DNA of 64,000 bases, taken from NCBI GenBank assembly GCA_945877405.1, contig CAMCSA010000004.1, positions 1 through 64,000 on the forward strand, written 5' to 3'. The notes beneath the pieces were generated by a model. It made no database searches and was not told the origin of the DNA. It worked only from the letters and a program-made list of their open reading frames with translations. This DNA comes from an uncultured Erysipelotrichaceae bacterium. Its GTDB lineage: Bacteria; Bacillota_I; Bacilli_A; Erysipelotrichales; Erysipelotrichaceae. The position numbers and the translations under genes are program-made. Positions 1-64,000 of this stretch are shown here, piece by piece; within the stretch, counting starts at the first letter, position 1; each line of letters opens with the position of its first letter.

Positions 1-65
1 CATCATTTTGGATTTTTTGGGTAATAAGTCATACAGAACCCCAAAGATGAAAGGAGGTAGAACCT

Positions 66-1040
66 ATGGGAACACCAGATAAAATCTTCAAGGATTACTT
101 CAAGCAGCCTCATGTAGTGGCTTCCGTTGCTGAAATGGTACTGTTCAACCGAAATCAGTGCATTGATGAAAATGATGTCAGCATTCTTGACAGTGTTCAG
201 ACAAAGATTGATCGTACAGGTAACAGACATAAGGAACTCATCCGTGATGTTCACTCGCGTATTTTTCTGCGTGAGAATAACATCAACTGTGCCATTCATT
301 TCAATCTGGAGCTGATGGCATATCTGGATACTGCCATGGTAGTACGGACAATGGAATATGATATCAATACCCTGATTGTGCAGATCCGTCGCATCGCATC
401 GAGAATGGAACGGACAGGACAGGTTGAGAATGCAGAAACCGTAAACTTTCTGACACAGCTTCCTCATGTGCTCCAGCTTGAACCGTGTATTACGTGCGTG
501 GTAAACTTGAGTAAGCAGAAGTGGGATGGATATTTCAGCTGTGATGATCTGTATCATCCAAGGTTGAAAGCAGAAGATATCCATCCGACAACAAGCGGAA
601 ATCTTCTGGTCATCGACCCTCATACAATGAGCGATGAGCAGCTTGACCTGCTGATTCCAGAACTCAAGCTTCTGTTTCTGATTGTAAGATATCAGACACA
701 GGAGCACGCACAGCAGCTTCGTGAACTGCTGGAAAACTCTGAGCTGAGAATCGGTAAGGAGATGGCAAGAGTCATCTCTACCATTCTCAATCGTAAGATC
801 AAGATTCCAAAGAAGGGAGAAACAGTCATCATGTGTGAAGCAATGAGAGTCATTACAGAAAACATCAAGGCTGAAGTCAGAGCTGAAATCAAGAATGAAG
901 TTAAGGCTGAAGGTATTCGGATCGGCAGATTTGAGATTGTGGCAGAACTGTACCGCGATCATACATTAAGTGCAGAAAAGGCTGCTGCCAAGCTGAATAT
1001 GCCTGTTGAACAGTTTCTTGCAAGAATAAAGATGTGCTAG
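66..1040 (+). CDS. Rpn-family (PD-(D/E)XK) nuclease-like protein
   Basis: 324 aa. The start is fixed by AAAGGAGG just upstream of ATG 66. The N-terminus (MGTPDKIFKDYF), the RDV motif near residue 63 and the AMVVRTMEYD segment resemble the Rpn/PDDEXK putative transposase proteins that are common in gut Firmicutes. These are DNA endonucleases linked to recombination and phage defence. By my alignment to the usual ExQ motif the protein has ELM, so the last catalytic residue may be missing. The C-terminus is charged (EVRAEIKNEVKAEG) and ends in a short helix-turn-helix-like stretch (LSAEKAAAKLNMPVEQFL). A near-identical piece of its 3' region lies just downstream. The family call is moderately sure; activity is not established. 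Confidence 0.65.
   Translation: MGTPDKIFKDYFKQPHVVASVAEMVLFNRNQCIDENDVSILDSVQTKIDRTGNRHKELIRDVHSRIFLRENNINCAIHFNLELMAYLDTAMVVRTMEYDINTLIVQIRRIASRMERTGQVENAETVNFLTQLPHVLQLEPCITCVVNLSKQKWDGYFSCDDLYHPRLKAEDIHPTTSGNLLVIDPHTMSDEQLDLLIPELKLLFLIVRYQTQEHAQQLRELLENSELRIGKEMARVISTILNRKIKIPKKGETVIMCEAMRVITENIKAEVRAEIKNEVKAEGIRIGRFEIVAELYRDHTLSAEKAAAKLNMPVEQFLARIKMC
831..1040 (+). CDS. Possible intragenic C-terminal small protein of the Rpn gene
   Basis: An in-frame ATG at 831 (MCEAMRVI...) is preceded 11 bases upstream by AAGGGAG, a usable Shine-Dalgarno inside the coding sequence. It would give a 69-aa protein identical to the Rpn C-terminus. In E. coli, Rpn genes are known to encode such intragenic C-terminal antitoxins (RpnS). 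Here this is inference only, strengthened by the same arrangement at the second Rpn locus near 51.8 kb. Confidence 0.3.
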   Translation: MCEAMRVITENIKAEVRAEIKNEVKAEGIRIGRFEIVAELYRDHTLSAEKAAAKLNMPVEQFLARIKMC

Positions 1041-1047
1041 TCAGTTT

Positions 1048-1081
1048 GGAAGGAGAATTCACTCTCCTTCCATCTTTTTTT
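1048..1081 (+). terminator. Terminator after Rpn gene
   Basis: Perfect 9-bp stem GGAAGGAGA/TCTCCTTCC with a 6-base loop, followed by ATCTTTTTTT. It lies 8 bases after the Rpn stop codon. Confidence 0.85.
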
Positions 1082-1085
1082 GAAT

Positions 1086-1356
1086 TCTGTTTCTGATTGT
1101 AAGATATCAGCCGCAGGAGCACGCACAGCAGCTTCGTGAACTGTTGGAAAACTCTGAGCTGAGAATCGGTAAGGAGATGGCAAGAGTCATCTCTACCATT
1201 CTCAATCGTAAGATCAAGATTCCAAAGAAGGGAGAAACAGTCATCATGTGTGAAGCAATGAGAGTCATTACAGAAAACATCAAGGCTGAAGTCAGAGCTG
1301 AAGTCAAAGATGAAGCTAAGGCTGAACATGTGTTTTGTGTTAACGATACCAGATGA
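1086..1356 (+). pseudogene. Duplicated 3' fragment of the Rpn gene
   Basis: Bases 1086-1326 repeat bases 671-911 at an exact offset of 415 with about seven mismatches, so this is a recent partial tandem copy of the upstream Rpn gene. It keeps the LFLIVRYQ start, the KKGETVIM motif and the internal AAGGGAG plus ATG (1246). It departs from the parent after the KAE codons and stops at 1356. The ORF track shows 70 aa from 1144. From ATG 1246 it would give a 36-aa protein. It lacks the nuclease core and is probably a remnant, or a detached C-terminal small protein gene. Confidence 0.6.
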
Positions 1357-1580
1357 TACGCTGTCAGAACGAGTTCCTGGTCTTGTTTGGATCAAGAATT
1401 TCGTTATTTCTCTGGATGATTCCTTCCTGGAACAACTACATCACTGTACAGTCTTCATTGAAGCTGACCTGTATGAATGGTATGATGGAAATCAGAGATG
1501 AATGATCTGCAGATCAGAGTCATTCAATGAAAGCAGTACCTGGAAAACAATGATCCAGGTACAGGAAGAGAGGAAAAAAC
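1357..1580 (+). other. Intergenic region with hairpin before alpha-galactosidase
   Basis: No convincing gene; the short ORF ending at 1501 shows no recognisable domain. A 9-bp stem GTACCTGGA/TCCAGGTAC (1536-1544 and 1554-1562) has no T-run and sits 19 bases before the galactosidase start, so it could affect mRNA stability or ribosome access. No clear promoter was recognised. Confidence 0.35.
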
Positions 1581-3803
1581 ATGCCAATACAATATCATTC
1601 CAGTACAAAAACATTTCATCTGTACAATGATTCCATCAGTTACATTTTCATGATTCTGGAAAACGGTACTCCTGGTCAGCTTTACTATGGATCCAGGTTA
1701 TCGGATAAAGAAGATTTCAGCGAACTGCTGGAAATGAAAAGAAGAGCCAATGCACCATGTACCTATGAAGGAAACCTTCTATTTTCTCTGGAACATCTGA
1801 AACAGGAATACCCGTTGTATGGACATGGTGACCTGCGTTATCCTGCATGTTCCATACAGAAGGAAAATGGAAGCTATATTTTTGAATTCCAGTATGTATC
1901 CCATTCCATATACAAGGGAAAAAATAGAATAAAAGGGCTTCCTGCAATCTGGTGTGAAAACAGCGATGATATGGAATCTTTGGAAGTTGTACTGGAAGAT
2001 CAGCGGACAGATACACAACTGACACTGTACTATACCATCTGTACACACCTTCCTGTCATAGCCCGTCATGCTCTCATTCTTCACAATGGGCAATCATCCA
2101 TTACATTACAGCGTATGATGAGCTGTAATGTTGATCTGATTGATGATGCATGGGATATGATACAGCTTTCCGGTGCCTGGAGCAGAGAACGTCATGTATC
2201 CAGTACACCATTAAGACCAGGTGTACAGTCAGTTTATTCCATGCGTGGGCATTCTTCTGCGCAGTTCAATCCATTCCTTGCCCTGAAAAGGAAAGAGTGC
2301 AGTGAAACTGCAGGAGAGTGCATGGGCTTTACCCTTCTTTACAGCGGCAGTTATCTTGCACAGGTGGAAGTAGACAACTACCATGTCAGTCGTGTTCAGT
2401 TAGGAATTCATCCGGACTGTTTCGAATGGACATTACAGCAGGGAGAATCCTTTGAAACACCTGAAGCAGTATATGTTTACAGTGAGCATGGGCTTAATGG
2501 CATGAGTCAGGCATTCCATAAACTGTTCAATCATCATCTTGTCCGTGGTACATACCGACTTCAGGATCGACCGATTCTAATCAATAACTGGGAAGCAACC
2601 TACTTTGACTTTGATGAAGAAAAGATCGTCAGGATTGCTGAAACAGCTGCTAAAGCAGGGATAGAACTGTTTGTTCTGGATGATGGATGGTTCGGTAACA
2701 GAAATGATGATCATCGAGGATTAGGTGACTGGTATGCAAATGTGTCAAAACTGCCACATGGGATTGCAGGATTGTCAGAAAGAATACATGCGATCGGTAT
2801 GAAATTCGGTTTATGGATTGAACCAGAAATGGTCAATATGGATTCTGATCTGTATCGTGCTCATCCGGAATGGGTCATGATCGATCCGGATTACGTACCA
2901 TGTCATGGCAGAAATCAGTATGTCCTTGATTTTTCCAGAAGAGAAGTTGTTGATCACATTTTCAACATGCTTGATCATGTACTGGATGGTGCAGATGTCA
3001 ACTATATCAAATGGGATATGAACCGTACGATGAGTGAAGTCTATTCCCGCAGCCATTCATCGGATCGCCAGGGCAGAGTCATGCATGAATACATCCTTGG
3101 CGTATATGATCTTTATGAAAGACTCATGCAGAAGTATCCGGATATCCTGTTTGAATCATGTGCAAGTGGAGGAAGCCGATTTGATGCAGGTATGCTGTAT
3201 TATGCCCCACAGGCATGGACCAGTGATAACTCGGATGCCATTGAAAGACTGAAGATTCAGTATGGTACTTCCTTTGTCTATCCTCCATCCTGTATGGGAG
3301 CACATGTATCTGCTGTTCCAAATCACCAGGTATTCCGTAACACACCACTTAACACAAGAGCCAATGTTGCCTTTTATGGTGCCTTTGGTTATGAACTGGA
3401 TTTATCAAAGCTGAGTGATGAGGAAAAGGAAGAAGTCAGACAGCAGGTTGCATTCATGAAAAAATACAGACATGTATTTCAATATGGAACATTCTACAGG
3501 CTTTCTTCACCGTTTGAATCGAATGAAACAGTATGGATGAGTGTCAGTGAAGATCGCTCAACTGCAATCGTCGGCTATTATCGCGTACTGAATGAAGTCA
3601 ATGTCGGTTATCGCAGAGTCAGACTGGCAGGACTGGATGAAAATGCTGTATACACAATTAACGGCACAGATCAGGCAACAGATGGCAGAGAGCTGATGAA
3701 AGCCGGACTTGTGATAAGTGATTATACAAGTGGTGAGAATGGAGAGACATACAACGGCAGAAACGGTGATTTCATTTCACGTCTGTATGTGCTGGAATCA
3801 TAA
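1581..3803 (+). CDS. Alpha-galactosidase, GH36
   Basis: 740 aa, the usual length for cytoplasmic GH36 enzymes of the AgaA/RafA/MelA type, which hydrolyse terminal alpha-1,6-galactose from melibiose and raffinose-family sugars. It has the beta-sandwich N-terminal domain, then the TIM barrel with LDDGWFGNR, the nucleophile Asp479 in YIKWDMNR and the acid/base Asp549 in SDNSD. The SCASGGSRFD loop is that of tetrameric bacterial enzymes. No signal peptide is present, so it acts inside the cell. It is transcribed alone: no transporter or regulator lies beside it, so uptake must be encoded elsewhere. The start is preceded by AGAGGAAAAAAC. Family assignment is secure; substrate preference is inferred. 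Confidence 0.95.
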   Translation: MPIQYHSSTKTFHLYNDSISYIFMILENGTPGQLYYGSRLSDKEDFSELLEMKRRANAPCTYEGNLLFSLEHLKQEYPLYGHGDLRYPACSIQKENGSYIFEFQYVSHSIYKGKNRIKGLPAIWCENSDDMESLEVVLEDQRTDTQLTLYYTICTHLPVIARHALILHNGQSSITLQRMMSCNVDLIDDAWDMIQLSGAWSRERHVSSTPLRPGVQSVYSMRGHSSAQFNPFLALKRKECSETAGECMGFTLLYSGSYLAQVEVDNYHVSRVQLGIHPDCFEWTLQQGESFETPEAVYVYSEHGLNGMSQAFHKLFNHHLVRGTYRLQDRPILINNWEATYFDFDEEKIVRIAETAAKAGIELFVLDDGWFGNRNDDHRGLGDWYANVSKLPHGIAGLSERIHAIGMKFGLWIEPEMVNMDSDLYRAHPEWVMIDPDYVPCHGRNQYVLDFSRREVVDHIFNMLDHVLDGADVNYIKWDMNRTMSEVYSRSHSSDRQGRVMHEYILGVYDLYERLMQKYPDILFESCASGGSRFDAGMLYYAPQAWTSDNSDAIERLKIQYGTSFVYPPSCMGAHVSAVPNHQVFRNTPLNTRANVAFYGAFGYELDLSKLSDEEKEEVRQQVAFMKKYRHVFQYGTFYRLSSPFESNETVWMSVSEDRSTAIVGYYRVLNEVNVGYRRVRLAGLDENAVYTINGTDQATDGRELMKAGLVISDYTSGENGETYNGRNGDFISRLYVLES

Positions 3804-3824
3804 ATGTTTCATCGTAACAGTCAG

Positions 3825-3858
3825 AAAACAGGGAATGGAAATTTTTCCTGTTTTTTGT
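3825..3858 (+). terminator. Terminator after alpha-galactosidase
   Basis: AAAACAGG...CCTGTTTTTT stem, with the T-run extending the stem, lies about 20 bases after the galactosidase stop. Confidence 0.7.
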
Positions 3859-3885
3859 ATGAACTTGTATGGATACATGATTTGT

Positions 3886-3912
3886 TGCAGATAATCCTAA
3901 GAATTATCTGCA
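3886..3912. other. Perfect 10-bp inverted repeat
   Basis: TGCAGATAAT and ATTATCTGCA separated by 7 bases, upstream of the SSB-like gene. There is no T-run. It may be an RNA hairpin or an operator; its function is unknown. Confidence 0.4.
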
Positions 3913-4063
3913 TCCATGCACAGAATCGTACATATAAACCGGTTTGAGAAAGGATGTTTCCATCCGTATCATAATAACCATCACAGGGGAGCAGGAATCA
4001 ACCAGGCCTCTTCCCTGTGATGAATCAAAGATGCAGATCCGCATCTTTACGGAAAGGAGATTT

Positions 4064-4351
4064 ATGAATTCCTGTTTTATCGTAGGGCATATTGATGAAA
4101 TGCCTGTCAATGATACTTCTTCTGTAAATACCAGATGCCTGATGAAGGTCAGTTGTAACAGATCTTATGCAGAAGCGGATGGTACATATGTTCAGGATGT
4201 GTTTTCAGTCCTGTTATGGAGAGGAGTTGCGGAAGAAACATGTAACTGCTGTAATCGGGGTGATCCGATTGCGGTAAAAGGCAGACTGATCATGGAAAAT
4301 AATAACCCATTGATCGTCGCAGAACAGGTATCTCTGCCTGCCGGATTCTGA
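4064..4351 (+). CDS. Short single-stranded DNA-binding (SSB-like) OB-fold protein
   Basis: The 135-aa ORF in the track starts too early. GGAAAGGAG at 4051-4059 selects ATG 4064 and gives 95 aa. The MNSCFIVGHI start, the central DVFSVLLWRGVAEE strand and GDPIAVKGRLIMEN...VAEQV at the C-terminus follow the SSB OB-fold (VGR...FxVxLW...KGxxVxVxGRL). It is much shorter than housekeeping SSB and lacks the acidic DDDIPF-type tail that recruits partner proteins. This suggests an accessory, competence- or mobile-element-type SSB rather than the main one. It is a stand-alone gene between two intergenic regions with hairpins. The OB-fold call is moderately confident; the role is not known. Confidence 0.6.
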   Translation: MNSCFIVGHIDEMPVNDTSSVNTRCLMKVSCNRSYAEADGTYVQDVFSVLLWRGVAEETCNCCNRGDPIAVKGRLIMENNNPLIVAEQVSLPAGF

Positions 4352-4643
4352 ATACCCCTCTGCAGAATTTTGCATATTTGTATCCTTCAAATCAAAATAT
4401 TTCCTTCTGCAGAATATGCCACCATGGATGATCCTTCTATCTGGCTTCTCTTCATTCTTTTCTCTCTAGCATGAAACTCCTTTGAATGATAGATCCATTT
4501 ATCACTGAAATTCTGAGTTTTCCATAATCGTTTAGTATGTTGTACATCAGGATCAAGACCTTCAAACACCCTCCAATTTCCCGTTTCAGTGGTAATCCTT
4601 ACACATTTCATGTTAGAATGTTTCCGTTTGAGGAGGATCATCC
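4352..4643. other. Intergenic region upstream of ffh
   Basis: 292 bases. It contains a direct repeat CTGCAGAAT (around 4361 and 4413) and, near its right end, an extended -10 TGTTAGAAT (4611-4619), which is the best ffh promoter candidate. A minus-strand ORF crosses it; from its internal ATG (4611 down to 4387) it would give 74 aa with no ribosome binding site and no recognised domain. I do not call it a gene. Confidence 0.35.
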
Positions 4644-6041
4644 ATGGCTTTTGATTCATTAAGTGAAAGACTGAATAAGGCGATGCGCAATGTTGTCGGT
4701 AAGGGTACGCTGACCGACGCCAATATGGAAGATATGCTGAAGGAAGTGCGTATTGCATTGCTGGAAGCCGATGTCAATTATAGAATTGTAAAACAGTTCC
4801 TGGAAGATGTCAGAGAAAAGGCAAGAGGACAGAATGTTCTCAGCTCTGTTGAACCAGGAGAACAGCTTGTCAAGATCGTACACGATCAGATCATTGAGCT
4901 GCTTGGTGATGAAGATGCAACTGTTGCTTTTAAAGAAACAGGCATCACTGTCATCATGCTTGCAGGTCTGCAGGGTACAGGTAAGACAACATCCGTTGCA
5001 AAAATTGCAAATTATTTTAAAACAAAAGAAAACAGAAACCCGCTGCTGATTGCAGCAGACGTCATTCGTCCAGCTGCGATTGATCAGCTGAAAACACTTG
5101 GTCAGGAAATTGATTGTGAAGTGTTCAGTTTAGGAACAGACCATCCGGCTGTTGAAACTGTCAAGGCGGGTATGGAATATGCCCGTGCGAATGGCTTTGA
5201 TACGGTATTCATTGATACTGCAGGTCGACTGCACATTGATGAAGAACTGATGAACGAACTCAAGGAAATCAATACACTTGTATCACCTGATGAAATCCTT
5301 CTGACAGTTGATGCAATGACAGGTCAGGATATCGTCAATGTTGCCAAGGCATTCCAGGAAGCATTACCATTAACAGGTCTTGTTGTGACCAAGTTTGATG
5401 GTGACTCCCGTGGTGGTGGTGTTCTTTCTGTCAAGAAGATCACAGGTGTTCCGATCAAGTTCGTCGGTGAAGGTGAAAAGATCGGGGATATGAACCGCTT
5501 CTATCCTGAACGTATGGCGGATCGTATTCTTGGAATGGGTGATATTGTAACTCTTGTTGAGCAGGCACGGGAAAAGCTCGACATGGAAGAAAACCAGAGA
5601 CTTGCAGAACGCATGCTTGCTGGTACATATACACTCGATGACATGCTGAAGCAGTTTGAGCAGATCCAGAAGCTTGGCTCATTTGGAGGTATCATGAAGA
5701 TGATGCCTGGTATGGGCCAGTATGCTGATATGCTGGACGAGAATAAAGCCAATGGCTCCATGAAGAAGACAAAGGCGATCATCCAGTCCATGACAGCATA
5801 TGAAAGAGAACATCCGGAAAAACTGCGTGGTACGATGAAGAAACGTATTGCGAAAGGTTCTGGAACAAAAGTGGATGATGTCAATCGTCTAATCAACCAG
5901 TTCAACCGCATGAAAAAGACAGTCGGCGCTCTTGGTGCAATGAATCGTGCAGGAACACTGAACGAGGAATCCCTGTCCAGAATGGCTGAGAATGCTACAA
6001 AACAGGTTGAAATGCTGAAAAAAGGCAGACGTTTCCGTTAA
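4644..6041 (+). CDS. ffh: Signal recognition particle protein Ffh (SRP54)
   Basis: 465 aa, a typical length. Ffh is the SRP GTPase that binds signal sequences on ribosomes and, with 4.5S RNA and FtsY, delivers membrane proteins to SecYEG. The N-terminal helical bundle is followed by the G domain with GLQGTGKTTSVAKIA (G1), DTAGRL (G3) and TKFDGDSRGG (G4). The C-terminal methionine-rich M domain contains GGIMKMMPGMG and GSG motifs for RNA binding. GAGGAGG precedes ATG 4644. The ylxM gene that often precedes ffh in Firmicutes is absent here. A strong terminator separates it from rpsP. Confidence 0.97.
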   Translation: MAFDSLSERLNKAMRNVVGKGTLTDANMEDMLKEVRIALLEADVNYRIVKQFLEDVREKARGQNVLSSVEPGEQLVKIVHDQIIELLGDEDATVAFKETGITVIMLAGLQGTGKTTSVAKIANYFKTKENRNPLLIAADVIRPAAIDQLKTLGQEIDCEVFSLGTDHPAVETVKAGMEYARANGFDTVFIDTAGRLHIDEELMNELKEINTLVSPDEILLTVDAMTGQDIVNVAKAFQEALPLTGLVVTKFDGDSRGGGVLSVKKITGVPIKFVGEGEKIGDMNRFYPERMADRILGMGDIVTLVEQAREKLDMEENQRLAERMLAGTYTLDDMLKQFEQIQKLGSFGGIMKMMPGMGQYADMLDENKANGSMKKTKAIIQSMTAYEREHPEKLRGTMKKRIAKGSGTKVDDVNRLINQFNRMKKTVGALGAMNRAGTLNEESLSRMAENATKQVEMLKKGRRFR

Positions 6042-6052
6042 TTTACAACAAT

Positions 6053-6092
6053 AAGCACCTGTCAAGTAAAAAAGCTTGACAGGTGCTTTATC
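6053..6092 (+). terminator. Terminator after ffh
   Basis: 14-bp perfect stem AAGCACCTGTCAAG/CTTGACAGGTGCTT with an 8-base loop, then TTATCTT. The stem is strong and the T-run short. Confidence 0.8.
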
Positions 6093-6135
6093 TTGTCATA
6101 TACTCATACCTGTTGAAAGAGAGGTATTTTCAATT

Positions 6136-6423
6136 ATGGCAGTTAGACTTCGTCTGAAGAGAATGGGTGCCAAGAAGGCTCCTAGATATCGTATCGTTGC
6201 AGCTGATGCACGTTCCCCAAGAGATGGTAGAGACATCGAAGTTGTAGGTTATGTAAATCCTACAACAGAACCTGCAGAAGTAACAATCGATTCTGAAAAG
6301 GCTCTGAAGTGGCTCAGAAATGGTGCTCAGCCATCTGATACAGTTCGTAACTACCTTTCCGCAGCTGGTGTCATGAAGACATTCCACGAGGAAAAGGCAG
6401 CAAAAAAAGCTGAGAAGAAGTAA
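6136..6423 (+). CDS. rpsP: 30S ribosomal protein S16
   Basis: The track ORF is too long. Homologues begin MAVRLRL, which places the start at ATG 6136 and gives 95 aa; GAGAGG lies 11 bases upstream. S16 is an assembly protein of the 30S body that binds 16S rRNA. Typical sequence features are [19 protein letters not shown] at the N-terminus, ARSPRDGR and a Lys/Ala-rich tail. It is followed after 3 bases by khpA, as in many Firmicutes, so the two are cotranscribed. Its promoter probably lies just after the ffh terminator. Confidence 0.97.
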
Positions 6424-6426
6424 TTT

Positions 6427-6678
6427 ATGGCAGAACTCGATCAAGTCCTTCTTGGTCTTGTCAGACCGATGGTTGAAGAACCTGAAAGTCTTGAAGTCAG
6501 AGAAATGGACAGTTCCAATCCGCGTGAGGTTGTTCTGCATGTATATGCAAAGAATGATGATATTGCACGTCTGATTGGAAAAAAGGGTGCCATGGCTTCC
6601 GCACTTCGTCAGGTCATGTCCGTTGCTTCTCATACGGATAACAAGAAAATCAGCATCAAATTTGAACAGATCGACTGA
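6427..6678 (+). CDS. khpA: KH-domain RNA-binding protein KhpA (YlqC)
   Basis: 83 aa, full family length. It is a single KH domain with the RNA-gripping loop LIGKKGAMAS (GxxG type). KhpA pairs with KhpB/EloR in Firmicutes and influences cell elongation and RNA metabolism; the partner is not in this window. It sits immediately after rpsP, the conserved position for this family, and is followed by a terminator. The ORF begins 3 bases after the rpsP stop with little room for its own ribosome site, so its translation is likely coupled to rpsP. Confidence 0.92.
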   Translation: MAELDQVLLGLVRPMVEEPESLEVREMDSSNPREVVLHVYAKNDDIARLIGKKGAMASALRQVMSVASHTDNKKISIKFEQID

Positions 6679-6682
6679 AGGT

Positions 6683-6718
6683 AAGCATTTCCTGGAAAAA
6701 GGAGATGCTTTTTCTTTT
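6683..6718 (+). terminator. Terminator after rpsP-khpA
   Basis: AAGCATtTCCT/AGGAgATGCTT stem followed by TTTTCTTTT. Confidence 0.8.
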
Positions 6719-6818
6719 GGTATGAACTTTCTGGTAAGCATTACATAGTGTGTAACAGTGATGTGCCAGTATCATTCAAAAATTATGTCAATAAAAGCAT
6801 GAGTATATGTCAGGAAAT

Positions 6819-6826
6819 GATATGAT
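6819..6826 (+). promoter_or_regulatory. Extended -10 promoter of the DUF1648 gene
   Basis: TGATATGAT is a TGn extended -10 hexamer about 24 bases before the start. No good -35 was seen. Confidence 0.4.
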
Positions 6827-6849
6827 ATAGAAAAACAGGGAGTGGACAT

Positions 6850-7131
6850 ATGAAAACGAAAATCATCGCAGGAACTTTGGGTATTGCAGCTGCAGCACTG
6901 GCAGTATACAGTTATATGATACTGCCAGATACAGTAGCAGTTCAGATTGGCGTGGATGGACAGGTTTCCAATACGATGCCTAAACTGTTTGCGGTGGCAT
7001 TACCACTTGTGATCACACTTGGTGGATGTGGTGTAACTGTATTTGGAAAAAAAGAATCGAAAGGCAAAGGAATTGTTCTATCTGTTGTCGGGATTGGTGT
7101 CATGATTGTGACAATTCTGTTCAACCGATGA
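6850..7131 (+). CDS. Small DUF1648 membrane protein
   Basis: 93 aa with three predicted membrane segments: residues about 5-25, 48-65 and 75-90. After the first helix comes LPDTVAVQIGVDGQVSNTMPK, which matches the DUF1648 pattern (LPDxVxxHxxxxGxxD) found at the N-terminus of SdpI-type immunity and membrane proteins. It lacks the rest of SdpI, so it is a minimal DUF1648 protein. GGGAGTGG lies 6 bases upstream of ATG 6850. It has its own promoter and seems unrelated to its ribosome-linked neighbours. The exact function is unknown. Confidence 0.65.
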   Translation: MKTKIIAGTLGIAAAALAVYSYMILPDTVAVQIGVDGQVSNTMPKLFAVALPLVITLGGCGVTVFGKKESKGKGIVLSVVGIGVMIVTILFNR

Positions 7132-7137
7132 TGGCTT

Positions 7138-7165
7138 TTGATTTTACTGGTTGTTGTGGCATAAT
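7138..7165 (+). promoter_or_regulatory. Promoter of rimM-trmD
   Basis: TTGATT, a 16-base spacer and CATAAT; the rimM start is about 29 bases downstream, with ACAGGAGA as its ribosome site. Confidence 0.55.
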
Positions 7166-7193
7166 AATGCAGGTTACAGGAGAATAGAAATTC

Positions 7194-7700
7194 ATGAAAT
7201 ATATCAGAATCGGAAAGGTGATCAATACACATGGCATCAAAGGAGAAGCAAAGATCTACAGCTATTCTGACTTTGATGATGAAAGATATGTCAAAGGCAA
7301 TACGGTATGGATGAAACATGGTGAGGAAATGATTCCTTTAACAGTAAAGACATATCGGGTTCACAAAGGATTCCCGCTTGTCAGCTTTGAAGAACTCAAG
7401 GATATCAATGCTGTGGAGCCATACCGCAATTGCGAACTGTACATCACAGATGATATGAGAGAAGAGTTGGAAGAAGGCTATTATTATGATGAGCTGGAAG
7501 ACCTGGAAGCTTTCGATCAGGATGGTAACAGACTGGGTGTTACAGTAGGAATTGAAGAAACAAACGGTGCACAGGATAATCTGCGTATTGCGATGGATAA
7601 CGGCAGATCTTTCCTTGTTCCATACATCGATGAATTCATTGAAGAAGTTGATCTGGATCATAACAGAATTGTGATCAACATGCAGGAAGGACTGTTATGA
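7194..7700 (+). CDS. rimM: 16S rRNA processing protein RimM
   Basis: 168 aa, the family norm. RimM is the ribosome maturation factor that binds S19 and helps fold the 30S head. The N-terminal domain begins IRIGKVINTHGIKGEAKIYSYSD and the C-terminal PRC-barrel part contains GRSFLVPYIDEFIEEVD. It ends in an ATGA overlap with trmD (7697), so the two are translationally coupled, as in most bacteria. Here rimM-trmD is separated from rpsP-khpA by a terminator and the DUF1648 gene, and rplS lies far away near 37.7 kb, so the classic rpsP-rimM-trmD-rplS operon is broken up. Confidence 0.95.
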   Translation: MKYIRIGKVINTHGIKGEAKIYSYSDFDDERYVKGNTVWMKHGEEMIPLTVKTYRVHKGFPLVSFEELKDINAVEPYRNCELYITDDMREELEEGYYYDELEDLEAFDQDGNRLGVTVGIEETNGAQDNLRIAMDNGRSFLVPYIDEFIEEVDLDHNRIVINMQEGLL

Positions 7701-8425
7701 AGATTACAGTACTGACACTGTTTCCTGATATGTATCACGATTTTCTGCATACTTCCATTATCGGCAGGGCAATTGAAAGAGGCCTTGTGGAAGTGGAATG
7801 TGTACAGATCCGTGATTTTGCAACGGACAACTACAGGCATGTGGACGATCGCCCGTTTGGTGGTGGTAAGGGGCAGGTCATGAAATGTCAGCCGATTCTG
7901 GATGCACTGGACAGTGTGAAAACAGAAAACAGTCATACAGTCATGATGTCACCGCTTGGCACAACCTTTGATCAGAAAAAGGCCAGGCAGTTTGCTGAGA
8001 TGGATCATCTGATTCTTTTATGCGGTCACTATGAAGGTATTGATGCAAGAGTCAATCAGCATATGGATGAAATGATTTCCATAGGAGATTATGTATTGAC
8101 TGGTGGAGAAATCGCATCGATGGTTGTCATGGATGCAGTGATCCGTTTATTAAAGGGAAGTATTACAGAAGGCAGTGCAGATGATGAATCGTATGAAAAC
8201 GGACTGCTGGAATACCCGCAATATACCCAGCCTGCAGACTACAAAGGCGACCGTGTCCCGGATATTCTTTTATCTGGCCACCATGCAAAGATCGAAGAAT
8301 ACCGCATCGAACAGTCACTTCTGATAACATATGAAAAAAGACCTGATCTGTTTGAAAAGCATGTTTTTACACCACAGGAAGAAAAAATACTGAAAAGACT
8401 GAAAAAAGAAGGGAAAATTCAGTAA
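7697..8425 (+). CDS. trmD: tRNA (guanine-37-N1)-methyltransferase TrmD
   Basis: 242 aa. It transfers a methyl group from SAM to N1 of G37 next to the anticodon and so prevents +1 frameshifting. It is a SPOUT-fold dimer with a trefoil knot. Seen are MKITVLTLFPDMY at the start, DDRPFGGGKGQVMK, the knot motif LLCGHYEGIDARV and SIGDYVLTGGEIASMVV. The ATGA overlap with rimM couples their translation. The product is essential in most bacteria. Confidence 0.97.
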   Translation: MKITVLTLFPDMYHDFLHTSIIGRAIERGLVEVECVQIRDFATDNYRHVDDRPFGGGKGQVMKCQPILDALDSVKTENSHTVMMSPLGTTFDQKKARQFAEMDHLILLCGHYEGIDARVNQHMDEMISIGDYVLTGGEIASMVVMDAVIRLLKGSITEGSADDESYENGLLEYPQYTQPADYKGDRVPDILLSGHHAKIEEYRIEQSLLITYEKRPDLFEKHVFTPQEEKILKRLKKEGKIQ

Positions 8426-8493
8426 AAGTACACGATCTTGTACAGTGATATTGAAGCGTTGCGTGTATAACAGATGCACAGGAGGTAGCACCT

Positions 8494-8754
8494 ATGTGCA
8501 TGTCACAACAGGAAGTACGCAATACGATTCATCGGATTACAGTATCCAGAATCAGTGCAGGGGATGATTCCTATTCACCATATGAGTGGAATATGCTGGA
8601 AGAAGCCTATATCAGCCATGTACCATCGGCGGTGTGTGCTGGTATGATGGATGTGGAACAGTCGGAAGTGGATCAGATTTATCAGTTATTTTCGATCCAG
8701 GCAGCTTTATCAGGCTTGCAGCAATATCTGAATCAGCCTGCAGTTACGCAATAA
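8494..8754 (+). CDS. Hypothetical 86-aa protein
   Basis: CAGGAGG ends 9 bases before ATG 8494, and an extended -10-like TGTATAAC lies at 8464-8471, so expression is likely. The protein (MCMSQQEVRNTIHRITVSR...) is soluble, mildly acidic and probably helical, with no signal peptide, membrane segment or motif I recognise. A second start at 8500 (MSQQEV) is possible. It is monocistronic, closed by the terminator at 8769. Function unknown. Confidence 0.55.
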   Translation: MCMSQQEVRNTIHRITVSRISAGDDSYSPYEWNMLEEAYISHVPSAVCAGMMDVEQSEVDQIYQLFSIQAALSGLQQYLNQPAVTQ

Positions 8755-8768
8755 ACAGCTTTACAGAC

Positions 8769-8822
8769 AACTCCTTTAGCATTCCATTGATCTGCAGTGG
8801 ATCTATGAAAGGAGTTTTCTTT
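8769..8822 (+). terminator. Terminator after the 86-aa gene
   Basis: AACTCCTTT pairs with AAAGGAGTT across a 30-base loop that holds a small inner hairpin, followed by TTCTTTG. Confidence 0.65.
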
Positions 8823-8912
8823 GGGCCGAAAGATCAGATCAGCTTCAAACATATTTATACGGGGTCACCATCTTTGCTGAACACAACAACATCAGTCATC
8901 GATCATGCACTC

Positions 8913-8935
8913 GTGCAGTGATTCTGCACTTTTTT
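8913..8935 (+). terminator. Second terminator upstream of glyS
   Basis: GTGCAG/CTGCAC with a TGATT loop and six T residues. It ends 3 bases before the glyS -35 box. Nothing coding lies between it and the previous terminator (8823-8912), so it may end a short RNA or act as backup. Confidence 0.65.
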
Positions 8936-8938
8936 ACG

Positions 8939-8967
8939 TTGCCTGAAAGGCTTGAAAGTGGTATAGT
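8939..8967 (+). promoter_or_regulatory. Promoter of glyS-dnaG-sigA operon
   Basis: TTGCCT, 17-base spacer, TATAGT. The transcript start would be near 8974, leaving a leader of about 34 bases, which is too short for a T-box. Confidence 0.7.
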
Positions 8968-9007
8968 TTACAGGATACCATGGCAAAATAGGGGGAAGAT
9001 TACGCAT

Positions 9008-10384
9008 ATGGAAAAAACATTTGAAAAAATCGTAAATCATGCGAAAACAACAGGTTTTGTATTTCAGGGATCTGAAATCTACGGTGGCTTAAGCAATACA
9101 TGGGATTTCGGCCCTTATGGCGTAATGCTCAAGGACAATATCAAACGTGCATGGCAGAAGAAGTTCATACAGGAAGACCCGAATAACGTGGAAATCCAGG
9201 CTGCCATTCTCATGAATCCAAAGGTATGGGAAGCTTCAGGTCATCTGAAAGGTTTCTCTGATCCTTTAATGGACTGCAAGCAGTGTAAGACAAGACACAG
9301 AGCAGACCAGCTGATTGAAAACTGGTCGAATGGAACAGTTAACCCGGAAGGCTGGTCCAATGAAAAGATGGAAGAATTCATTAAAGAAAACAACATTCCA
9401 TGTCCTGACTGCGGATCTCATGACTTTACAAATATCCGTCAGTTCAATCTGATGTTCAAGACTTTCCAGGGAACACTGGAAGATGCAAAGAATACAATCT
9501 ATCTGCGTCCGGAAACAGCGCAGGGTATGTTTGTTGACTTCAAGAATGTACAGCGTGCATACAGAAAGAAGCTTCCATTTGGAATCGGCCAGATCGGTAA
9601 GTCTTTCCGTAATGAAATCACACCTGGTAACTTCATTTTCAGAACAAGAGAATTTGAACAGATGGAAATGGAATTCTTCTGTGCTCCAGGTACAGATGAT
9701 GAATGGTTCCCATACTGGAGAAAGTTCTGCATGGACTGGATTCTTTCCTTAGGCGGAAATCCGGAAAATCTGCGTTTCAGAGACCATGAAAAGGAAGAAC
9801 TTTCGTTCTATTCCAAGGGAACAACGGATATTGAATACCGTTTCCCATGGGGTTGGGGCGAACTGTGGGGTATTGCAGACCGTACAGATTACGACCTGAC
9901 ACAGCATCAGGAAACATCCGGTAAGGATATGACTTACCTGGATCCGACAACAAATGAAAAGTATCTGCCATATGTCGTTGAACCGGCTGTTGGTGTTGAA
10001 AGACTGTTCTTCATGTTCTTTACAGATGCATATGATGAAGAAACACTGGAAAGCGGCGATACAAGAATCGTCATGCATTTCCATCCTGTACTGGCACCTG
10101 TCAAGGCTGCTATCTTCCCTTTAAAGAAGAAGAACCACAGTGAAAAGGCACAGGAAATCTACAGATCTTTGTCCTATGATTTCCAGTGCGCTTATGATGA
10201 TGCAGGTTCCATCGGCAAACGTTACAGAAGAATGGACGAAGTCGGTACACCTTACTGCATCACTGTAGATGATCAGACACTCCAGGATGGTACAGTTACC
10301 ATCCGTCATCGTGACACGATGGAACAGGAACGAATGACCATCGAAGAAGTACGTGCAAAGATTCTGAAGGAAATCCGTTTCTGA
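9008..10384 (+). CDS. glyS: Glycyl-tRNA synthetase (single-chain, class II)
   Basis: Homologues begin with [19 protein letters not shown], so ATG 9008 with AGGGGGAAG upstream is chosen over the 488-aa ORF; the product is 458 aa. It charges tRNA-Gly with glycine and is of the alpha2 eukaryote-like type, not GlyQ/GlyS alpha2beta2. Class II signatures include [18 protein letters not shown] near the N-terminus, [16 protein letters not shown] (motif 2 region) and [12 protein letters not shown] (motif 3). The C-terminal anticodon-binding domain begins near [14 protein letters not shown] CxxC pair (DCKQCKT and CPDCGS) suggests a zinc site. It precedes dnaG by 22 bases. Confidence 0.97.
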
Positions 10385-10406
10385 TCAGAAAACAGACAGG
10401 AGGAAC

Positions 10407-12164
10407 ATGGCAAGACTGGAAAAGGCAGAAATAGACCGGATCCGTAATGGTGCTGATATCGTGGATGTCATATCCCACTATACCAGTGTGCAGAAGCATG
10501 GTCGTCAATACAGATGTATCTGCCCGTTTCATGATGACCATGATCCGTCTTTGAAGATCAATACGGAACGTCAGATTTATAAATGTTTTGTATGTGGGGC
10601 AGGCGGAAATGTCTTTACCTTCGTACAGAACTTTGAAAAGGTTTCCTTTGTGGAAGCAGTTGCTGCAGTGGCACAGATTACAGATCAGCCACTGTCCATC
10701 AATCCTTCCGCATTTGTAAAACCTGCAGATCCACACATCGAAACCATTCATAAAGTGCTGGATGAAACAATCCGTTATACCACTTACCAATTGGACAGTG
10801 CGGAAGGTACTGCGGCTAAGGAATATCTGGAAAAAAGAGGACTGGATAAAGCAATCCGGGAAACATTTCAGATCGGCTTCAATCCTTCCGGTAACTCCTT
10901 AAGCAGATATCTTTCCGCAAAAGGGTATACACAGGAACAGATGTGTGATGCCAATGTCGCCAATCTGTATGGCGGCAGATTATCGGATGTATTTGATGGA
11001 AGAATCACATTCCCGATTCATGATGCTTCAGGCAGACCAATCGGTTTTTCTGCAAGATCCATGGATCCGCAGAATCCATCCAAGTATGTCAATACAAATG
11101 AAACCGATGTATTCCATAAAGGAAACATCGTATACAACTACCATCGTGCCCGCACGCAGGCACGTCATGAAGGAAAGATCTATGTGTGTGAAGGTGTGAC
11201 CGATGTCATTGCTTTTGCACGTGCAGGTATTACCAATGCGGTATGTACCCTTGGTACAAGCTGTACCGCAGCACAGATCGCCTTACTGAAAAAGTCTGCT
11301 GCGCGGATTGTGTTCTGCTATGATGGCGACCATGCCGGTCAGGCAGCGACATTCCGTGCTGGAAGGATGGCAGTGGAAAGCGGATGCGAAATATCGATTG
11401 TTGTCAATCAGACGGGTAAGGATCCGGATGAGATCATTGCTTCAGATGGACCGGAAGGTCTGCAGAATCTTGTTTCAAAAGAAATGTCATGGATGGAATT
11501 CGTACTTTCCTATCTTGTCAGTGAAACGAATATGAACAGCTATCTTGATAAAAAAGAGATGGCTGAAAAGGCAATGGTTGAAATCAATCGTCTGAGCGAT
11601 CCGATGGAGCGTGAATATTTCACATCACAGCTTTCAAAACTGACCGGATTACCGCTTAAGGCAAAAAGTGAGCAGAGAAGCATACCTGTATTACCAAAAG
11701 GCAGTGCACCTGCGATTGTACCGGATGGACTCATCAATGCGGAAGATCAGATTCTTTCGATGATGCTTATATCCAATGAGGCGGTAAGGCGGTTTGAAGA
11801 ACAGATCGGATATCTGATCACCCGTGAGGGTCAGATGCTGGCAATGATGATCATTGACGATGTTCATACAAAAGGGTCATGTGATCCGGCGTCCTTAATG
11901 GACCAGAGTGAAGATGAATCGTTGCGGTCACGACTTGTTTCCATTGCATCTGATCATGAATGGATGAATGAATATGATGCTTCAAAAATGGATGGTGCCA
12001 TGCGTGCCATTAAAATCAGGCTGCTGGATGATGAAGCATCCCAATATCGGGACCAGCTCACGCAGGCTTTAAATGGAACTTCCATGGCAGTGCTCATGCA
12101 GAAATACAATGAGTGTCTGAACATGAAGCGGAAGCTGATTGAGCAGGAAAACAGAGCAGAATGA
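10407..12164 (+). CDS. dnaG: DNA primase DnaG
   Basis: 585 aa. It makes RNA primers for chromosome replication and binds the DnaB-type helicase through its C-terminus. The N-terminal CHC2 zinc finger ([17 protein letters not shown]...KCFVCGAGG) is intact, followed by the catalytic core with the TOPRIM motifs [11 protein letters not shown] and [21 protein letters not shown] precedes ATG 10407. It lies in the conserved macromolecular-synthesis order dnaG-sigA, here driven with glyS from one promoter. The C-terminal helicase-binding region (about residues 430-585) is present but divergent, as is common. Confidence 0.97.
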
Positions 12165-12180
12165 AGGAGGAAGAAAGAAT

Positions 12181-13491
12181 ATGGAAATCGAAGAAACAGA
12201 AAAGAAGACTTCCACAAAGAAGACCTCTAAGGCAACTGGCAGAAAGAAGAATGAAAAGAAGCCGGAAGCCAAAATTGCAACAACCGGGGCAGATGGTGTC
12301 AAGACTCTGGAACAGTTGAAGCAGGACTATATTGAGACCTATCGTAAGGATGGCGTCATCTATCAGAAGGATATCATGGCTTCTTTGGAAAAGCTTGACT
12401 GTTCAGATGATGATATCGATGCATTATGGGACTGGTTCCGTGATAATGATATCGATGTATCGGAAGATGATGATATCGTAGAGCTTTCTCAGGAAGGACT
12501 GGATCTGCTTGAGGATGAAGAGGAAGATGTGGATCTTGATGATGTGGATGACATCGATGCCCCTAGAGGAGATGATCTGGATGGGCTTGGTGATGATGAA
12601 GATGATATCATCATCAAAGGTGCCAAAAAGCGTCCGGAAGTACATTCTACAACGGTATCTCTGAATGATCCGGTCAAGATGTATCTGAAGGAAATCGGTC
12701 GTGTACCACTTCTGAAACCGGAAGATGAACCGGAAATTGCTAAAAGAATTGAAGCAGGTGACAAAGAAGCGAGAGATATTCTGATCTCTTCCAATCTGAG
12801 ACTTGTTGTATCCATTGCGAAAAAATATGTTGGAAGAGGCATGCTTTTCCTGGATCTGATTCAGGAAGGTAATATGGGTCTTGTCAAGGCAGTTGAAAAA
12901 TTCGACTACCGTAAGGGATTCAAGTTCTCCACATATGCGACATGGTGGATCCGTCAGGCAATTACACGTGCCATTGCGGATCAGGCCCGTACAATCCGTA
13001 TTCCTGTTCATATGGTTGAAACCATCAACAAGCTGACACGTATTCAGCGCCAGCTTGTACAGGAACTCGGCAGAGATCCGACTGCAGAAGAAATCAGTGC
13101 CAAGATGGATGGCATCTCTCCTGAAAAGGTAAGAGAAATCCAGAAGATCGCACTGGAACCAGTATCTTTGGAAACACCGATCGGTGAAGAAGATGATTCT
13201 CATCTTGGTGACTTCATCGAAGACAAGAATTCCCTGTCCCCGGATCAGTATGCATCCAACCAGCTTCTCAAGGATGAAATCAACAATGTTCTTTCCGGAT
13301 TAACAGAACGAGAAGAAAAGGTACTCCGTTTAAGATTCGGTCTGTATGATGGACGTACAAGAACGTTGGAAGAAGTCGGTAAGGAATTCAATGTCACACG
13401 TGAACGTATCCGTCAGATTGAAGCAAAGGCTCTGCGTAAGCTCAAGCATCCGACACGTTCCAAGCGTCTTAAGGATTTCTTTGACAAGTAA
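12181..13491 (+). CDS. sigA: RNA polymerase sigma factor SigA (RpoD)
   Basis: AAGGAGG at 12164-12170 selects ATG 12181 and gives 436 aa; the track ORF begins 14 codons too early. This is the primary sigma factor. A Lys/Thr-rich N-terminal tail precedes region 1.1 ([18 protein letters not shown]) and a very acidic linker ([16 protein letters not shown]). Region 2 has the -10 recognition helix [21 protein letters not shown], and region 4 has the -35 helix-turn-helix [20 protein letters not shown]. Promoters in this window match its expected TTGACA/TATAAT type. It overlaps trmK by one base. Confidence 0.98.
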
Positions 13492-14141
13492 TGGCTAACA
13501 TTCGTCTTGTCAGGATTGCTTCCATGGTAAAAAAAGGCATGATCACAGCCGATATCGGCACAGATCATGCTTTTCTTCCGATCATGCTTGTGGAAAATGG
13601 AACCTGTGAAAAAGTATATGCATGTGATGTGGCCAAAGGTCCATTACAGGCAGCAAAAGCCAATATTGCAGCCAGAGGGCTGTCCTTAAAAATCACAACC
13701 ATTCTGACAGATGGACTATGTGATGTCCCAGAGGATACGCAATGTGTTGTGATTGCTGGAATGGGTTATCAGACTGCAAAAGGAATTCTCGAAAGAGCAC
13801 AGGCAAGGCTGGATGATTTACAGCAGATTATTGTGGAAGTCAACCGTGATACGGTATCCATGCGCAGATGGATCAGTGAACATGGTTATACAATTGTGAA
13901 TGAAACCTATGTATATGATCGTGGTCATGATTATGTAACCATTGATTTCAATACACAAAAACATGAACCTTACAGCACCCAGGATCTGTATCTTGGACCT
14001 GTGCTGAAAAAGACAGGAAAAGATGAATATGCTGACTTTCTGAAAAGAAGGGCAGAAAAAATCCGTTATATTCTGTCTGTTTCAGCAAATGGAAATCCTT
14101 CTTTAACGGAAGAGCTTTCCATCATTGAATCATTTTTATAG
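13491..14141 (+). CDS. trmK: tRNA (adenine-22-N1)-methyltransferase TrmK
   Basis: 216 aa. It methylates N1 of A22 in the D-loop of some tRNAs using SAM. The SAM-binding motif is MITADIGTDHAFLPIMLV, followed by YACDVAKGPLQAAKANI and the family motif CVVIAGMGYQTAKGILE. It starts on the last base of the sigA stop codon (TAATG), so translation is coupled. The sigA-trmK order is widespread in Firmicutes, where the partner gene for the GTP cyclohydrolase-like NIF3 protein often follows; that gene is absent here. Confidence 0.9.
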   Translation: MANIRLVRIASMVKKGMITADIGTDHAFLPIMLVENGTCEKVYACDVAKGPLQAAKANIAARGLSLKITTILTDGLCDVPEDTQCVVIAGMGYQTAKGILERAQARLDDLQQIIVEVNRDTVSMRRWISEHGYTIVNETYVYDRGHDYVTIDFNTQKHEPYSTQDLYLGPVLKKTGKDEYADFLKRRAEKIRYILSVSANGNPSLTEELSIIESFL

Positions 14142-14170
14142 AATAATATGCAAAAGCAGGAGGTAGAGGT

Positions 14171-15544
14171 ATGCGTGAAAGACAGTCAGATATGCTGCAG
14201 GGAAGTGTCGTAAAACCGATTCTTCTGTTTTTCTTTCCAATTCTGTTCGGATCTTTGTTTCAGCAGCTGTATAACACTGTTGATGCAATGGTTGTCGGTA
14301 ACTTTGTCGGTAAGGAGGCACTTGGTGCCGTAGGTGGAGCTACTGCAACATTTATTGAATTGTGCGTCGGTTTTGTCCTTGGACTTTCTTCTGGAGCAAC
14401 CGTAGTCGTTGCACAGTATTATGGATCACGTGAAGTGGAAGGGGTACGGAAAGGTGTATCATGCGCGATGTTTCTTGCGATCAGCCTTGGTATTGTCATG
14501 AGTGCGGCTGGTATCTTCTTTGCACCGAAAATATTACAGATTCTGAATGTACCAGCAGAAATCTATCCATACTCTTTAACCTATATGCGTATTTATCTGG
14601 CCGGTATGATCCCATTACTCATCTACAACAATGGAGCAGGTATATTAAGAGCCATTGGTGATTCCAAGCGACCATTGTATTTCCTGATTGCTTCGGCATT
14701 AACCAACATCGTACTGGACCTGTTATTTGTTGTGGTATTCCATATGGGTGTAGCAGGAGTAGGTCTTGCGACTGTGATTGCTCAGGTCGTAGCATGTGCA
14801 TTAACCATGTATACACTTGGTACAACAGATGATATCTATCGTTTCCGCATCTCTGAAATGACACTTGATCAGGCTGTATTCAAACGGATTCTGATCATTG
14901 GTATTCCAATGGGATTACAGTCATGCATGTATGCCTTCTCCAATCTGTTTGTACATCGTGGCATCAATGCCTATGGTACAGATACAGTAGCTGCCAATAC
15001 TGCCTTTGGTAGAATTGATGCTCTGTTTTGGAACAGCTCCAATGCCTTGGGGCAGTCGTGTCTTACTTTCTGTGGTCAGAACTTTGGTGCAGGCAATATT
15101 AAAAGAGTGCGCAAGGGAATCCGTACCGGTATCATCATGTATATCATCGGTGGAGCAGCGATTGCCGGATTCCTATATATGTATGGCAGTGTCTTCTTCC
15201 ATCTGTTTACATCTGATACCAATGTCATTGATATTGCGGTATCCATCATGCGTTTCCAGTGCCCGTTTTGGATCGTATTCTCCTTTGTGGAGATACTGTC
15301 CTGTTCCTTACGTGCATGTGGAGATTCCCTGATTCCAATGATGATGACTACCTTGGTCATGGGTGTATTCCGTATTAGCTGGATTCTGTTCTATCCGGCA
15401 ACAGATCTCTTTGATACACTCAGATGTTATCCGATATCCTGGTCCTTGCTTGCAGGTTTATACATCATCTATTACCTGCAGGGAGGATGGCTGAAACGGT
15501 GCCTCAAACAGAAAGAAAAGCTGATCGAGGCAAATCGGGCTTAA
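14171..15544 (+). CDS. MATE-family multidrug/cation efflux transporter
   Basis: 457 aa with about 12 predicted membrane segments in two homologous halves. It resembles the NorM/DinF-type MATE branch common in Clostridia, starting LQGSVVKPILLFFFPILFGSLFQQLY, with VDAMVVGNFVGKEALGAVGG in the first half. MATE pumps export cationic drugs or metabolites using Na+ or H+ gradients. GCAGGAGG lies 8 bases upstream of ATG 14171. It is 29 bases downstream of trmK and may be cotranscribed with it. The substrate cannot be told from sequence. A terminator follows. Confidence 0.88.
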   Translation: MRERQSDMLQGSVVKPILLFFFPILFGSLFQQLYNTVDAMVVGNFVGKEALGAVGGATATFIELCVGFVLGLSSGATVVVAQYYGSREVEGVRKGVSCAMFLAISLGIVMSAAGIFFAPKILQILNVPAEIYPYSLTYMRIYLAGMIPLLIYNNGAGILRAIGDSKRPLYFLIASALTNIVLDLLFVVVFHMGVAGVGLATVIAQVVACALTMYTLGTTDDIYRFRISEMTLDQAVFKRILIIGIPMGLQSCMYAFSNLFVHRGINAYGTDTVAANTAFGRIDALFWNSSNALGQSCLTFCGQNFGAGNIKRVRKGIRTGIIMYIIGGAAIAGFLYMYGSVFFHLFTSDTNVIDIAVSIMRFQCPFWIVFSFVEILSCSLRACGDSLIPMMMTTLVMGVFRISWILFYPATDLFDTLRCYPISWSLLAGLYIIYYLQGGWLKRCLKQKEKLIEANRA

Positions 15545-15554
15545 TGGCTTACAG

Positions 15555-15584
15555 AGAAGGTCAGATCTTTGATCTTCTTTTTTT
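15555..15584 (+). terminator. Terminator after MATE gene
   Basis: AGAAGGTCA/TGATCTTCT stem (one G-T pair) with loop GATCTT and a T-run of seven. Confidence 0.8.
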
Positions 15585-15640
15585 AATAGCAGTTATTTAT
15601 CTGAAAAGATCTGCACCATCTGATTGATGATGTATAATGG

Positions 15641-15995
15641 TGTTAGAGTCCGCTGAAAAAGGCCATTCAGAGTCCGGCAAAAAGGGCCATTTTCAGTCCA
15701 TTGATTTGGGCCATTGATTATATGACGTTGCTTATCATGGCTTCGTTATTCCACGATCCACTTGACAGCCAGGCACCGCCTCCCTGCACCCTCAAAAGCG
15801 CTCCGCTGGCGAAAATAAAGCCCCTTGGCAACACCGGAGCACACAAGTGTAGCAGGGAGGCCCCTAGCTTTCAAGCGGCTTTCGCGGCATAAGCTCGCCA
15901 TTGATAAGAAAGTATGTTTCGTTTTGGCCCTTTTCAGTGAGCCAAAAATGGCCCTTTTTGGTGCACTATATTTGGCCCTTTTTGCCGGACTCTAA
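15641..15995. mobile_element. 355-bp non-autonomous element with IS21-like ends
   Basis: The ends carry the inverted repeat TTAGAGTCCG/CGGACTCTAA. Each end has three subterminal copies of an AAAAAGGGCCA-like motif: left near 15655, 15678 and 15704; right, inverted, near 15937, 15950 and 15971. Multiple subterminal repeats are characteristic of IS21-family elements. It is flanked by a 6-7 bp direct repeat (A)TAATGG at 15634-15640 and 15995-16001, consistent with target duplication. No transposase is present; the interior is richer in GC than its surroundings and holds only a meaningless 63-aa ORF. Family name is inference from end structure. Confidence 0.6.
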
Positions 15996-16001
15996 TAATG
16001 G

Positions 16002-16213
16002 ATACAGAAAAAACTTCTATGTAGCAATTTTGGATTACGTAACATGCAGAATCAGAAACACATATTCAAAAGACTGAAACCATTACTGATCACATCGTAT
16101 GAAGGCTTTGTATACAATGCTTTGTGTGATGATCGTAACAGACTTTCAGTCTTTATACACTGAATATAAAATAGATCCGGTATGTATCTCATACCGGATA
16201 TTGTCTTTCATGC
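16002..16213. other. Intergenic region right of the element, with hairpin
   Basis: No supported gene; a 39-aa ORF (16044-16163) has no ribosome site. Bases 16175-16199 form a perfect 10-bp stem ATCCGGTATG/CATACCGGAT with a 5-base loop and no T-run on either strand. A longer-range inverted repeat AAAGACTGAAA/TTTCAGTCTTT spans 16069-16154. Confidence 0.35.
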
Positions 16214-16240
16214 AAAATAAAACTCCGTCAGTGACGGAGT
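16214..16240 (-). terminator. Terminator after rpsT (minus strand)
   Basis: Read on the minus strand: ACTCCGTCA/TGACGGAGT stem with a one-base gap, followed by TTTTATTTT. Confidence 0.8.
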
Positions 16241-16268
16241 GATATTACCTTACAAGATGTATGGTTGA

Positions 16269-16535
16269 TTAAGCCTCAATGGAGTTAACCAGCTTAGCGA
16301 GTCTGGACTTCTGACGAGAAGCATAGTTCTTCTTCTTGATAGAAGATACAACTGCCTTATCGAGGCACTTGTTTGCTTCGTTATATGCCTTGACAGCTGC
16401 TTCCTTGTCCTTTGCTTCTACTGCAGCGAGAACCTTCTTGATTGCTGTCTTGAGTTCGCTCTTCTGTCCGGCCTTAGCAGTCTGTCTTTTGAGATTTGTC
16501 AGAGCACGCTTCTTCTGGGACTTGATATTTGCCAT
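16269..16535 (-). CDS. rpsT: 30S ribosomal protein S20
   Basis: 88 aa on the minus strand. It starts MANIKSQKKRALTNLKRQTAK, the S20 signature, and ends in a helical basic tail (SRLAKLVNSIEA). S20 binds 16S rRNA helices h9 and h44 during early 30S assembly. The ribosome site is ACAGGAGG, 8 bases upstream. It is transcribed alone, divergently from fmt, with its own promoter and terminator; monocistronic rpsT is the rule in bacteria. Confidence 0.97.
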   Translation of the reverse strand: MANIKSQKKRALTNLKRQTAKAGQKSELKTAIKKVLAAVEAKDKEAAVKAYNEANKCLDKAVVSSIKKKNYASRQKSRLAKLVNSIEA

Positions 16536-16565
16536 GAGTACACCTCCTGTCTTATTAGCAGAACC

Positions 16566-16594
16566 ATTTTAACAAAGCACATTCCAAAATGCAA
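16566..16594 (-). promoter_or_regulatory. rpsT promoter (minus strand)
   Basis: Minus-strand TTGCAT, 17-base spacer, TAAAAT. The -35 is 16594-16589 and the -10 is 16571-16566. Confidence 0.65.
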
Positions 16595-16623
16595 TGAAAA
16601 TCCAAATTTCGCACAATTTCCTG

Positions 16624-16629
16624 TATAAT
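16624..16629 (+). promoter_or_regulatory. fmt-lepA-hemW promoter -10
   Basis: Perfect TATAAT preceded by TG, 25 bases before the fmt start. The -35 (TCCAAA at 17 bases) is poor. It is divergent from and close to the rpsT promoter. Confidence 0.5.
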
Positions 16630-16653
16630 AGAACCATTGTGAAGGAGGAAGTT

Positions 16654-17592
16654 ATGCAAAATACACGAATCATGTTTTTTGGAACACCGGAATTTGCCGT
16701 GAGAATTCTGGAAACACTTGTCAAGGATGGATATGATGTCATCGCTTCAGTATCCCAACCGGATCGACCGGTGGGAAGAAAGAAGATCATTCAGCCAACA
16801 CCTGTCCATGCCTGCAGTTTAGAACATGGCATTCCATGCCTGCAGCCGGAAAAGCTATCCGATCTTAAAGATGAGATTACTGCTTTATCACCGGATCTGT
16901 TTCTGACATGTGCCTATGGGCAGTTCATTCCTTCTTCGATTCTATCCATTCCAACCAAAGGATGCCTGAATGTTCATCCATCCTTATTGCCGAAATATAG
17001 AGGTGGAGCACCGATCCAGCATGCTGTCATGAATGGGGATACAGAAACAGGTGTATCCTTAATGGAAATGATTGCGAAAATGGATGCAGGGCAGGTATTT
17101 GCCTGCTATCATACCCACATCGGGGAGGATGAAACTTTCTCACAGCTTAATGAAAGACTGATGGATATCTCATGTCAATTGATTCATGAGCAGCTTCCAT
17201 TGTATTTGAAGGGGGAACTGAAAGGTACACCACAGGATGAAAACAAGGTTGTACTTGGACTTAATATTACAAAGGAAGAAGAAAGAGTTTCTTTTGAAAC
17301 AGAAGATATCCATGCCATCTATAACCACATCAGAGGTCTGATTGAATGGCCGATTGCCTATGGCATGCTGGAAGGGAAAAGAGTCAAGTTCTGCAGTGTT
17401 TCAAAGGAAGTCAAGGAAGTAAATCAACAGCCAGGTACCGTGCTTGGCTTTGATCAGGATTCCATGCTTGTTGCGTGCAGGGGTGGTATTCTGCATGTAC
17501 ATATGATTCAGATGGAAGGAAAGAAAAAAATGGATGCCCATGCATTCGGCAATGGATATGGGCATGAAGTAACAGGAAAGGTGTTTGAATGA
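16654..17592 (+). CDS. fmt: Methionyl-tRNA formyltransferase
   Basis: GAAGGAGGAAGTT places the start at ATG 16654 (312 aa), not the earlier ATG in the track. It formylates initiator Met-tRNA using 10-formyltetrahydrofolate. The N-terminal Rossmann domain shows [15 protein letters not shown], the catalytic region has [20 protein letters not shown], and [18 protein letters not shown] follows. The C-terminal OB domain binds tRNA. It overlaps lepA by ATGA. The usual neighbours def and priA are not present here. Confidence 0.96.
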
Positions 17593-19400
17593 TTGATCAG
17601 AAGCATATACGTAATTTTTGTATCATAGCCCATATCGACCATGGCAAATCCACATTGGCAGATCGTATTCTGGAAATGACGGAAACCGTTCAGCAGCGTG
17701 ACATGAAGACACAGCTTCTGGATGATATGGAACTGGAAAGAGAAAGAGGCATTACAATTAAACTCAATGCCGTACAGCTTTCCTATCACGCAAAAAATGG
17801 AGAAGAATATCTGTTTAACCTGATTGATACACCAGGTCATGTTGACTTCTCCTATGAAGTATCCAGATCTCTTGCGGCATGTGAAGGGGCAGTGCTTGTT
17901 GTGGACAGTACACAGGGGGTACAGGCACAGACATTAGCCAATACATATCTTGCTTTGGATAATAACCTGGAAATTATTCCTGTCATCAACAAGGTGGACA
18001 TGAATAATGCTCAGCCGGATCATACAAAGCAGGAAATTGAGGATATCATCGGACTTGACTGTTCTATGGCACCATTGATTTCCGCAAGAAGCGGTCTGAA
18101 TGTGGATCAGGTGCTTGAGCAGATTGTTGAAAACATACCTTGCCCAAGTGGTGATCCGGATGCACCATTACAGGCACTTGTCTTTGACTCCTTCTATGAT
18201 CCATATCGAGGTGTCATTGCATTAGTCAGAATCCGGGAAGGTTCCTTAAAAGTAGGAGATCATATCCGTTTTATGGAAACCGGTGCGGAATATGAAGTGC
18301 TGGAAGCCGGTATCCGCAATCCGAAAGAAGTCAGATTGAATGAACTGATGTGTGGGGATGTCGGATGGTTTGCAGCAAGCATAAAGGATATCCATGATGT
18401 CCTTGTTGGTGATACTGTTACAAATGTGGATCATCCTGCAGATGCACCACTGGAAGGTTATCGTAAGATGAATCCGATGGTTTACTGTGGTCTTTATCCA
18501 AGTGATGCAGCAAAATATCAGGATCTTCATGATGCTTTGGATAAACTGCAGTTAAACGATGCTTCCTTACAGTATGAGCCGGAAACATCACAGGCATTAG
18601 GATTTGGTTTCCGTTGTGGATTCCTTGGTTTATTACATATGGATGTCATTCAGGAAAGACTGGAAAGAGAATACAATCTTGACCTGATTGCCACAGCACC
18701 AAGTGTCATCTATCATGTCTATCTTTCTGATGGCACGATGCTGGAAATTGATAACCCTGCCAAGATGCCGGATGCATCCCGGATCAAACGGATTGAAGAG
18801 CCGTATGTTCGTGCTTCCATCATGGTTCCGGATGAATATATCGGAGCTGTCATGGAGTTATGTCAGAACAAACGTGGTATCTATAAGGATATGCAGATCC
18901 TGGATACAGGCAGAAATTCCATCATCTATGAGATGCCGTTATCGCAGATCATCTTTGATTTCTTTGATCGACTCAAGTCATGTTCCAAAGGCTATGCCTC
19001 TTTGGACTATGAACTGATCGGATACAGAGAAGAAGATCTCATCCGTATGGATATTCTGCTTAATGGAGAACCGGTCGATGCCTTATCCATTATTGTTCAC
19101 AGATCCGATGCCTACTATCGTGGATCTGCGATTACATCCCGCTTAAAGGAACTGCTTCCACGTCAGCAGTTTGAAATCCCTGTTCAGGCAGCAGTAGGAG
19201 GAAAAGTCATTGCCCGTACAAACATCAAGGCATTACGTAAGAATGTCCTTGCCAAGTGTTATGGTGGTGATATTTCCAGAAAGAAGAAGCTGCTGGAAAA
19301 ACAGAAAGAAGGAAAGAAGAGAATGAAGGCAGTAGGCTCAGTTGTCATTCCACAGGAAGCCTTCATGGCAGTTCTCTCAATGGATGATGACAAACACTGA
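17589..19400 (+). CDS. lepA: Elongation factor 4 (LepA)
   Basis: 603 aa, the standard length. It is a translational GTPase related to EF-G, implicated in ribosome back-translocation and 30S biogenesis. Domains: the G domain with [30 protein letters not shown] and NKVDM, domain II, an EF-G-like III and V, and the LepA-specific C-terminal domain ([20 protein letters not shown]). The start overlaps the fmt stop by ATGA. The hemW gene follows immediately, the classical lepA-hemW order of Firmicutes. Confidence 0.98.
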
Positions 19401-20490
19401 ACCATGCACACATCTGTACATCCATGTACCATTCTGTGCCCATATATGCAGTTATTGTGATTTTGTTCATATCATGTATCACAAAGAAACCGTTGAACAG
19501 TGGCTTTCTGCAATCCGCAAGGAAATGGAACATGCATGTATTCCGGATACCTTGGAAACCATCTATATCGGTGGGGGAACGCCAACAGCTTTGGAAGCGG
19601 AACAGCTGGATGATCTGTTATTTTTGATCGATCCATACGCAAAACACGTTCAGGAATATACGATTGAAATCAATCCGGAAACACTGGATGCAACAAAGGC
19701 AGCTGTGCTGAGAATACATGGTATCAATCGTGCTTCCATCGGGTTTCAAAGTTCCGATCATAATCTGCTTTCCTTAATGGGAAGAAATCATACGATGGAA
19801 ACCATGCATACATGCATGCATCTGTTAAGAAGGGTTGGGATTACAAACATCTCTTTGGATCTGATGTATTCTCTTCCTGGTCAATCGATGGCCCAGCTGC
19901 AGCAGTCACTCTTTGATGCATTATCCCTGAAACCGACTCATATGTCTCTGTATTCTCTGACCATTGAAGAAAACACTGTTTTTAAAAAGAAAGGATATGA
20001 GCATCTGGATGAAGACAGTGAGGCAGATATGTATGAATGGATTGTGGAAACATTGCATGCCAAAGGCTATCACCAGTATGAAGTATCCAACTTTGCTTTA
20101 GATGGTTACTGGTCCAGGCATAACATCGGTTATTGGCAATATGATGATTTCATTGGAATCGGAGCTGGAGCTTCCGGAAAGGAAAACGGCAGCCGCTATG
20201 ACCATGTTAGATCAGTTCAGGCCTATATCAAGGATCCATGTAACAGACAGCTGATACCATTAAGCATGGAAGATCAGATGTTTGAAAGTCTGATGATGGG
20301 AATCCGGATGAAAGAAGGAATGGATCTGGCTGTTTTTGAAAAACGGTTCGGGGAATCCTTTGAGCACCATTATGGAACCGTGTTAGCGGGAATGCTGGAA
20401 CAGGGATATATGGAAATTGTGGATGGCAGATTACGTGCCAGTGAAAAAGGTTATGAAATCATGAATTCCCTGCTGGTGGAATTCCTGTAA
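19387..20490 (+). CDS. hemW: Heme chaperone HemW (HemN-like radical SAM protein)
   Basis: The family normally begins a few residues before YIHVPFC, so ATG 19387 (or 19384), just inside the lepA end, is preferred; the product is about 367 aa. The radical SAM cluster motif is C17-AHI-C21-SY-C24, followed by IGGGTPTAL and ETLD. HemW homologues bind heme and insert it into target proteins; they were long misnamed coproporphyrinogen oxidase. No ribosome site is visible, so translation is probably coupled to lepA. The order lepA-hemW is conserved; hrcA-grpE-dnaK does not follow here. Confidence 0.88.
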
Positions 20491-20512
20491 GAAACGGAAA
20501 GGAAGAAAAAAC

Positions 20513-20893
20513 ATGTCAAAACTCAAGAAATCCAATGTGAAAAAGAAAACCGGTCGAGCACTGGAACATCAGATGGCAATTGAAGCTGAGGAAGCAAGAA
20601 AAGCAGAAGAGCTTGAAAAAAAGAAGAAGCGCTCCCGTGATTTTACAAACAATACGATGGATGCGGTATTCCCGATCTATACGATGTTATGCGCTATTCT
20701 TGGCTTCCTGTTTGCACAGCTTGGTATCTTTTCTCTGATCGGTATTGTTCTTGGAATCATCGGTTTACGTCGCTACAAGGAAAAGAAAAAAGACAAGTTC
20801 TTTTATCTGACGCTTGTTTCCCTTGGTGTATGTATATTCTGTGGCGGTTACTGGATTATTGCGATCGGTTATATTATGATTCAGGGCTTGTAA
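20513..20893 (+). CDS. Hypothetical two-to-three-helix membrane protein
   Basis: 126 aa. The N-terminal 45 residues are highly charged and probably coiled (EEARKAEELEKKKKRSRD). The rest has about three membrane segments (IYTMLCAILGFLFAQLG, IFSLIGIVLGIIGL, LTLVSLGVCIFCGGYWIIAIGY). This is reminiscent of DUF4190-type small membrane proteins, but the family is not certain. GGAAAGGAAG precedes ATG 20513. It follows hemW by 22 bases and is probably the last gene of the fmt-lepA-hemW transcript. Function unknown. Confidence 0.6.
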   Translation: MSKLKKSNVKKKTGRALEHQMAIEAEEARKAEELEKKKKRSRDFTNNTMDAVFPIYTMLCAILGFLFAQLGIFSLIGIVLGIIGLRRYKEKKKDKFFYLTLVSLGVCIFCGGYWIIAIGYIMIQGL

Positions 20894-20916
20894 ACCACAC
20901 TTTGTGGTGTTAAAAT
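20888..20916 (+). promoter_or_regulatory. rpsO promoter
   Basis: TTGTAA, 17-base spacer, TAAAAT. The -35 overlaps the stop codon of the preceding gene. The leader runs about 75 bases to rpsO and could hold S15 autoregulation; I see no defined structure. Confidence 0.65.
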
Positions 20917-20996
20917 AATACAGCTTTCAGTCTGGGAAAAAACGGACCTCAACGTATTCCTCGGGCTGGATGACACAAAAAGAAAGAGGTAATGAA

Positions 20997-21263
20997 ATGT
21001 TAACAAAGGAAACAAAGGCTGAAATTGTACAGAAGTACGGCAGAAAAGAAGGCGACACAGGTTCTGCAGAAGTACAGGTTGCTCTTCTGACAGCACAGAT
21101 CAACGCATTAACAGAACACATGAAGGCTAACAAGAAGGACTATGCATCCAACCGTGGTCTTCTGAAGATGGTTGGTCGTAGAAGATCTCTTCTTGAACAC
21201 CTCAAGAATGAAGACATCAACCGTTACAGAACACTCGTTCAGTCACTGGGTCTGAGAAAGTAA
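20997..21263 (+). CDS. rpsO: 30S ribosomal protein S15
   Basis: 88 aa from ATG 20997 with AAAGAGG upstream; the longer ORF in the track is an in-frame extension. Signature sequences: the N-terminal [22 protein letters not shown] and [30 protein letters not shown]15 nucleates the 30S platform by binding a 16S three-way junction. In many bacteria rpsO is followed by pnp; here the ABC pair and GIY-YIG gene intervene before pnp at 25.8 kb. It is transcribed alone and closed by a strong terminator. Confidence 0.97.
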
Positions 21264-21280
21264 GCAATTACACATTCACA

Positions 21281-21311
21281 AAAATGTCGAAGAAACTCTT
21301 CGGCATTTTTA
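21281..21311 (+). terminator. Terminator after rpsO
   Basis: AAAAATGtCGAAGA...TCTTCGgCATTTTT stem with a 4-6 base loop, ending in a T-run. Confidence 0.85.
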
Positions 21312-21350
21312 GTTATGTCAATGTATAATAGTCGAAAGGAGCTTACTGTC

Positions 21351-22052
21351 ATGTCGTTTATTGAATTCAGAGATGTTACAAAGGATTACAGAATAGGGGA
21401 AGTTGTGATTCATGCACTCAGTGGTGTCAATTTTGCTCTGGAAAAAGGACAGTTTGTCATTATTGCCGGTGCTTCTGGTGCCGGTAAAAGTACCATTCTC
21501 AATATTCTTGGTGGGATGGATACATCAACTTCAGGCCATATTCTTGTAGATGGCAGACGAATCGATGATTTTAATGAAAAACAGCTGACGGATTACCGTC
21601 GATATGATATCGGCTTTGTGTTTCAGTTCTACAATCTGGTGCAGAATCTGACAGCACTGGAAAATGTCGAACTGGCAACTGAAATATGCAAAGATCCATT
21701 GGACCCGGCAACCGTATTACAGCAGGTCGGGCTGGAAGAAAGAATGCGTAATTTTCCATCACAGTTATCTGGTGGTGAACAGCAGAGAGTTGCCATCGCA
21801 AGAGCCCTGGCAAAAAACCCGAAACTGTTATTATGCGATGAACCAACTGGTGCGCTTGACTATGTTACCGGTAAGCAGATTCTCAAACTGTTACAGGATA
21901 CATGCAGAAAGACCGGTATGACCGTCATTGTTATCACACATAACCTTGCAATATGTCCGATGGGGGATCGTGTGATTAAAGTCAAAAGCGGAAAGATTGA
22001 ATCCGATGAGCTGAATGAACATCCACAGGATGTCAGCACGATCGAGTGGTAA
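21351..22052 (+). CDS. ABC transporter ATP-binding protein (MacB/LolD type)
   Basis: The start at ATG 21351 is preceded by CGAAAGGAG; 233 aa. Walker A is GASGAGKST, the signature is [15 protein letters not shown], Walker B is [12 protein letters not shown] and the H-loop is ITHN. It belongs to the class that energises FtsX-like permeases (MacB, LolCDE, BceA), which act by mechanotransmission and extract or export lipids, peptides or antibiotics. The permease follows 4 bases later. A perfect TATAAT lies at 21324. No two-component system is adjacent, so a Bce-type resistance module is not supported. Confidence 0.9.
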
Positions 22053-22056
22053 GGCT

Positions 22057-25000
22057 ATGAATCAGACACGTAAGAAAGATATCCTGCGTCTGATCCGCAA
22101 TACAAGGGGCAGATTCTTTGCCTTATCTGCCATCATCGCCATCGGTGTCGCTTTTTTTGTCGGTGTATCCGGAGCCGGATACATGATGGGAAAAAATGTT
22201 GACCGATACATGGAAGAAACAGGATTCCGTGATATTGTCGTGTATTCCGATTATGGATTTGATGAAGAGGATGTATCGGCAATCTCGATGATCTCTGGTG
22301 TCAAGGCTGCGGAAGGATCACGGTTTGTCGATGCCTTTGCATCAGATGAAGAAACTTCAAGAATTGTCAGAATCCATGAATATGATGAAGAATCTCAGAT
22401 CAACCAGGTTGTATTAACAGAAGGCAGAATGCCGCGTAATAAAAATGAGGTTGTTGCGGAATATGGCACCAATCTGTTTTATCGTTATACCATCGGTTCA
22501 ACGGTGACCTTATCCCGTCCGGATGATGATCTGGATGAATATCTGAATGTGGATACGGTAACCATTGTAGGACTTGTAGATACGCCTGCCTATATCAATT
22601 CCACAAAAGAAACAAGCACACTATCCAACCAGTACATCAAAAGCTATCTGTATATTCCATCCGATGCCTTCAGCATTGATATCGACATGGAAGTCAATGT
22701 CATTACGGAAAAGGGAAGTTCTCTGTATGCTTTTGGTGATGCATATGAAGAATATGTATCTGAAATCCGGGATGATCTTTCCAACATCGGTATCGTTCAG
22801 GCACGACACAGAAGTGATTCCATCATTGAAGAAGCAGAAAAGGAATATGAAAAGGGACTTGCTGAATATGAAGAAGCCCTTGAAAAATACAATACGGGCA
22901 TTGAAGAAGGCAGGCAGAAGTTATCTGATGCCCAAAAGGAAATCACAGATGGGCAGTCTCAGATTGCATCCGGCAAGCAGAAGTTAATCGATTCGCAGAA
23001 TACCCTCAACAATGAATATGCCACAAATAAACAGAAGATTGCGGATGGACTGGTTGCATTGGATGCAGCCCAGAAACAACTGGACATGCAGAAGGCAAAT
23101 CTTGCAGAAGCGGATGCCTACATGCCGATGATTGAAGCGGCAGTGCAGTTTTATGATCTTCTGGATCTGCTGAGTAAAGATGAAACACTGCAGCAGGCAA
23201 TGGAAGCAAATGAGCAGATTGCACAGATGGTTGAAAACCTGAAGGCATTCGGAATTGAAATTGATACAGCACAGCTGATCAAAGATCTGCAAAATGCAAT
23301 CGAAAAACAGCTTGTTTCTATATTAAATAAAAATGGTGTGGAAGCCTCTACCTTATCGGATGTCAGAAATCTCATCACAACTTACAAAGATGGAAAGGTG
23401 CAGATTGAGCAAGGGCAGAAACAGATCGATGAAAACAGAACAGCACTGCAGCAGGCATCTGCTACCCTGGAGTCATCCATTTCGGATGGTCAGAAACAGA
23501 TTGATGCAGGCTGGCAGGAAATCAGAGACAATGAAGCAGCCCTGGTGAGTGGGCAAAGTGAAATTGATTCGGGTTGGCAGGAAATCAGCACGCAGGAAGC
23601 AGAAGGAAAACGGCAGCTGGATGAAGCAAAAGAAAAGCTTGATAAGGCAAGACAGGATATCGATGATATTGCGTCCAATACATGGACGGTTCTGGATCAT
23701 TCGATGAACTATGGCATTGCAACCTATACTGGTTCCATTGAACAAATGGAAGCCATCGGCAGTATATTTCCGGTATTCTTCTTCCTTGTATCTGCACTTG
23801 TGTGTCTGACAACCATGACACGCATGATTGATGAGGAAAGAGGACAGCTTGGTATCATGCGTGCCCTTGGCTATACGCAGATGCAGTGTGCGATGAAATA
23901 TCTGATCTATGCGGTATCCGCAACACTGATCGGATGTATCCTTGGTGCTGTGATCGGTACGCTGACTTTTCCGATCATCATCTATGAATGCTGGCGGATG
24001 TTGTATATTGAACCGCCACTACACATATATGTGCCTTGGACTCTGATTCTGCAGGCTACAGTATCCTTCCTGCTTGTCATGGCTGGTACGACATTATATG
24101 TCAGCCACAATTCCATGAAGGAAGTACCATCTCAGCTGATGCGTCCGGCAACCCCAAAGCTTGGCAAGAGTACCTTTATTGAAAAGATCGGTTTCATCTG
24201 GAATCATCTCTCCTTTACATGGAAGGTTACAATCCGTAATCTGATCCGCTATAAACGTCGTTTTATCATGACGGTGATCGGTGTTGGAGGCTGCTCGGCA
24301 TTACTTGTCATCGGTTTTGGGATCCGTGATTCCATTGATCAGATGGTAAAACTGCAATTCGATGATATTCTGCATTTTGTAGGTACGGCAACACTCAATA
24401 AAGATATTACTTCTTCACAGGAAAAACAGGTCATTGCGGAAACGGAAGCAATGGAAGAAGTAGATGAAGTCGTCTTTGCTTCTGGCTATTCTGGTATTGT
24501 CAGTTATGGTGATGAATCCATTACAACAAACATGCAGATCTTTGCAGATGATGCTGAGATTGCTAAGCTTTATGATCTGCGTACAAGAAAAGGGCATAAA
24601 CCGTTAAGCATATCTGAGGGTATTGTCATCTCGGAAAAGATGAGTGAAGATATGGGTGTTAGTGTTGGTGACAGTGTTACGATTGAATCAAAAGCAGGAG
24701 TCAGAAAGTCAGTGAACATATCCGGTATCTGTGAAATGTACATTGAAAACTATGCCTTCCTGTCAGCTGATACATATGAATCCTTATTTGGTGTAAAGCC
24801 TGTGGATAATACACTGTTTGTATTATGTAATGAAGACTCCATGGGTGTACAGAAGATGCTTGCATCCAACCCACATGTTAATTCCATATCCTTCATGGAT
24901 TCTCAGATTGACAGCTTTAATACAATGATCAAGGCACTGGATCTGATCATCATCGTTCTGATTGTTTCTTCGCTTGCTTTAGCATTTGTTGTACTTGGTA

Positions 25001-25338
25001 ATCTCATGAATATCAATATCTCGGAACGTCAGCGTGAGATTGCAACGCTGAAAGTGCTGGGATTTAGAAAAAAAGAAGTGCAGTCGTACATCTATAAGGA
25101 AAACAATGTTCTGACATTCTTTGGTGCCTTGTTTGGCTTACCGCTTGGTATTGCGTTGCATCATTGGATTATGAAAGACCTGCAGTTCTCCTATGTCATG
25201 TTCGGAGTGGATGTCATGCCGTTATCACTTTTCCTGTCTGTCATTCTGACGCTTGCCTTCGGTGTGATTGTCAATCAGCTGATGAAAAAGAAACTTTCAG
25301 CCATTGAAATGGTGGAAAGCCTGAAGAGTGTGGAATGA
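22057..25338 (+). CDS. FtsX-like ABC permease with large extracytoplasmic coiled coil
   Basis: 1093 aa from ATG 22057. The first membrane helix is at about residues 16-40 (GRFFALSAIIAIGVAFFVGV), followed by a MacB-like outer domain. A long coiled coil from about residue 265 to 555 has repeated Q-I-x-x-G-x-x-x-I/L spacing such as QIDAGWQEIRD. Two FtsX cores follow, each with three helices (around residues 565-690 and 970-1080). This layout fits large export or envelope-linked permeases of Firmicutes gut bacteria. It pairs with the upstream ATPase and overlaps the GIY-YIG gene by ATGA. The substrate is unknown. Confidence 0.85.
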   Translation: MNQTRKKDILRLIRNTRGRFFALSAIIAIGVAFFVGVSGAGYMMGKNVDRYMEETGFRDIVVYSDYGFDEEDVSAISMISGVKAAEGSRFVDAFASDEETSRIVRIHEYDEESQINQVVLTEGRMPRNKNEVVAEYGTNLFYRYTIGSTVTLSRPDDDLDEYLNVDTVTIVGLVDTPAYINSTKETSTLSNQYIKSYLYIPSDAFSIDIDMEVNVITEKGSSLYAFGDAYEEYVSEIRDDLSNIGIVQARHRSDSIIEEAEKEYEKGLAEYEEALEKYNTGIEEGRQKLSDAQKEITDGQSQIASGKQKLIDSQNTLNNEYATNKQKIADGLVALDAAQKQLDMQKANLAEADAYMPMIEAAVQFYDLLDLLSKDETLQQAMEANEQIAQMVENLKAFGIEIDTAQLIKDLQNAIEKQLVSILNKNGVEASTLSDVRNLITTYKDGKVQIEQGQKQIDENRTALQQASATLESSISDGQKQIDAGWQEIRDNEAALVSGQSEIDSGWQEISTQEAEGKRQLDEAKEKLDKARQDIDDIASNTWTVLDHSMNYGIATYTGSIEQMEAIGSIFPVFFFLVSALVCLTTMTRMIDEERGQLGIMRALGYTQMQCAMKYLIYAVSATLIGCILGAVIGTLTFPIIIYECWRMLYIEPPLHIYVPWTLILQATVSFLLVMAGTTLYVSHNSMKEVPSQLMRPATPKLGKSTFIEKIGFIWNHLSFTWKVTIRNLIRYKRRFIMTVIGVGGCSALLVIGFGIRDSIDQMVKLQFDDILHFVGTATLNKDITSSQEKQVIAETEAMEEVDEVVFASGYSGIVSYGDESITTNMQIFADDAEIAKLYDLRTRKGHKPLSISEGIVISEKMSEDMGVSVGDSVTIESKAGVRKSVNISGICEMYIENYAFLSADTYESLFGVKPVDNTLFVLCNEDSMGVQKMLASNPHVNSISFMDSQIDSFNTMIKALDLIIIVLIVSSLALAFVVLGNLMNINISERQREIATLKVLGFRKKEVQSYIYKENNVLTFFGALFGLPLGIALHHWIMKDLQFSYVMFGVDVMPLSLFLSVILTLAFGVIVNQLMKKKLSAIEMVESLKSVE

Positions 25339-25616
25339 ATCATACTTATATCATTGAATGTGAGGATGGGACATTGTATACAGGCTGGACAAACAATCTT
25401 GAAAAAAGATTTGAGGCACATTGTACAGGCAAAGGAGCAAAGTATACGAAAAGCCATAAACCAAAAGCCATCGTCTATGAAGAATCCTTCGATACAAAAG
25501 AGGCTGCCATGGCACGAGAGTATCAGATCAAACACATGTCACGAAAACAGAAACTTGATCTGATTGCCTCTTATCAGATATTGGAAGAAGCAGGTACAGA
25601 AGATGCAGGTCTTTGA
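25335..25616 (+). CDS. GIY-YIG domain protein (UPF0213/YhbQ type)
   Basis: 93 aa. A single GIY-YIG nuclease fold: HTYIIECEDGTLYTGWTNNLEKR carries the two tyrosine-bearing strands and the catalytic Arg, and YTKSHKPKAIVYEESF plus KEAAMAREYQIKHMSR complete the domain. These small stand-alone proteins are thought to act in DNA repair or as structure-specific nucleases (SLX1-like). The ATGA overlap with the ABC permease gene couples their translation, though a functional link is doubtful. Confidence 0.88.
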   Translation: MNHTYIIECEDGTLYTGWTNNLEKRFEAHCTGKGAKYTKSHKPKAIVYEESFDTKEAAMAREYQIKHMSRKQKLDLIASYQILEEAGTEDAGL

Positions 25617-25653
25617 AACGGGAACTTCCTGCATCATAAACAGATTTAATTAC

Positions 25654-25690
25654 AACATGGACTGTATGCACAGATCCATGTTTTTTCTGT
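25654..25690 (+). terminator. Terminator after ABC/GIY-YIG operon
   Basis: AACATGGA/TCCATGTT with a 13-base loop followed by TTTTCTGTTT. Confidence 0.75.
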
Positions 25691-25718
25691 TTGAATAGGG
25701 TTTCAATTGTGGTATAAT
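25691..25718 (+). promoter_or_regulatory. pnp promoter
   Basis: TTGAAT, 16-base spacer, TGGTATAAT (perfect -10 with TGn extension). The leader of about 55 bases precedes pnp. Confidence 0.75.
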
Positions 25719-25779
25719 CCCTATGTTTACGAAAATGTGAAATAGTGAGATATTTGGAAATAAAGGAAAAGTAGAAAAA

Positions 25780-28020
25780 ATGACAAAGTTTGAAAAAAGC
25801 TGGGAATTCCATGGCAGAACACTGACTGTGGAAAACGGCGAAATCGCAAAACAGGCAGGAGGATCCGTTGTTGTACGTTATAACGATACAGTGGTTCTCT
25901 CCACAGCTACAGCCTCCAATCAGGCAAAAGATACGGATTTCTTTCCGTTGACTGTTCTTTATAACGAAAAGATGTATGCAGCAGGTAAGATCCCTGGAGG
26001 ATTTCTGCGCAGAGAAGGCAGACCTAGTGAACATGCAACTCTGACAGCACGTCTGATCGACAGACCGATCCGTCCGTTATTTGCAGAAGGATTCCGTAAT
26101 GAAGTACAGATTGTCAATACGGTTCTTTCCTGTGATCCGGATGCAAGCAGCGAAATGGCATCCCTGTTTGGTTCATCCCTTGCATTATGTGTATCGGATA
26201 TTCCATTCAATGGTCCTGTTGCTGGGGTTGTCGTCGGTAAGGTTGATGGACAGCTTGTATGCAATCCATCTGTTGAGCAGCTCAAGCGTGCAACACTCAA
26301 CCTGACAGTAGCCGGTACAAAAAATGCAATCAACATGGTTGAAGCAGGTGCCAAGGAAGTCAGTGAAGAAGAAATGCTGGAAGCACTGCAGTTCGGTCAT
26401 GACTGCATTCGGGAACTGTGTGCAATTCAGGATGAAATCATCTGCGAATGTGCAAAGCAGAAGATGGAAGTCGTTCTGTATCAGATTGATCCGGCTATCA
26501 CATCCTATATTGATGAACATGGTGCACAGGCAATCAGAGAAGCTGTATCCATCAAGGGTAAGCTGGAACGCTATGGTAAGATTGACGAACTGACGGAACA
26601 GATGGTCAATGAAATCGGTGCCATGGAATATGAAAATGACGCAGCGCGTGACAAGGCAATGAAGCAGGCTCATGAATACTGCGTAGAAGTAGAAGCAGGT
26701 GAAGTCAGAAGACTGATTTCTGAAGACAAGGTAAGACCGGATGGAAGAGCTCTGGATGAATTACGTCCTTTGGATTCTCAGGTTGACCTGTTACCAAGAG
26801 TACATGGTTCAGCAATGTTCACACGTGGTGAAACACAGGTCATGTCCATTACAACACTTGGTCCATTATCTGATGCACAGATCATTGATGATCTGACAAC
26901 AGAAACAGAAAAGAGATTCATGCATCAGTACAACTTCCCACCATTCTCCGTTGGTGAAGTCGGCAGAATGGGAAGCCCAGGTAGAAGAGAAATCGGTCAT
27001 GGTGCCCTTGGTGAAAGAGCACTGGCACAGGTTCTCCCGACTGTAGAAGAATTCCCATATGCAATCCGTACATGTGCAGAAGTTCTCGAATCCAACGGTT
27101 CTTCTTCTCAGGCATCCATCTGTGCAGGTACAATGTCCTTAATGGCAGCCGGTGTTCCGATTAAGAAGATGGTAGCAGGTGTAGCGATGGGTCTGATCAC
27201 CGTTGGTGATACGTATTCCATTCTGACTGATATTCAGGGTATGGAAGACCACTATGGTGATATGGACTTTAAGGTTGCAGGTACAAGAGATGGTATCTGT
27301 GCTCTGCAGATGGATATCAAGGTAACAGGTATCTCCATGGATATCATGCGTGAAGCCCTGGCTCAGGCATACAAAGGCAGAATGCAGATCCTCGATAACA
27401 TGGAAACAGCAATCAGTGCACCAAGAGATCACCTGTCTCCATATGCACCGAAGTTTGAACGTCTTGTTATCCCGGTTGATAAGATCAGAATCGTCATCGG
27501 TAAGGGTGGCGAAACAATCGATAAGATCATTGCTGCATGCAATGACATCAAGATTGATATCGATGATGATGGAAACTGCGTACTGTACCACATGGATCAG
27601 GAAATGCTGGATCGTGCAAAGAACATGATTCTTGATCTGATTCGTGAAGCTAAGGTCGGCGAAGAATTCGATGCAACTGTTACAGAAGTACGTGAAAGCT
27701 TTGCTTTCGTCAATCTGTTCGGTTCTACAGATGGACTTCTGCATGTATCTCAGTTGAAATGGGAAAGAGTTGGTGACATCAAGGATGAAGTCCATGTCGG
27801 TGATGTTGTCCATGTCAAGGTCATTTCCATTGATGAAGGTGGAAAGATCAAGGTTTCCGCGAAGGAATGCATGCCGAAACCGGAAGGCTATACAGAACCA
27901 AAAAAGCCGATGCGTCCTCAGCATGGGGCAAAGGGAGACCGCTTTGAAAAGCGTGAACCTCGCCAGTCCGGCAATGTAGAAAAAAGAGTATTCCGTCGTA
28001 AGGAAGAACCACAGGAATAA
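25780..28020 (+). CDS. pnp: Polyribonucleotide nucleotidyltransferase (PNPase)
   Basis: 746 aa. It is a 3'-5' phosphorolytic exoribonuclease and part of RNA turnover. Two RNase PH domains are joined by a helical domain (GKIPGGFLRREGRPSEH in the first; FSVGEVGRMGSPGRREIGHGA in the catalytic second). Next come a KH domain (IVIGKGGETIDKII) and an S1 domain (VTEVRESFAFVNLFGSTDGLLHVS). The C-terminus ends in a basic tail. AAAGGAAAAG precedes ATG 25780. It has its own promoter and terminator. In many species pnp mRNA is autoregulated through its leader; no processing hairpin is evident here. Confidence 0.98.
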   Translation: MTKFEKSWEFHGRTLTVENGEIAKQAGGSVVVRYNDTVVLSTATASNQAKDTDFFPLTVLYNEKMYAAGKIPGGFLRREGRPSEHATLTARLIDRPIRPLFAEGFRNEVQIVNTVLSCDPDASSEMASLFGSSLALCVSDIPFNGPVAGVVVGKVDGQLVCNPSVEQLKRATLNLTVAGTKNAINMVEAGAKEVSEEEMLEALQFGHDCIRELCAIQDEIICECAKQKMEVVLYQIDPAITSYIDEHGAQAIREAVSIKGKLERYGKIDELTEQMVNEIGAMEYENDAARDKAMKQAHEYCVEVEAGEVRRLISEDKVRPDGRALDELRPLDSQVDLLPRVHGSAMFTRGETQVMSITTLGPLSDAQIIDDLTTETEKRFMHQYNFPPFSVGEVGRMGSPGRREIGHGALGERALAQVLPTVEEFPYAIRTCAEVLESNGSSSQASICAGTMSLMAAGVPIKKMVAGVAMGLITVGDTYSILTDIQGMEDHYGDMDFKVAGTRDGICALQMDIKVTGISMDIMREALAQAYKGRMQILDNMETAISAPRDHLSPYAPKFERLVIPVDKIRIVIGKGGETIDKIIAACNDIKIDIDDDGNCVLYHMDQEMLDRAKNMILDLIREAKVGEEFDATVTEVRESFAFVNLFGSTDGLLHVSQLKWERVGDIKDEVHVGDVVHVKVISIDEGGKIKVSAKECMPKPEGYTEPKKPMRPQHGAKGDRFEKREPRQSGNVEKRVFRRKEEPQE

Positions 28021-28032
28021 GTGATTAAATAC

Positions 28033-28059
28033 AGGAGATTCTGTTTGAATCTCCTTTTA
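28033..28059 (+). terminator. Terminator after pnp
   Basis: AGGAGATT/AATCTCCT with a 7-base loop, then TTTTAC. Confidence 0.8.
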
Positions 28060-28238
28060 CAATAGGAAAACAAACAGAATAATATGGTTTGTTTTCTGAA
28101 CATCTTACTGTTTCAGCTCACATGGAAATGTATGAATGTAACCAGTCCTGTACATTTTTTGTTACAACCGCAGACGGGGTGCATTTTCTGATCATGTGAA
28201 ACATGATAGAATAACAGCGTCATAAAGGAAGCAATGAT
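28060..28238. other. Intergenic region before trmB: hairpin and palindrome
   Basis: A 10-bp perfect stem GAAAACAAAC/GTTTGTTTTC lies at 28066-28096. At 28191-28207 a 7-3-7 palindrome ATCATGTgaaACATGAT abuts an extended -10 TGATAGAAT (28205-28212), a good operator position for the trmB transcript. The binding protein is unknown. Confidence 0.4.
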
Positions 28239-28901
28239 ATGAGAATGAGAAAGAAGAAGTGGGCTGATCCATATCTGGAAGCTCACCAGGATTATATTTT
28301 TGAAAATCCGATCGATTATAAGGGAAAGTGGAAACAGATTCTGAACTGTGAAAGACTCCATCTTGAAATCGGTATGGGAAAAGGATCCTATCTGATTCAG
28401 ATGGCATCCATGTATCCGGATGAAGGATGGATTGGTATGGAAAAGGACAGAAGTGCAGCTGCAGTTGCAGCCCGGGCAAAACTGGAAGGCGATGGCAATA
28501 CATCCAACAACAGAATGATTGCCGGGGATGCAAGAAACATTCTGGACTGGTTTGAAGATGGGGAAGTGGATGTCATTCATCTGAATTTTTCCGATCCATG
28601 GCCTAAGAAAAAATATCAGAAAAGACGTCTTTCTTCCTCTGAGTTTTTGAAAATCTACCGCACGATTCTATCGGAGCATGGTCAGATTCTGATGAAGACA
28701 GACAACCAGGACCTGTTTGAAGATTCCGTTCTGTATTTTCAGGAAAACGGGTTTATTCTGACTGATTTTTCTGTCAACTATCGCAGAAATGAACATCCGG
28801 AAGATGCCATCACAGAATATGAATCCAAGTTCATGGCAGAAGGTATGCCGATTTATCGCCTATGTGCAGTTGATACACAGAAAAACGGAGATCTGAGATG
28901 A
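28239..28901 (+). CDS. trmB: tRNA (guanine-46-N7)-methyltransferase TrmB
   Basis: 220 aa, family length. It methylates N7 of G46 in the tRNA variable loop. The family start MRMRKKKWADPYL, the SAM site HLEIGMGKGSYLIQMA, and the catalytic NFSDPWPKKKYQKRRL are all present, with YESKFMAEGMPIYRL at the end. AAAGGAAG precedes ATG 28239. It overlaps the lipoprotein gene by ATGA. A palindrome sits on its promoter. The assignment is secure. Confidence 0.96.
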   Translation: MRMRKKKWADPYLEAHQDYIFENPIDYKGKWKQILNCERLHLEIGMGKGSYLIQMASMYPDEGWIGMEKDRSAAAVAARAKLEGDGNTSNNRMIAGDARNILDWFEDGEVDVIHLNFSDPWPKKKYQKRRLSSSEFLKIYRTILSEHGQILMKTDNQDLFEDSVLYFQENGFILTDFSVNYRRNEHPEDAITEYESKFMAEGMPIYRLCAVDTQKNGDLR

Positions 28902-29608
28902 AACGGATGATCATTGCGCTGCTTTCCATGCTGATGCTGTGTGGATGCACGCAGTATGATTCCATCGATCTGCAGGGCAGACTGCAGGAACAGATTGATG
29001 CAGCACAAAGCTGGCAGGTCAGTGAAGCAACCAATTCCAAACCGTTTTATTCATATTACCTGCCTAGGGATATCGGAAGGTTTGAATCTACTGCTTCCGG
29101 GAATCTGTTCTGTATCGATGGGGTAAGAGTGGCGATGTCACTCAATACAGCTGCCATCATCAATACAATACTGTATCCATCCAAACTAGAAAAAACAGTG
29201 GAACTGACTGGCAAGACAAGAGTTGGCTATATGGAAAGTGAATACACGGACATCAATGGTGATGCTCATGCGTTTCAGGCTGCGATCTTTGATCTTGGCA
29301 ACACATATGCTGTAGGGTTTGTCAGTGATACGGTTCTTTTGCAGGCAACATGTACGGCATTACAGACAGGTTTCATCGCTGGACGTATGCTTCAGATTGC
29401 ACGCAGCCTGACCGTCAATACGGATCAGATTGTGACATATTATTCCAATCAGGTTCCGGAAATCAGTAATCAGGAAAAGGTGGAACTGTTTGATACACAG
29501 GCACCGGAAAACGGGAGAATTGAAGAACTGTTTGAAGATCATACAAGGATTGATTCCATTCCATCAGTTGACAATCAGACGCAATCGACTGAAAAAAGTA
29601 GCGATTAG
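28898..29608 (+). CDS. Hypothetical lipoprotein
   Basis: 236 aa. The N-terminus KRMIIALLSMLMLCGC is a lipoprotein signal peptide with lipobox LCGC, so the mature protein would be anchored by Cys17 on the outer face of the membrane. The rest is soluble, with a hydrophobic central part (AAIFDLGNTYAVGFVSDTV) and an acidic C-terminal tail. I recognise no domain. It is translationally coupled to trmB by ATGA but probably has no functional link with it; genes downstream concern the cell wall. Confidence 0.7.
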   Translation: MKRMIIALLSMLMLCGCTQYDSIDLQGRLQEQIDAAQSWQVSEATNSKPFYSYYLPRDIGRFESTASGNLFCIDGVRVAMSLNTAAIINTILYPSKLEKTVELTGKTRVGYMESEYTDINGDAHAFQAAIFDLGNTYAVGFVSDTVLLQATCTALQTGFIAGRMLQIARSLTVNTDQIVTYYSNQVPEISNQEKVELFDTQAPENGRIEELFEDHTRIDSIPSVDNQTQSTEKSSD

Positions 29609-29693
29609 CAGGACATATAAGGTATAATAAGTCATGATGTATGTTCGAAAATGATTCAATACATATGATATTGAAAGGAGTTAATAAATAACC

Positions 29694-30620
29694 ATGCTGA
29701 AGAAATTACAGAATCTGTTATTTGAAGAAGACGAAGACGATTTTGAAGAAGAGGAAGAGGAAATTGTTTCTTTACGTCCACAGCCACGTCCGAAAAAGGA
29801 AACAGTGCAGGTAAAACCTGCAGCTGCACCAAAGCCTGTAGAAACTGTTGAAACGGAAAAACCGAAGCAGTCCATGCAGAGAATAGATCTGACTCAGCCA
29901 GTTGAAACCGTCAAGCCAAGAAATGTGGAACCGGTAAAACCTGTACGGGTTGAAACAGCAAAACCAGTAAAGGTTGAAACAGTCAGACCAAAGCCGATCC
30001 AGGAAGTCAGCACACCTTCTGAATCACTGTTTGTGGATGATACACCAGCTCCAGTTACACCAAAGCCAAAGAAGCTTGGCATTACGGTGGATGATGTACC
30101 AGCACAGGCAAAACAGCCTGAACCAAAGCCTGCACATACTTCTGCAGTCCGTCCTTCCATCACGCCAAAACAGGCAAAGAAGGAACCGGTCAGAAATGAT
30201 GCAGGGTATGTATTCAGACCTGTCATCTCTCCGATTTTTGGTGTGGATGAAAAGGATCTGCATGCCTTAAAGACAACAACAAACAAAATCAGTGAAGTGG
30301 AAAAGCAGAAAACAAACGGTGTACGACCACAGATCATTTCGCCGATTTATGGTGCTGAAAGTGATAACGCAGCAAGCAATACAAAGGTTGCCCCGGAACC
30401 ATCCGCAAGACGTGAAACTGTTGTTTCTCAGCCTCGATCTAGATCCATGGAAGATACGATTCCTGAATTCTCTTTAGATGATATTCTGAAGGTCAAAGAT
30501 GAGGAAATAAAGAAGGGGGCTGAAAGAAAGGCTACAGCCATGCCTGCTTTCCCGGATCTTGATTTTGACGATGATGAAGATGACAAGACGATTCTCATCA
30601 AAAGAAGTGATGTGAAATAA
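29694..30620 (+). CDS. Disordered acidic/proline-lysine-rich protein with ISPI(F/Y)G motifs
   Basis: 308 aa. It begins with a short amphipathic segment MLKKLQNLLF, then an acidic run (EDEDDFEEEEEEI), a long Pro/Lys/Val-rich disordered linker with repeated KPVxVETV units, and a Lys/Asp tail. Two copies of a conserved-looking motif occur: RPVISPIFG (residues 175-183) and RPQIISPIYG (211-220). AAAGGAG lies 11 bases upstream. It ends 1 base before murC, so the two are cotranscribed. Function is unknown; the motif repeats in an otherwise low-complexity protein suggest a binding platform, perhaps in envelope growth or division. Confidence 0.65.
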   Translation: MLKKLQNLLFEEDEDDFEEEEEEIVSLRPQPRPKKETVQVKPAAAPKPVETVETEKPKQSMQRIDLTQPVETVKPRNVEPVKPVRVETAKPVKVETVRPKPIQEVSTPSESLFVDDTPAPVTPKPKKLGITVDDVPAQAKQPEPKPAHTSAVRPSITPKQAKKEPVRNDAGYVFRPVISPIFGVDEKDLHALKTTTNKISEVEKQKTNGVRPQIISPIYGAESDNAASNTKVAPEPSARRETVVSQPRSRSMEDTIPEFSLDDILKVKDEEIKKGAERKATAMPAFPDLDFDDDEDDKTILIKRSDVK

Positions 30621-30621
30621 T

Positions 30622-31950
30622 ATGACAGGAACACCTGTATATTACTTCATCGGCATCAAAGGCACAGGCATGTCTTCCTTAGCGTGCATGCTCAAAGACC
30701 TTGGCTATGAAGTGTGCGGATCCGACCTTGCAAAACATTTCTTTACGGAAGATGTTCTTGTGGAAAGAAATATTCCGATCTATGAATTTGATCCTGCCAA
30801 TATCAAAGATGGCATGCATGTCATCATCGGAAATGCATTTTTAGAAGATTTCCCGGAAGTAGTTGCCGCAAGAAGCAACCCGACATGTATCTGTGAAAGA
30901 TACCATGAATTCCTTGGTACATTCCTGCAGAAATACAGACTCGTATCGATTGCAGGCTCCCATGGTAAGACTACAACAACCGGTATGCTGGCATCCGTCA
31001 TGAAGGAATTTGGTGAAACCGGATGGCTGATTGGAGATGGCACAGGTCATCTGAGCCAGGATACACAGTATTTCTGCCTGGAATCGTGTGAATTCCGCAG
31101 GCACTTCCTTGCTTATCATCCAGAATATGCCATCATCACCAATGTGGAAATCGATCATGTTGACTACTTTAAGGATGAAGCCGATTATCGCAGTGCCTAT
31201 GAGCAGTTCATTCCGAATGTATCAAAGGCAGTTGTCATCTATGGTGAGGACAGCCAGGCTCGTATGCTTGATTTTTCAGGCAGGAAGCATTACTGGTATG
31301 GCCTTGAAGAAAATGATGACATTCAGGCAGTCAATGTTGAAGAAACAGAAAACGGCATGCATTTTGATGTGAAGTTTGAAGGCAGGATGTATGCCCACTT
31401 CGATCTGCCGTTTGTCGGTCATCATCTGCTTCTGAATTCTCTTGCGGTCATCGGTATCTGCATTCTGGAAGGTGTTGATCCATCCTTAATTGAAAAGGGA
31501 CTGTCTTCCTTCCAGGGAGTCAAGAGAAGATTTGCAGTGGAAAAACATGGAGATAGCATCTTTGTGGATGACTATGCACATCATCCAACAGAAGTAGCAG
31601 TCACGATTGATACTGCCCGCAGACGTTTCCCGAATCAGAAGCTGATTGCGATCTTTAAACCACACAGGGCATCACGCGTTCTGTATTTTGCGGATGATTT
31701 TGCTTCCGCATTGTCCAAAGCAGATGAAGTATATCTTTGTGAGTTTACTTCCATTGATGACAAGCAGGATGGAACTGATATTGATATCACATATCTTGCA
31801 GACAAGATCCCAGGATCACAGATTCTGAGTGAAGATCGCACTGGTGCAAAGGTACTGGCTGAAAAAGCTCCTGCATGCTATCTGTTCATGTCAAGTAAGG
31901 ACATCTATGGTCTGGCTGAGCAGGTCAAGGAAGAAATTGACAGAAAATGA
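30622..31950 (+). CDS. murC: UDP-N-acetylmuramate--L-alanine ligase
   Basis: 442 aa. It adds L-Ala to UDP-MurNAc, the first peptide step of peptidoglycan precursor synthesis in the cytoplasm. The N-terminal Rossmann domain shows YYFIGIKGTGMSSLA, the ATP loop is SIAGSHGKTTTTGML, the central domain has TNVEIDHVDYF, and the C-terminal domain starts around KRRFAVEKHGDSIFVDDYAHHPTE. It follows the disordered protein gene directly and ends in a terminator; it is separate from any dcw cluster, as in many Firmicutes. Confidence 0.96.
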   Translation: MTGTPVYYFIGIKGTGMSSLACMLKDLGYEVCGSDLAKHFFTEDVLVERNIPIYEFDPANIKDGMHVIIGNAFLEDFPEVVAARSNPTCICERYHEFLGTFLQKYRLVSIAGSHGKTTTTGMLASVMKEFGETGWLIGDGTGHLSQDTQYFCLESCEFRRHFLAYHPEYAIITNVEIDHVDYFKDEADYRSAYEQFIPNVSKAVVIYGEDSQARMLDFSGRKHYWYGLEENDDIQAVNVEETENGMHFDVKFEGRMYAHFDLPFVGHHLLLNSLAVIGICILEGVDPSLIEKGLSSFQGVKRRFAVEKHGDSIFVDDYAHHPTEVAVTIDTARRRFPNQKLIAIFKPHRASRVLYFADDFASALSKADEVYLCEFTSIDDKQDGTDIDITYLADKIPGSQILSEDRTGAKVLAEKAPACYLFMSSKDIYGLAEQVKEEIDRK

Positions 31951-31957
31951 AACAATG

Positions 31958-31990
31958 AAGAAGATTGAGTCAGATTCGATCTTCTTTTTG
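31958..31990 (+). terminator. Terminator after murC
   Basis: AGAAGAT/ATCTTCT stem with a 13-base loop and TTTTTG. Confidence 0.75.
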
Positions 31991-32052
31991 TATCATCTTT
32001 TCATATGTGAATGAAACTGTCATAATAGTTGCTGGAAGGTAAAAAAAAGAGT

Positions 32053-32910
32053 ATGAAACAGAACAGAAAAACAACATGGATTACACTGGCTCTGATCTGC
32101 TGCCTTGTTCTTGTGGCAGTCGGTCTGTATCTGAATATGAAACCACAGCAGGATCGGGTACATGTACCAGATAATCATTCCTCTATTGCATCTGTAGTAG
32201 AACCTGAACCGGAGCCTGACTATGGTCCTGAAAATGCTGCCTACTATAAGAAGTATTTTGAAGATAACCGTGCAATCAACCCTGATTATATCGGCACTGT
32301 CTTTTTTGACAGTAACCTCATCAACCAGCCTGTTGTGCAGTGTCTGGATAACAGCTATTATCTGCGACGTAACTGGCAGACACTGGAATATGATGAAGCC
32401 GGTGCAAATTTCATGGATTACGAGTGTAGAAATGACAGTCAGAATATCATCATCTATGGTCATTATGCCTATCCATCCTATGATCCATCCAGAAAACTGC
32501 GCTTTACACCTCTTGCACAACTGCTGCAACCTGAAAACTATAAAGCAAATAAAACCGTTTATCTGCTGCTGGAAAATGAGATTCGTGAATATGTGATCTG
32601 CTCGGTGTATTTTACGGATCTGATCAGTTCGGATGGCGTGTATTACACACAGTATGAAGAGCAGTATAACCTGGCTGATTTCTATGAAGATTACTTCAGT
32701 ACATATCATGATCGGGTCAAAAGCAAGCAGTTATATGAAACAGGCGAAGATTTCAGCTATGCAGATCATCTGCTGACATTGCAGACATGCGTGGAAAACC
32801 GTCCGGATCAAAGAGAAATCATTGTCTGCAGACAGGTGAACATATATCCGATTACAGATCGGTGTGATTTTGCAATGCGTGAAATGATTGACAGTGAAAG
32901 AGCAGGTTGA
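32053..32910 (+). CDS. Class B sortase
   Basis: ATG 32053 is chosen (GGAAGGT upstream; the track starts at an in-frame TTG), giving 285 aa. An N-terminal membrane anchor (WITLALICCLVLVAVGLYL) places the enzyme outside the membrane. Catalytic residues are His137 in IIYGHYAYP, Cys246 in LTLQTCVE and Arg254 in QREIIVCRQV. The SrtB-like features are the H-Y-A and TLxTC spacing and the long helical insert (LADFYEDYFSTYHDR) between strands. Sortase B enzymes attach proteins with NPQTN-like signals or build pili. No substrate gene is adjacent, so the target is elsewhere. The annotation as sortase is sure; the subclass is likely. Confidence 0.9.
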   Translation: MKQNRKTTWITLALICCLVLVAVGLYLNMKPQQDRVHVPDNHSSIASVVEPEPEPDYGPENAAYYKKYFEDNRAINPDYIGTVFFDSNLINQPVVQCLDNSYYLRRNWQTLEYDEAGANFMDYECRNDSQNIIIYGHYAYPSYDPSRKLRFTPLAQLLQPENYKANKTVYLLLENEIREYVICSVYFTDLISSDGVYYTQYEEQYNLADFYEDYFSTYHDRVKSKQLYETGEDFSYADHLLTLQTCVENRPDQREIIVCRQVNIYPITDRCDFAMREMIDSERAG

Positions 32911-32912
32911 TC

Positions 32913-33668
32913 ATGGTGGAGCATGATACGTTAGCCCGGACTGTGACCAAGGCAGGAATGATTCTTTTGGAAAACGGGGCAGAAACAAACAGGGTGGAAG
33001 ATACGATGCAAAGACTGTGTAAGGCTTATGGAGCAACAATTGTGGATACCTATGCAACACCGACTCTGCTGATTGTATCGTTTACACTGAATGGACAGCT
33101 TGTCCATAATATCAAACGCATTCATATTCAATCTACCAATCTGGCACGTATTGATGCGGTCAATTCTTTATCCAGGCAGGCATGTGCAGGACTATTGTCA
33201 TGCCAGCAGCTGGATGAAAAACTGGATGAGGTCAAGGCATACAGACCATATTCCATTCCAGCAAGAATTCTTGGTGCATCTGTATGTACATTCGGATTTG
33301 CTCTGTTTTTCCATGGAACATTGCCGGATGCCATCTGTTCCTTTGTCATTGGTGCAGTTGTTCAGGCATTTATGATCATGCTGAACCGGTATCATATTTC
33401 TGCCGTGTTCCGGAATATCCTTGGTGGGGCATTGCTCAGTGGCCTGTCAGTCACAGCTTCCAGATTCATTCCGGTAACAGGCAGTACGGTATCCATATCC
33501 GTTCTCATGCTGCTTGTACCAGGACTGGCAATCACAAATGCAATCCGGGATTCGGTGAATGGGGATCTTGTAGCGGGTCTAGCAAGAGGGCTGGAAAGCA
33601 TACTGACAGCCATTTCCATTGCGGTAGGAAGCGGCTTTATTCTTCTGTTACTGGGAGGTGGCTTATGA
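32913..33668 (+). CDS. Threonine/serine exporter, ThrE N-terminal-like (DUF1212)
   Basis: 251 aa from ATG 32913 (an in-frame TTG at 32907 is the track start). The soluble N-terminal part with GMILLENGAETNRVEDTMQRL is the ThrE/YjjP signature, followed by about five membrane segments. Split ThrE exporters consist of this YjjP-like subunit and a YjjB-like partner, which follows here with an ATGA overlap. They export threonine and serine, or succinate in E. coli. The start lies 2 bases after the sortase stop, so the genes probably share a transcript. Confidence 0.85.
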   Translation: MVEHDTLARTVTKAGMILLENGAETNRVEDTMQRLCKAYGATIVDTYATPTLLIVSFTLNGQLVHNIKRIHIQSTNLARIDAVNSLSRQACAGLLSCQQLDEKLDEVKAYRPYSIPARILGASVCTFGFALFFHGTLPDAICSFVIGAVVQAFMIMLNRYHISAVFRNILGGALLSGLSVTASRFIPVTGSTVSISVLMLLVPGLAITNAIRDSVNGDLVAGLARGLESILTAISIAVGSGFILLLLGGGL

Positions 33669-34099
33669 GTGGACTGTACGCTTTTCTTGCCTCCCTTGGC
33701 TTTGCGGTACTGTTCAATGTGCCGAAAAACCGGTTATTCTATGCAGGACTGGCAGGGGGAATCGGAGGAAGTGTTTATGGATTTGCATTGTATTGTGGCA
33801 GCAGTGAAACCATTGCTTTATTATATGCTTCCATATCTCTTTCTATGGTTTCAGAAATCATGGCGCGTCTTCTGCGCTGTCCATCGACGATGTTTCTGAT
33901 CAGTGCACTGATTCCATTTGTTCCAGGTGGTGGAGCATATTATACCGTTCTTTCCATCATTGAAAAAAACAATGAGCTGGCTTTACACTATGGTCTTTCT
34001 GTCATAGCACAGGCTGGGGCAATTGTCCTTGGCTGTGTTCTTGTCACGGGGGCATTTGCCATGATCAGATCATTTGAAATCCATCGCCACAAGGCTTGA
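33665..34099 (+). CDS. Threonine/serine exporter, ThrE C-terminal-like (YjjB type)
   Basis: The track lists only a longer out-of-place ORF; GGGAGGTGGCTT before ATG 33665 gives 144 aa. It has four membrane segments and the motif STMFLISALIPFVPGGGAYYTVL, typical of the YjjB/DUF3815 small subunit. It overlaps the larger subunit gene by ATGA, and both together form one transporter. The pdp promoter starts inside its last codons. Confidence 0.85.
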   Translation: MSGLYAFLASLGFAVLFNVPKNRLFYAGLAGGIGGSVYGFALYCGSSETIALLYASISLSMVSEIMARLLRCPSTMFLISALIPFVPGGGAYYTVLSIIEKNNELALHYGLSVIAQAGAIVLGCVLVTGAFAMIRSFEIHRHKA

Positions 34100-34125
34100 A
34101 ACCGTTTACATTTTAGAGGATAATA
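34097..34125 (+). promoter_or_regulatory. Promoter of pyrimidine nucleoside phosphorylase gene
   Basis: TTGAAA, 17-base spacer, GATAAT; the -35 overlaps the stop codon of the exporter subunit. Confidence 0.6.
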
Positions 34126-34165
34126 TAGATGTATTGATTCCTTTAACTGAAAGACAGGTGAAAAT

Positions 34166-35494
34166 ATGAGATTTGTAGATCTGATTGAAAAGAAGGCAGA
34201 TGGTTTTTCGCTTTCAAAAGAAGAAATTGAATTCATGGTAAATGGCTTTACGGATGGTTCCATTCCAGACTATCAGATGAGTGCGATGATGATGGCAATT
34301 CTGCAGAAAGATATGAATGATCAGGAAACAGCAGATCTTACCATGGCAATGATGCATTCTGGTGAAGTTGTGGATCTTTCTGATCTGCCTGGTGTCAAAC
34401 TCGATAAACATTCCACTGGAGGCGTAGGAGATACGACAACACTTGTTGTCGCACCGCTTGTTGCTTCCTGTGGTGGTACGGTTGCGAAAATGAGCGGGCG
34501 GGGCCTTGGCCATACAGGCGGCACACTGGATAAACTGGAATCCATTCCTGGTACGGATGTGGAAATACCACTGGATCAGTTCAAGAATATTGTACGTCAG
34601 TGTGGTGTAGCGGTAATCGGGCAGTCAGCAGATCTGGACCCTGCAGATAAGAAGATGTATGCATTACGTGATGTTACCGCAACGGTACGCTCCATTCCAT
34701 TAATTGCATCATCCATCATGTCCAAAAAACTGGCAAGTGGGGCAGATGGCATTGTTCTGGATGTCAAAACCGGAACAGGTGCGTTTATGCGTACGGTTGA
34801 AGAAGCAAAGCGGCTTGCAAAAACAATGGTATCCATCGGTGTGTTGACTGGCAAAAAGGTAACGGCACTCATCACAGATATGAATCAGCCGCTTGGTAAT
34901 GCAGTTGGAAATGCATTGGAAGTCAAAGAAGCAGTGGAACTGTTAAGTGGAAAGATTGCAGAAACGGATCCGTTATTTCAGGTATGCATGCTTCTTGGAA
35001 GTCATATGCTGATGATGGCTGGGATTGCAGAAGATGCAAAGACAGCAGAAACAATGCTGAAGGAAAGGATTGCAGATGGCAGTGGGCTGAAACGTCTGCA
35101 GCAGATGATTTCACTACAGGGTGGAGATGCCTCTTACCTGACGGTTGAAAACATGGAACAGCTGACAGATGTCAGAAAGCGGATGGATGTTGCTGCCTTA
35201 TGTGATGGTTATGTTTCTTCCATGATGGCAGAAAAGATCGGTACGGCGGCTCAGATGCTAGGAGCAGGAAGAGCAGTCAAAACCGATGTCATAGATCCTT
35301 CTGTAGGACTTGTCATGAAGGTCAGATGCGGGGATTATGTTCATAAAGGGGATCCGTTATGTACACTGTATGTCAATGATGAGACGCATCTCAAACAGGT
35401 ACAGAAACTGCTGTATGAAGCAATCCGTATCTCAGAAGTCAGACAGCAGGTCAATCCGATGATTCATGCGATCATTACTGCTGAAGACTTATAA
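34166..35494 (+). CDS. pdp: Pyrimidine-nucleoside (thymidine) phosphorylase
   Basis: 442 aa. It splits uridine, thymidine or deoxyuridine with phosphate into base and (deoxy)ribose-1-phosphate, a salvage route. Seen are MRFVDLIEKKADG at the start, the phosphate loop KLDKHSTGGVGDTTTLV and the family signature SGRGLGHTGGTLDKLESIPG. The C-terminal alpha/beta domain with GRAVKTDVIDPSVGL is complete. A distinction between Pdp and DeoA is not possible by eye; Firmicutes usually have Pdp. It is a single-gene unit with its own promoter and terminator. Confidence 0.93.
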   Translation: MRFVDLIEKKADGFSLSKEEIEFMVNGFTDGSIPDYQMSAMMMAILQKDMNDQETADLTMAMMHSGEVVDLSDLPGVKLDKHSTGGVGDTTTLVVAPLVASCGGTVAKMSGRGLGHTGGTLDKLESIPGTDVEIPLDQFKNIVRQCGVAVIGQSADLDPADKKMYALRDVTATVRSIPLIASSIMSKKLASGADGIVLDVKTGTGAFMRTVEEAKRLAKTMVSIGVLTGKKVTALITDMNQPLGNAVGNALEVKEAVELLSGKIAETDPLFQVCMLLGSHMLMMAGIAEDAKTAETMLKERIADGSGLKRLQQMISLQGGDASYLTVENMEQLTDVRKRMDVAALCDGYVSSMMAEKIGTAAQMLGAGRAVKTDVIDPSVGLVMKVRCGDYVHKGDPLCTLYVNDETHLKQVQKLLYEAIRISEVRQQVNPMIHAIITAEDL

Positions 35495-35501
35495 GGAAAT
35501 C

Positions 35502-35523
35502 AAAAGGGCCGATGGCCCTTTTA
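35502..35523. terminator. Bidirectional terminator between pdp and the 158-aa gene
   Basis: AAAAGGGCC gat GGCCCTTTT: a perfect 9-bp stem with A- and T-runs on both sides, serving the + gene pdp and the convergent minus gene. Confidence 0.85.
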
Positions 35524-36000
35524 TCATAGTTCTCTCAATTTTTCCAGAATGGTGCGTGCTTCCTGTTCACTCAGATACTGAATTCCTTTTTTTGGGTCTC
35601 TGCGCAGGATGATCGCAACACCGCGTGCACTTGGATCACGATCTGCCAATACCGCAAGGGAATCATCATAACGCTGACTTGGTGTCTGCGATGCATTGTA
35701 GATGATGCGATATTCACTGCCTAAAGAAGGCATGGAAAGTTCAATCAGTTCGCGGTGATCATTGTATGGATCATCAAACTGTTCCCGGATGATTTTGTTT
35801 GTTTCAAAGAAAATCGTGTCAATGTAATGTTCGGAAGTATGATGGACATCCACTGTCTTTTTCGTACTGTCCGTATAGTATGTACGCATGACCAGTGACC
35901 CTTTGCAGATGATCGGACTGGAAGATCCATAGAAGGCAACAGTAAATACTTTATGAATGCTGTAATCAAACGGATAGTAATAAGACCTTGTTTCTGACAT
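35524..36000 (-). CDS. Hypothetical 158-aa protein
   Basis: The minus-strand start MSETRSYYYPFDYSIHK at 36000 has AACAGGAG upstream; the track ORF begins 13 codons too early. The protein is soluble, slightly acidic, without signal peptide or membrane segment. It looks like a small mixed alpha/beta protein with an AIILRRDPKKGIQYL C-terminal part, and no domain was recognised. It is transcribed alone, divergently from the ComB-like gene, with overlapping promoters. Function unknown. Confidence 0.6.
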   Translation of the reverse strand: MSETRSYYYPFDYSIHKVFTVAFYGSSSPIICKGSLVMRTYYTDSTKKTVDVHHTSEHYIDTIFFETNKIIREQFDDPYNDHRELIELSMPSLGSEYRIIYNASQTPSQRYDDSLAVLADRDPSARGVAIILRRDPKKGIQYLSEQEARTILEKLREL

Positions 36001-36018
36001 CGTTTTTCTCCTGTTAAT

Positions 36019-36061
36019 AATATAAGACAAACACGACAATGAATCAAGTTGCGTGTATAAT
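36019..36061. promoter_or_regulatory. Face-to-face promoters of the 158-aa gene (-) and comB-like gene (+)
   Basis: Minus strand: TTGATT (36047-36042), 17-base spacer, TATATT (36024-36019). Plus strand: TATAAT at 36056-36061 preceded by TG, with a weak -35 ACGACA at 36033. The two promoters interleave, so they are likely to interfere with each other. Confidence 0.6.
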
Positions 36062-36080
36062 AACAGGCGGAGAATCAGAT

Positions 36081-36770
36081 ATGAATATCACAGTGGAAAA
36101 AAGAGTGGAAGGTGCAAAGAAAGCAGTCGGCCTGACGGTCATGATTGATGTGTTCCGTGCCTTTACACTGGAAGCATATGCCTTTGATCAGGGATGTGAA
36201 AAGATCATTCTTGTATCATCCATTCATCAGGCATTTGCTTTAAAACAGAAGCATCCTGAATATGTTCTGGTTGGAGAAAGGGATGGTGTCAGGATTGAAG
36301 GATTTGACTTTGGAAATTCTCCTTCGATCATACGATCCGTGGATCTGAGTGGTAAGACACTTGTGCATACAACAACCAATGGTGTAAGTGGAATTCATCA
36401 TGCAAAGCACGCTTCTTCCATTGTAACAGGTGCATTTGTCAATGCGGCTGCTACTGTCCGTTATATAAAGAATCAGAATCCTGCAACCGTAAGCCTTGTT
36501 GCGATGGGATGGAAAGAAAGAGATACGGAAGAAGATCTGTTATGTGCAGAATATATGAAGAGTTTATTACAGGGAAGAAAGATGGAAGATATCGATGAAA
36601 GACTTCAACAGTTACGTGATCAGGAAGGAAAGAAGTTCTTCAATCCAGCTACCCAGGATATTTTTCCAGAAGCGGATTTTTCTGCCTGTATTGCCAGAGA
36701 TATTTTTGATTTTGCGATCGTGATTGAAAGAGGAGAAGAATATGATACAGCCAGATGCATCCATGCATAA
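36081..36770 (+). CDS. 2-phosphosulfolactate phosphatase-like protein (ComB family)
   Basis: 229 aa from ATG 36081; the track start is an upstream in-frame ATG without a site. The conserved MIDVFRAFT, GERDGVRIEGFDFGNSP and TTTNGVSGI motifs are those of ComB, a Mg2+-dependent phosphatase of coenzyme M biosynthesis in archaea. In Firmicutes ComB homologues occur without the coenzyme M pathway, so the substrate is uncertain. It overlaps the following HAD phosphatase gene by 29 bases, which implies coupling. Confidence 0.85.
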   Translation: MNITVEKRVEGAKKAVGLTVMIDVFRAFTLEAYAFDQGCEKIILVSSIHQAFALKQKHPEYVLVGERDGVRIEGFDFGNSPSIIRSVDLSGKTLVHTTTNGVSGIHHAKHASSIVTGAFVNAAATVRYIKNQNPATVSLVAMGWKERDTEEDLLCAEYMKSLLQGRKMEDIDERLQQLRDQEGKKFFNPATQDIFPEADFSACIARDIFDFAIVIERGEEYDTARCIHA

Positions 36771-37536
36771 AAAGTATTTCTTTTTTGATATTGATGGAAC
36801 ACTGACAGATGATGCAACCCATCTGATTGTACCAAGTGCCCTGGCGACACTGCATCAGTTACAGGACAATGGACACTTTGTGGCAATTGCGACAGGAAGG
36901 GCACACTATAAGGCAATGTCTTTTGCCAGAAGTATCGGTATTGACAATCTTGTGTGTGCAGGAGGCGGATGTCTTGTAAGAAACGGACAGATCATGGAAT
37001 CACTTTCCTTACCACATGATCAGGTTGTTTCCGTGCTGGAACATGCAGAAGAAGATCAGATCGGATGGCTCGTCATGACAGATGACAGTGATGAAGTGAC
37101 GATGAAGGACTTCCGGTTTCTGGAAACGGCCGGGTTCAGAAAAGAGCTGACGACGTACCATTACGATCCATCTTTTGATTTCCACGATCCTCATCCTGTA
37201 TACAAGTTCTATCTTGCCTATACAAAGGAAATGGAAAAGGATCTGCCATGGATCAATGAGATGGGAAGATTGAGGATGACTGCAGATTACTGCATCTATC
37301 AGTACGATGAAAAGAAAAAGGGCATTGAGATGATGATGGATCATCTGCAGGCACCATATGAAGATGTTGTCGTCTTTGGCGATGGCATGAATGATCTTGT
37401 TATGTTTGATCCAAAATGGACAGGCATTGCGATGGGAAATGGTGAAGAACAGCTCAAAGCCAAGGCGGATTATGTTACGGATACAAACGTCAATGACGGG
37501 ATTGAAAAAGCATGCAGAAGATTCGGCTGGATCTGA
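36742..37536 (+). CDS. Cof-type HAD-IIB sugar/phosphate phosphatase
   Basis: AGAGGAGAAGAAT selects ATG 36742 (264 aa). HAD motif I is FFDIDGTLTDD, and motif IV is VVVFGDGMNDLVMF with the GDGxND loop. Between them lies a type IIB cap. Cof-like enzymes dephosphorylate sugar phosphates, flavin or pyridoxal phosphate; the specificity cannot be read here. The gene overlaps the 3' end of the ComB-like gene by 29 bases, so both are probably expressed together. Confidence 0.88.
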   Translation: MIQPDASMHKKYFFFDIDGTLTDDATHLIVPSALATLHQLQDNGHFVAIATGRAHYKAMSFARSIGIDNLVCAGGGCLVRNGQIMESLSLPHDQVVSVLEHAEEDQIGWLVMTDDSDEVTMKDFRFLETAGFRKELTTYHYDPSFDFHDPHPVYKFYLAYTKEMEKDLPWINEMGRLRMTADYCIYQYDEKKKGIEMMMDHLQAPYEDVVVFGDGMNDLVMFDPKWTGIAMGNGEEQLKAKADYVTDTNVNDGIEKACRRFGWI

Positions 37537-37556
37537 TAAAAACTGCATTTCCATCA

Positions 37557-37585
37557 TTGTCAACAGGCAGGAAGTATGGTAATAT
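37557..37585 (+). promoter_or_regulatory. rplS promoter
   Basis: TTGTCA, 17-base spacer, TAATAT. Predicted start near 37592. Confidence 0.75.
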
Positions 37586-37591
37586 TCTACC

Positions 37592-37682
37592 TGCGCAAAT
37601 GATGCGTATCGCTGTTCCGCTGACAGAAAAATGGTCATGAGCAGTTAGATCAATTTGACAGATGTGTAAAGGAGAAAAGAAA
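37592..37682 (+). promoter_or_regulatory. rplS mRNA leader, possible L19 leader
   Basis: About 90 bases between the promoter and rplS without an ORF. Firmicute rplS genes often carry a structured L19 leader thought to mediate autoregulation. Partial stems can be drawn (for example CAAATGATGCG with GATCAATTTG) but I cannot confirm the consensus by eye. Confidence 0.35.
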
Positions 37683-38030
37683 ATGGATTTAAGTCTGGTT
37701 GAAAAGATTACAAGAGAACAGCTCCGTACAGACATTCCTGCTTTCAAAGTAGGTGACACTGTAAGAGTTCACGTTCGTATCAAGGAAGGTGCTAAGACAC
37801 GTATTCAGATGTACGAAGGTGTTGTTGTTGACAGAAACAACGGCGGCATCGGTGCTACATTCACAGTTCGTAAGATCTCATCTGGTGTTGGTGTACAGAG
37901 AACATTCCCTGTTCATTCCCCAATCATCGATAAGATTGAAGTAGTACGTCGTGGTAAGGTCAGAAGAGCTAAGCTCACATACCTCAAGGGCCTGTCCGCT
38001 AAGAACGCTCGTATCAAGGAAGATCGTTAA
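37683..38030 (+). CDS. rplS: 50S ribosomal protein L19
   Basis: 115 aa from ATG 37683, with AAAGGAG upstream. The signature sequence is [19 protein letters not shown]...[10 protein letters not shown], followed by [28 protein letters not shown]19 sits at the 30S-50S interface. In most bacteria it ends the rpsP-rimM-trmD-rplS operon; here it stands alone 30 kb away, with its own promoter, leader and terminator. Confidence 0.97.
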
Positions 38031-38041
38031 TCCGGATTCTG

Positions 38042-38078
38042 AAAAGGAAGTGGTGAACCATACTGCTTCCTTTTTTTC
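38042..38078 (+). terminator. Terminator after rplS
   Basis: AAAAGGAAG/CTTCCTTTT stem around a 15-base loop with a small inner stem, followed by TTTCT. Confidence 0.8.
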
Positions 38079-38167
38079 TATATTTCTTAACCTTTTCTTA
38101 ATATGCTGTTTTGTAACCGGTTACGTATGGCTGTAAACCAAATCTTTCCTTTGCATAAAAGAAAACG

Positions 38168-38176
38168 TGCTATAAT
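38168..38176 (+). promoter_or_regulatory. Extended -10 promoter of lepB
   Basis: TGCTATAAT, a perfect extended -10. It ends only 9 bases before the lepB ATG, so the transcript should begin at or within about 3 bases of the start codon. Confidence 0.65.
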
Positions 38177-38185
38177 TTATGAACT

Positions 38186-38917
38186 ATGGAAAAGAAAAAT
38201 AACGACATCAATGAAACACAGGTCATGCAGACGCTGACGGATGCAGATGAATATGAAGATGCATACGATACGCAGGAATATGACTTTGAAGATGATCTGA
38301 ATGAAACATCCGTACTGGAAAGACTGACGGACCCGGATCTGGATGAAAAAGTCAGAAAGAACGATAAAAAACCACAGAAGACTTCTGCCTTCAAAGAGGT
38401 ACTCGGATTTCTGAAAGATCTTGCCATTTCCATGGTAGTCATTCTTCTGATCTGCAACTTTATTGTCCGCCCGGTTCGTGTGTATGGTGATTCCATGTAT
38501 CCGACGCTTCTGGATGGATCAATCGGTTTCTCCAATGTCATCGGGTTCAAGACAAAAGAACTGAAAAGATTTGATATTGCGATCATCTATGTGGAAGAAA
38601 AAAATGAATATCTTGTCAAACGTGTGATCGGACTGCCTGGAGAAACGCTGAGTTATCGTTATGGTCAGCTGTATATCAATGGGGAAGTGGTTGATGAACC
38701 GTTTTTGGATCAGGCATATGTGGAACAATGTGGACAGTATTTCATGTCAGATGTTTCTGAAATCACACTTGGTGATGATGAATACTATTGCCTTGGGGAT
38801 AACCGTCCTGCTTCTTCAGATTCACGTTATTATGGTCCGTTCAAAAAGGAACAGATCCGCTCGAAAGGCGTACTTGTTCTGTGGCCGTTTTCTGATTTCG
38901 GCCTGCATACATGGTAA
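38186..38917 (+). CDS. lepB: Signal peptidase I
   Basis: 243 aa. It is the membrane serine protease that removes signal peptides from secreted proteins. A long acidic cytoplasmic N-terminus (about 70 residues) precedes one membrane segment (AISMVVILLICNFIV). Catalytic Ser103 is in YGDSMYPTL and Lys145 in YLVKRVIGLPGE; LGDNRPASSDSRYYG is the box E region. No Shine-Dalgarno precedes ATG 38186 and the -10 box is only 9 bases away, so the mRNA is probably leaderless. An internal ATG at 38225 also lacks a good site. A terminator follows. Confidence 0.94.
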   Translation: MEKKNNDINETQVMQTLTDADEYEDAYDTQEYDFEDDLNETSVLERLTDPDLDEKVRKNDKKPQKTSAFKEVLGFLKDLAISMVVILLICNFIVRPVRVYGDSMYPTLLDGSIGFSNVIGFKTKELKRFDIAIIYVEEKNEYLVKRVIGLPGETLSYRYGQLYINGEVVDEPFLDQAYVEQCGQYFMSDVSEITLGDDEYYCLGDNRPASSDSRYYGPFKKEQIRSKGVLVLWPFSDFGLHTW

Positions 38918-38919
38918 TG

Positions 38920-38944
38920 ACTCTGCTGATGATGCAGAGTTTTT
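38920..38944 (+). terminator. Terminator after lepB
   Basis: ACTCTGC/GCAGAGT with a 7-base loop, followed by TTTTG. Confidence 0.75.
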
Positions 38945-38946
38945 GT

Positions 38947-38975
38947 TTGCTTTTGGGAAATGAATCAGCCATAAT
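38947..38975 (+). promoter_or_regulatory. Promoter of the C45 hydrolase gene
   Basis: TTGCTT, 17-base spacer, CATAAT. It ends 7 bases before ATG 38983, predicting a leaderless transcript. Confidence 0.55.
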
Positions 38976-38982
38976 GAGGAAT

Positions 38983-39990
38983 ATGAGTGAGAAAATACAG
39001 ATCAGAGATCTTCGTGGAACCCCTTATCAGAATGGATGTCTTTCCGGCAGTTATTTTCGTGACAGAGTCAGAATTGAAGTGGATGATGTTGCTTCCTTCA
39101 TGCATGATTTTCCAGACTGCTGTAAGCAGATGCAATATCAGATGGCACAGCTGAAAAACGATGTTCCGTCCTATTATGAAGAAACCATCGGCAAAGCAGA
39201 TGGACTTGGAATCGACCGGGATGTTTATATGATGCTCATGCATCCGGAAATCATGCAGGAAGGACATGAATCATGTACGACGATCATGGTTAGAAATGCG
39301 GATGAAACGTTTTCACTCTGTCATAATGAAGATGACATCTACCGCAAAGGCAATCTTGCCTTTGTCAGAGTTTTTACAGAAGATGGATGGTTTATCACAA
39401 ATGACATGTACAACATGCCATTTGGCAATGGCATACTGATCCATGAAAGCGGACTGGTCAGATCGATTAACTACTGTTATGATACAGGTCATTCTGGTAT
39501 ATCCAGATACTATTGTCAAAGACATATTGCTGGGGCAGGAACAGTGAATGATCTGAAAACAAAAGCAATGGAAATGACACCTGCTACCGGATTCAATGTC
39601 AATGTGATTGATCCTGCCTGCCACAGCGGGCAAAGCATTGAAGTACGATCCGATGGGATCTTCTGCAGGGATGTATCATCTTTTCTTGTTCATACAAATC
39701 ATTACATGTATGGTCTTCAGGAAAACATGTATTGTCAACAGCCAGGTGGCAACAGCATCTTCCGCTATGATGCTGTCATGAAGCAGATGAAAAAACATAC
39801 AGAATGGACAGTGGAAATGATGAGTGGAATTCTGGATCAGCATACGGATGATCCAATGACTTCTATCTTTCAATGTCACAGTGATGATAATCGTACACTG
39901 TTTCGATTCTGTTATGATGGATCGCTTCAGAAATCAGAATTCATTGAATATGAGCATGGTAAAACGTTCACCATGCAGGAGGGTATATGA
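38983..39990 (+). CDS. C45-family acyltransferase/hydrolase (Ntn-fold)
   Basis: The track ORF starts upstream of the promoter. From ATG 38983 the product is 335 aa (MSEKIQIRDLRGTPYQNG). Features fit the C45 peptidase/acyl-CoA:6-aminopenicillanic acid acyltransferase family, which self-cleaves before a nucleophilic Cys: the candidate is Cys in GHESCTTIMVRN, followed by the usual LCHNEDD element. Such enzymes hydrolyse or form amide bonds; the substrate is not predictable. No Shine-Dalgarno is present, and the promoter -10 ends 7 bases upstream. It overlaps rbgA by ATGA. Confidence 0.75.
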   Translation: MSEKIQIRDLRGTPYQNGCLSGSYFRDRVRIEVDDVASFMHDFPDCCKQMQYQMAQLKNDVPSYYEETIGKADGLGIDRDVYMMLMHPEIMQEGHESCTTIMVRNADETFSLCHNEDDIYRKGNLAFVRVFTEDGWFITNDMYNMPFGNGILIHESGLVRSINYCYDTGHSGISRYYCQRHIAGAGTVNDLKTKAMEMTPATGFNVNVIDPACHSGQSIEVRSDGIFCRDVSSFLVHTNHYMYGLQENMYCQQPGGNSIFRYDAVMKQMKKHTEWTVEMMSGILDQHTDDPMTSIFQCHSDDNRTLFRFCYDGSLQKSEFIEYEHGKTFTMQEGI

Positions 39991-40865
39991 GTACAAACAC
40001 GATTAACTGGTATCCAGGTCATATGGAAAAAGCAAAACGACAGATGATGGAAAGACTGAAGGCTGTCGACATGGTGATTGAAGTCAGGGATGCAAGAATT
40101 CCGGATGCAAGTACCAATCCGATGCTTTTATCCATGGTGCAGAATAAACCAAGAGTCATCATTCTTTCCAAATGTGACATGGCAGATCCCGTGATGACTG
40201 AAGCATGGATCCAAAAACTGAACAGTGAATCTACACTGGCGATTGCTTTGGATCTGATGCATGATCCTAAAAGTGGTAAGAAACTTGTTCAGGCATGCCT
40301 GCAGATCATGAAACCAAAGCGCGATAAGCAGATTGCCCGTGGCATCCGACCACGTGCCATTCGTGCCATGGCAGCAGGTATTCCAAATGTCGGCAAATCC
40401 ACACTGATCAACCGTATTGCCGGTAAGAATACCGTCAAGGCAGCAGATCGGCCAGGTGTAACAAAATCACTGACATGGATTCATGCGGATCCGCAACTGG
40501 ATCTTCTGGATACACCAGGTGTATTATGGCCGAAGTTTGATGATCCACGTACCGGTACTGTTCTTGCCATACTGGGTTCCATCAATGATGAGATTCTGGA
40601 TCGACGCATGATTGCCATGGATGCCATTCATATCATTCAGGATTATTATCCAGGGTATCTGGAAAACCTGTATGAAAGTGGAGAAGTCAATCCCAATGGC
40701 ATGCTGAAGGCAATTGCTGAAAAAAGGCATATTCTCAAAGAAGAAGGGCAACTGGACACAAGACAGGCTGCCATTACTTTCCTGATCGACTTACGTCATG
40801 GAAAACTTGGCAGATTCACATTGGAGAAACCGTATGACGAAACAGAAGAAGACAAAGATCTGTGA
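39987..40865 (+). CDS. rbgA: Ribosome biogenesis GTPase RbgA (YlqF)
   Basis: 292 aa. It is needed for late 50S assembly in Firmicutes (addition of L16 and others). It is a circularly permuted GTPase: G4 (VIILSKCDMAD) comes first, then G1 (AGIPNVGKSTLINRIAG) and G3 (DTPGVLWPKF). The INWYPGHMEKAKRQM start is diagnostic. Its start overlaps the C45 gene by ATGA, and the end overlaps rnhB by 32 bases. The order rbgA-rnhB-dprA-topA-trmFO-xerC equals that of Bacillus. Confidence 0.97.
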   Translation: MSTNTINWYPGHMEKAKRQMMERLKAVDMVIEVRDARIPDASTNPMLLSMVQNKPRVIILSKCDMADPVMTEAWIQKLNSESTLAIALDLMHDPKSGKKLVQACLQIMKPKRDKQIARGIRPRAIRAMAAGIPNVGKSTLINRIAGKNTVKAADRPGVTKSLTWIHADPQLDLLDTPGVLWPKFDDPRTGTVLAILGSINDEILDRRMIAMDAIHIIQDYYPGYLENLYESGEVNPNGMLKAIAEKRHILKEEGQLDTRQAAITFLIDLRHGKLGRFTLEKPYDETEEDKDL

Positions 40866-41463
40866 CAATACATATGAAATGCAGTACTGGAGTGAAAACT
40901 GTCTGATCACAGGGATTGATGAGGCAGGAAGGGGACCGCTTGCCGGACCGTTATCCGTAGCTGGTGTTGTTTTTCCTGTCGGGTATCATAATGAAGAAAT
41001 CTATGACTCCAAGTCACTCAGCGAAAAGCAGAGAAACAGGTTGTATGATATCATCATTCATGATGCATTATGGTATGAAATCATGGAAGTGGATGAAGCG
41101 ACCATTGATCGATACAATATCCTGGAAGCAGATCGGAATGCCATGAGAAAAATAGCCCTGGATAGCCCAGGAAATGTGATTTTGACAGATGCAATGAAAC
41201 TGGGAATCGATCGACCTGTGATTGATCTTGTCAAAGGAGATCAGAAATCAATCTCCATCGCAGCAGCTTCCATTCTTGCCAAAGTGACAAGAGATCGCAT
41301 CATGGAAATGTATGATGGCATGTATCCACAATATGGTCTTGGCAGAAATAAAGGCTATCCGACGAAAGCACACATGGAAGCCATTGATGTGTATGGCATC
41401 ACACCGATTCACCGCAGAAGCTTTGGACCTGTAAAAGCAAAGCAGATTTCGTTTGATTTCTGA
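40834..41463 (+). CDS. rnhB: Ribonuclease HII
   Basis: 209 aa from ATG 40834 inside the rbgA end (TTGGAG upstream); the track start is 12 codons earlier. It removes ribonucleotides and RNA from RNA/DNA hybrids. The metal-binding motif GIDEAGRGPLAGP with its Asp-Glu pair is present, plus YDSKSLSEKQRNRL and the C-terminal YGLGRNKGYPTKAHM...GITPIHRRSF. It is coupled to rbgA by the overlap and is followed by dprA after 60 bases. Confidence 0.96.
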   Translation: MTKQKKTKICDNTYEMQYWSENCLITGIDEAGRGPLAGPLSVAGVVFPVGYHNEEIYDSKSLSEKQRNRLYDIIIHDALWYEIMEVDEATIDRYNILEADRNAMRKIALDSPGNVILTDAMKLGIDRPVIDLVKGDQKSISIAAASILAKVTRDRIMEMYDGMYPQYGLGRNKGYPTKAHMEAIDVYGITPIHRRSFGPVKAKQISFDF

Positions 41464-41523
41464 CAAAAAAAGTATGATTTCAGATTTTTTCCTGTATTAA
41501 CAGTATACAGGAGGATTTCTGAT

Positions 41524-42270
41524 ATGAATCAAAGAGAATACCTTGCCGATCTAGCTTACGTACACAGTGGGCAATGGCCACGGATTGCGGATGCGATCAG
41601 TAAAAAACAGATGCCATACCATTGTATGAAACACGAAAACTATATCACCATTGCAGACACAGAGTACCCGGAGTGTCTGCGGAAACTGCGGTTTCCACCA
41701 TGGGTGCTGTTTTATGAAGGTGATATCAGTCTTCTGAAAAGACCGATGATGACCATTGTCGGGTCCCGTGAACTGAGTTCCTATGGGAAGCAGATGAGTG
41801 AGATGGCTGCTTCCATTCTGCAGGAAAAGTATGTCATTGTTTCCGGTCTTGCCAAAGGGGCAGATGCGGTTGTGGCAGAAACGACACTGCGTTGTGGTGG
41901 AAAGACAATTGCGGTGATTGGCAGTGGGCTTGGAACACATTATCCAAGTGAAAATGAGATGCTGTATGAACAGATCAGTAAGAATGGACTGATCTTAAGT
42001 GAGTATCCATATGCAACAGGTGTCAGAAAGCACCATTTCCCATGGCGTAACCGGATTCTTGCCGGACTTGGAGAAAGCCTGATCGTAACCCAGGCAAAGG
42101 AACACAGTGGAACAATGATTACCGTCAATGAGGCACTCAATCTTTCCAAGGATGTTTACTGTATTCCATATCCGATGGATGATGTCAATGGTGGTGGATG
42201 CAACAGGCTGATTGAAGAAGGAGCCGGAATGATTTACTGCAGACAGCAGTTACGCGATCTGCTTGGGTAA
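41524..42270 (+). CDS. dprA: DNA processing protein DprA/Smf
   Basis: 248 aa, somewhat short: it comprises mainly the Rossmann-like DprA core and lacks the C-terminal winged-helix domain. Motifs are TIVGSRELSSYGK, VSGLAKGADAVV, TIAVIGSGLGTHYPSEN and HHFPWRNRILAGL. DprA loads RecA onto incoming single-stranded DNA during transformation. ACAGGAGG precedes ATG 41524 and overlaps the arm of an inverted repeat CCTGTAT/ATACAGG (41491-41511) that could hide it. No other competence gene is nearby except the SSB-like gene at 4 kb. Confidence 0.93.
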   Translation: MNQREYLADLAYVHSGQWPRIADAISKKQMPYHCMKHENYITIADTEYPECLRKLRFPPWVLFYEGDISLLKRPMMTIVGSRELSSYGKQMSEMAASILQEKYVIVSGLAKGADAVVAETTLRCGGKTIAVIGSGLGTHYPSENEMLYEQISKNGLILSEYPYATGVRKHHFPWRNRILAGLGESLIVTQAKEHSGTMITVNEALNLSKDVYCIPYPMDDVNGGGCNRLIEEGAGMIYCRQQLRDLLG

Positions 42271-42349
42271 AAAGCAGGTGTTTACAGCTTGCATGTTTTC
42301 GTATAAGCTATAACACGGTATTTATGAAAAGTAAGAAGGAGGATTTGTT

Positions 42350-44539
42350 GTGAAGAATCTTGTTATTGTAGAGTCTCCGTCTAAATCCAAAACAATCGGA
42401 AAATATCTGGGAACGGACTATCTTGTCGTTTCCAGTAAAGGGCATATTCGAGACCTTGCGATCAAAGGAAAGGATGGATTGGGCGTTGATATTGAAAATG
42501 ACTTTGCCCCGATCTATGAGATCAGCAAGGATAAGGTGACAACAGTCAAAGAGTTGCAGAAGCTTGCTGAAAGAGCGGATTATGTATATCTGGCAACCGA
42601 CCCGGACCGCGAAGGAGAAGCCATCAGCTGGCATCTGGCACAGGAACTTGGACTTGATGAAGATGCGATTGATCGCGTCACATTCCATGAAATTACAAAA
42701 AATGCGGTACAGCAGGCATTCAGCCAGCCACGTGCGATTGATATGGATCTTGTCCATTCCCAGGAAACAAGAAGAATTCTGGATCGAATCATCGGTTTCC
42801 GTCTTTCCAAACTGCTCAAGTCTAAAATTAGTTCCAAATCCGCAGGCAGAGTACAGTCCGTGGCATTAAAGCTGATTGTTGAAAGAGAAAAGGAAATCAA
42901 TGCCTTTGTTCCACAGGAATACTGGAGCATTGATGGTGTATTCAACAAGGATGGAGAGTCATTCAATGCCTCTTTAGCAAAAGTGGATGGCGAAAAGGTC
43001 AATATCGAAAACAAAGAGCAGGCACAGGCAATTCTGGAAAGATGTCAGGGTGATTTCATTGTATCTGCAATCCGCTCCTCCAGAAGAAACCGTTCCCCAC
43101 GACCACCATTTATCACATCCACCCTGCAGCAGGAAGCAAGTACAAAGCTCTCCTTCTCTGCCAAAAGGACGATGTCCATTGCACAGAAACTGTATGAAGG
43201 AATTGATGTCGGGAATGGAGAAGAAGGTCTGATCACATATATGCGTACCGACAGTACAAGACTGTCAGACGTATTTGTAAGTGCGGCAAGAACACAGATT
43301 ACAGAGCGGTATGGCAAGGAATACCTTGGTACATATACAATCCGTAATGATGAAGGTGCACAGGATGCTCATGAAGCAATTCGTCCTACCAATCTTGCCT
43401 ATACACCAGAAAGAGTCAAGGAATATCTCAGCAGTGAACAGTACAGGCTGTATCGGATGATCTATGCCCGTGCGGTTGCTTCATTGATGGCACCAGCTGC
43501 CTATAACCAGGTTTCCATTTCTCTGGAAAGAAACGGATGCGTTTTTTCCGCAACTGGAAGTACACTGGATTTTGACGGATATCTGAAAGTCTATGGTGAT
43601 TATGATTCCTCCAAGGATGTCATTCTTCCATTGTTGAGCGAAGGGGAAGTACTGAAGGATGCTGTGATCACACCAAACCAGCATTTTACAGAACCGCCAT
43701 CTCGTTATACCGAAGCAAAACTGATCAAGGCATTAGAGGAAGATGGAATCGGAAGACCTTCCACGTATGCGATGATCATTGATACCATTCAGATCAGAGG
43801 CTATGTCACATTGGATCGTGTATCTGAAAAATCCCGTACAAAGGTATTCAGACCGACCGATCAAGGCATCCTGACAACAGAAAAACTGGATGAGTATTTC
43901 TCTTCCATCATCAATGTAGACTACACAGCACAGATGGAACAGACACTGGATGAAATTGCAGAAGGAAAACAGGAAGAAGTCACAACACTGCGTGACTTCT
44001 ATGACAGATTTACACCACTGTTGGATAAGGCATATCAGGACATGGAAAAGATTGCACCGGAAAAAACAGGTGAAACATGTCCGGAATGCGGTGGAGATCT
44101 TGTCTACCGCAATGGCCGGTTTGGCAGATTCATTTCCTGTTCCAATTTCCCGAAATGCAAATATACGGCACAGATGGAAAAGGAAGGAAAGGAAAAACCG
44201 GAACCGACTGGAAAGATGTGTCCGGAATGCGGCAGTGAACTGCTGAAAAGAAAGTCACGCTTCGGTTCCTTCTTTTTAGGATGCTCAGGTTTCCCGAAGT
44301 GTACTTACATGGAAAATCTGGATGGAGAAAGAATCTATTCCAGAAAGGAAAAGCTGAAGATGAAGGAGGAAGCACAGACTGCAGGGCTTGAAGACAGTGA
44401 AGAAAAGCCAAAGAAAAAGTCGACAAAAAAAGCTTCCACCACAAAGAAAAAGACAACGACAACAAAAAAGAAGACTTCTACGTCGACAAAAAAGAAAACA
44501 ACAGTGCGGAAGAAGAAAACGGATGAGGTGGCTGAATGA
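42350..44539 (+). CDS. topA: DNA topoisomerase I
   Basis: 729 aa with a GTG start at 42350 preceded by AAGGAGG. It relaxes negative supercoils. The TOPRIM motif is [18 protein letters not shown] and [15 protein letters not shown]; catalytic Tyr297 is in [13 protein letters not shown]. Two zinc-ribbon repeats follow ([19 protein letters not shown] and [19 protein letters not shown]). The C-terminus is a 45-residue Lys/Thr tail with repeats of TKKK, likely to bind DNA. It overlaps trmFO by ATGA. Confidence 0.97.
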
Positions 44540-45834
44540 GAAGAGTCAAGGTAATCGGAGCAGGACTGGCTGGTTGTGAGGCTGCCTGGCAGCTGGCACA
44601 AAGAAACATTCCTGTATCCTTGTATGAAATGAAGCCTGTGAAGTATTCACCAGCTCACCATAGTGAAGGATTTGCAGAACTGGTATGTTCCAATTCACTG
44701 CGCTCGGATGCATTAACAAATGCAGTCGGACTGCTCAAGGAAGAGATGAGAATGATCGGATCTGTGATCATGGAAGCTGCGGAAGCTACGAAGGTTCCAG
44801 CAGGCAGTGCACTTGCGGTGGATCGTGAAAAGTTCTCACAGTATGTCACAGAAAAAATCACATCGAACCCGATGATTGAAGTGATTCATGAAGAAATCAC
44901 TGAGATTCCGGATGGCCCTGTAATCATCGCAACCGGTCCGTTAAGCTCAGATGCCATCTCTAAAGCAATCGGCAGGCTGATTGATGAAAAGTACTGTTAT
45001 TTCTATGATGCTGCGGCACCGATTGTTACCGCTTCTTCCATCAATATGGATATTGCCTATCGCAGATCCCGCTATGATAAAGGAGAAGCGGACTATATCA
45101 ACTGTCCGATGGACAGATCACAGTTTGATGCGTTTTATGAAGCACTGATTACTGCAGAAACTGCAGAAGTACATGGCTTTGAAGATGAAAAGGTATTTGA
45201 AGGCTGTATGCCGTTTGAAGTCATGGCAAAGCGTGGCAGAAATACGCTGTTATTCGGCCCGATGAAACCGGTTGGTCTCAACCGTCCGGATGGATCAAGA
45301 CCATATGGTGTTGTCCAATTGAGACAGGATAATGCGGAAGCATCTTTATACAACGTCGTCGGATTTCAGACCCATCTGAAGTGGGGTGAGCAGAAACGGA
45401 TTCTGCAGATGATTCCAGGACTGGAAAACTGTGAAATCGTACGGTATGGCGTCATGCACAGAAATACATATATCAATTCACCTGTCTGTCTGAAGGAAAC
45501 ATATCAGTACAAAAACAGGGACGATCTGTTTTTTGCCGGGCAGATGACCGGGGTGGAAGGCTATATTGAAAGTGCTGCCAGTGGTATGCTTGCCGGTATC
45601 AACATGGCACATGTATATCATGGCCGCCAGCCTGTCACGCCAGGTCCGGAAACAATGATCGGTGCAATGTCGCATTATATAACCCATGCTGATCCAGCTC
45701 ATTTCCAGCCGATGAATGCCAACTTCGGTATCTTCCATCTGAAAAATGATGTGAAGAAAAAGGATCGTAAATCAGCCTATGCACCACAGTCCATTTCCAT
45801 CATTCAGGGATTCATCGATAATGGAAAACTATGA
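44536..45834 (+). CDS. trmFO: Folate/FAD-dependent tRNA (uracil-54-C5)-methyltransferase TrmFO
   Basis: 432 aa. It makes ribothymidine at position 54 in tRNA using methylene-tetrahydrofolate and FAD. The N-terminal FAD motif is [43 protein letters not shown] is family-specific, and the C-terminal [23 protein letters not shown] closes the FAD site. The start overlaps topA by ATGA, and the end overlaps xerC by 14 bases. It is the Firmicute replacement for TrmA. Confidence 0.97.
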
Positions 45835-46756
45835 TGAAATGCTGGGAAAGTTCCTGGATGCCATGGCGCTGAAACGCACTGGCTCAAAAGATACGCAGGA
45901 TGCGTATCGAAGGGATCTTTCCCGTTTTCTTTCCTGGCTGCAGGCAGAAAGCATTACATCCTTAAATGATGTCACAACTGCAGATATCGCAGCATATCTT
46001 TCTCTGTTGCGTAAAGGCAAGATTGGAGGAAAGCCGTTATCCAATGCTTCCTATGACAGAAATCTGTCTGCTTTGAAGTCCTTTTACCGCTATGCATGCA
46101 GATCACTTGGCATCATGAATAACCCGGTTGCCAGATTTCATGGGGCTAAAATCGGCAGGCATCTTCCGGAATATCTGAGCTTTGATCAGATGGAGGCGGT
46201 ACTGGATACATTTGATCTGACTGATCCGGTTGGGGTAAGAAATCGGGCGATGATTGAAGTGATGTATGCATGTGGATTACGTGTATCAGAATGTGCAACA
46301 CTGAAGATAGAAGATCTGCATTTTGAGCAGAACTGCCTGATTGTACTTGGTAAGGAATCCAAGGAAAGAATGGTCCCTTTTTACCCACGATGCAGACAGC
46401 TGCTGGAACATTATATGCAGATTGATCGACCAACCATCATGAAACAGCAGAAGGAACATGGAATCGTATTTGTCAATCAGAAAGGCAAGCCGATTTCGAC
46501 AAGAGCCATTCAGCAGATTGTGGAAAAGGCAGGAGAAGATGCAGGTATCGGCATTCATCTGCATCCGCATATGATCCGCCATTCCTTCGCAACACATCTA
46601 ATCAATAATGGTGCGGATCTGCGTGTCGTACAGGAACTGCTTGGACATGAAAATCTTTCTACGACACAGATCTATACACATGTGGATGAAGCACATCTGA
46701 GAAAGGTTGTGGAAATGGCACATCCATATGCAGGAAAGAACAAAGATAAAAAATAG
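45821..46756 (+). CDS. xerC: Tyrosine recombinase XerC
   Basis: 311 aa from ATG 45821. It resolves chromosome dimers at dif with XerD. The N-terminal SAM-like core-binding domain is followed by the catalytic domain with Arg154 (GLRVSE), Lys in the beta-hairpin, His250-x-x-Arg253 (HMIRHS), His276 ([14 protein letters not shown]) and Tyr285. The trmFO-xerC order (codV position) supports XerC rather than XerD. In Bacillus hslVU-codY would follow; here that part is absent and a minus-strand gene follows. Confidence 0.92.
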
Positions 46757-46777
46757 CCCGCCAAAGGGTGAGCTATT
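46745..46777 (-). terminator. Terminator between xerC and the 349-aa gene
   Basis: On the minus strand: AATAGCtCaCC/GGcGgGCTATT and then TTTTTAT. It ends the minus gene and may also work for xerC, though without a T-run on the + side. Confidence 0.7.
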
Positions 46778-47822
46778 GTGATAGCAGTGTCAGATCACAG
46801 GCTTCCTGTACATCGAAAGCTTCAAAATAGGTATTTTCCAGAGGGATCCACTTCTGCCTGAAATCTTCAAGCAGGTCCGGATTCCTTTTTGCGATTCTTT
46901 CAATCTGTCTTTCAGGATCAATATCAACAAAGATCGAGCAGTCATAGTATTTCCGTAACGATGGATACATGGAATAGGAACCTTCGATCACGGTCATATG
47001 CGTATTGGTCAGGTGAATCAGATCTGAGGAAAGAGAGAAGGTGGAACAGTCAAACCAGTGATAGCTGACAGGTTTTCCTTTCTGTAATGGCTGCAGTACT
47101 TCTTCTTCCAGTCTTTCCCGATCAAAGTTACCTCCAGGCTGGCTGTAGCGTTCCGCTGTTCTTTGATGTTTCTGCAGATAGAAATCATCAACATGGATCA
47201 AAGATGCACCATAGATGTCTTTGAGAAAGACGCCAAGTGTTGTCTTGCCTGCACCACAATGTCCATCAATCGCAATGACCATGTGATCTTTTCTGTGCTG
47301 ATCGATATACAGTAAGACAGGAATATAAGGTACATAGTCTTTATGGATGACCCTGTAGGCTGGATGGTATGTATTTCTATAAGATGCAGAATGGCTGATT
47401 GGCAGATATGTACCATCTTTCCAGTCCTGAATCCACGCCAGGGAAGCATTCTGATCAAATGGGGTTTTACCATCTGTGATCATCTGTTTTAGCACTGTCA
47501 GTTTTTCTTCCAGTGCCACAATGGCATATGGCTCCTTACGTGCAGATATGCTGAAAAGGGAAGCAAGGGTATCAGCTGACATGCCTTCATCCAGAATGGA
47601 AAGATACAGCCGGACATAGTTACCGTCTAATGGTTCGATGGAAAATGAAGTACATGGCTGTAATGATGTATATTCACTGATGATCCTTTCCTTACAGGCA
47701 TGTATATCATCAACAAAATGACCGCATCCAAAACAGCTCTGATACAGTGCTTTACATATATCCTGAACAGTGGAGGATGGATACTTCACAAGAAGGTTGT
47801 TAATGAAGTTTTCTGTGTTCAT
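46773..47822 (-). CDS. Two-domain protein with uridine kinase-like P-loop domain
   Basis: 349 aa. The C-terminal half (from about residue 180) resembles nucleoside/uridine kinases: Walker A AIDGHCGAGKTTLG, the HVDDFYL motif and an FDRERLEEEVL region, with the lid ERIAKRNPDLLEDF. The N-terminal half (YPSSTVQDICKALYQSCFGCGHFV...) is a conserved-looking helical domain I cannot name, with a Cys-x-x-Cys near residue 30. The substrate is therefore uncertain. Its start codon lies 7-11 bases after the possible -10 boxes TACAAT/TATAGT, so it may also be leaderless. Confidence 0.65.
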   Translation of the reverse strand: MNTENFINNLLVKYPSSTVQDICKALYQSCFGCGHFVDDIHACKERIISEYTSLQPCTSFSIEPLDGNYVRLYLSILDEGMSADTLASLFSISARKEPYAIVALEEKLTVLKQMITDGKTPFDQNASLAWIQDWKDGTYLPISHSASYRNTYHPAYRVIHKDYVPYIPVLLYIDQHRKDHMVIAIDGHCGAGKTTLGVFLKDIYGASLIHVDDFYLQKHQRTAERYSQPGGNFDRERLEEEVLQPLQKGKPVSYHWFDCSTFSLSSDLIHLTNTHMTVIEGSYSMYPSLRKYYDCSIFVDIDPERQIERIAKRNPDLLEDFRQKWIPLENTYFEAFDVQEACDLTLLSQ

Positions 47823-47914
47823 ACATGTATTGTACTATAAAACAGTTGAAAAGCTTTCCCCATTTCTGCAACGTTTGTACTACAATATAGATAAGAAAAA
47901 TCCGGAGAAGTATC

Positions 47915-48103
47915 ATGTCAGAAATTTTTAAAAACGACCAGGCCTATCGTGAAAAGGCCAGAAGGATCATGGAGAATGATCCTGTCATGATCATGTCATT
48001 AAGCCATGAAGCACATTATCTGTATGAACAGGGAATGATTTCAGAAGCCTGTTATCAGGAAATCTATGAAATGTCCCGCAGATATGCTTCTGAAAAGAAA
48101 TGA
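47915..48103 (+). CDS. Hypothetical 62-aa helical protein
   Basis: 62 aa, charged, entirely helical by composition (NDQAYREKARRIMENDP...). CCGGAGAAG precedes ATG 47915. No domain recognised. A terminator follows 9 bases after the stop, so it is a single small unit divergent from the kinase-like gene. Its position, good ribosome site and terminator support a real gene. Function unknown. Confidence 0.55.
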   Translation: MSEIFKNDQAYREKARRIMENDPVMIMSLSHEAHYLYEQGMISEACYQEIYEMSRRYASEKK

Positions 48104-48111
48104 CATTGTCG

Positions 48112-48141
48112 AAACATGGGGTGATGCTCCATGTTTTCTTT
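48112..48141 (+). terminator. Terminator after the 62-aa gene
   Basis: AAACATGG/CCATGTTT stem with a 9-base loop, then TCTTT. Confidence 0.7.
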
Positions 48142-48208
48142 ATGTGGAACCCACGCAATCATTTCGTGAAGTATGATATTTTACAGATAAGAAGGATAGA
48201 ATGACAAT

Positions 48209-49015
48209 ATGTTTGAAGAACAGTTCAGAAGTGTGAAACGAAAACATCCTCTGATTCACAGTATAACCAATCTTGTGACGATCAATGATGTTGCCAATAT
48301 GATTATTGCCTGTGGTGCATCCCCGATTATGGCGATTGCACCGGAAGAAGTACAGGAAATCACTGCCATCGCAGATGGTCTTAACATCAATATCGGTACA
48401 TTACAGGAAAAAACGGTAGAAGCCATGCTTCTTTCCGGTTTCACAGCAAACATGAAAGGAATTCCTGTCATCCTGGATCCGGTTGGCGTGGGTGCATCAT
48501 CATTCCGGAAGCGGACTGTCCATCGGCTTTTTCAGGAAATCCGGTTTTCTGCGATCAAAGGAAATGCGGCTGAAATCCGATGCCTGTTGGAAGAAAGTGG
48601 AGAGATGAAAGGCGTGGATGGAGCAGAAGAAGGAACAATGGAATCATTTGTGTCTATTGCCATCAGTCTTTCAAAGAAAACCGGGTCGGTTGTGATCATG
48701 AGTGGTGAAACGGATATCGTAACAGATGGAAGCAGAACATGTATGATTACAAATGGGCATCCGATGATGAAAGATGTCAGTGGAACAGGATGCATGTTAT
48801 CAGGAATGATCACATCATTCTGTGCAGCAGACAGCCATCATCTGTTTGAGGCGGCTTGTGCAGCAGTCATGACGATGGGAATTGCCGGTGAGAAAGCATC
48901 TGAAGCCATGTTGCCATCCATGGGTAACGCCACATACAGAACACGCATCATTGATGCAGTCTATACAATGAAGGAAACAGATTTCAAGGAGTCAGTCAGA
49001 TATGAAATGCAGTAA
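48209..49015 (+). CDS. thiM: Hydroxyethylthiazole kinase
   Basis: 268 aa. It phosphorylates hydroxyethylthiazole in thiamine salvage. It is a ribokinase-fold enzyme: HPLIHSITNLVTINDVAN at the start, GIPVILDPVGVGAS and the anion hole DVSGTGCMLSGMI at the end. GAAGGATAGAATGACAAT precedes ATG 48209, a loose site. It begins a four-gene cluster and overlaps thiE by 14 bases. No TPP riboswitch (THI box) was found upstream. Confidence 0.95.
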   Translation: MFEEQFRSVKRKHPLIHSITNLVTINDVANMIIACGASPIMAIAPEEVQEITAIADGLNINIGTLQEKTVEAMLLSGFTANMKGIPVILDPVGVGASSFRKRTVHRLFQEIRFSAIKGNAAEIRCLLEESGEMKGVDGAEEGTMESFVSIAISLSKKTGSVVIMSGETDIVTDGSRTCMITNGHPMMKDVSGTGCMLSGMITSFCAADSHHLFEAACAAVMTMGIAGEKASEAMLPSMGNATYRTRIIDAVYTMKETDFKESVRYEMQ

Positions 49016-49643
49016 GGAAATGATGCGTTTATACGCAGTAACGGATCGCTGTTGGACAGAAAAAACAACATTATACGAGCAGATTGAACAGGCTCTGCAG
49101 GGTGGCGTGACATGTGTGCAGTTAAGAGAAAAGAATATGGATGAGCAGACCTTCATCAAAGAGGCAATGGAAATCAGGGAATTATGCCATGCCTATCATG
49201 TGCCGCTCATCATTAACGATCGGGTGGAAGTTGCTTTGAAAGCAGGAGCAGATGGCATCCATGTAGGCCAGGATGATCTTTCGGTAGAGCAGGTCAGAAA
49301 GCTTGTCGGTAATGATATGATTATTGGCGTATCTGCCCATAATCCAGATGAGGCCATGGAAGCAGTAAAAGGTGGAGCCGATTATCTGGGAACAGGTGCT
49401 GTCTTTGGTTCTACAACCAAAAACAATGTGACAACACTGTCCTATGATACTTTGAAAGCCATAACTGCCTGTGTGGATGTTCCGATTGTTGCGATTGGTG
49501 GAATCAATGAAACCAATATTGAAAAGCTGAAAGGAAGCGGTGTGGATGGAGTTGCTGTTGTCAGTGCCATCTTTGCCGCAAAGGATATCAGAAAACAGTG
49601 TGAAAAACTCAAAGCACTGTCTGAAAGGATGATCGAAGGATGA
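49002..49643 (+). CDS. thiE: Thiamine-phosphate synthase
   Basis: 213 aa, TIM barrel. It joins HMP pyrophosphate and thiazole phosphate to give thiamine monophosphate. Motifs: GGVTCVQLREKNMDEQTF, PLIINDRVEVALKAGADGIHVGQDD and VDVPIVAIGGI. TTCAAGGAG just before ATG 49002 lies inside the end of thiM. It shares an ATGA junction with the HAD gene. Confidence 0.96.
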   Translation: MKCSKEMMRLYAVTDRCWTEKTTLYEQIEQALQGGVTCVQLREKNMDEQTFIKEAMEIRELCHAYHVPLIINDRVEVALKAGADGIHVGQDDLSVEQVRKLVGNDMIIGVSAHNPDEAMEAVKGGADYLGTGAVFGSTTKNNVTTLSYDTLKAITACVDVPIVAIGGINETNIEKLKGSGVDGVAVVSAIFAAKDIRKQCEKLKALSERMIEG

Positions 49644-50290
49644 GTGTGCAGTGTGTCATCTTTGACTTTGATGGAACACTGTTTGATTCGATGTATGTAT
49701 GGAAAGATGTCGGAAGAAAATATCTGAACATGTTTCACATCACACCATCAGATGATTTTGAACAGATCATTTCAAGCATGACTCTTCAGCAGGCAGCAGA
49801 ATATGTACAGCATCATTATCTGACTCATCAGTCAGTAAACCAGATCATGGATGGAGTCAGCAGAATTGTTGCGGAAGATTATGCATCCCATATATTACCA
49901 GCCAAAGGTGTACCACAGTTGCTGGCAGAACTTGCAGGGATGAACGTCCGAATGGTCATCGCAACTCTTTCTGAGCAAAAGCATGTGATTGCCGCATTAC
50001 AAAGATGTCATCTGGATTCCTATTTTATGGATATCATCACTGCAGAAGATGTTCCATCTGGCAAACAGTCAGCACAAATCTATGAAAAGGCAATGGCTGC
50101 AGCAGGTGGAAGAAAGGATCACACAATCGTCGTAGAAGATGCATACTTTGCCGCAAAGACAGCACACGATGCAGGCTTTACGGTAGTTGGTGTATATGAG
50201 CAGAATGAAACAGAACATGAAAAGATGAAGGAAATCTGTGATCTGTATGTAGAAGATTTATCGAAATGGAAAACAGGGGAGGTATTATGA
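49640..50290 (+). CDS. HAD-family phosphatase within the thiamine cluster
   Basis: 216 aa, HAD subfamily IA with an alpha-helical cap. Motif I is FDFDGTLFDSMYVW, motif II contains MVIATLSEQKHV, motif III is the Lys of PSGKQSA and motif IV is VVEDAYFAAKTAHDAG. Its ATGA overlaps with thiE on the left and thiD on the right argue for a role in thiamine salvage, for instance removal of phosphate from thiamine or HMP phosphates, but that is an inference from context. Related HAD proteins may act on other phosphates. Confidence 0.8.
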   Translation: MSVQCVIFDFDGTLFDSMYVWKDVGRKYLNMFHITPSDDFEQIISSMTLQQAAEYVQHHYLTHQSVNQIMDGVSRIVAEDYASHILPAKGVPQLLAELAGMNVRMVIATLSEQKHVIAALQRCHLDSYFMDIITAEDVPSGKQSAQIYEKAMAAAGGRKDHTIVVEDAYFAAKTAHDAGFTVVGVYEQNETEHEKMKEICDLYVEDLSKWKTGEVL

Positions 50291-51081
50291 AACTGAAAAC
50301 AGCATTAAGTATTGCCGGATCTGACAGCTCGGGAGGAGCAGGGATCCAGGCGGACCTGAAGACAATGATCGCAAATGGTGTCTATGGAATGAGTGCGATC
50401 ACTGCATTGACTGCGCAGAACACAACAGGTGTTGCAGCAATCATGGAGGTGACACCACAGTTTCTTGCACAGCAGATTGATGCGGTATTTACCGATATCA
50501 GACCGGATGCGGTAAAGATCGGTATGGTATCAGACAGCAGTCTGATCAATGTGATTGCGGAAAGACTGTGTTTCTACAAGGCAGAAAACATTGTTGTAGA
50601 CCCTGTGATGGTGGCAACTTCAGGCAGTGCATTAATGAAGACAGATGCTGTTGAAACATTAATTAAAAAACTGCTTCCTTTATGTACGGTTGTTACTCCG
50701 AATATTCCGGAAGCTGAAGTACTTTCAGGAATGAAAATTGAAAATGTCGAAGATATGGAAAAAACAGCCATGACAATCCATGATCATTATCATTGTGCTG
50801 TTCTTGTCAAAGGTGGTCATTTCATCAATGATGCCAATGATCTGTTATGTGATGATGCGGGAATGACATGGTTTTATGGGAAAAGGATTGATAATCCGAA
50901 TACTCATGGAACAGGCTGTACACTGTCTTCTGCAATTGCCAGTTATCTGGCGAAGGGATATGATCTGAAAGAAAGCATCCAAAATGCAAAAGAGTATCTT
51001 TCCGGTGCACTTTCTTCCATGCTTGATTTAGGGCAGGGCGCTGGTCCTATGGATCATGGATATACACTCAAAACCAGATAA
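50287..51081 (+). CDS. thiD: Hydroxymethylpyrimidine/phosphomethylpyrimidine kinase
   Basis: 264 aa from ATG 50287 with GGGGAGGTATT upstream, inside the last codons of the HAD gene. It phosphorylates HMP and HMP-phosphate for ThiE. Motifs: ALSIAGSDSSGGAGIQADLKT, VVDPVMVATSG and HGTGCTLSSAIASYLAKG. The cluster holds thiM, thiE and thiD but no thiC or thiG, so the organism salvages rather than makes the two thiamine halves, at least from this locus. Confidence 0.95.
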   Translation: MKLKTALSIAGSDSSGGAGIQADLKTMIANGVYGMSAITALTAQNTTGVAAIMEVTPQFLAQQIDAVFTDIRPDAVKIGMVSDSSLINVIAERLCFYKAENIVVDPVMVATSGSALMKTDAVETLIKKLLPLCTVVTPNIPEAEVLSGMKIENVEDMEKTAMTIHDHYHCAVLVKGGHFINDANDLLCDDAGMTWFYGKRIDNPNTHGTGCTLSSAIASYLAKGYDLKESIQNAKEYLSGALSSMLDLGQGAGPMDHGYTLKTR

Positions 51082-51085
51082 AAAA

Positions 51086-51112
51086 CTGACGTACTCCCCA
51101 TGGGGTGAAGTC
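51086..51112 (+). other. Hairpin resembling the right-end antitoxin RNA 5' hairpin
   Basis: GACGTACTCCCCATGGGGTG followed by AAGTCC has the layout of the GACGTACCTC...GGTAAGTCC hairpin found twice at 63.6-64 kb. A terminator follows 31 bases later. No toxin-like ORF is opposite it. It may be chance or a decayed copy. Confidence 0.3.
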
Positions 51113-51142
51113 CAAGGTTTTCTGGTCTGATATTTGTGAATG

Positions 51143-51177
51143 ACATCTGATTTTTCAGGAATCAGATGTTTTTTTGT
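51143..51177 (+). terminator. Terminator after thi cluster
   Basis: ACATCTGATT/AATCAGATGT perfect 10-bp stem with a 7-base loop and a run of seven Ts. Confidence 0.88.
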
Positions 51178-51228
51178 ATGATCTGTGGAAAAACCGGTAA
51201 TAACAATATACGAAGGGAGGTATTTTAA

Positions 51229-51792
51229 ATGCCTGAAAAATCATCATTACAAAATCGCATTATGACACCACAGATTATCAAAAACTCGATTCATGAAGTA
51301 AGACCAGCAGATGTGACGATTGTACGTGTATTCTTTTCCAGACCACAAACAATTCAGAAACTGCTTCAGATCGTGATGGATGATGTGAGTCTGCAGGTTG
51401 TCAACTGTATGAATGGAAGAAAGTACCTGCGCAGTGATCATTCGGTTGGATCTGCGGATCTGATCGTTCATACAGCGGATGGAAGAATCTTTGATGTTGA
51501 ATTCAATGAATCTAACGCGCGTACTGCACATACACTGTATATCCATGTTGGAAACCTTGCGGATAACCTGTATGTGTCAGATAGTTTACTGCAGAAGGAA
51601 ATCAAGGCTATGTGCATTGTATTTGCCAGCTACGTTCCTTATGATTTGAAGGAGCCAGAACCGGTCAGAAACGGATTTGCGATCAGGTTTATTACGCCAG
51701 ACAGTAAAAATACAAATACTGGACTTGGAATTCTGTATCATGACCTTTATGAATCGGATCCAAAGAAGATGGTGATTCCAGAATTCAGATAA
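51229..51792 (+). CDS. Rpn-family nuclease, N-terminal part (gene split by in-frame stop)
   Basis: 187 aa after AAGGGAGG. It resembles the core of PD-(D/E)XK_2/Rpn proteins: the start PQIIKNSIHE.., metal-site Asp in VGSADLIVHTADGR and DVEFNESNARTAH as the E-x-N (normally E-x-Q/K) motif. It ends in TAA at 51790, but the frame stays open: R-A-M-E-L-K-M-T-E-G-G-R continues as the next ORF in the same frame. Without the stop the protein would be about 304 aa, the normal family length. It is therefore a truncated or pseudogene form, unless the stop is a sequencing error or is read through. Promoter not clear. Confidence 0.65.
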   Translation: MPEKSSLQNRIMTPQIIKNSIHEVRPADVTIVRVFFSRPQTIQKLLQIVMDDVSLQVVNCMNGRKYLRSDHSVGSADLIVHTADGRIFDVEFNESNARTAHTLYIHVGNLADNLYVSDSLLQKEIKAMCIVFASYVPYDLKEPEPVRNGFAIRFITPDSKNTNTGLGILYHDLYESDPKKMVIPEFR

Positions 51793-51798
51793 CGGGCA

Positions 51799-52143
51799 AT
51801 GGAACTCAAAATGACAGAAGGAGGCAGATTAGTTATGGAAATGACACTCAGAGATTACATCGATGAACTTTTAAAACAGAATGCAACAGTGGAAGAAGAA
51901 CGTATAGCGGATAGAAAGAGATTTGAAGAAGAACGTTCCATGGACAGAAAGAACTACGAAGAAATCAAAGAAAGATACGAAGCAGAAAGAAAGAGATTCG
52001 AAGCAGTAAGTAATCATCTGAATACTGTTGTTATCAATCTGATTGAGCTCGCCAAGACGGATAAACAGATTGTAAGTCGTCTTGGATTATCGCAGAACTT
52101 GCTGGATGAGATCAGAGAAGAACTGAAGTTATCACTCAGCTGA
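51799..52143 (+). CDS. Rpn C-terminal part, possible RpnS-like small protein (copy 1)
   Basis: Same frame as the preceding ORF, after one stop codon. It starts MELKMTEGGRLVMEMTL and runs 114 aa. Within it GAAGGAGGC (coding EGG) is a strong Shine-Dalgarno (AAGGAGG, 51818-51824) 10 bases before ATG 51835, giving a 102-aa protein. The middle is a charged coiled coil (DRKRFEEERSMDRKNYEE) and the C-terminus a compact helical pair (DKQIVSRLGLSQNLLDEIRE), typical of Rpn C-termini. This is where E. coli Rpn genes make intragenic RpnS antitoxins. Whether it is translated separately is inferred. Confidence 0.5.
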   Translation: MELKMTEGGRLVMEMTLRDYIDELLKQNATVEEERIADRKRFEEERSMDRKNYEEIKERYEAERKRFEAVSNHLNTVVINLIELAKTDKQIVSRLGLSQNLLDEIREELKLSLS

Positions 52144-52213
52144 TCATTCTAAAAATGGACTGATATACAGGGTTCATCACAGGCTGCTGGTCCCTGTATG
52201 CTATGAATAAGCA

Positions 52214-52537
52214 ATGGAACTCAAAATGACAGAAGGAGGCAGATACGTTATGGAAATGACACTTTTGGATTACATCCATGAACTTAAAAAGAAGAATGGA
52301 ATGATAGAAGAAGAACTTTCAGCGAATAGAAAGAGATTTGAAGAAGAACGTTCCATGGACAGAAAGAACTACGAAGAAATCAAAGAAAGATACGAAGCAG
52401 AAAGAAATAGCCTGAAAACGGTTGTTTTCAATCTGATTGAGCTCGCCAAGACGGATAAACAGATTGTAAGTCGTCTTGGATTATCGCAGAACTTGCTGGA
52501 TGAGATCAGAGAAGAACTGCAGTTGTCACTTAGCTGA
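52214..52537 (+). CDS. Tandem duplicate of the Rpn C-terminal ORF (copy 2)
   Basis: 107 aa, nearly identical to the previous ORF at both ends (same EGGR...M motif, SD AAGGAGG at 52233-52239 and ATG 52250, same RFEEERSMDRKNYEEIKERY coil and DKQIVSRLGLSQNLLDEIRE end) but 7 residues shorter in the coil. The duplication includes a few 3' flanking bases (TGATCATTCTAAAA after both stops). A 8-bp stem ATACAGGG/CCCTGTAT (52165-52199) separates the copies. It has no nuclease part. Expressed alone it could bind the Rpn C-terminus; unproven. Confidence 0.5.
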   Translation: MELKMTEGGRYVMEMTLLDYIHELKKKNGMIEEELSANRKRFEEERSMDRKNYEEIKERYEAERNSLKTVVFNLIELAKTDKQIVSRLGLSQNLLDEIREELQLSLS

Positions 52538-52588
52538 TCATTCTAAAATGAACTGGTATGAGGGAATATGCAGAACCTGTAAAAGGGC

Positions 52589-52616
52589 TTGCATATTTAT
52601 CGGACTATGATAAAAT
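52589..52616 (+). promoter_or_regulatory. pyr operon promoter
   Basis: TTGCAT, 16-base spacer, TGATAAAAT (extended -10). Predicted start near 52623. Confidence 0.7.
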
Positions 52617-52626
52617 CATTTGGAAG

Positions 52627-52670
52627 AAAAAAGGACATTGATTCAACATGTATTCAGTTTCCTTTTTTTT
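52627..52670 (+). promoter_or_regulatory. Possible attenuator in the pyr leader
   Basis: AAAAAAGGA pairs with TCCTTTTTT around a 24-base loop, and a run of eight Ts follows CC. The hairpin-plus-T-run has attenuator form, located between promoter and pyrB. The PyrR binding loop consensus is not visible. An in-frame upstream ATG (52648) runs through the T-run into pyrB. Confidence 0.4.
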
Positions 52671-52689
52671 GAAAAAACGGGAGGGCATT

Positions 52690-53595
52690 ATGAACAAGTA
52701 TTCACTTCTTTCCATGCACGACTTATCTGTAGAGGAAATCAATGCAATTCTCGACGATGCTTTATTATTTGATAATTCCTGTTCGGATTGGCAGTTACCT
52801 CAGTCAAAAGCTCTGGTCGCCAATCTTTTTTTTGAAGCTAGTACGAGAACACATTATTCATTTGAAAGTGCCGAACTGCAGCTTGGCTGTAAGGCGGTTG
52901 ATATTGCCACACAGGCATCATCCATTACAAAGGGTGAATCACTGTATGATACAATCCGTACCCTGGAAGAGGCTGGTTATGACATGTTTGTCATCCGCCA
53001 CAGTACAGAACGTTATTATGATGAACTGAAGACAATCGACAAACCGATTCTTAATGCTGGAGATGGTGCAGCGGATCACCCGACGCAGTGTCTTCTGGAC
53101 CTGCTTACAATGAAGCAGGAATTCGGCAGTTTTGAAGGACTGAAAGTCATGATTGCCGGTGATATTCTGCACAGTCGCGTAGCAGCATCTAATAAATATG
53201 CATTGGAACTGCTTGGTGCTGAAGTGCGTTTTGCCGGTCCTGCAGAGTGGGCAAGAGAAGGTTATCCGACTGTAGATTTTGATGAATACTTACCGGAAGC
53301 TGATGTTGTCATGATGCTGCGCATTCAAAAGGAAAGGGGAGCAACATTATCTGGTGTTGCGGATGGTGATTACCTGAGTACATACGGGCTGACAAAGGAA
53401 AGATACGCAAGAATGAAGAAAGGTGCCATTGTCATGCATCCAGCACCTGTCAACCGTGGTGTGGAAATCGACAGTGATCTTGTGGAAGCAGATCGTAGCA
53501 GAATCTTCAAGCAGATGGCCAATGGTGTTCTTGTGCGTAAGGCAGTCATCAAGCGTGGCTTTGGTTATGCACCATTTGGGAGCGAAAACAAATGA
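52690..53595 (+). CDS. pyrB: Aspartate carbamoyltransferase, catalytic chain
   Basis: 301 aa from ATG 52690 with GGGAGG upstream. It joins carbamoyl phosphate and aspartate. The carbamoyl-phosphate loop is FFEASTRTHYSFESA (S-T-R-T) and GDGAADHPTQCLLD supplies the HPTQ motif. No regulatory chain gene pyrI follows, so the enzyme is of the unregulated Bacillus type. It starts the UMP operon and overlaps pyrC by ATGA. Confidence 0.97.
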   Translation: MNKYSLLSMHDLSVEEINAILDDALLFDNSCSDWQLPQSKALVANLFFEASTRTHYSFESAELQLGCKAVDIATQASSITKGESLYDTIRTLEEAGYDMFVIRHSTERYYDELKTIDKPILNAGDGAADHPTQCLLDLLTMKQEFGSFEGLKVMIAGDILHSRVAASNKYALELLGAEVRFAGPAEWAREGYPTVDFDEYLPEADVVMMLRIQKERGATLSGVADGDYLSTYGLTKERYARMKKGAIVMHPAPVNRGVEIDSDLVEADRSRIFKQMANGVLVRKAVIKRGFGYAPFGSENK

Positions 53596-54860
53596 AAAGA
53601 CTCATCCGTAATGCGAAGGTTCTCTATCATGGAGAACTTGTTGAAAAAGAAGTTCTGTTTGATGAAACCCAGATTCTTAAGATCGACGATCACATCGATA
53701 CAGATGCTCAAGTCATAGATGCTGAAGGGAATGCTGTATTACCAGGACTTGTTGATGTGCATGTTCACTTCAGACAGCCTGGAAGAGAAGCTAAGGAAAC
53801 AATTCATACCGGTTCTCTGGCAGCTGCACATGGTGGATTTACATCCGTCTTTGCAATGCCGAATGTTATTCCTTCGCCAGATGATGCAGACATCATGAAG
53901 GATTATCTGAAACTGATTGAAAAGGAAAGTGTAATCCATACATATCCATACGGAACCATAACCCGTAATGAAGCAGGCAAACAGCTTTCTGATCTTGATG
54001 GAATGAATCAGCTGGGTGTCAGATGGTTCTCAGATGATGGGGTTGGTATGAACAACCAGGATCTGATGAAACAGGCATTGCTGTATTCTAAAGAACATGG
54101 CTGTATCATCGCATGTCATACAGAAGATCTTGCCTTCAGAAAACCAGGTGCATCCGTACATGAAAGTGCCTATGCAGCTCAACATGGATGGATCGGGATT
54201 CCGGATGAATGTGAAAGTGCTCCACTCATTGCGGATCTGAAAACGGAAAAGGAAGTCAACGGCAGATATCATGCCTGCCACATTTCTTCTTCTCAGTCTG
54301 TGGAAGCACTCAGACAGGCAAAACAGGCAGGCCTGGATGTCAGTGGAGAAGTGACTGTACATCATCTGCTTCTGGAAAATACGGATGTCAAAGGTCCGAT
54401 GTGGAAGATGAATCCACCATTACGTACTCATGCTGATCGGATGTCATTAATTGAAGGGCTGGAAAGCGGCGCATTGGATTTCATTGCCAATGACCATGCA
54501 CCTCATACTGCAGAAGACAAGAATACGACAATGGATAAGGCAGCATTTGGAATAGTATCCATTGAAACAGCATTCCCTCTTCTGTACACGGAATTTGTTC
54601 ACAATACGAAGCGCTGGACACTGCAGCAACTGATTGAATGGATGAGTGAAAAACCTGCCGCAAGATTCGGACTTGAAAAAACAGGCAGAATTGAAGAAGG
54701 CTGGAAAGCTGACATGTTTATTGCGGATCTGAATACAACAGATCGGATTGATCCATCCACATTTTATTCCAAAGGTAAGAATACACCTTTTATCGGATGG
54801 GAAACATGTGCGAAAATAAAGGAAACGATAGTCGATGGTAAGACTGTCTGGAAGGAGTGA
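53592..54860 (+). CDS. pyrC: Dihydroorotase
   Basis: 422 aa, type I. It cyclises carbamoyl aspartate. The metal motif DVHVHFRQPGREAKETI, the FAMPNV motif and FIANDHAPHTAEDK are present. It lies between pyrB and carA with an ATGA junction on the left and a 5-base gap on the right, as in Bacillus pyr operons. Confidence 0.97.
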   Translation: MKRLIRNAKVLYHGELVEKEVLFDETQILKIDDHIDTDAQVIDAEGNAVLPGLVDVHVHFRQPGREAKETIHTGSLAAAHGGFTSVFAMPNVIPSPDDADIMKDYLKLIEKESVIHTYPYGTITRNEAGKQLSDLDGMNQLGVRWFSDDGVGMNNQDLMKQALLYSKEHGCIIACHTEDLAFRKPGASVHESAYAAQHGWIGIPDECESAPLIADLKTEKEVNGRYHACHISSSQSVEALRQAKQAGLDVSGEVTVHHLLLENTDVKGPMWKMNPPLRTHADRMSLIEGLESGALDFIANDHAPHTAEDKNTTMDKAAFGIVSIETAFPLLYTEFVHNTKRWTLQQLIEWMSEKPAARFGLEKTGRIEEGWKADMFIADLNTTDRIDPSTFYSKGKNTPFIGWETCAKIKETIVDGKTVWKE

Positions 54861-54865
54861 ACGGA

Positions 54866-55948
54866 ATGAATACAAGATATCTTGTACTGGAAGATGGCAG
54901 CTATTATGAAGGTTATGGTTTCGGATCTGATGAATATCAGATCGGAGAACTTGTCTTTAATACATCCATGACCGGTTATCAGGAAATCCTGACGGATAAT
55001 TCCTACTGCGGTCAGATTGTCATGATGACATATCCTCTGATCGGTAACTATGGCATCAACCGCGATGACAATGAATCCGTACGTCCATATGTATTCGGCT
55101 TTGTTGTCAAAGACTGCTGTGATGAACCAAGTAATTTCAGAGTTGAGGAAACACTGGATGAGTATCTCAGAAATGTACATATCCCTGGCATTTATGGGGT
55201 TGATACAAGAGCGATCACAAGAAAGATCCGCTCCATCGGTACATTAAAGGCTTCCTTCTGTAACACGGAAGAAGAAATTCCTTCTCTTGTGGAAACACTG
55301 AAAGCTGCAGATTTCCTGCATGATCAGGTTGCACGTGTATCCACAAAGAATGTGTATCCGATCCCAGGCAGAGGAAAGAAAGTCGTTGTCATGGACTTCG
55401 GCATCAAGCTTTCCATTTTAAGAGAACTTGCCGCAAGAGATCTGGATCTGATTGTTGTACCTTATGATACGGATGCATCAACCATTCTCAACTATCATCC
55501 GGATGGAGTGTTCCTTTCCAATGGTCCTGGTGACCCATCTGATCTGACTGGCGTGATTGAAACAGTTCAGAAGCTGATCGGTAAGGTGCCGATGTTTGGA
55601 ATCTGCCTTGGTCATCAGCTGATCAGTCTTGCCTGTGGTGCGAAAACCTATAAGCTCAAGTTCGGCCATCGTGGCGGAAACCATCCGGTTGTCAATCTTT
55701 CAACCGGCAAGGTGGATATCACATCACAGAACCATGGCTTTGCGGTAGATATTGAATCTTTAAAAAATACGGATCTTGAAATGAGCTATCGGGCATTGAA
55801 TGATGGAAGTTGTGAAGGGGTACGTCACACAAAGGCACCATGCTTTGCAGTGCAGTTTCATCCGGAAGCAAATGCAGGTCCACAGGATTCCAATTACCTG
55901 TTTGATGAATTCATCACATTAATGGAAGGGGAGAAAGCAAATGCCTAA
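54866..55948 (+). CDS. carA: Carbamoyl-phosphate synthase, small (glutaminase) subunit
   Basis: 360 aa from ATG 54866, GAAGGAG 8 bases upstream; an upstream GTG is less likely. It hydrolyses glutamine and passes ammonia to CarB. The class I amidotransferase triad is visible: Cys in [13 protein letters not shown] and His/Glu in [14 protein letters not shown]. The N-terminal domain begins [17 protein letters not shown]. The end overlaps carB by 8 bases. Confidence 0.97.
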
Positions 55949-58900
55949 GCGTAAGGATATACATAAGATCATGGTCGTAGGCTCCGGTCCGATTGTCATC
56001 GGTCAGGCAGCTGAATTTGACTATGCAGGTTCCCAGGCCTGCGCAGCACTGCGTGAAGAAGGATATGAAGTCATTCTGATCAACTCCAATCCGGCTACGA
56101 TCATGACGGACTCCACCATTGCAGACCGCGTCTATATCGAACCATTGACACTGGATTCTGCCAAAAGAGTCATTTTCAAGGAAAGACCGGATGCGATTCT
56201 TGGTTCTCTTGGTGGTCAGACTGGTCTCAACCTTGTTGTTGAACTGGCGGAAGATGGAATTCTGAATGAATTTGGTGTTGAAGTACTAGGTACAAACATC
56301 GAAGCCATCAACCGTGCAGAAGACAGAGAAATGTTCCGCTCCTTAATGCAGGACCTGCATGAGCCAATTCCCGAATCTGCCATCTGTCATTCCATTGAAG
56401 AAGCGGTGGAATTTGCGGAAAGAGAAGGATATCCGCTTGTTGTTAGACCTGCCTATACATTAGGTGGTACAGGTGGTGGATTTGTCCATGATGAACAGGA
56501 ATTAAGAGCCATTGCGGATTCTGGTATCAAGATGTCTCCAGTCAACCAGATTCTTGTAGAACAGTCCATTGCCGGATTCAAGGAAATTGAATATGAAGTC
56601 ATGCGTGACTCCAACGATAATGCGATTGTTGTATGTAACATGGAAAACCTTGATCCGGTTGGTATTCATACAGGTGACTCCATCGTCGTTGCCCCTGTTC
56701 AGACATTAACAGACCGTGAAAATCAGATGCTCCGTAATGCATCTCTTAAGATCATCAGAGCCCTTGGTATCTGTGGTGGCTGTAATGTACAGCTGGCACT
56801 GGATCCTAAGAGTTTCAAATATTATGTCATTGAAGTAAATCCACGTGTATCCAGATCTTCTGCACTTGCATCCAAGGCAACTGGTTATCCGATTGCACGT
56901 ATTTCTGCAAAACTTGCAGTTGGACTGACACTGGATGAAATCATCAATCCGATTACAGGTACATCCTATGCATGTTATGAACCTGCAATTGACTATATCG
57001 TATGCAAGTTCCCAAGACTTCCATTTGACAAGTTCCCGAATGGTGACAGACGTCTTGGTACACAGATGAAGGCGACTGGTGAAGTCATGTCCATCGGCAG
57101 AACATTTGAAGAAGCATTCCTGAAGTCTGTCCGTTCCCTTGAAATCAAGGTGGATCATATCGAAAAGAAGGATCTCAAACAGCTGGATGAACAGCAGCTG
57201 TACCTGAAGATCAAGGAAAGAGACGACGAAAGAATCTTTGCGATCGCTGAATGGATGAGAAAAGGATATGATCTGGAAAGAATCCAGAAGCTGACAAATA
57301 TCGACAACTGGTTTTTGAAGCATATTCATAGAATCATTGATCTGGAAACAGAAATGAAAGAACATCCGATGGATCTTGGCTTATTAAAGAAACTGAAGAT
57401 GTATGGATTTGCGGACAGCTATATTGCTTCTGCATGGGGCATGAAGGAATTTGATCTGTATGCATTACGGAAAGAGAATGGCATCATGCCTGTCTACAAG
57501 ATGGTAGATACATGTGCTGGTGAATTCGTCTCCGAAACACCATACTTCTATTCCACATATGAAAAGGAAAATGAATCCGAAGTATCGGATCGTAAGAAGA
57601 TCATCGTATTGGGTTCAGGTCCGATCCGTATTGGTCAGGGTGTTGAATTTGACTATGCAACGGTTCACTGCATTGAAACGCTGCATAATGAAGGATATGA
57701 AGCCATCATCATCAACAACAATCCGGAAACCGTATCAACGGACTTCTCCATTTCAGACAAGCTGTATTTTGAACCGCTCACAACAGAAGATGTCATGCAT
57801 GTCATTGATCTGGAACAGCCGATTGGTGTCATCGTACAGTTTGGTGGTCAGACTGCCATCAACCTTGCGGCAAGCCTGGAAGAACATGGTGTCACAATTC
57901 TTGGTACAAGTCTGGATGCGATCAACAAGGCAGAAGACAGACATGAATTTGAAACAATGCTCGATCAGCTTGGCATTCCACAACCGGAAGGCATGACAGC
58001 CTATACGGTAGAGGAATCCCTTGAAATTGCTCATAAGATCGGTTATCCGGTACTCGTCAGACCTTCTTATGTCCTTGGTGGAAGAGCAATGGAAATCGTT
58101 AATGATGATGAGGAACTGAAGGTTTATATGGCTACAGCCGTACAGGAAATCTCTCATGATTCACCGATTCTTGTTGACCGTTATGTCCTTGGTAAGGAAT
58201 GCGAAATTGATGCGATTGCGGATGGTAAGAATGTATATATTCCAGGTGTGATGGAACATATCGAAAGAGCCGGTATTCATTCTGGTGACTCCTTCTCCGT
58301 ATATCCGACTCAGACATTAAGTGACAATGTCAAAAAGACAATTATTGACTATGGTGAAAGAATCGGTAAGGGATTCGGCTTTGTAGGCCTTTACAATATT
58401 CAGTTTATTGTAGATAAAGATGAAAAGGTTTATGTACTAGAAGTCAATCCAAGATCTTCTCGTACGGTACCATTCCTTTCCAAGATTACTGGTGTACCGA
58501 TGTGTACGATCGCTACAAAAGCAGTTCTTGGGCAGTCCATTGAACAGCAGGGTTATACACCAGGCTATCATAAAGAAGATGCAGGCCATGTTTATGTCAA
58601 GGCACCGGTATTCTCTTTTGCCAAGCTGAGAAGTGTTGATACGGTGCTTGGTCCGGAAATGAAATCTACTGGTGAAGCACTTGGATGTGATACGACTTTT
58701 GAAAAGGCACTGTATAAGGCATTAATCGGCTCTGGTGTACAGATCCCTCACTATGGAGCAGCTCTGATTACTGTCGCAGATGGTGATAAGGAAGAAGCTC
58801 TTGGTATCGCAAGAAGACTGTATTCCATCGGTTATGGCTTATATGCAACAGCTGGTACAGCAAAGTATTTCCGTGAACATGGTCTGTTTGTCCATGATGC

Positions 58901-59146
58901 AAAGAAAATTTCCGAATCCAGTGAAGATGAGGATGTTCTGGATATCATCCGCAAGGGTAAGGTATCCTTTGTGGTCAATACAATTGATAATGCCCAGAAG
59001 AATTCTTCACTTGATGGATTCCTGATCCGCAGAGTCTCTGCAGAAAACAACATTTCCTGCATGACTTCTCTGGATACATGCAATGCACTGTGTGCAGTAC
59101 TGGAATCATTGAGCTTCTCAATGATATCCATGAATGAAATGGGGAA

Positions 59147-59150
<4 letters not shown>
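55941..59150 (+). CDS. carB: Carbamoyl-phosphate synthase, large subunit
   Basis: 1069 aa. It has two homologous halves, each with an ATP-grasp domain: [22 protein letters not shown] in the first and [20 protein letters not shown] in the second. The C-terminal 140 residues form the MGS-type allosteric domain that binds UMP or IMP. GGGGAGAAAGCAA precedes ATG 55941. It is located inside the pyr operon, so its product mainly serves pyrimidines. It overlaps pyrK by ATGA. Confidence 0.98.
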
Positions 59151-61489
<2,339 letters not shown>

Positions 61490-61490
<1 letters not shown>

Positions 61491-62152
61491 TGGAAGACTA
61501 CAAGAAGGAATTTGTGTCATTCATGCTGGATGCAAAGGCTCTGAAGTTCGGTGATTTCACACTGAAATCAGGCAGAAAGAGTCCGTTCTTCATGAATGCA
61601 GGTGCCTATGTCACAGGCAAGCAGCTTCATGAACTTGGCAGATACTATGCCAAGGCAATCCATGATAACTTCGGTCTTGATTTTGATGTTCTGTTTGGAC
61701 CTGCCTACAAGGGTATTCCATTAGCTGTTGTTACTGCACTTGCGATTGATGAGCTGTATGGTAAGGAAGTCCGTTACTGCTCCAACCGTAAGGAAATCAA
61801 AGACCATGGTGATACAGGTATTCTGCTTGGCTCCAAGCTCAAGGATGGAGATCGTGTCATCATGATTGAAGATGTTACGACTTCCGGCAAGTCCATGGAA
61901 GAAACAGTTCCGATTGTCAGAAGCCAGGCAGATGTTGAAATCAAAGGTCTGATTGTTTCCCTGAACAGAAATGAAAAGGGTAAGGGCAACAAGACAGCAC
62001 TTTCTGAAATTGAAGATCTGTATGGATTCAAGGCTGCTGCAATTGTTTCCATGCCTGAGGTTGTTGAAATCCTCAAGGAAAGAGATGCACTCGATGCAGA
62101 TCTGCTGTCCCGTATTGATGCATATTATGCAGAATACGGTGCAACAGAATAA
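61490..62152 (+). CDS. pyrE: Orotate phosphoribosyltransferase
   Basis: 220 aa. It makes OMP from orotate and PRPP. The PRPP motif is RVIMIEDVTTSGKSMEE, and the LFGPAYKGIPLAV loop and SNRKEIKDHGD flexible loop are those of PyrE. It is the last gene of the UMP operon; the antiporter's riboswitch transcript starts 10-20 bases after it. Downstream of the stop no separate terminator is seen, so read-through into the riboswitch is possible. Confidence 0.97.
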
Positions 62153-62160
62153 GATTCTGT

Positions 62161-62168
62161 GCTAAAAT
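62161..62168 (+). promoter_or_regulatory. Extended -10 promoter of the fluoride riboswitch transcript
   Basis: TGCTAAAAT (TGn at 62160-62162, TAAAAT at 62163-62168); no good -35. The transcript would start at about 62175, at the aptamer. Confidence 0.45.
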
Positions 62169-62174
62169 AAGTTT

Positions 62175-62236
62175 CGGGAATGAAGTGCTCCCAAGGGTAA
62201 AACCTGAACCGCTGATACAGGCTGATGACTTCTACG
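62175..62236 (+). promoter_or_regulatory. Fluoride riboswitch (crcB motif) aptamer
   Basis: GGGAATGAAGTGCTCCC forms the first hairpin; AACC lies in the joining strand; CCTG/CAGG forms the second stem; CTGATGACTTCTACG supplies the 3' strand whose ACTTC pairs with GAAGT in the first loop (pseudoknot). This matches the Thermotoga petrophila aptamer layout GGGCGATGAGGCC...CTGATGGCCTCTAC. Fluoride binding should stabilise the pseudoknot and prevent the terminator that follows from forming. Confidence 0.85.
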
Positions 62237-62271
62237 ATCAATTTTGGTCGTGGTCATCAGTCTTTTGTTTT
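62222..62271 (+). terminator. Riboswitch expression platform (terminator)
   Basis: CTGATGAC (the aptamer's 3' strand, 62222-62229) pairs with GTCATCAG (62253-62260), with an inner hairpin ACGATCA/TGGTCGT, then TCTTTTGTTTT. The overlap with the aptamer makes a fluoride-ON switch. Confidence 0.8.
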
Positions 62272-62281
62272 AGGAGGAGTT

Positions 62282-63484
62282 ATGATTATTTCACTTGGTA
62301 TTGTATTATTGGTTGGCCTGATCCTGGCATCTTTGATCGAAAAGCTGAAACTGCCCAGAATTGTCGGTATGCTTGCAGCAGGAATTCTGTGTGGACCTTA
62401 TGTATTGAATCTTCTGGATCCTTCCATCCTTTCTATCTCAGCAGATCTGAGAAAGATCGCACTGGTTATCATACTGATCAAGGCAGGGCTGTCTTTGAAT
62501 CTTGCTGATCTCAAACAGGTTGGCAGACCTGCAGTGTTGATGTCTTTTCTGCCTGCTGTGTTTGAAATCATAGGCTATGCAGTACTTGCACCGATACTGT
62601 TTCAGATCGACTTTGCTGAAGCACTGTTATTGGGAAGTGTTCTTGCGGCTGTATCGCCTGCCGTTGTTGTACCACGGATGGTTCAGTTAATGGAAACAGG
62701 GTATGGAACAGAAAAAAGCATTCCCCAGATGATTCTTGCCGGAGCAAGCTGTGATGATATATTTGTCATCGTGTTATTCAGTGCTTTTCTTTCCATGAAT
62801 CAGGGCGGTACTTTTGAAGTAGGGCAGTTATTGGATGTACCGGTATCCATCGTACTTGGATTATTGCTTGGTGCACTGATCGGGTATTTGATCTGGATGT
62901 TTTTTGAAACAATGCACGCAAAAGGAAATACCATTCGTAACAGTATGAAAGTCATCATCATTCTTGGTGTATCGTTTCTTCTGATCGGTGTGGAAAATGC
63001 ACTGGCTGGAATTGTTGCGGTATCGGGATTACTGGCTGTTACCGCAATGGCAGTGGTACTTAAGCTCAAGTGTATTCCTTCCGTTTCGACGCGTTTATCA
63101 CAGAAATTCGGGAAGATCTGGTTATGTGCAGAAGTAGTTCTGTTTGTTCTTGTTGGTGCAGCAGTGGATATCCGCTATATGGCAAATGCCGGCATGATGG
63201 CAGTACTGCTGATTTTTGGGGCACTTGTATTCAGAACGGGTGGTGTATGGTTATGTTTGGCAGGTACAAAACTGAACAGAAAAGAAAGACTGTTCTGTGT
63301 CATGGCGTATCTTCCTAAAGCAACAGTGCAGGCAGCAATCGGGGCAGTACCTTTAGCTAACGGTCTTTCCTGTGGAGATCTTGTATTATCTGTTGCGGTA
63401 CTGGCAATTGTCATCACAGCACCAATCGGTGCATTCCTGATCGACTACTTCCATCCAAAACTGCTGGAAAAAAGTGCTGAATAA
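62282..63484 (+). CDS. Cation/proton antiporter (CPA family)
   Basis: TAGGAGGAG before ATG 62282 gives 400 aa; the track ORF runs into the riboswitch. About 12 membrane segments. IIKAGLSLNLADL, the discontinuous helix AAVSPAVVVPRMV and AGASCDDIFVIVLFS (with the Asp-Asp pair expected to bind Na+ and H+) mark a CPA-type Na+/H+ antiporter. Its control by a fluoride riboswitch fits the known group of fluoride-riboswitch-linked Na+/H+ antiporters, presumed to help with fluoride stress. Fluoride channel CrcB is not adjacent. A clear terminator is not seen after it. Confidence 0.88.
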   Translation: MIISLGIVLLVGLILASLIEKLKLPRIVGMLAAGILCGPYVLNLLDPSILSISADLRKIALVIILIKAGLSLNLADLKQVGRPAVLMSFLPAVFEIIGYAVLAPILFQIDFAEALLLGSVLAAVSPAVVVPRMVQLMETGYGTEKSIPQMILAGASCDDIFVIVLFSAFLSMNQGGTFEVGQLLDVPVSIVLGLLLGALIGYLIWMFFETMHAKGNTIRNSMKVIIILGVSFLLIGVENALAGIVAVSGLLAVTAMAVVLKLKCIPSVSTRLSQKFGKIWLCAEVVLFVLVGAAVDIRYMANAGMMAVLLIFGALVFRTGGVWLCLAGTKLNRKERLFCVMAYLPKATVQAAIGAVPLANGLSCGDLVLSVAVLAIVITAPIGAFLIDYFHPKLLEKSAE

Positions 63485-63660
63485 ACGATAGATTTTTACA
63501 CTGGGATTAATGGAATCTTCATTTGAAAATGCTGGATATTTGTATGGTTAAGGTTTTTTTGGATGTATGAGTCTGATTTTTAGACTGTGCTGATCGAAAA
63601 TATATCATATCTGCAAAAATGTGGTGTGTAACTTTTCTGCCTATCTGTAAAAATTGGTGG
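63485..63660. other. Intergenic region before the first antitoxin RNA
   Basis: No gene. AGTCT/AGACT is a weak stem near 63570. The last 35 bases (TTTTCTGCCTATCTG...ATTGGTGG) are clearly similar to the sequence upstream of the second antitoxin copy (TTTTATGTCTATCTG...ATTGTGG at about 63916-63943), so a cassette junction was duplicated here. Confidence 0.4.
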
Positions 63661-63666
63661 TATGAT
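63659..63666 (+). promoter_or_regulatory. Promoter of antitoxin RNA 1
   Basis: Extended -10 TGGTATGAT; the -35 is weak (TGCCTA at 17 bases). Confidence 0.55.
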
Positions 63667-63672
63667 AAACAC

Positions 63673-63762
63673 GTAAAAGGGGCGTACCTCACGAAGGTAA
63701 GTCCCGAAGTAATAGTGATGGTCGCTAAAACTTGTTTGGAGACTAGTTAGCGGCCATTTTTA
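63673..63762 (+). ncRNA. Putative type I antitoxin RNA 1
   Basis: About 90 nt. It opens with hairpin GGCGTACCTCACGAAGGTAA and GTCC (stem TACCT/AGGTA and flanking pairs), a short linker and a terminator TGGTCGCTAA/TTAGCGGCCA with TTTTT. The RNA converges on the toxin gene and its 3' part is complementary to the toxin mRNA 3' end, which includes the toxin stop codon. Layout is as in txpA/RatA and Fst systems. The 5' hairpin sequence recurs at 63961. Confidence 0.65.
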
Positions 63763-63851
63763 TGATCTACGATAAAAACAGTGATCGTGATCCCAAGTGA
63801 CAGGGAAGCAAGCACCAGAGAAATGATGCTGACAAATAAATCAACGCTCAT
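63747..63851 (-). CDS. Putative type I toxin, 34-aa membrane peptide
   Basis: Too short for the track. ATG at 63851 on the minus strand, product MSVDLFVSIISLVLASLSLG and then ITITVFIVDHKNGR: one membrane helix with a polar charged C-terminus, like the holin-like/TxpA/Fst toxins of Firmicutes. AAAGGAGGG lies 7 bases upstream. The SD pairs with an upstream CCTCC (loop of 5), which would keep translation low. The stop codon lies in the antitoxin terminator stem. Toxicity is inferred from form and context, not from homology search. Confidence 0.65.
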   Translation of the reverse strand: MSVDLFVSIISLVLASLSLGITITVFIVDHKNGR

Positions 63852-63859
63852 AATGCAGC

Positions 63860-63874
63860 CCTCCTTTCTGGAGG
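63860..63874 (-). promoter_or_regulatory. SD-sequestering hairpin of the toxin mRNA
   Basis: On the minus strand CCTCC AGAAA GGAGG: a perfect 5-bp stem that occludes the ribosome binding site of the 34-aa peptide gene. Confidence 0.6.
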
Positions 63875-63941
63875 AAAATGATTCAGACTGAACAGTCAGA
63901 TGGATGGTTATTCATTTTTATGTCTATCTGATATACATTGT

Positions 63942-63950
63942 GGTATTATA
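63942..63950. promoter_or_regulatory. Overlapping -10 boxes of antitoxin RNA 2 (+) and toxin mRNA (-)
   Basis: TGGTATTATATAC: on + an extended -10 TATTAT (63944-63949); on the minus strand TATAAT (63950-63945), which would start the toxin mRNA near 63938 with a leader of about 87 bases. The minus -35 is weak. Confidence 0.4.
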
Positions 63951-63955
63951 TACAT

Positions 63956-64000
63956 GAAAAAGGACGTACCTCACGAAGGTAAGTCCCAAAAGATAGCAGT
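63956..64000 (+). ncRNA. Putative antitoxin RNA 2 (cut by window end)
   Basis: Repeats promoter and 5' hairpin of RNA 1: GGACGTACCTCACGAAGGTA then AGTCCC. The terminator and the matching toxin gene would be beyond base 64000. Its presence shows that the cassette is tandemly repeated. Confidence 0.6.

Follow-up and report, generated by a model that had tools for sequence, protein, structure and literature searches.

Toxin-antitoxin pairs of the RpnL/RpnS type, in which the antitoxin is a gene within a gene, have been described by Zhong et al. (2023) for E. coli rpnA-E and rpnP2 and for C. difficile rpn (PMC10327210). The nested antitoxin was demonstrated in five genes of E. coli and in one of C. 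difficile, where mutating the ribosome-binding site (RBS) together with the internal start of rpn abolished RpnS (PMC10327210). The active-site residues of the RpnA nuclease are D63, E82, Q84, and R94; the Q84K change abolished all phenotypes, and Q84A and R94A each led to loss of recombination with toxicity retained (PMC5350276). YpaA, a free-standing RpnE_S of E. coli, is a tail-only copy that lies just 3' of its parent gene and starts at the Shine-Dalgarno (SD) sequence and ATG of the internal site. Internal initiation in a longer gene also produces the C-terminal subunit Cas11d from within cas10d (cited in PMC10327210), although Cas11d is a cooperating subunit rather than an inhibitor and belongs to an unrelated protein family.

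The window analyzed here, a 64,000-nt stretch of a contig from an uncultured Erysipelotrichaceae bacterium, contains two loci that resemble these systems (Table 1). Like RpnL/RpnS, they combine a putative PD-(D/E)XK nuclease part with a C-terminal product that is predicted to arise from an in-frame RBS and start codon at the nuclease/tail junction, and with separate downstream copies of the tail. The E. coli SD consists of the Lys-Glu codons AAG GAG before Met244, as it does in many of the relatives studied here; the SD in our set is, however, often written in Glu-Gly-Gly codons. The locus at 51229-52537 also differs from RpnL/RpnS in that its tail is cut off by a stop codon (TAA 51790), and so is no longer nested, in that the active-site Gln is replaced, and in that its two tails differ by a 7-residue indel rather than by the variable four-residue repeats of the RpnS first helix. 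The tail-only copy resembles YpaA, but it stands behind a parent that is already split, and some parent sequence 5' of the SD was duplicated along with it. The most likely reading of these features, taken with the survey described below, is that genes throughout the family contain an internal site at which translation of a C-terminal, RpnS-type protein begins, and that in the window this tail has been split off and duplicated. Such a start is known in kind from Zhong et al. (2023); the new part is codon-level evidence for its breadth.

Table 1. Features of the two Rpn-like loci in the window
Feature	Position	Strand	Remarks
Nuclease-like N-terminal part, 187 aa, of broken Rpn/PDDEXK_2-type gene	51229..51792	+	Ends at in-frame TAA
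In-frame TAA dividing the gene	51790..51792	+	42 nt 5' of ATG 51835
E-G-G codons, GAAGGAGGC	51817..51825	+	GGAGG core 51820-51824
Internal/free-standing start ATG and predicted RpnS-type tail, 102 aa	51835..52143	+	Coiled-coil helix, then HTH-like end
GGAGG core of duplicated tail	52235..52239	+	Read directly from sequence
Duplicated tail, 95 aa counted from its ATG	52250..52537	+	Without nuclease part ahead
Second Rpn-like gene	66..1040	+	Relatives match PF04754 Transposase_31 (RpnA/YhgA family)
AAGGGAG (K-G-E codons) ahead of ATG 831	813..819	+	-8.7 kcal/mol
Predicted internal product (tail) of second gene	831..1040	+	SD and ATG 831
Copy of second gene's end, 97% identical	1096..1326	+	Different end (36 aa)

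Comparison of the window proteins with Pfam, NCBIfam, and PADLOC assigned no family, and 51229-51789 and 66-1037, each taken alone, had no Pfam match. The profile of a 159-sequence family alignment matched the read-through product of the 51229 gene (E = 7e-21); relatives match PF12784 (L009 and L166) and PF04754 (L275). A PDB fold search with the AF2 model of the nuclease returned no significant match. The AF2 model of the tail, built from two sequences only, has one long and one short helix (pLDDT 85, pTM 0.45); the RpnS reference is a three-helix bundle (PDB 7th0), and Foldseek found no match for the predicted tail, the RpnA_S structure included. Searching phages for the motif DNA also gave no match.

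Initiation signals in the window were as the preliminary description had reported them: GGAGG stands 10 nt ahead of both ATG 51835 and ATG 52250, and AAGGGAG precedes ATG 831 and, at 1228-1234, ATG 1246, with an 11-nt spacer. The first motif reads GAA GGA GGC AGA TTA GTT ATG. Anti-SD pairing energies, for which the canonical anti-SD was assumed because the assembly yielded no match to the 16S 3'-end pattern, are -12.2 kcal/mol at ATGs 51835 and 52250 and -8.7 kcal/mol at ATGs 831 and 1246. Only 5 of the window's 2136 plus-strand ATGs pair at -12.2 or better, and the first in-frame ATGs of the tail open reading frames (ORFs) show essentially no pairing (51799, -1.1; 52214, +0.4). The 51229 gene has a strong SD of its own (-13.0 kcal/mol at its start). 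A scan of 51100-52700 for sigma-70-like promoters found 0, where chance alone would give 4.6; nothing equivalent to the internal promoter known from E. coli rpn genes is therefore visible here. At both loci the two SD/ATG copies are, from their similarity, recent duplicates and not independent of each other, and the window alone is therefore weak evidence for an internal start.

To evaluate the signal across relatives, PF12784 genes were gathered from genomes of the family (273) and of the phylum (392); a further 80 named loci came from Lachnospiraceae, Oscillospiraceae, Negativicutes, and others. Because the full set of 181 PF12784 genes proved too diverse in one global alignment to reveal a single motif, the analysis was done by subfamily. 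The 113 distinct genes of the subfamily nearest to the window gene were aligned as proteins, with the Met column chosen regardless of SD; this column holds 109 Met, 2 Val, and 2 Leu. The mean anti-SD energy at the conserved Met is -10.4 kcal/mol, with 99% of genes at -7 or below, as against a mean of -2.6 kcal/mol and 6% for the remaining internal Mets of these genes (n = 901). Across 181 codon offsets (-120 to +60; mean -3.0, sd 1.6), the energy profile has its minimum at the conserved Met. The distance from SD to start shows peaks at 7-8 and 10-11 nt, which are spacings also seen at ordinary gene starts of these loci.

The residues that carry this signal vary. Before the Met, the SD is spelled by EGG (GAAGGAGG), KEG or KED (AAGGAGG), RGG (AGAGGAGG), EKGV (AAAGGAGTG), QEG (CAGGAGG), and KEN (AAGGAG), and NEEEIN and unrelated residues of other subfamilies also keep an SD before ATG. 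Five genes without Met in the conserved column retain a start, GTG in L293 (from the window's own genome) and TTG in L224, or have an ATG two codons upstream instead (L082, L096, and L102). Judged by these spellings, the EGGRxxM motif is just one of several ways of writing the SD in residues. The proposal that embedded initiation signals explain how an intragenic antitoxin could be preserved in the family is supported, with the correction that conservation applies to the nucleotide signal and not to the residues EGGRxxM.

Selection on the protein alone could in principle produce the same pattern, with the likeness to an SD being an accident of codon usage that prefers GGA. Synonymous shuffles with local codon usage gave a mean of -8.3 kcal/mol for the 113 genes, against the real -10.4, so that much of the signal could follow from the residues themselves, and Met/Cys are conserved across subfamilies. 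Because much of the signal is already dictated by EGG at the protein level, single-gene shuffle tests were mostly not significant (median p = 0.2), and significance was reached only in pooled and cluster-level tests. There, 103 of the 113 genes and 39 of 42 clusters at 50% identity were better than their own shuffle mean (Wilcoxon p = 4e-12), as were 15 of 15 genes and 11 of 11 clusters in a second subfamily, the relatives of the 66-1040 gene. Codon choice at the motif was also distinctive. The preliminary description had anticipated an excess of GGAGG at the EGG residues, and this was found: Gly-Gly is written GGAGG in 24 of 24 cases at the motif versus 95 of 440 elsewhere (p = 1e-15). The first motif Gly is GGA in 91 of 117 genes, where 41 are expected (z = 9.9), and Lys-Glu is written AAGGAG in 19 of 28 cases at the motif versus 107 of 953 elsewhere. 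Moreover, there is covariation between the third base of the E/K/Q codon preceding the motif Gly and the codon that follows (p = 4e-4, against p = 0.8 for the background): the base is mostly A if the codon after Gly begins with G and otherwise tends to G, so that AAGGAG or AGGAGG stays contiguous. Genes that lack Gly at the motif still have AAGGAGG, and tail-only copies keep the SD outside the nuclease frame. The shuffle, profile, GGAGG/AAGGAG, and covariation results together argue that selection is acting on the nucleotides of the SD and start, beyond the residues, and we regard conservation for the protein alone as very improbable.

It has been proposed that SD-like sequences within genes slow ribosomes, and the site lies at the boundary between nuclease domain and tail, where an elongation pause, rather than a start, might aid folding of the nuclease. 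A pause needs no start codon, yet one is kept at the right spacing in 109 of 113 genes and in all five variants; tail-only copies retain SD and ATG without an upstream nuclease, and initiation itself was shown in E. coli and C. difficile (PMC10327210). We therefore find the pause explanation hardly credible. Selection on both the SD and the start strongly implies, instead, that ribosomes initiate at this site.

The signal extends beyond the nearest subfamily. Among other PF12784 genes, with different residues, 90 of 138 have an internal ATG with an SD of -8 or below, against 33.9 expected (z = 13), and in an independent PF04754 sample 18 of 30 do, against 8.2 expected (z = 5.2). A strong internal SD and ATG is lacking in one-third of these additional PF12784 genes and in 12 of the 30 PF04754 picks; some of these 12 are neighboring ORFs or truncations. 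As a positive control, the experimentally known starts of E. coli rpnA and rpnE, both at Met244, scored -8.3 and -8.9, and the free-standing E. coli ypaA copy begins at the same AAGGAG..ATG.

Separate downstream copies of the tail were found at 16 of 122 loci, and in the window as the ORF at 52214-52537, which lies 3' of the first window tail. These tail-only copies stand right behind rpn genes (L085, L096, L157, L266, L280-L283, and others), two of them in some loci, and their homology begins near the SD; in its behavior, the 3' end of rpn resembles a portable cassette. For the eight loci named, the best-scoring start (dG -5.9 to -11.8) is either the homologous ATG or an ATG two codons upstream of it, and the window copy at 52250 is likewise a tail-only copy with the homologous start. 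A broader proposal, to which we give an even chance, is that in both Rpn branches the junction is a general dual-code site where the need for an SD dictates the residues (EGG, KEG, EKGV, EEI, and others being alternative spellings of a single RNA signal), that most lineages keep the built-in antitoxin start, and that tail plus SD form a portable cassette seeding free-standing antitoxin genes.

Whether the window copies still work is a separate matter. The frame of the 51229 gene is open again from the TAA through 52143, giving a read-through product of 304 residues, and distant relatives within the genus have D or K at the position of the TAA. The same TAA is present in a full-length paralogue (L002) on contig C8 of the same genome. 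The two genes are identical across most of the nuclease part (about 51350-51792), but their 5' ends and tails diverge, a pattern that looks like recent recombination or gene conversion. Directly 5' of the 51229 gene, a terminator-like hairpin with a T-run (51142-51170) separates it from its upstream neighbor, which we take to be thiD-like; the downstream neighbor of the tails is presumably pyrB-like.

Relatives carry the complete active-site set of D, E-x-Q, and R, which is incomplete in both window loci. With the RpnA residues as reference, the 51229 gene keeps D77 and E91, but its E-x-Q reads E-F-N (Q to N), and the conserved active-site Arg was not found in it; the 66-1040 gene reads ELM in place of ENQ. 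The TAA, the duplications, and the changed active site together suggest that the 51229 locus is either decaying or antitoxin-only. The system appears decayed or rearranged, with a nuclease that is probably impaired. The internal start of a putative C-terminal antitoxin put forward in the preliminary description is supported by the junction SD and start across relatives; in the window, a stop codon splits the tail from the toxin gene.

The arrangement could be dead altogether, consisting of a nonsense-mutated rpn and 3'-end fragments scattered by recombination, with the SD and ATG left over by descent. Besides the TAA and the E-F-N, the C8 copy also has a frameshift/TGA, locus 1 combines ELM with a truncated tail copy, and the two tails, which share 85% protein identity, have a pN/pS of 0.35-0.6, with too few changes to claim constraint. 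Against this, the reading frame of each tail is fully open, and the two share the same strong SD, with the strongest plausible start. We consider a dead locus a serious possibility, somewhat short of even, and one that concerns only whether the window copies work, leaving the family-level result untouched.

An internal start at the junction suggests the following scheme. In PF12784 and PF04754 Rpn genes, an SD written in the codons of the nuclease/tail junction, just 5' of a conserved start, would allow ribosomes to load at that point and translate only the tail, an RpnS-type protein; in the subfamily of the window gene, this signal is often spelled E-G-G-x-x-x-M. If E. coli and C. difficile are a guide, the tail would dimerize with the full-length nuclease and block its action; we infer this binding and antitoxin function from homology and analogy only. 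In the window, the tail would now be a free-standing cistron, separated by the TAA from the probably impaired nuclease and duplicated once. On codon-level evidence from about 130 genes of Erysipelotrichales, Lachnospiraceae, Oscillospiraceae, and Negativicutes, the hidden start would then be a conserved feature of the family, and an apparent protein motif would be largely a ribosome-binding site. RpnS would become predictable and annotatable from sequence, with the exact synonymous mutations named.

Tails and junctions differ among individual loci. The tail of L009 (G025, 1387-2535) contains a long run of four-residue MAxD repeats, like RpnS proteins of other bacteria, and that of L117 has four-residue EYAK repeats. 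The G336 copies (L134-L138) are typical PF12784 genes with no strong SD and ATG at the junction, and this lineage may use another start or lack RpnS. Three more near-identical PDDEXK_2-like genes are present in the window genome (G000) on contigs C18, C27, and C28 (L131-L133), and their junction reads AAG AAA GGA GAC AGG/AAG AAA GAA ATC ATG.
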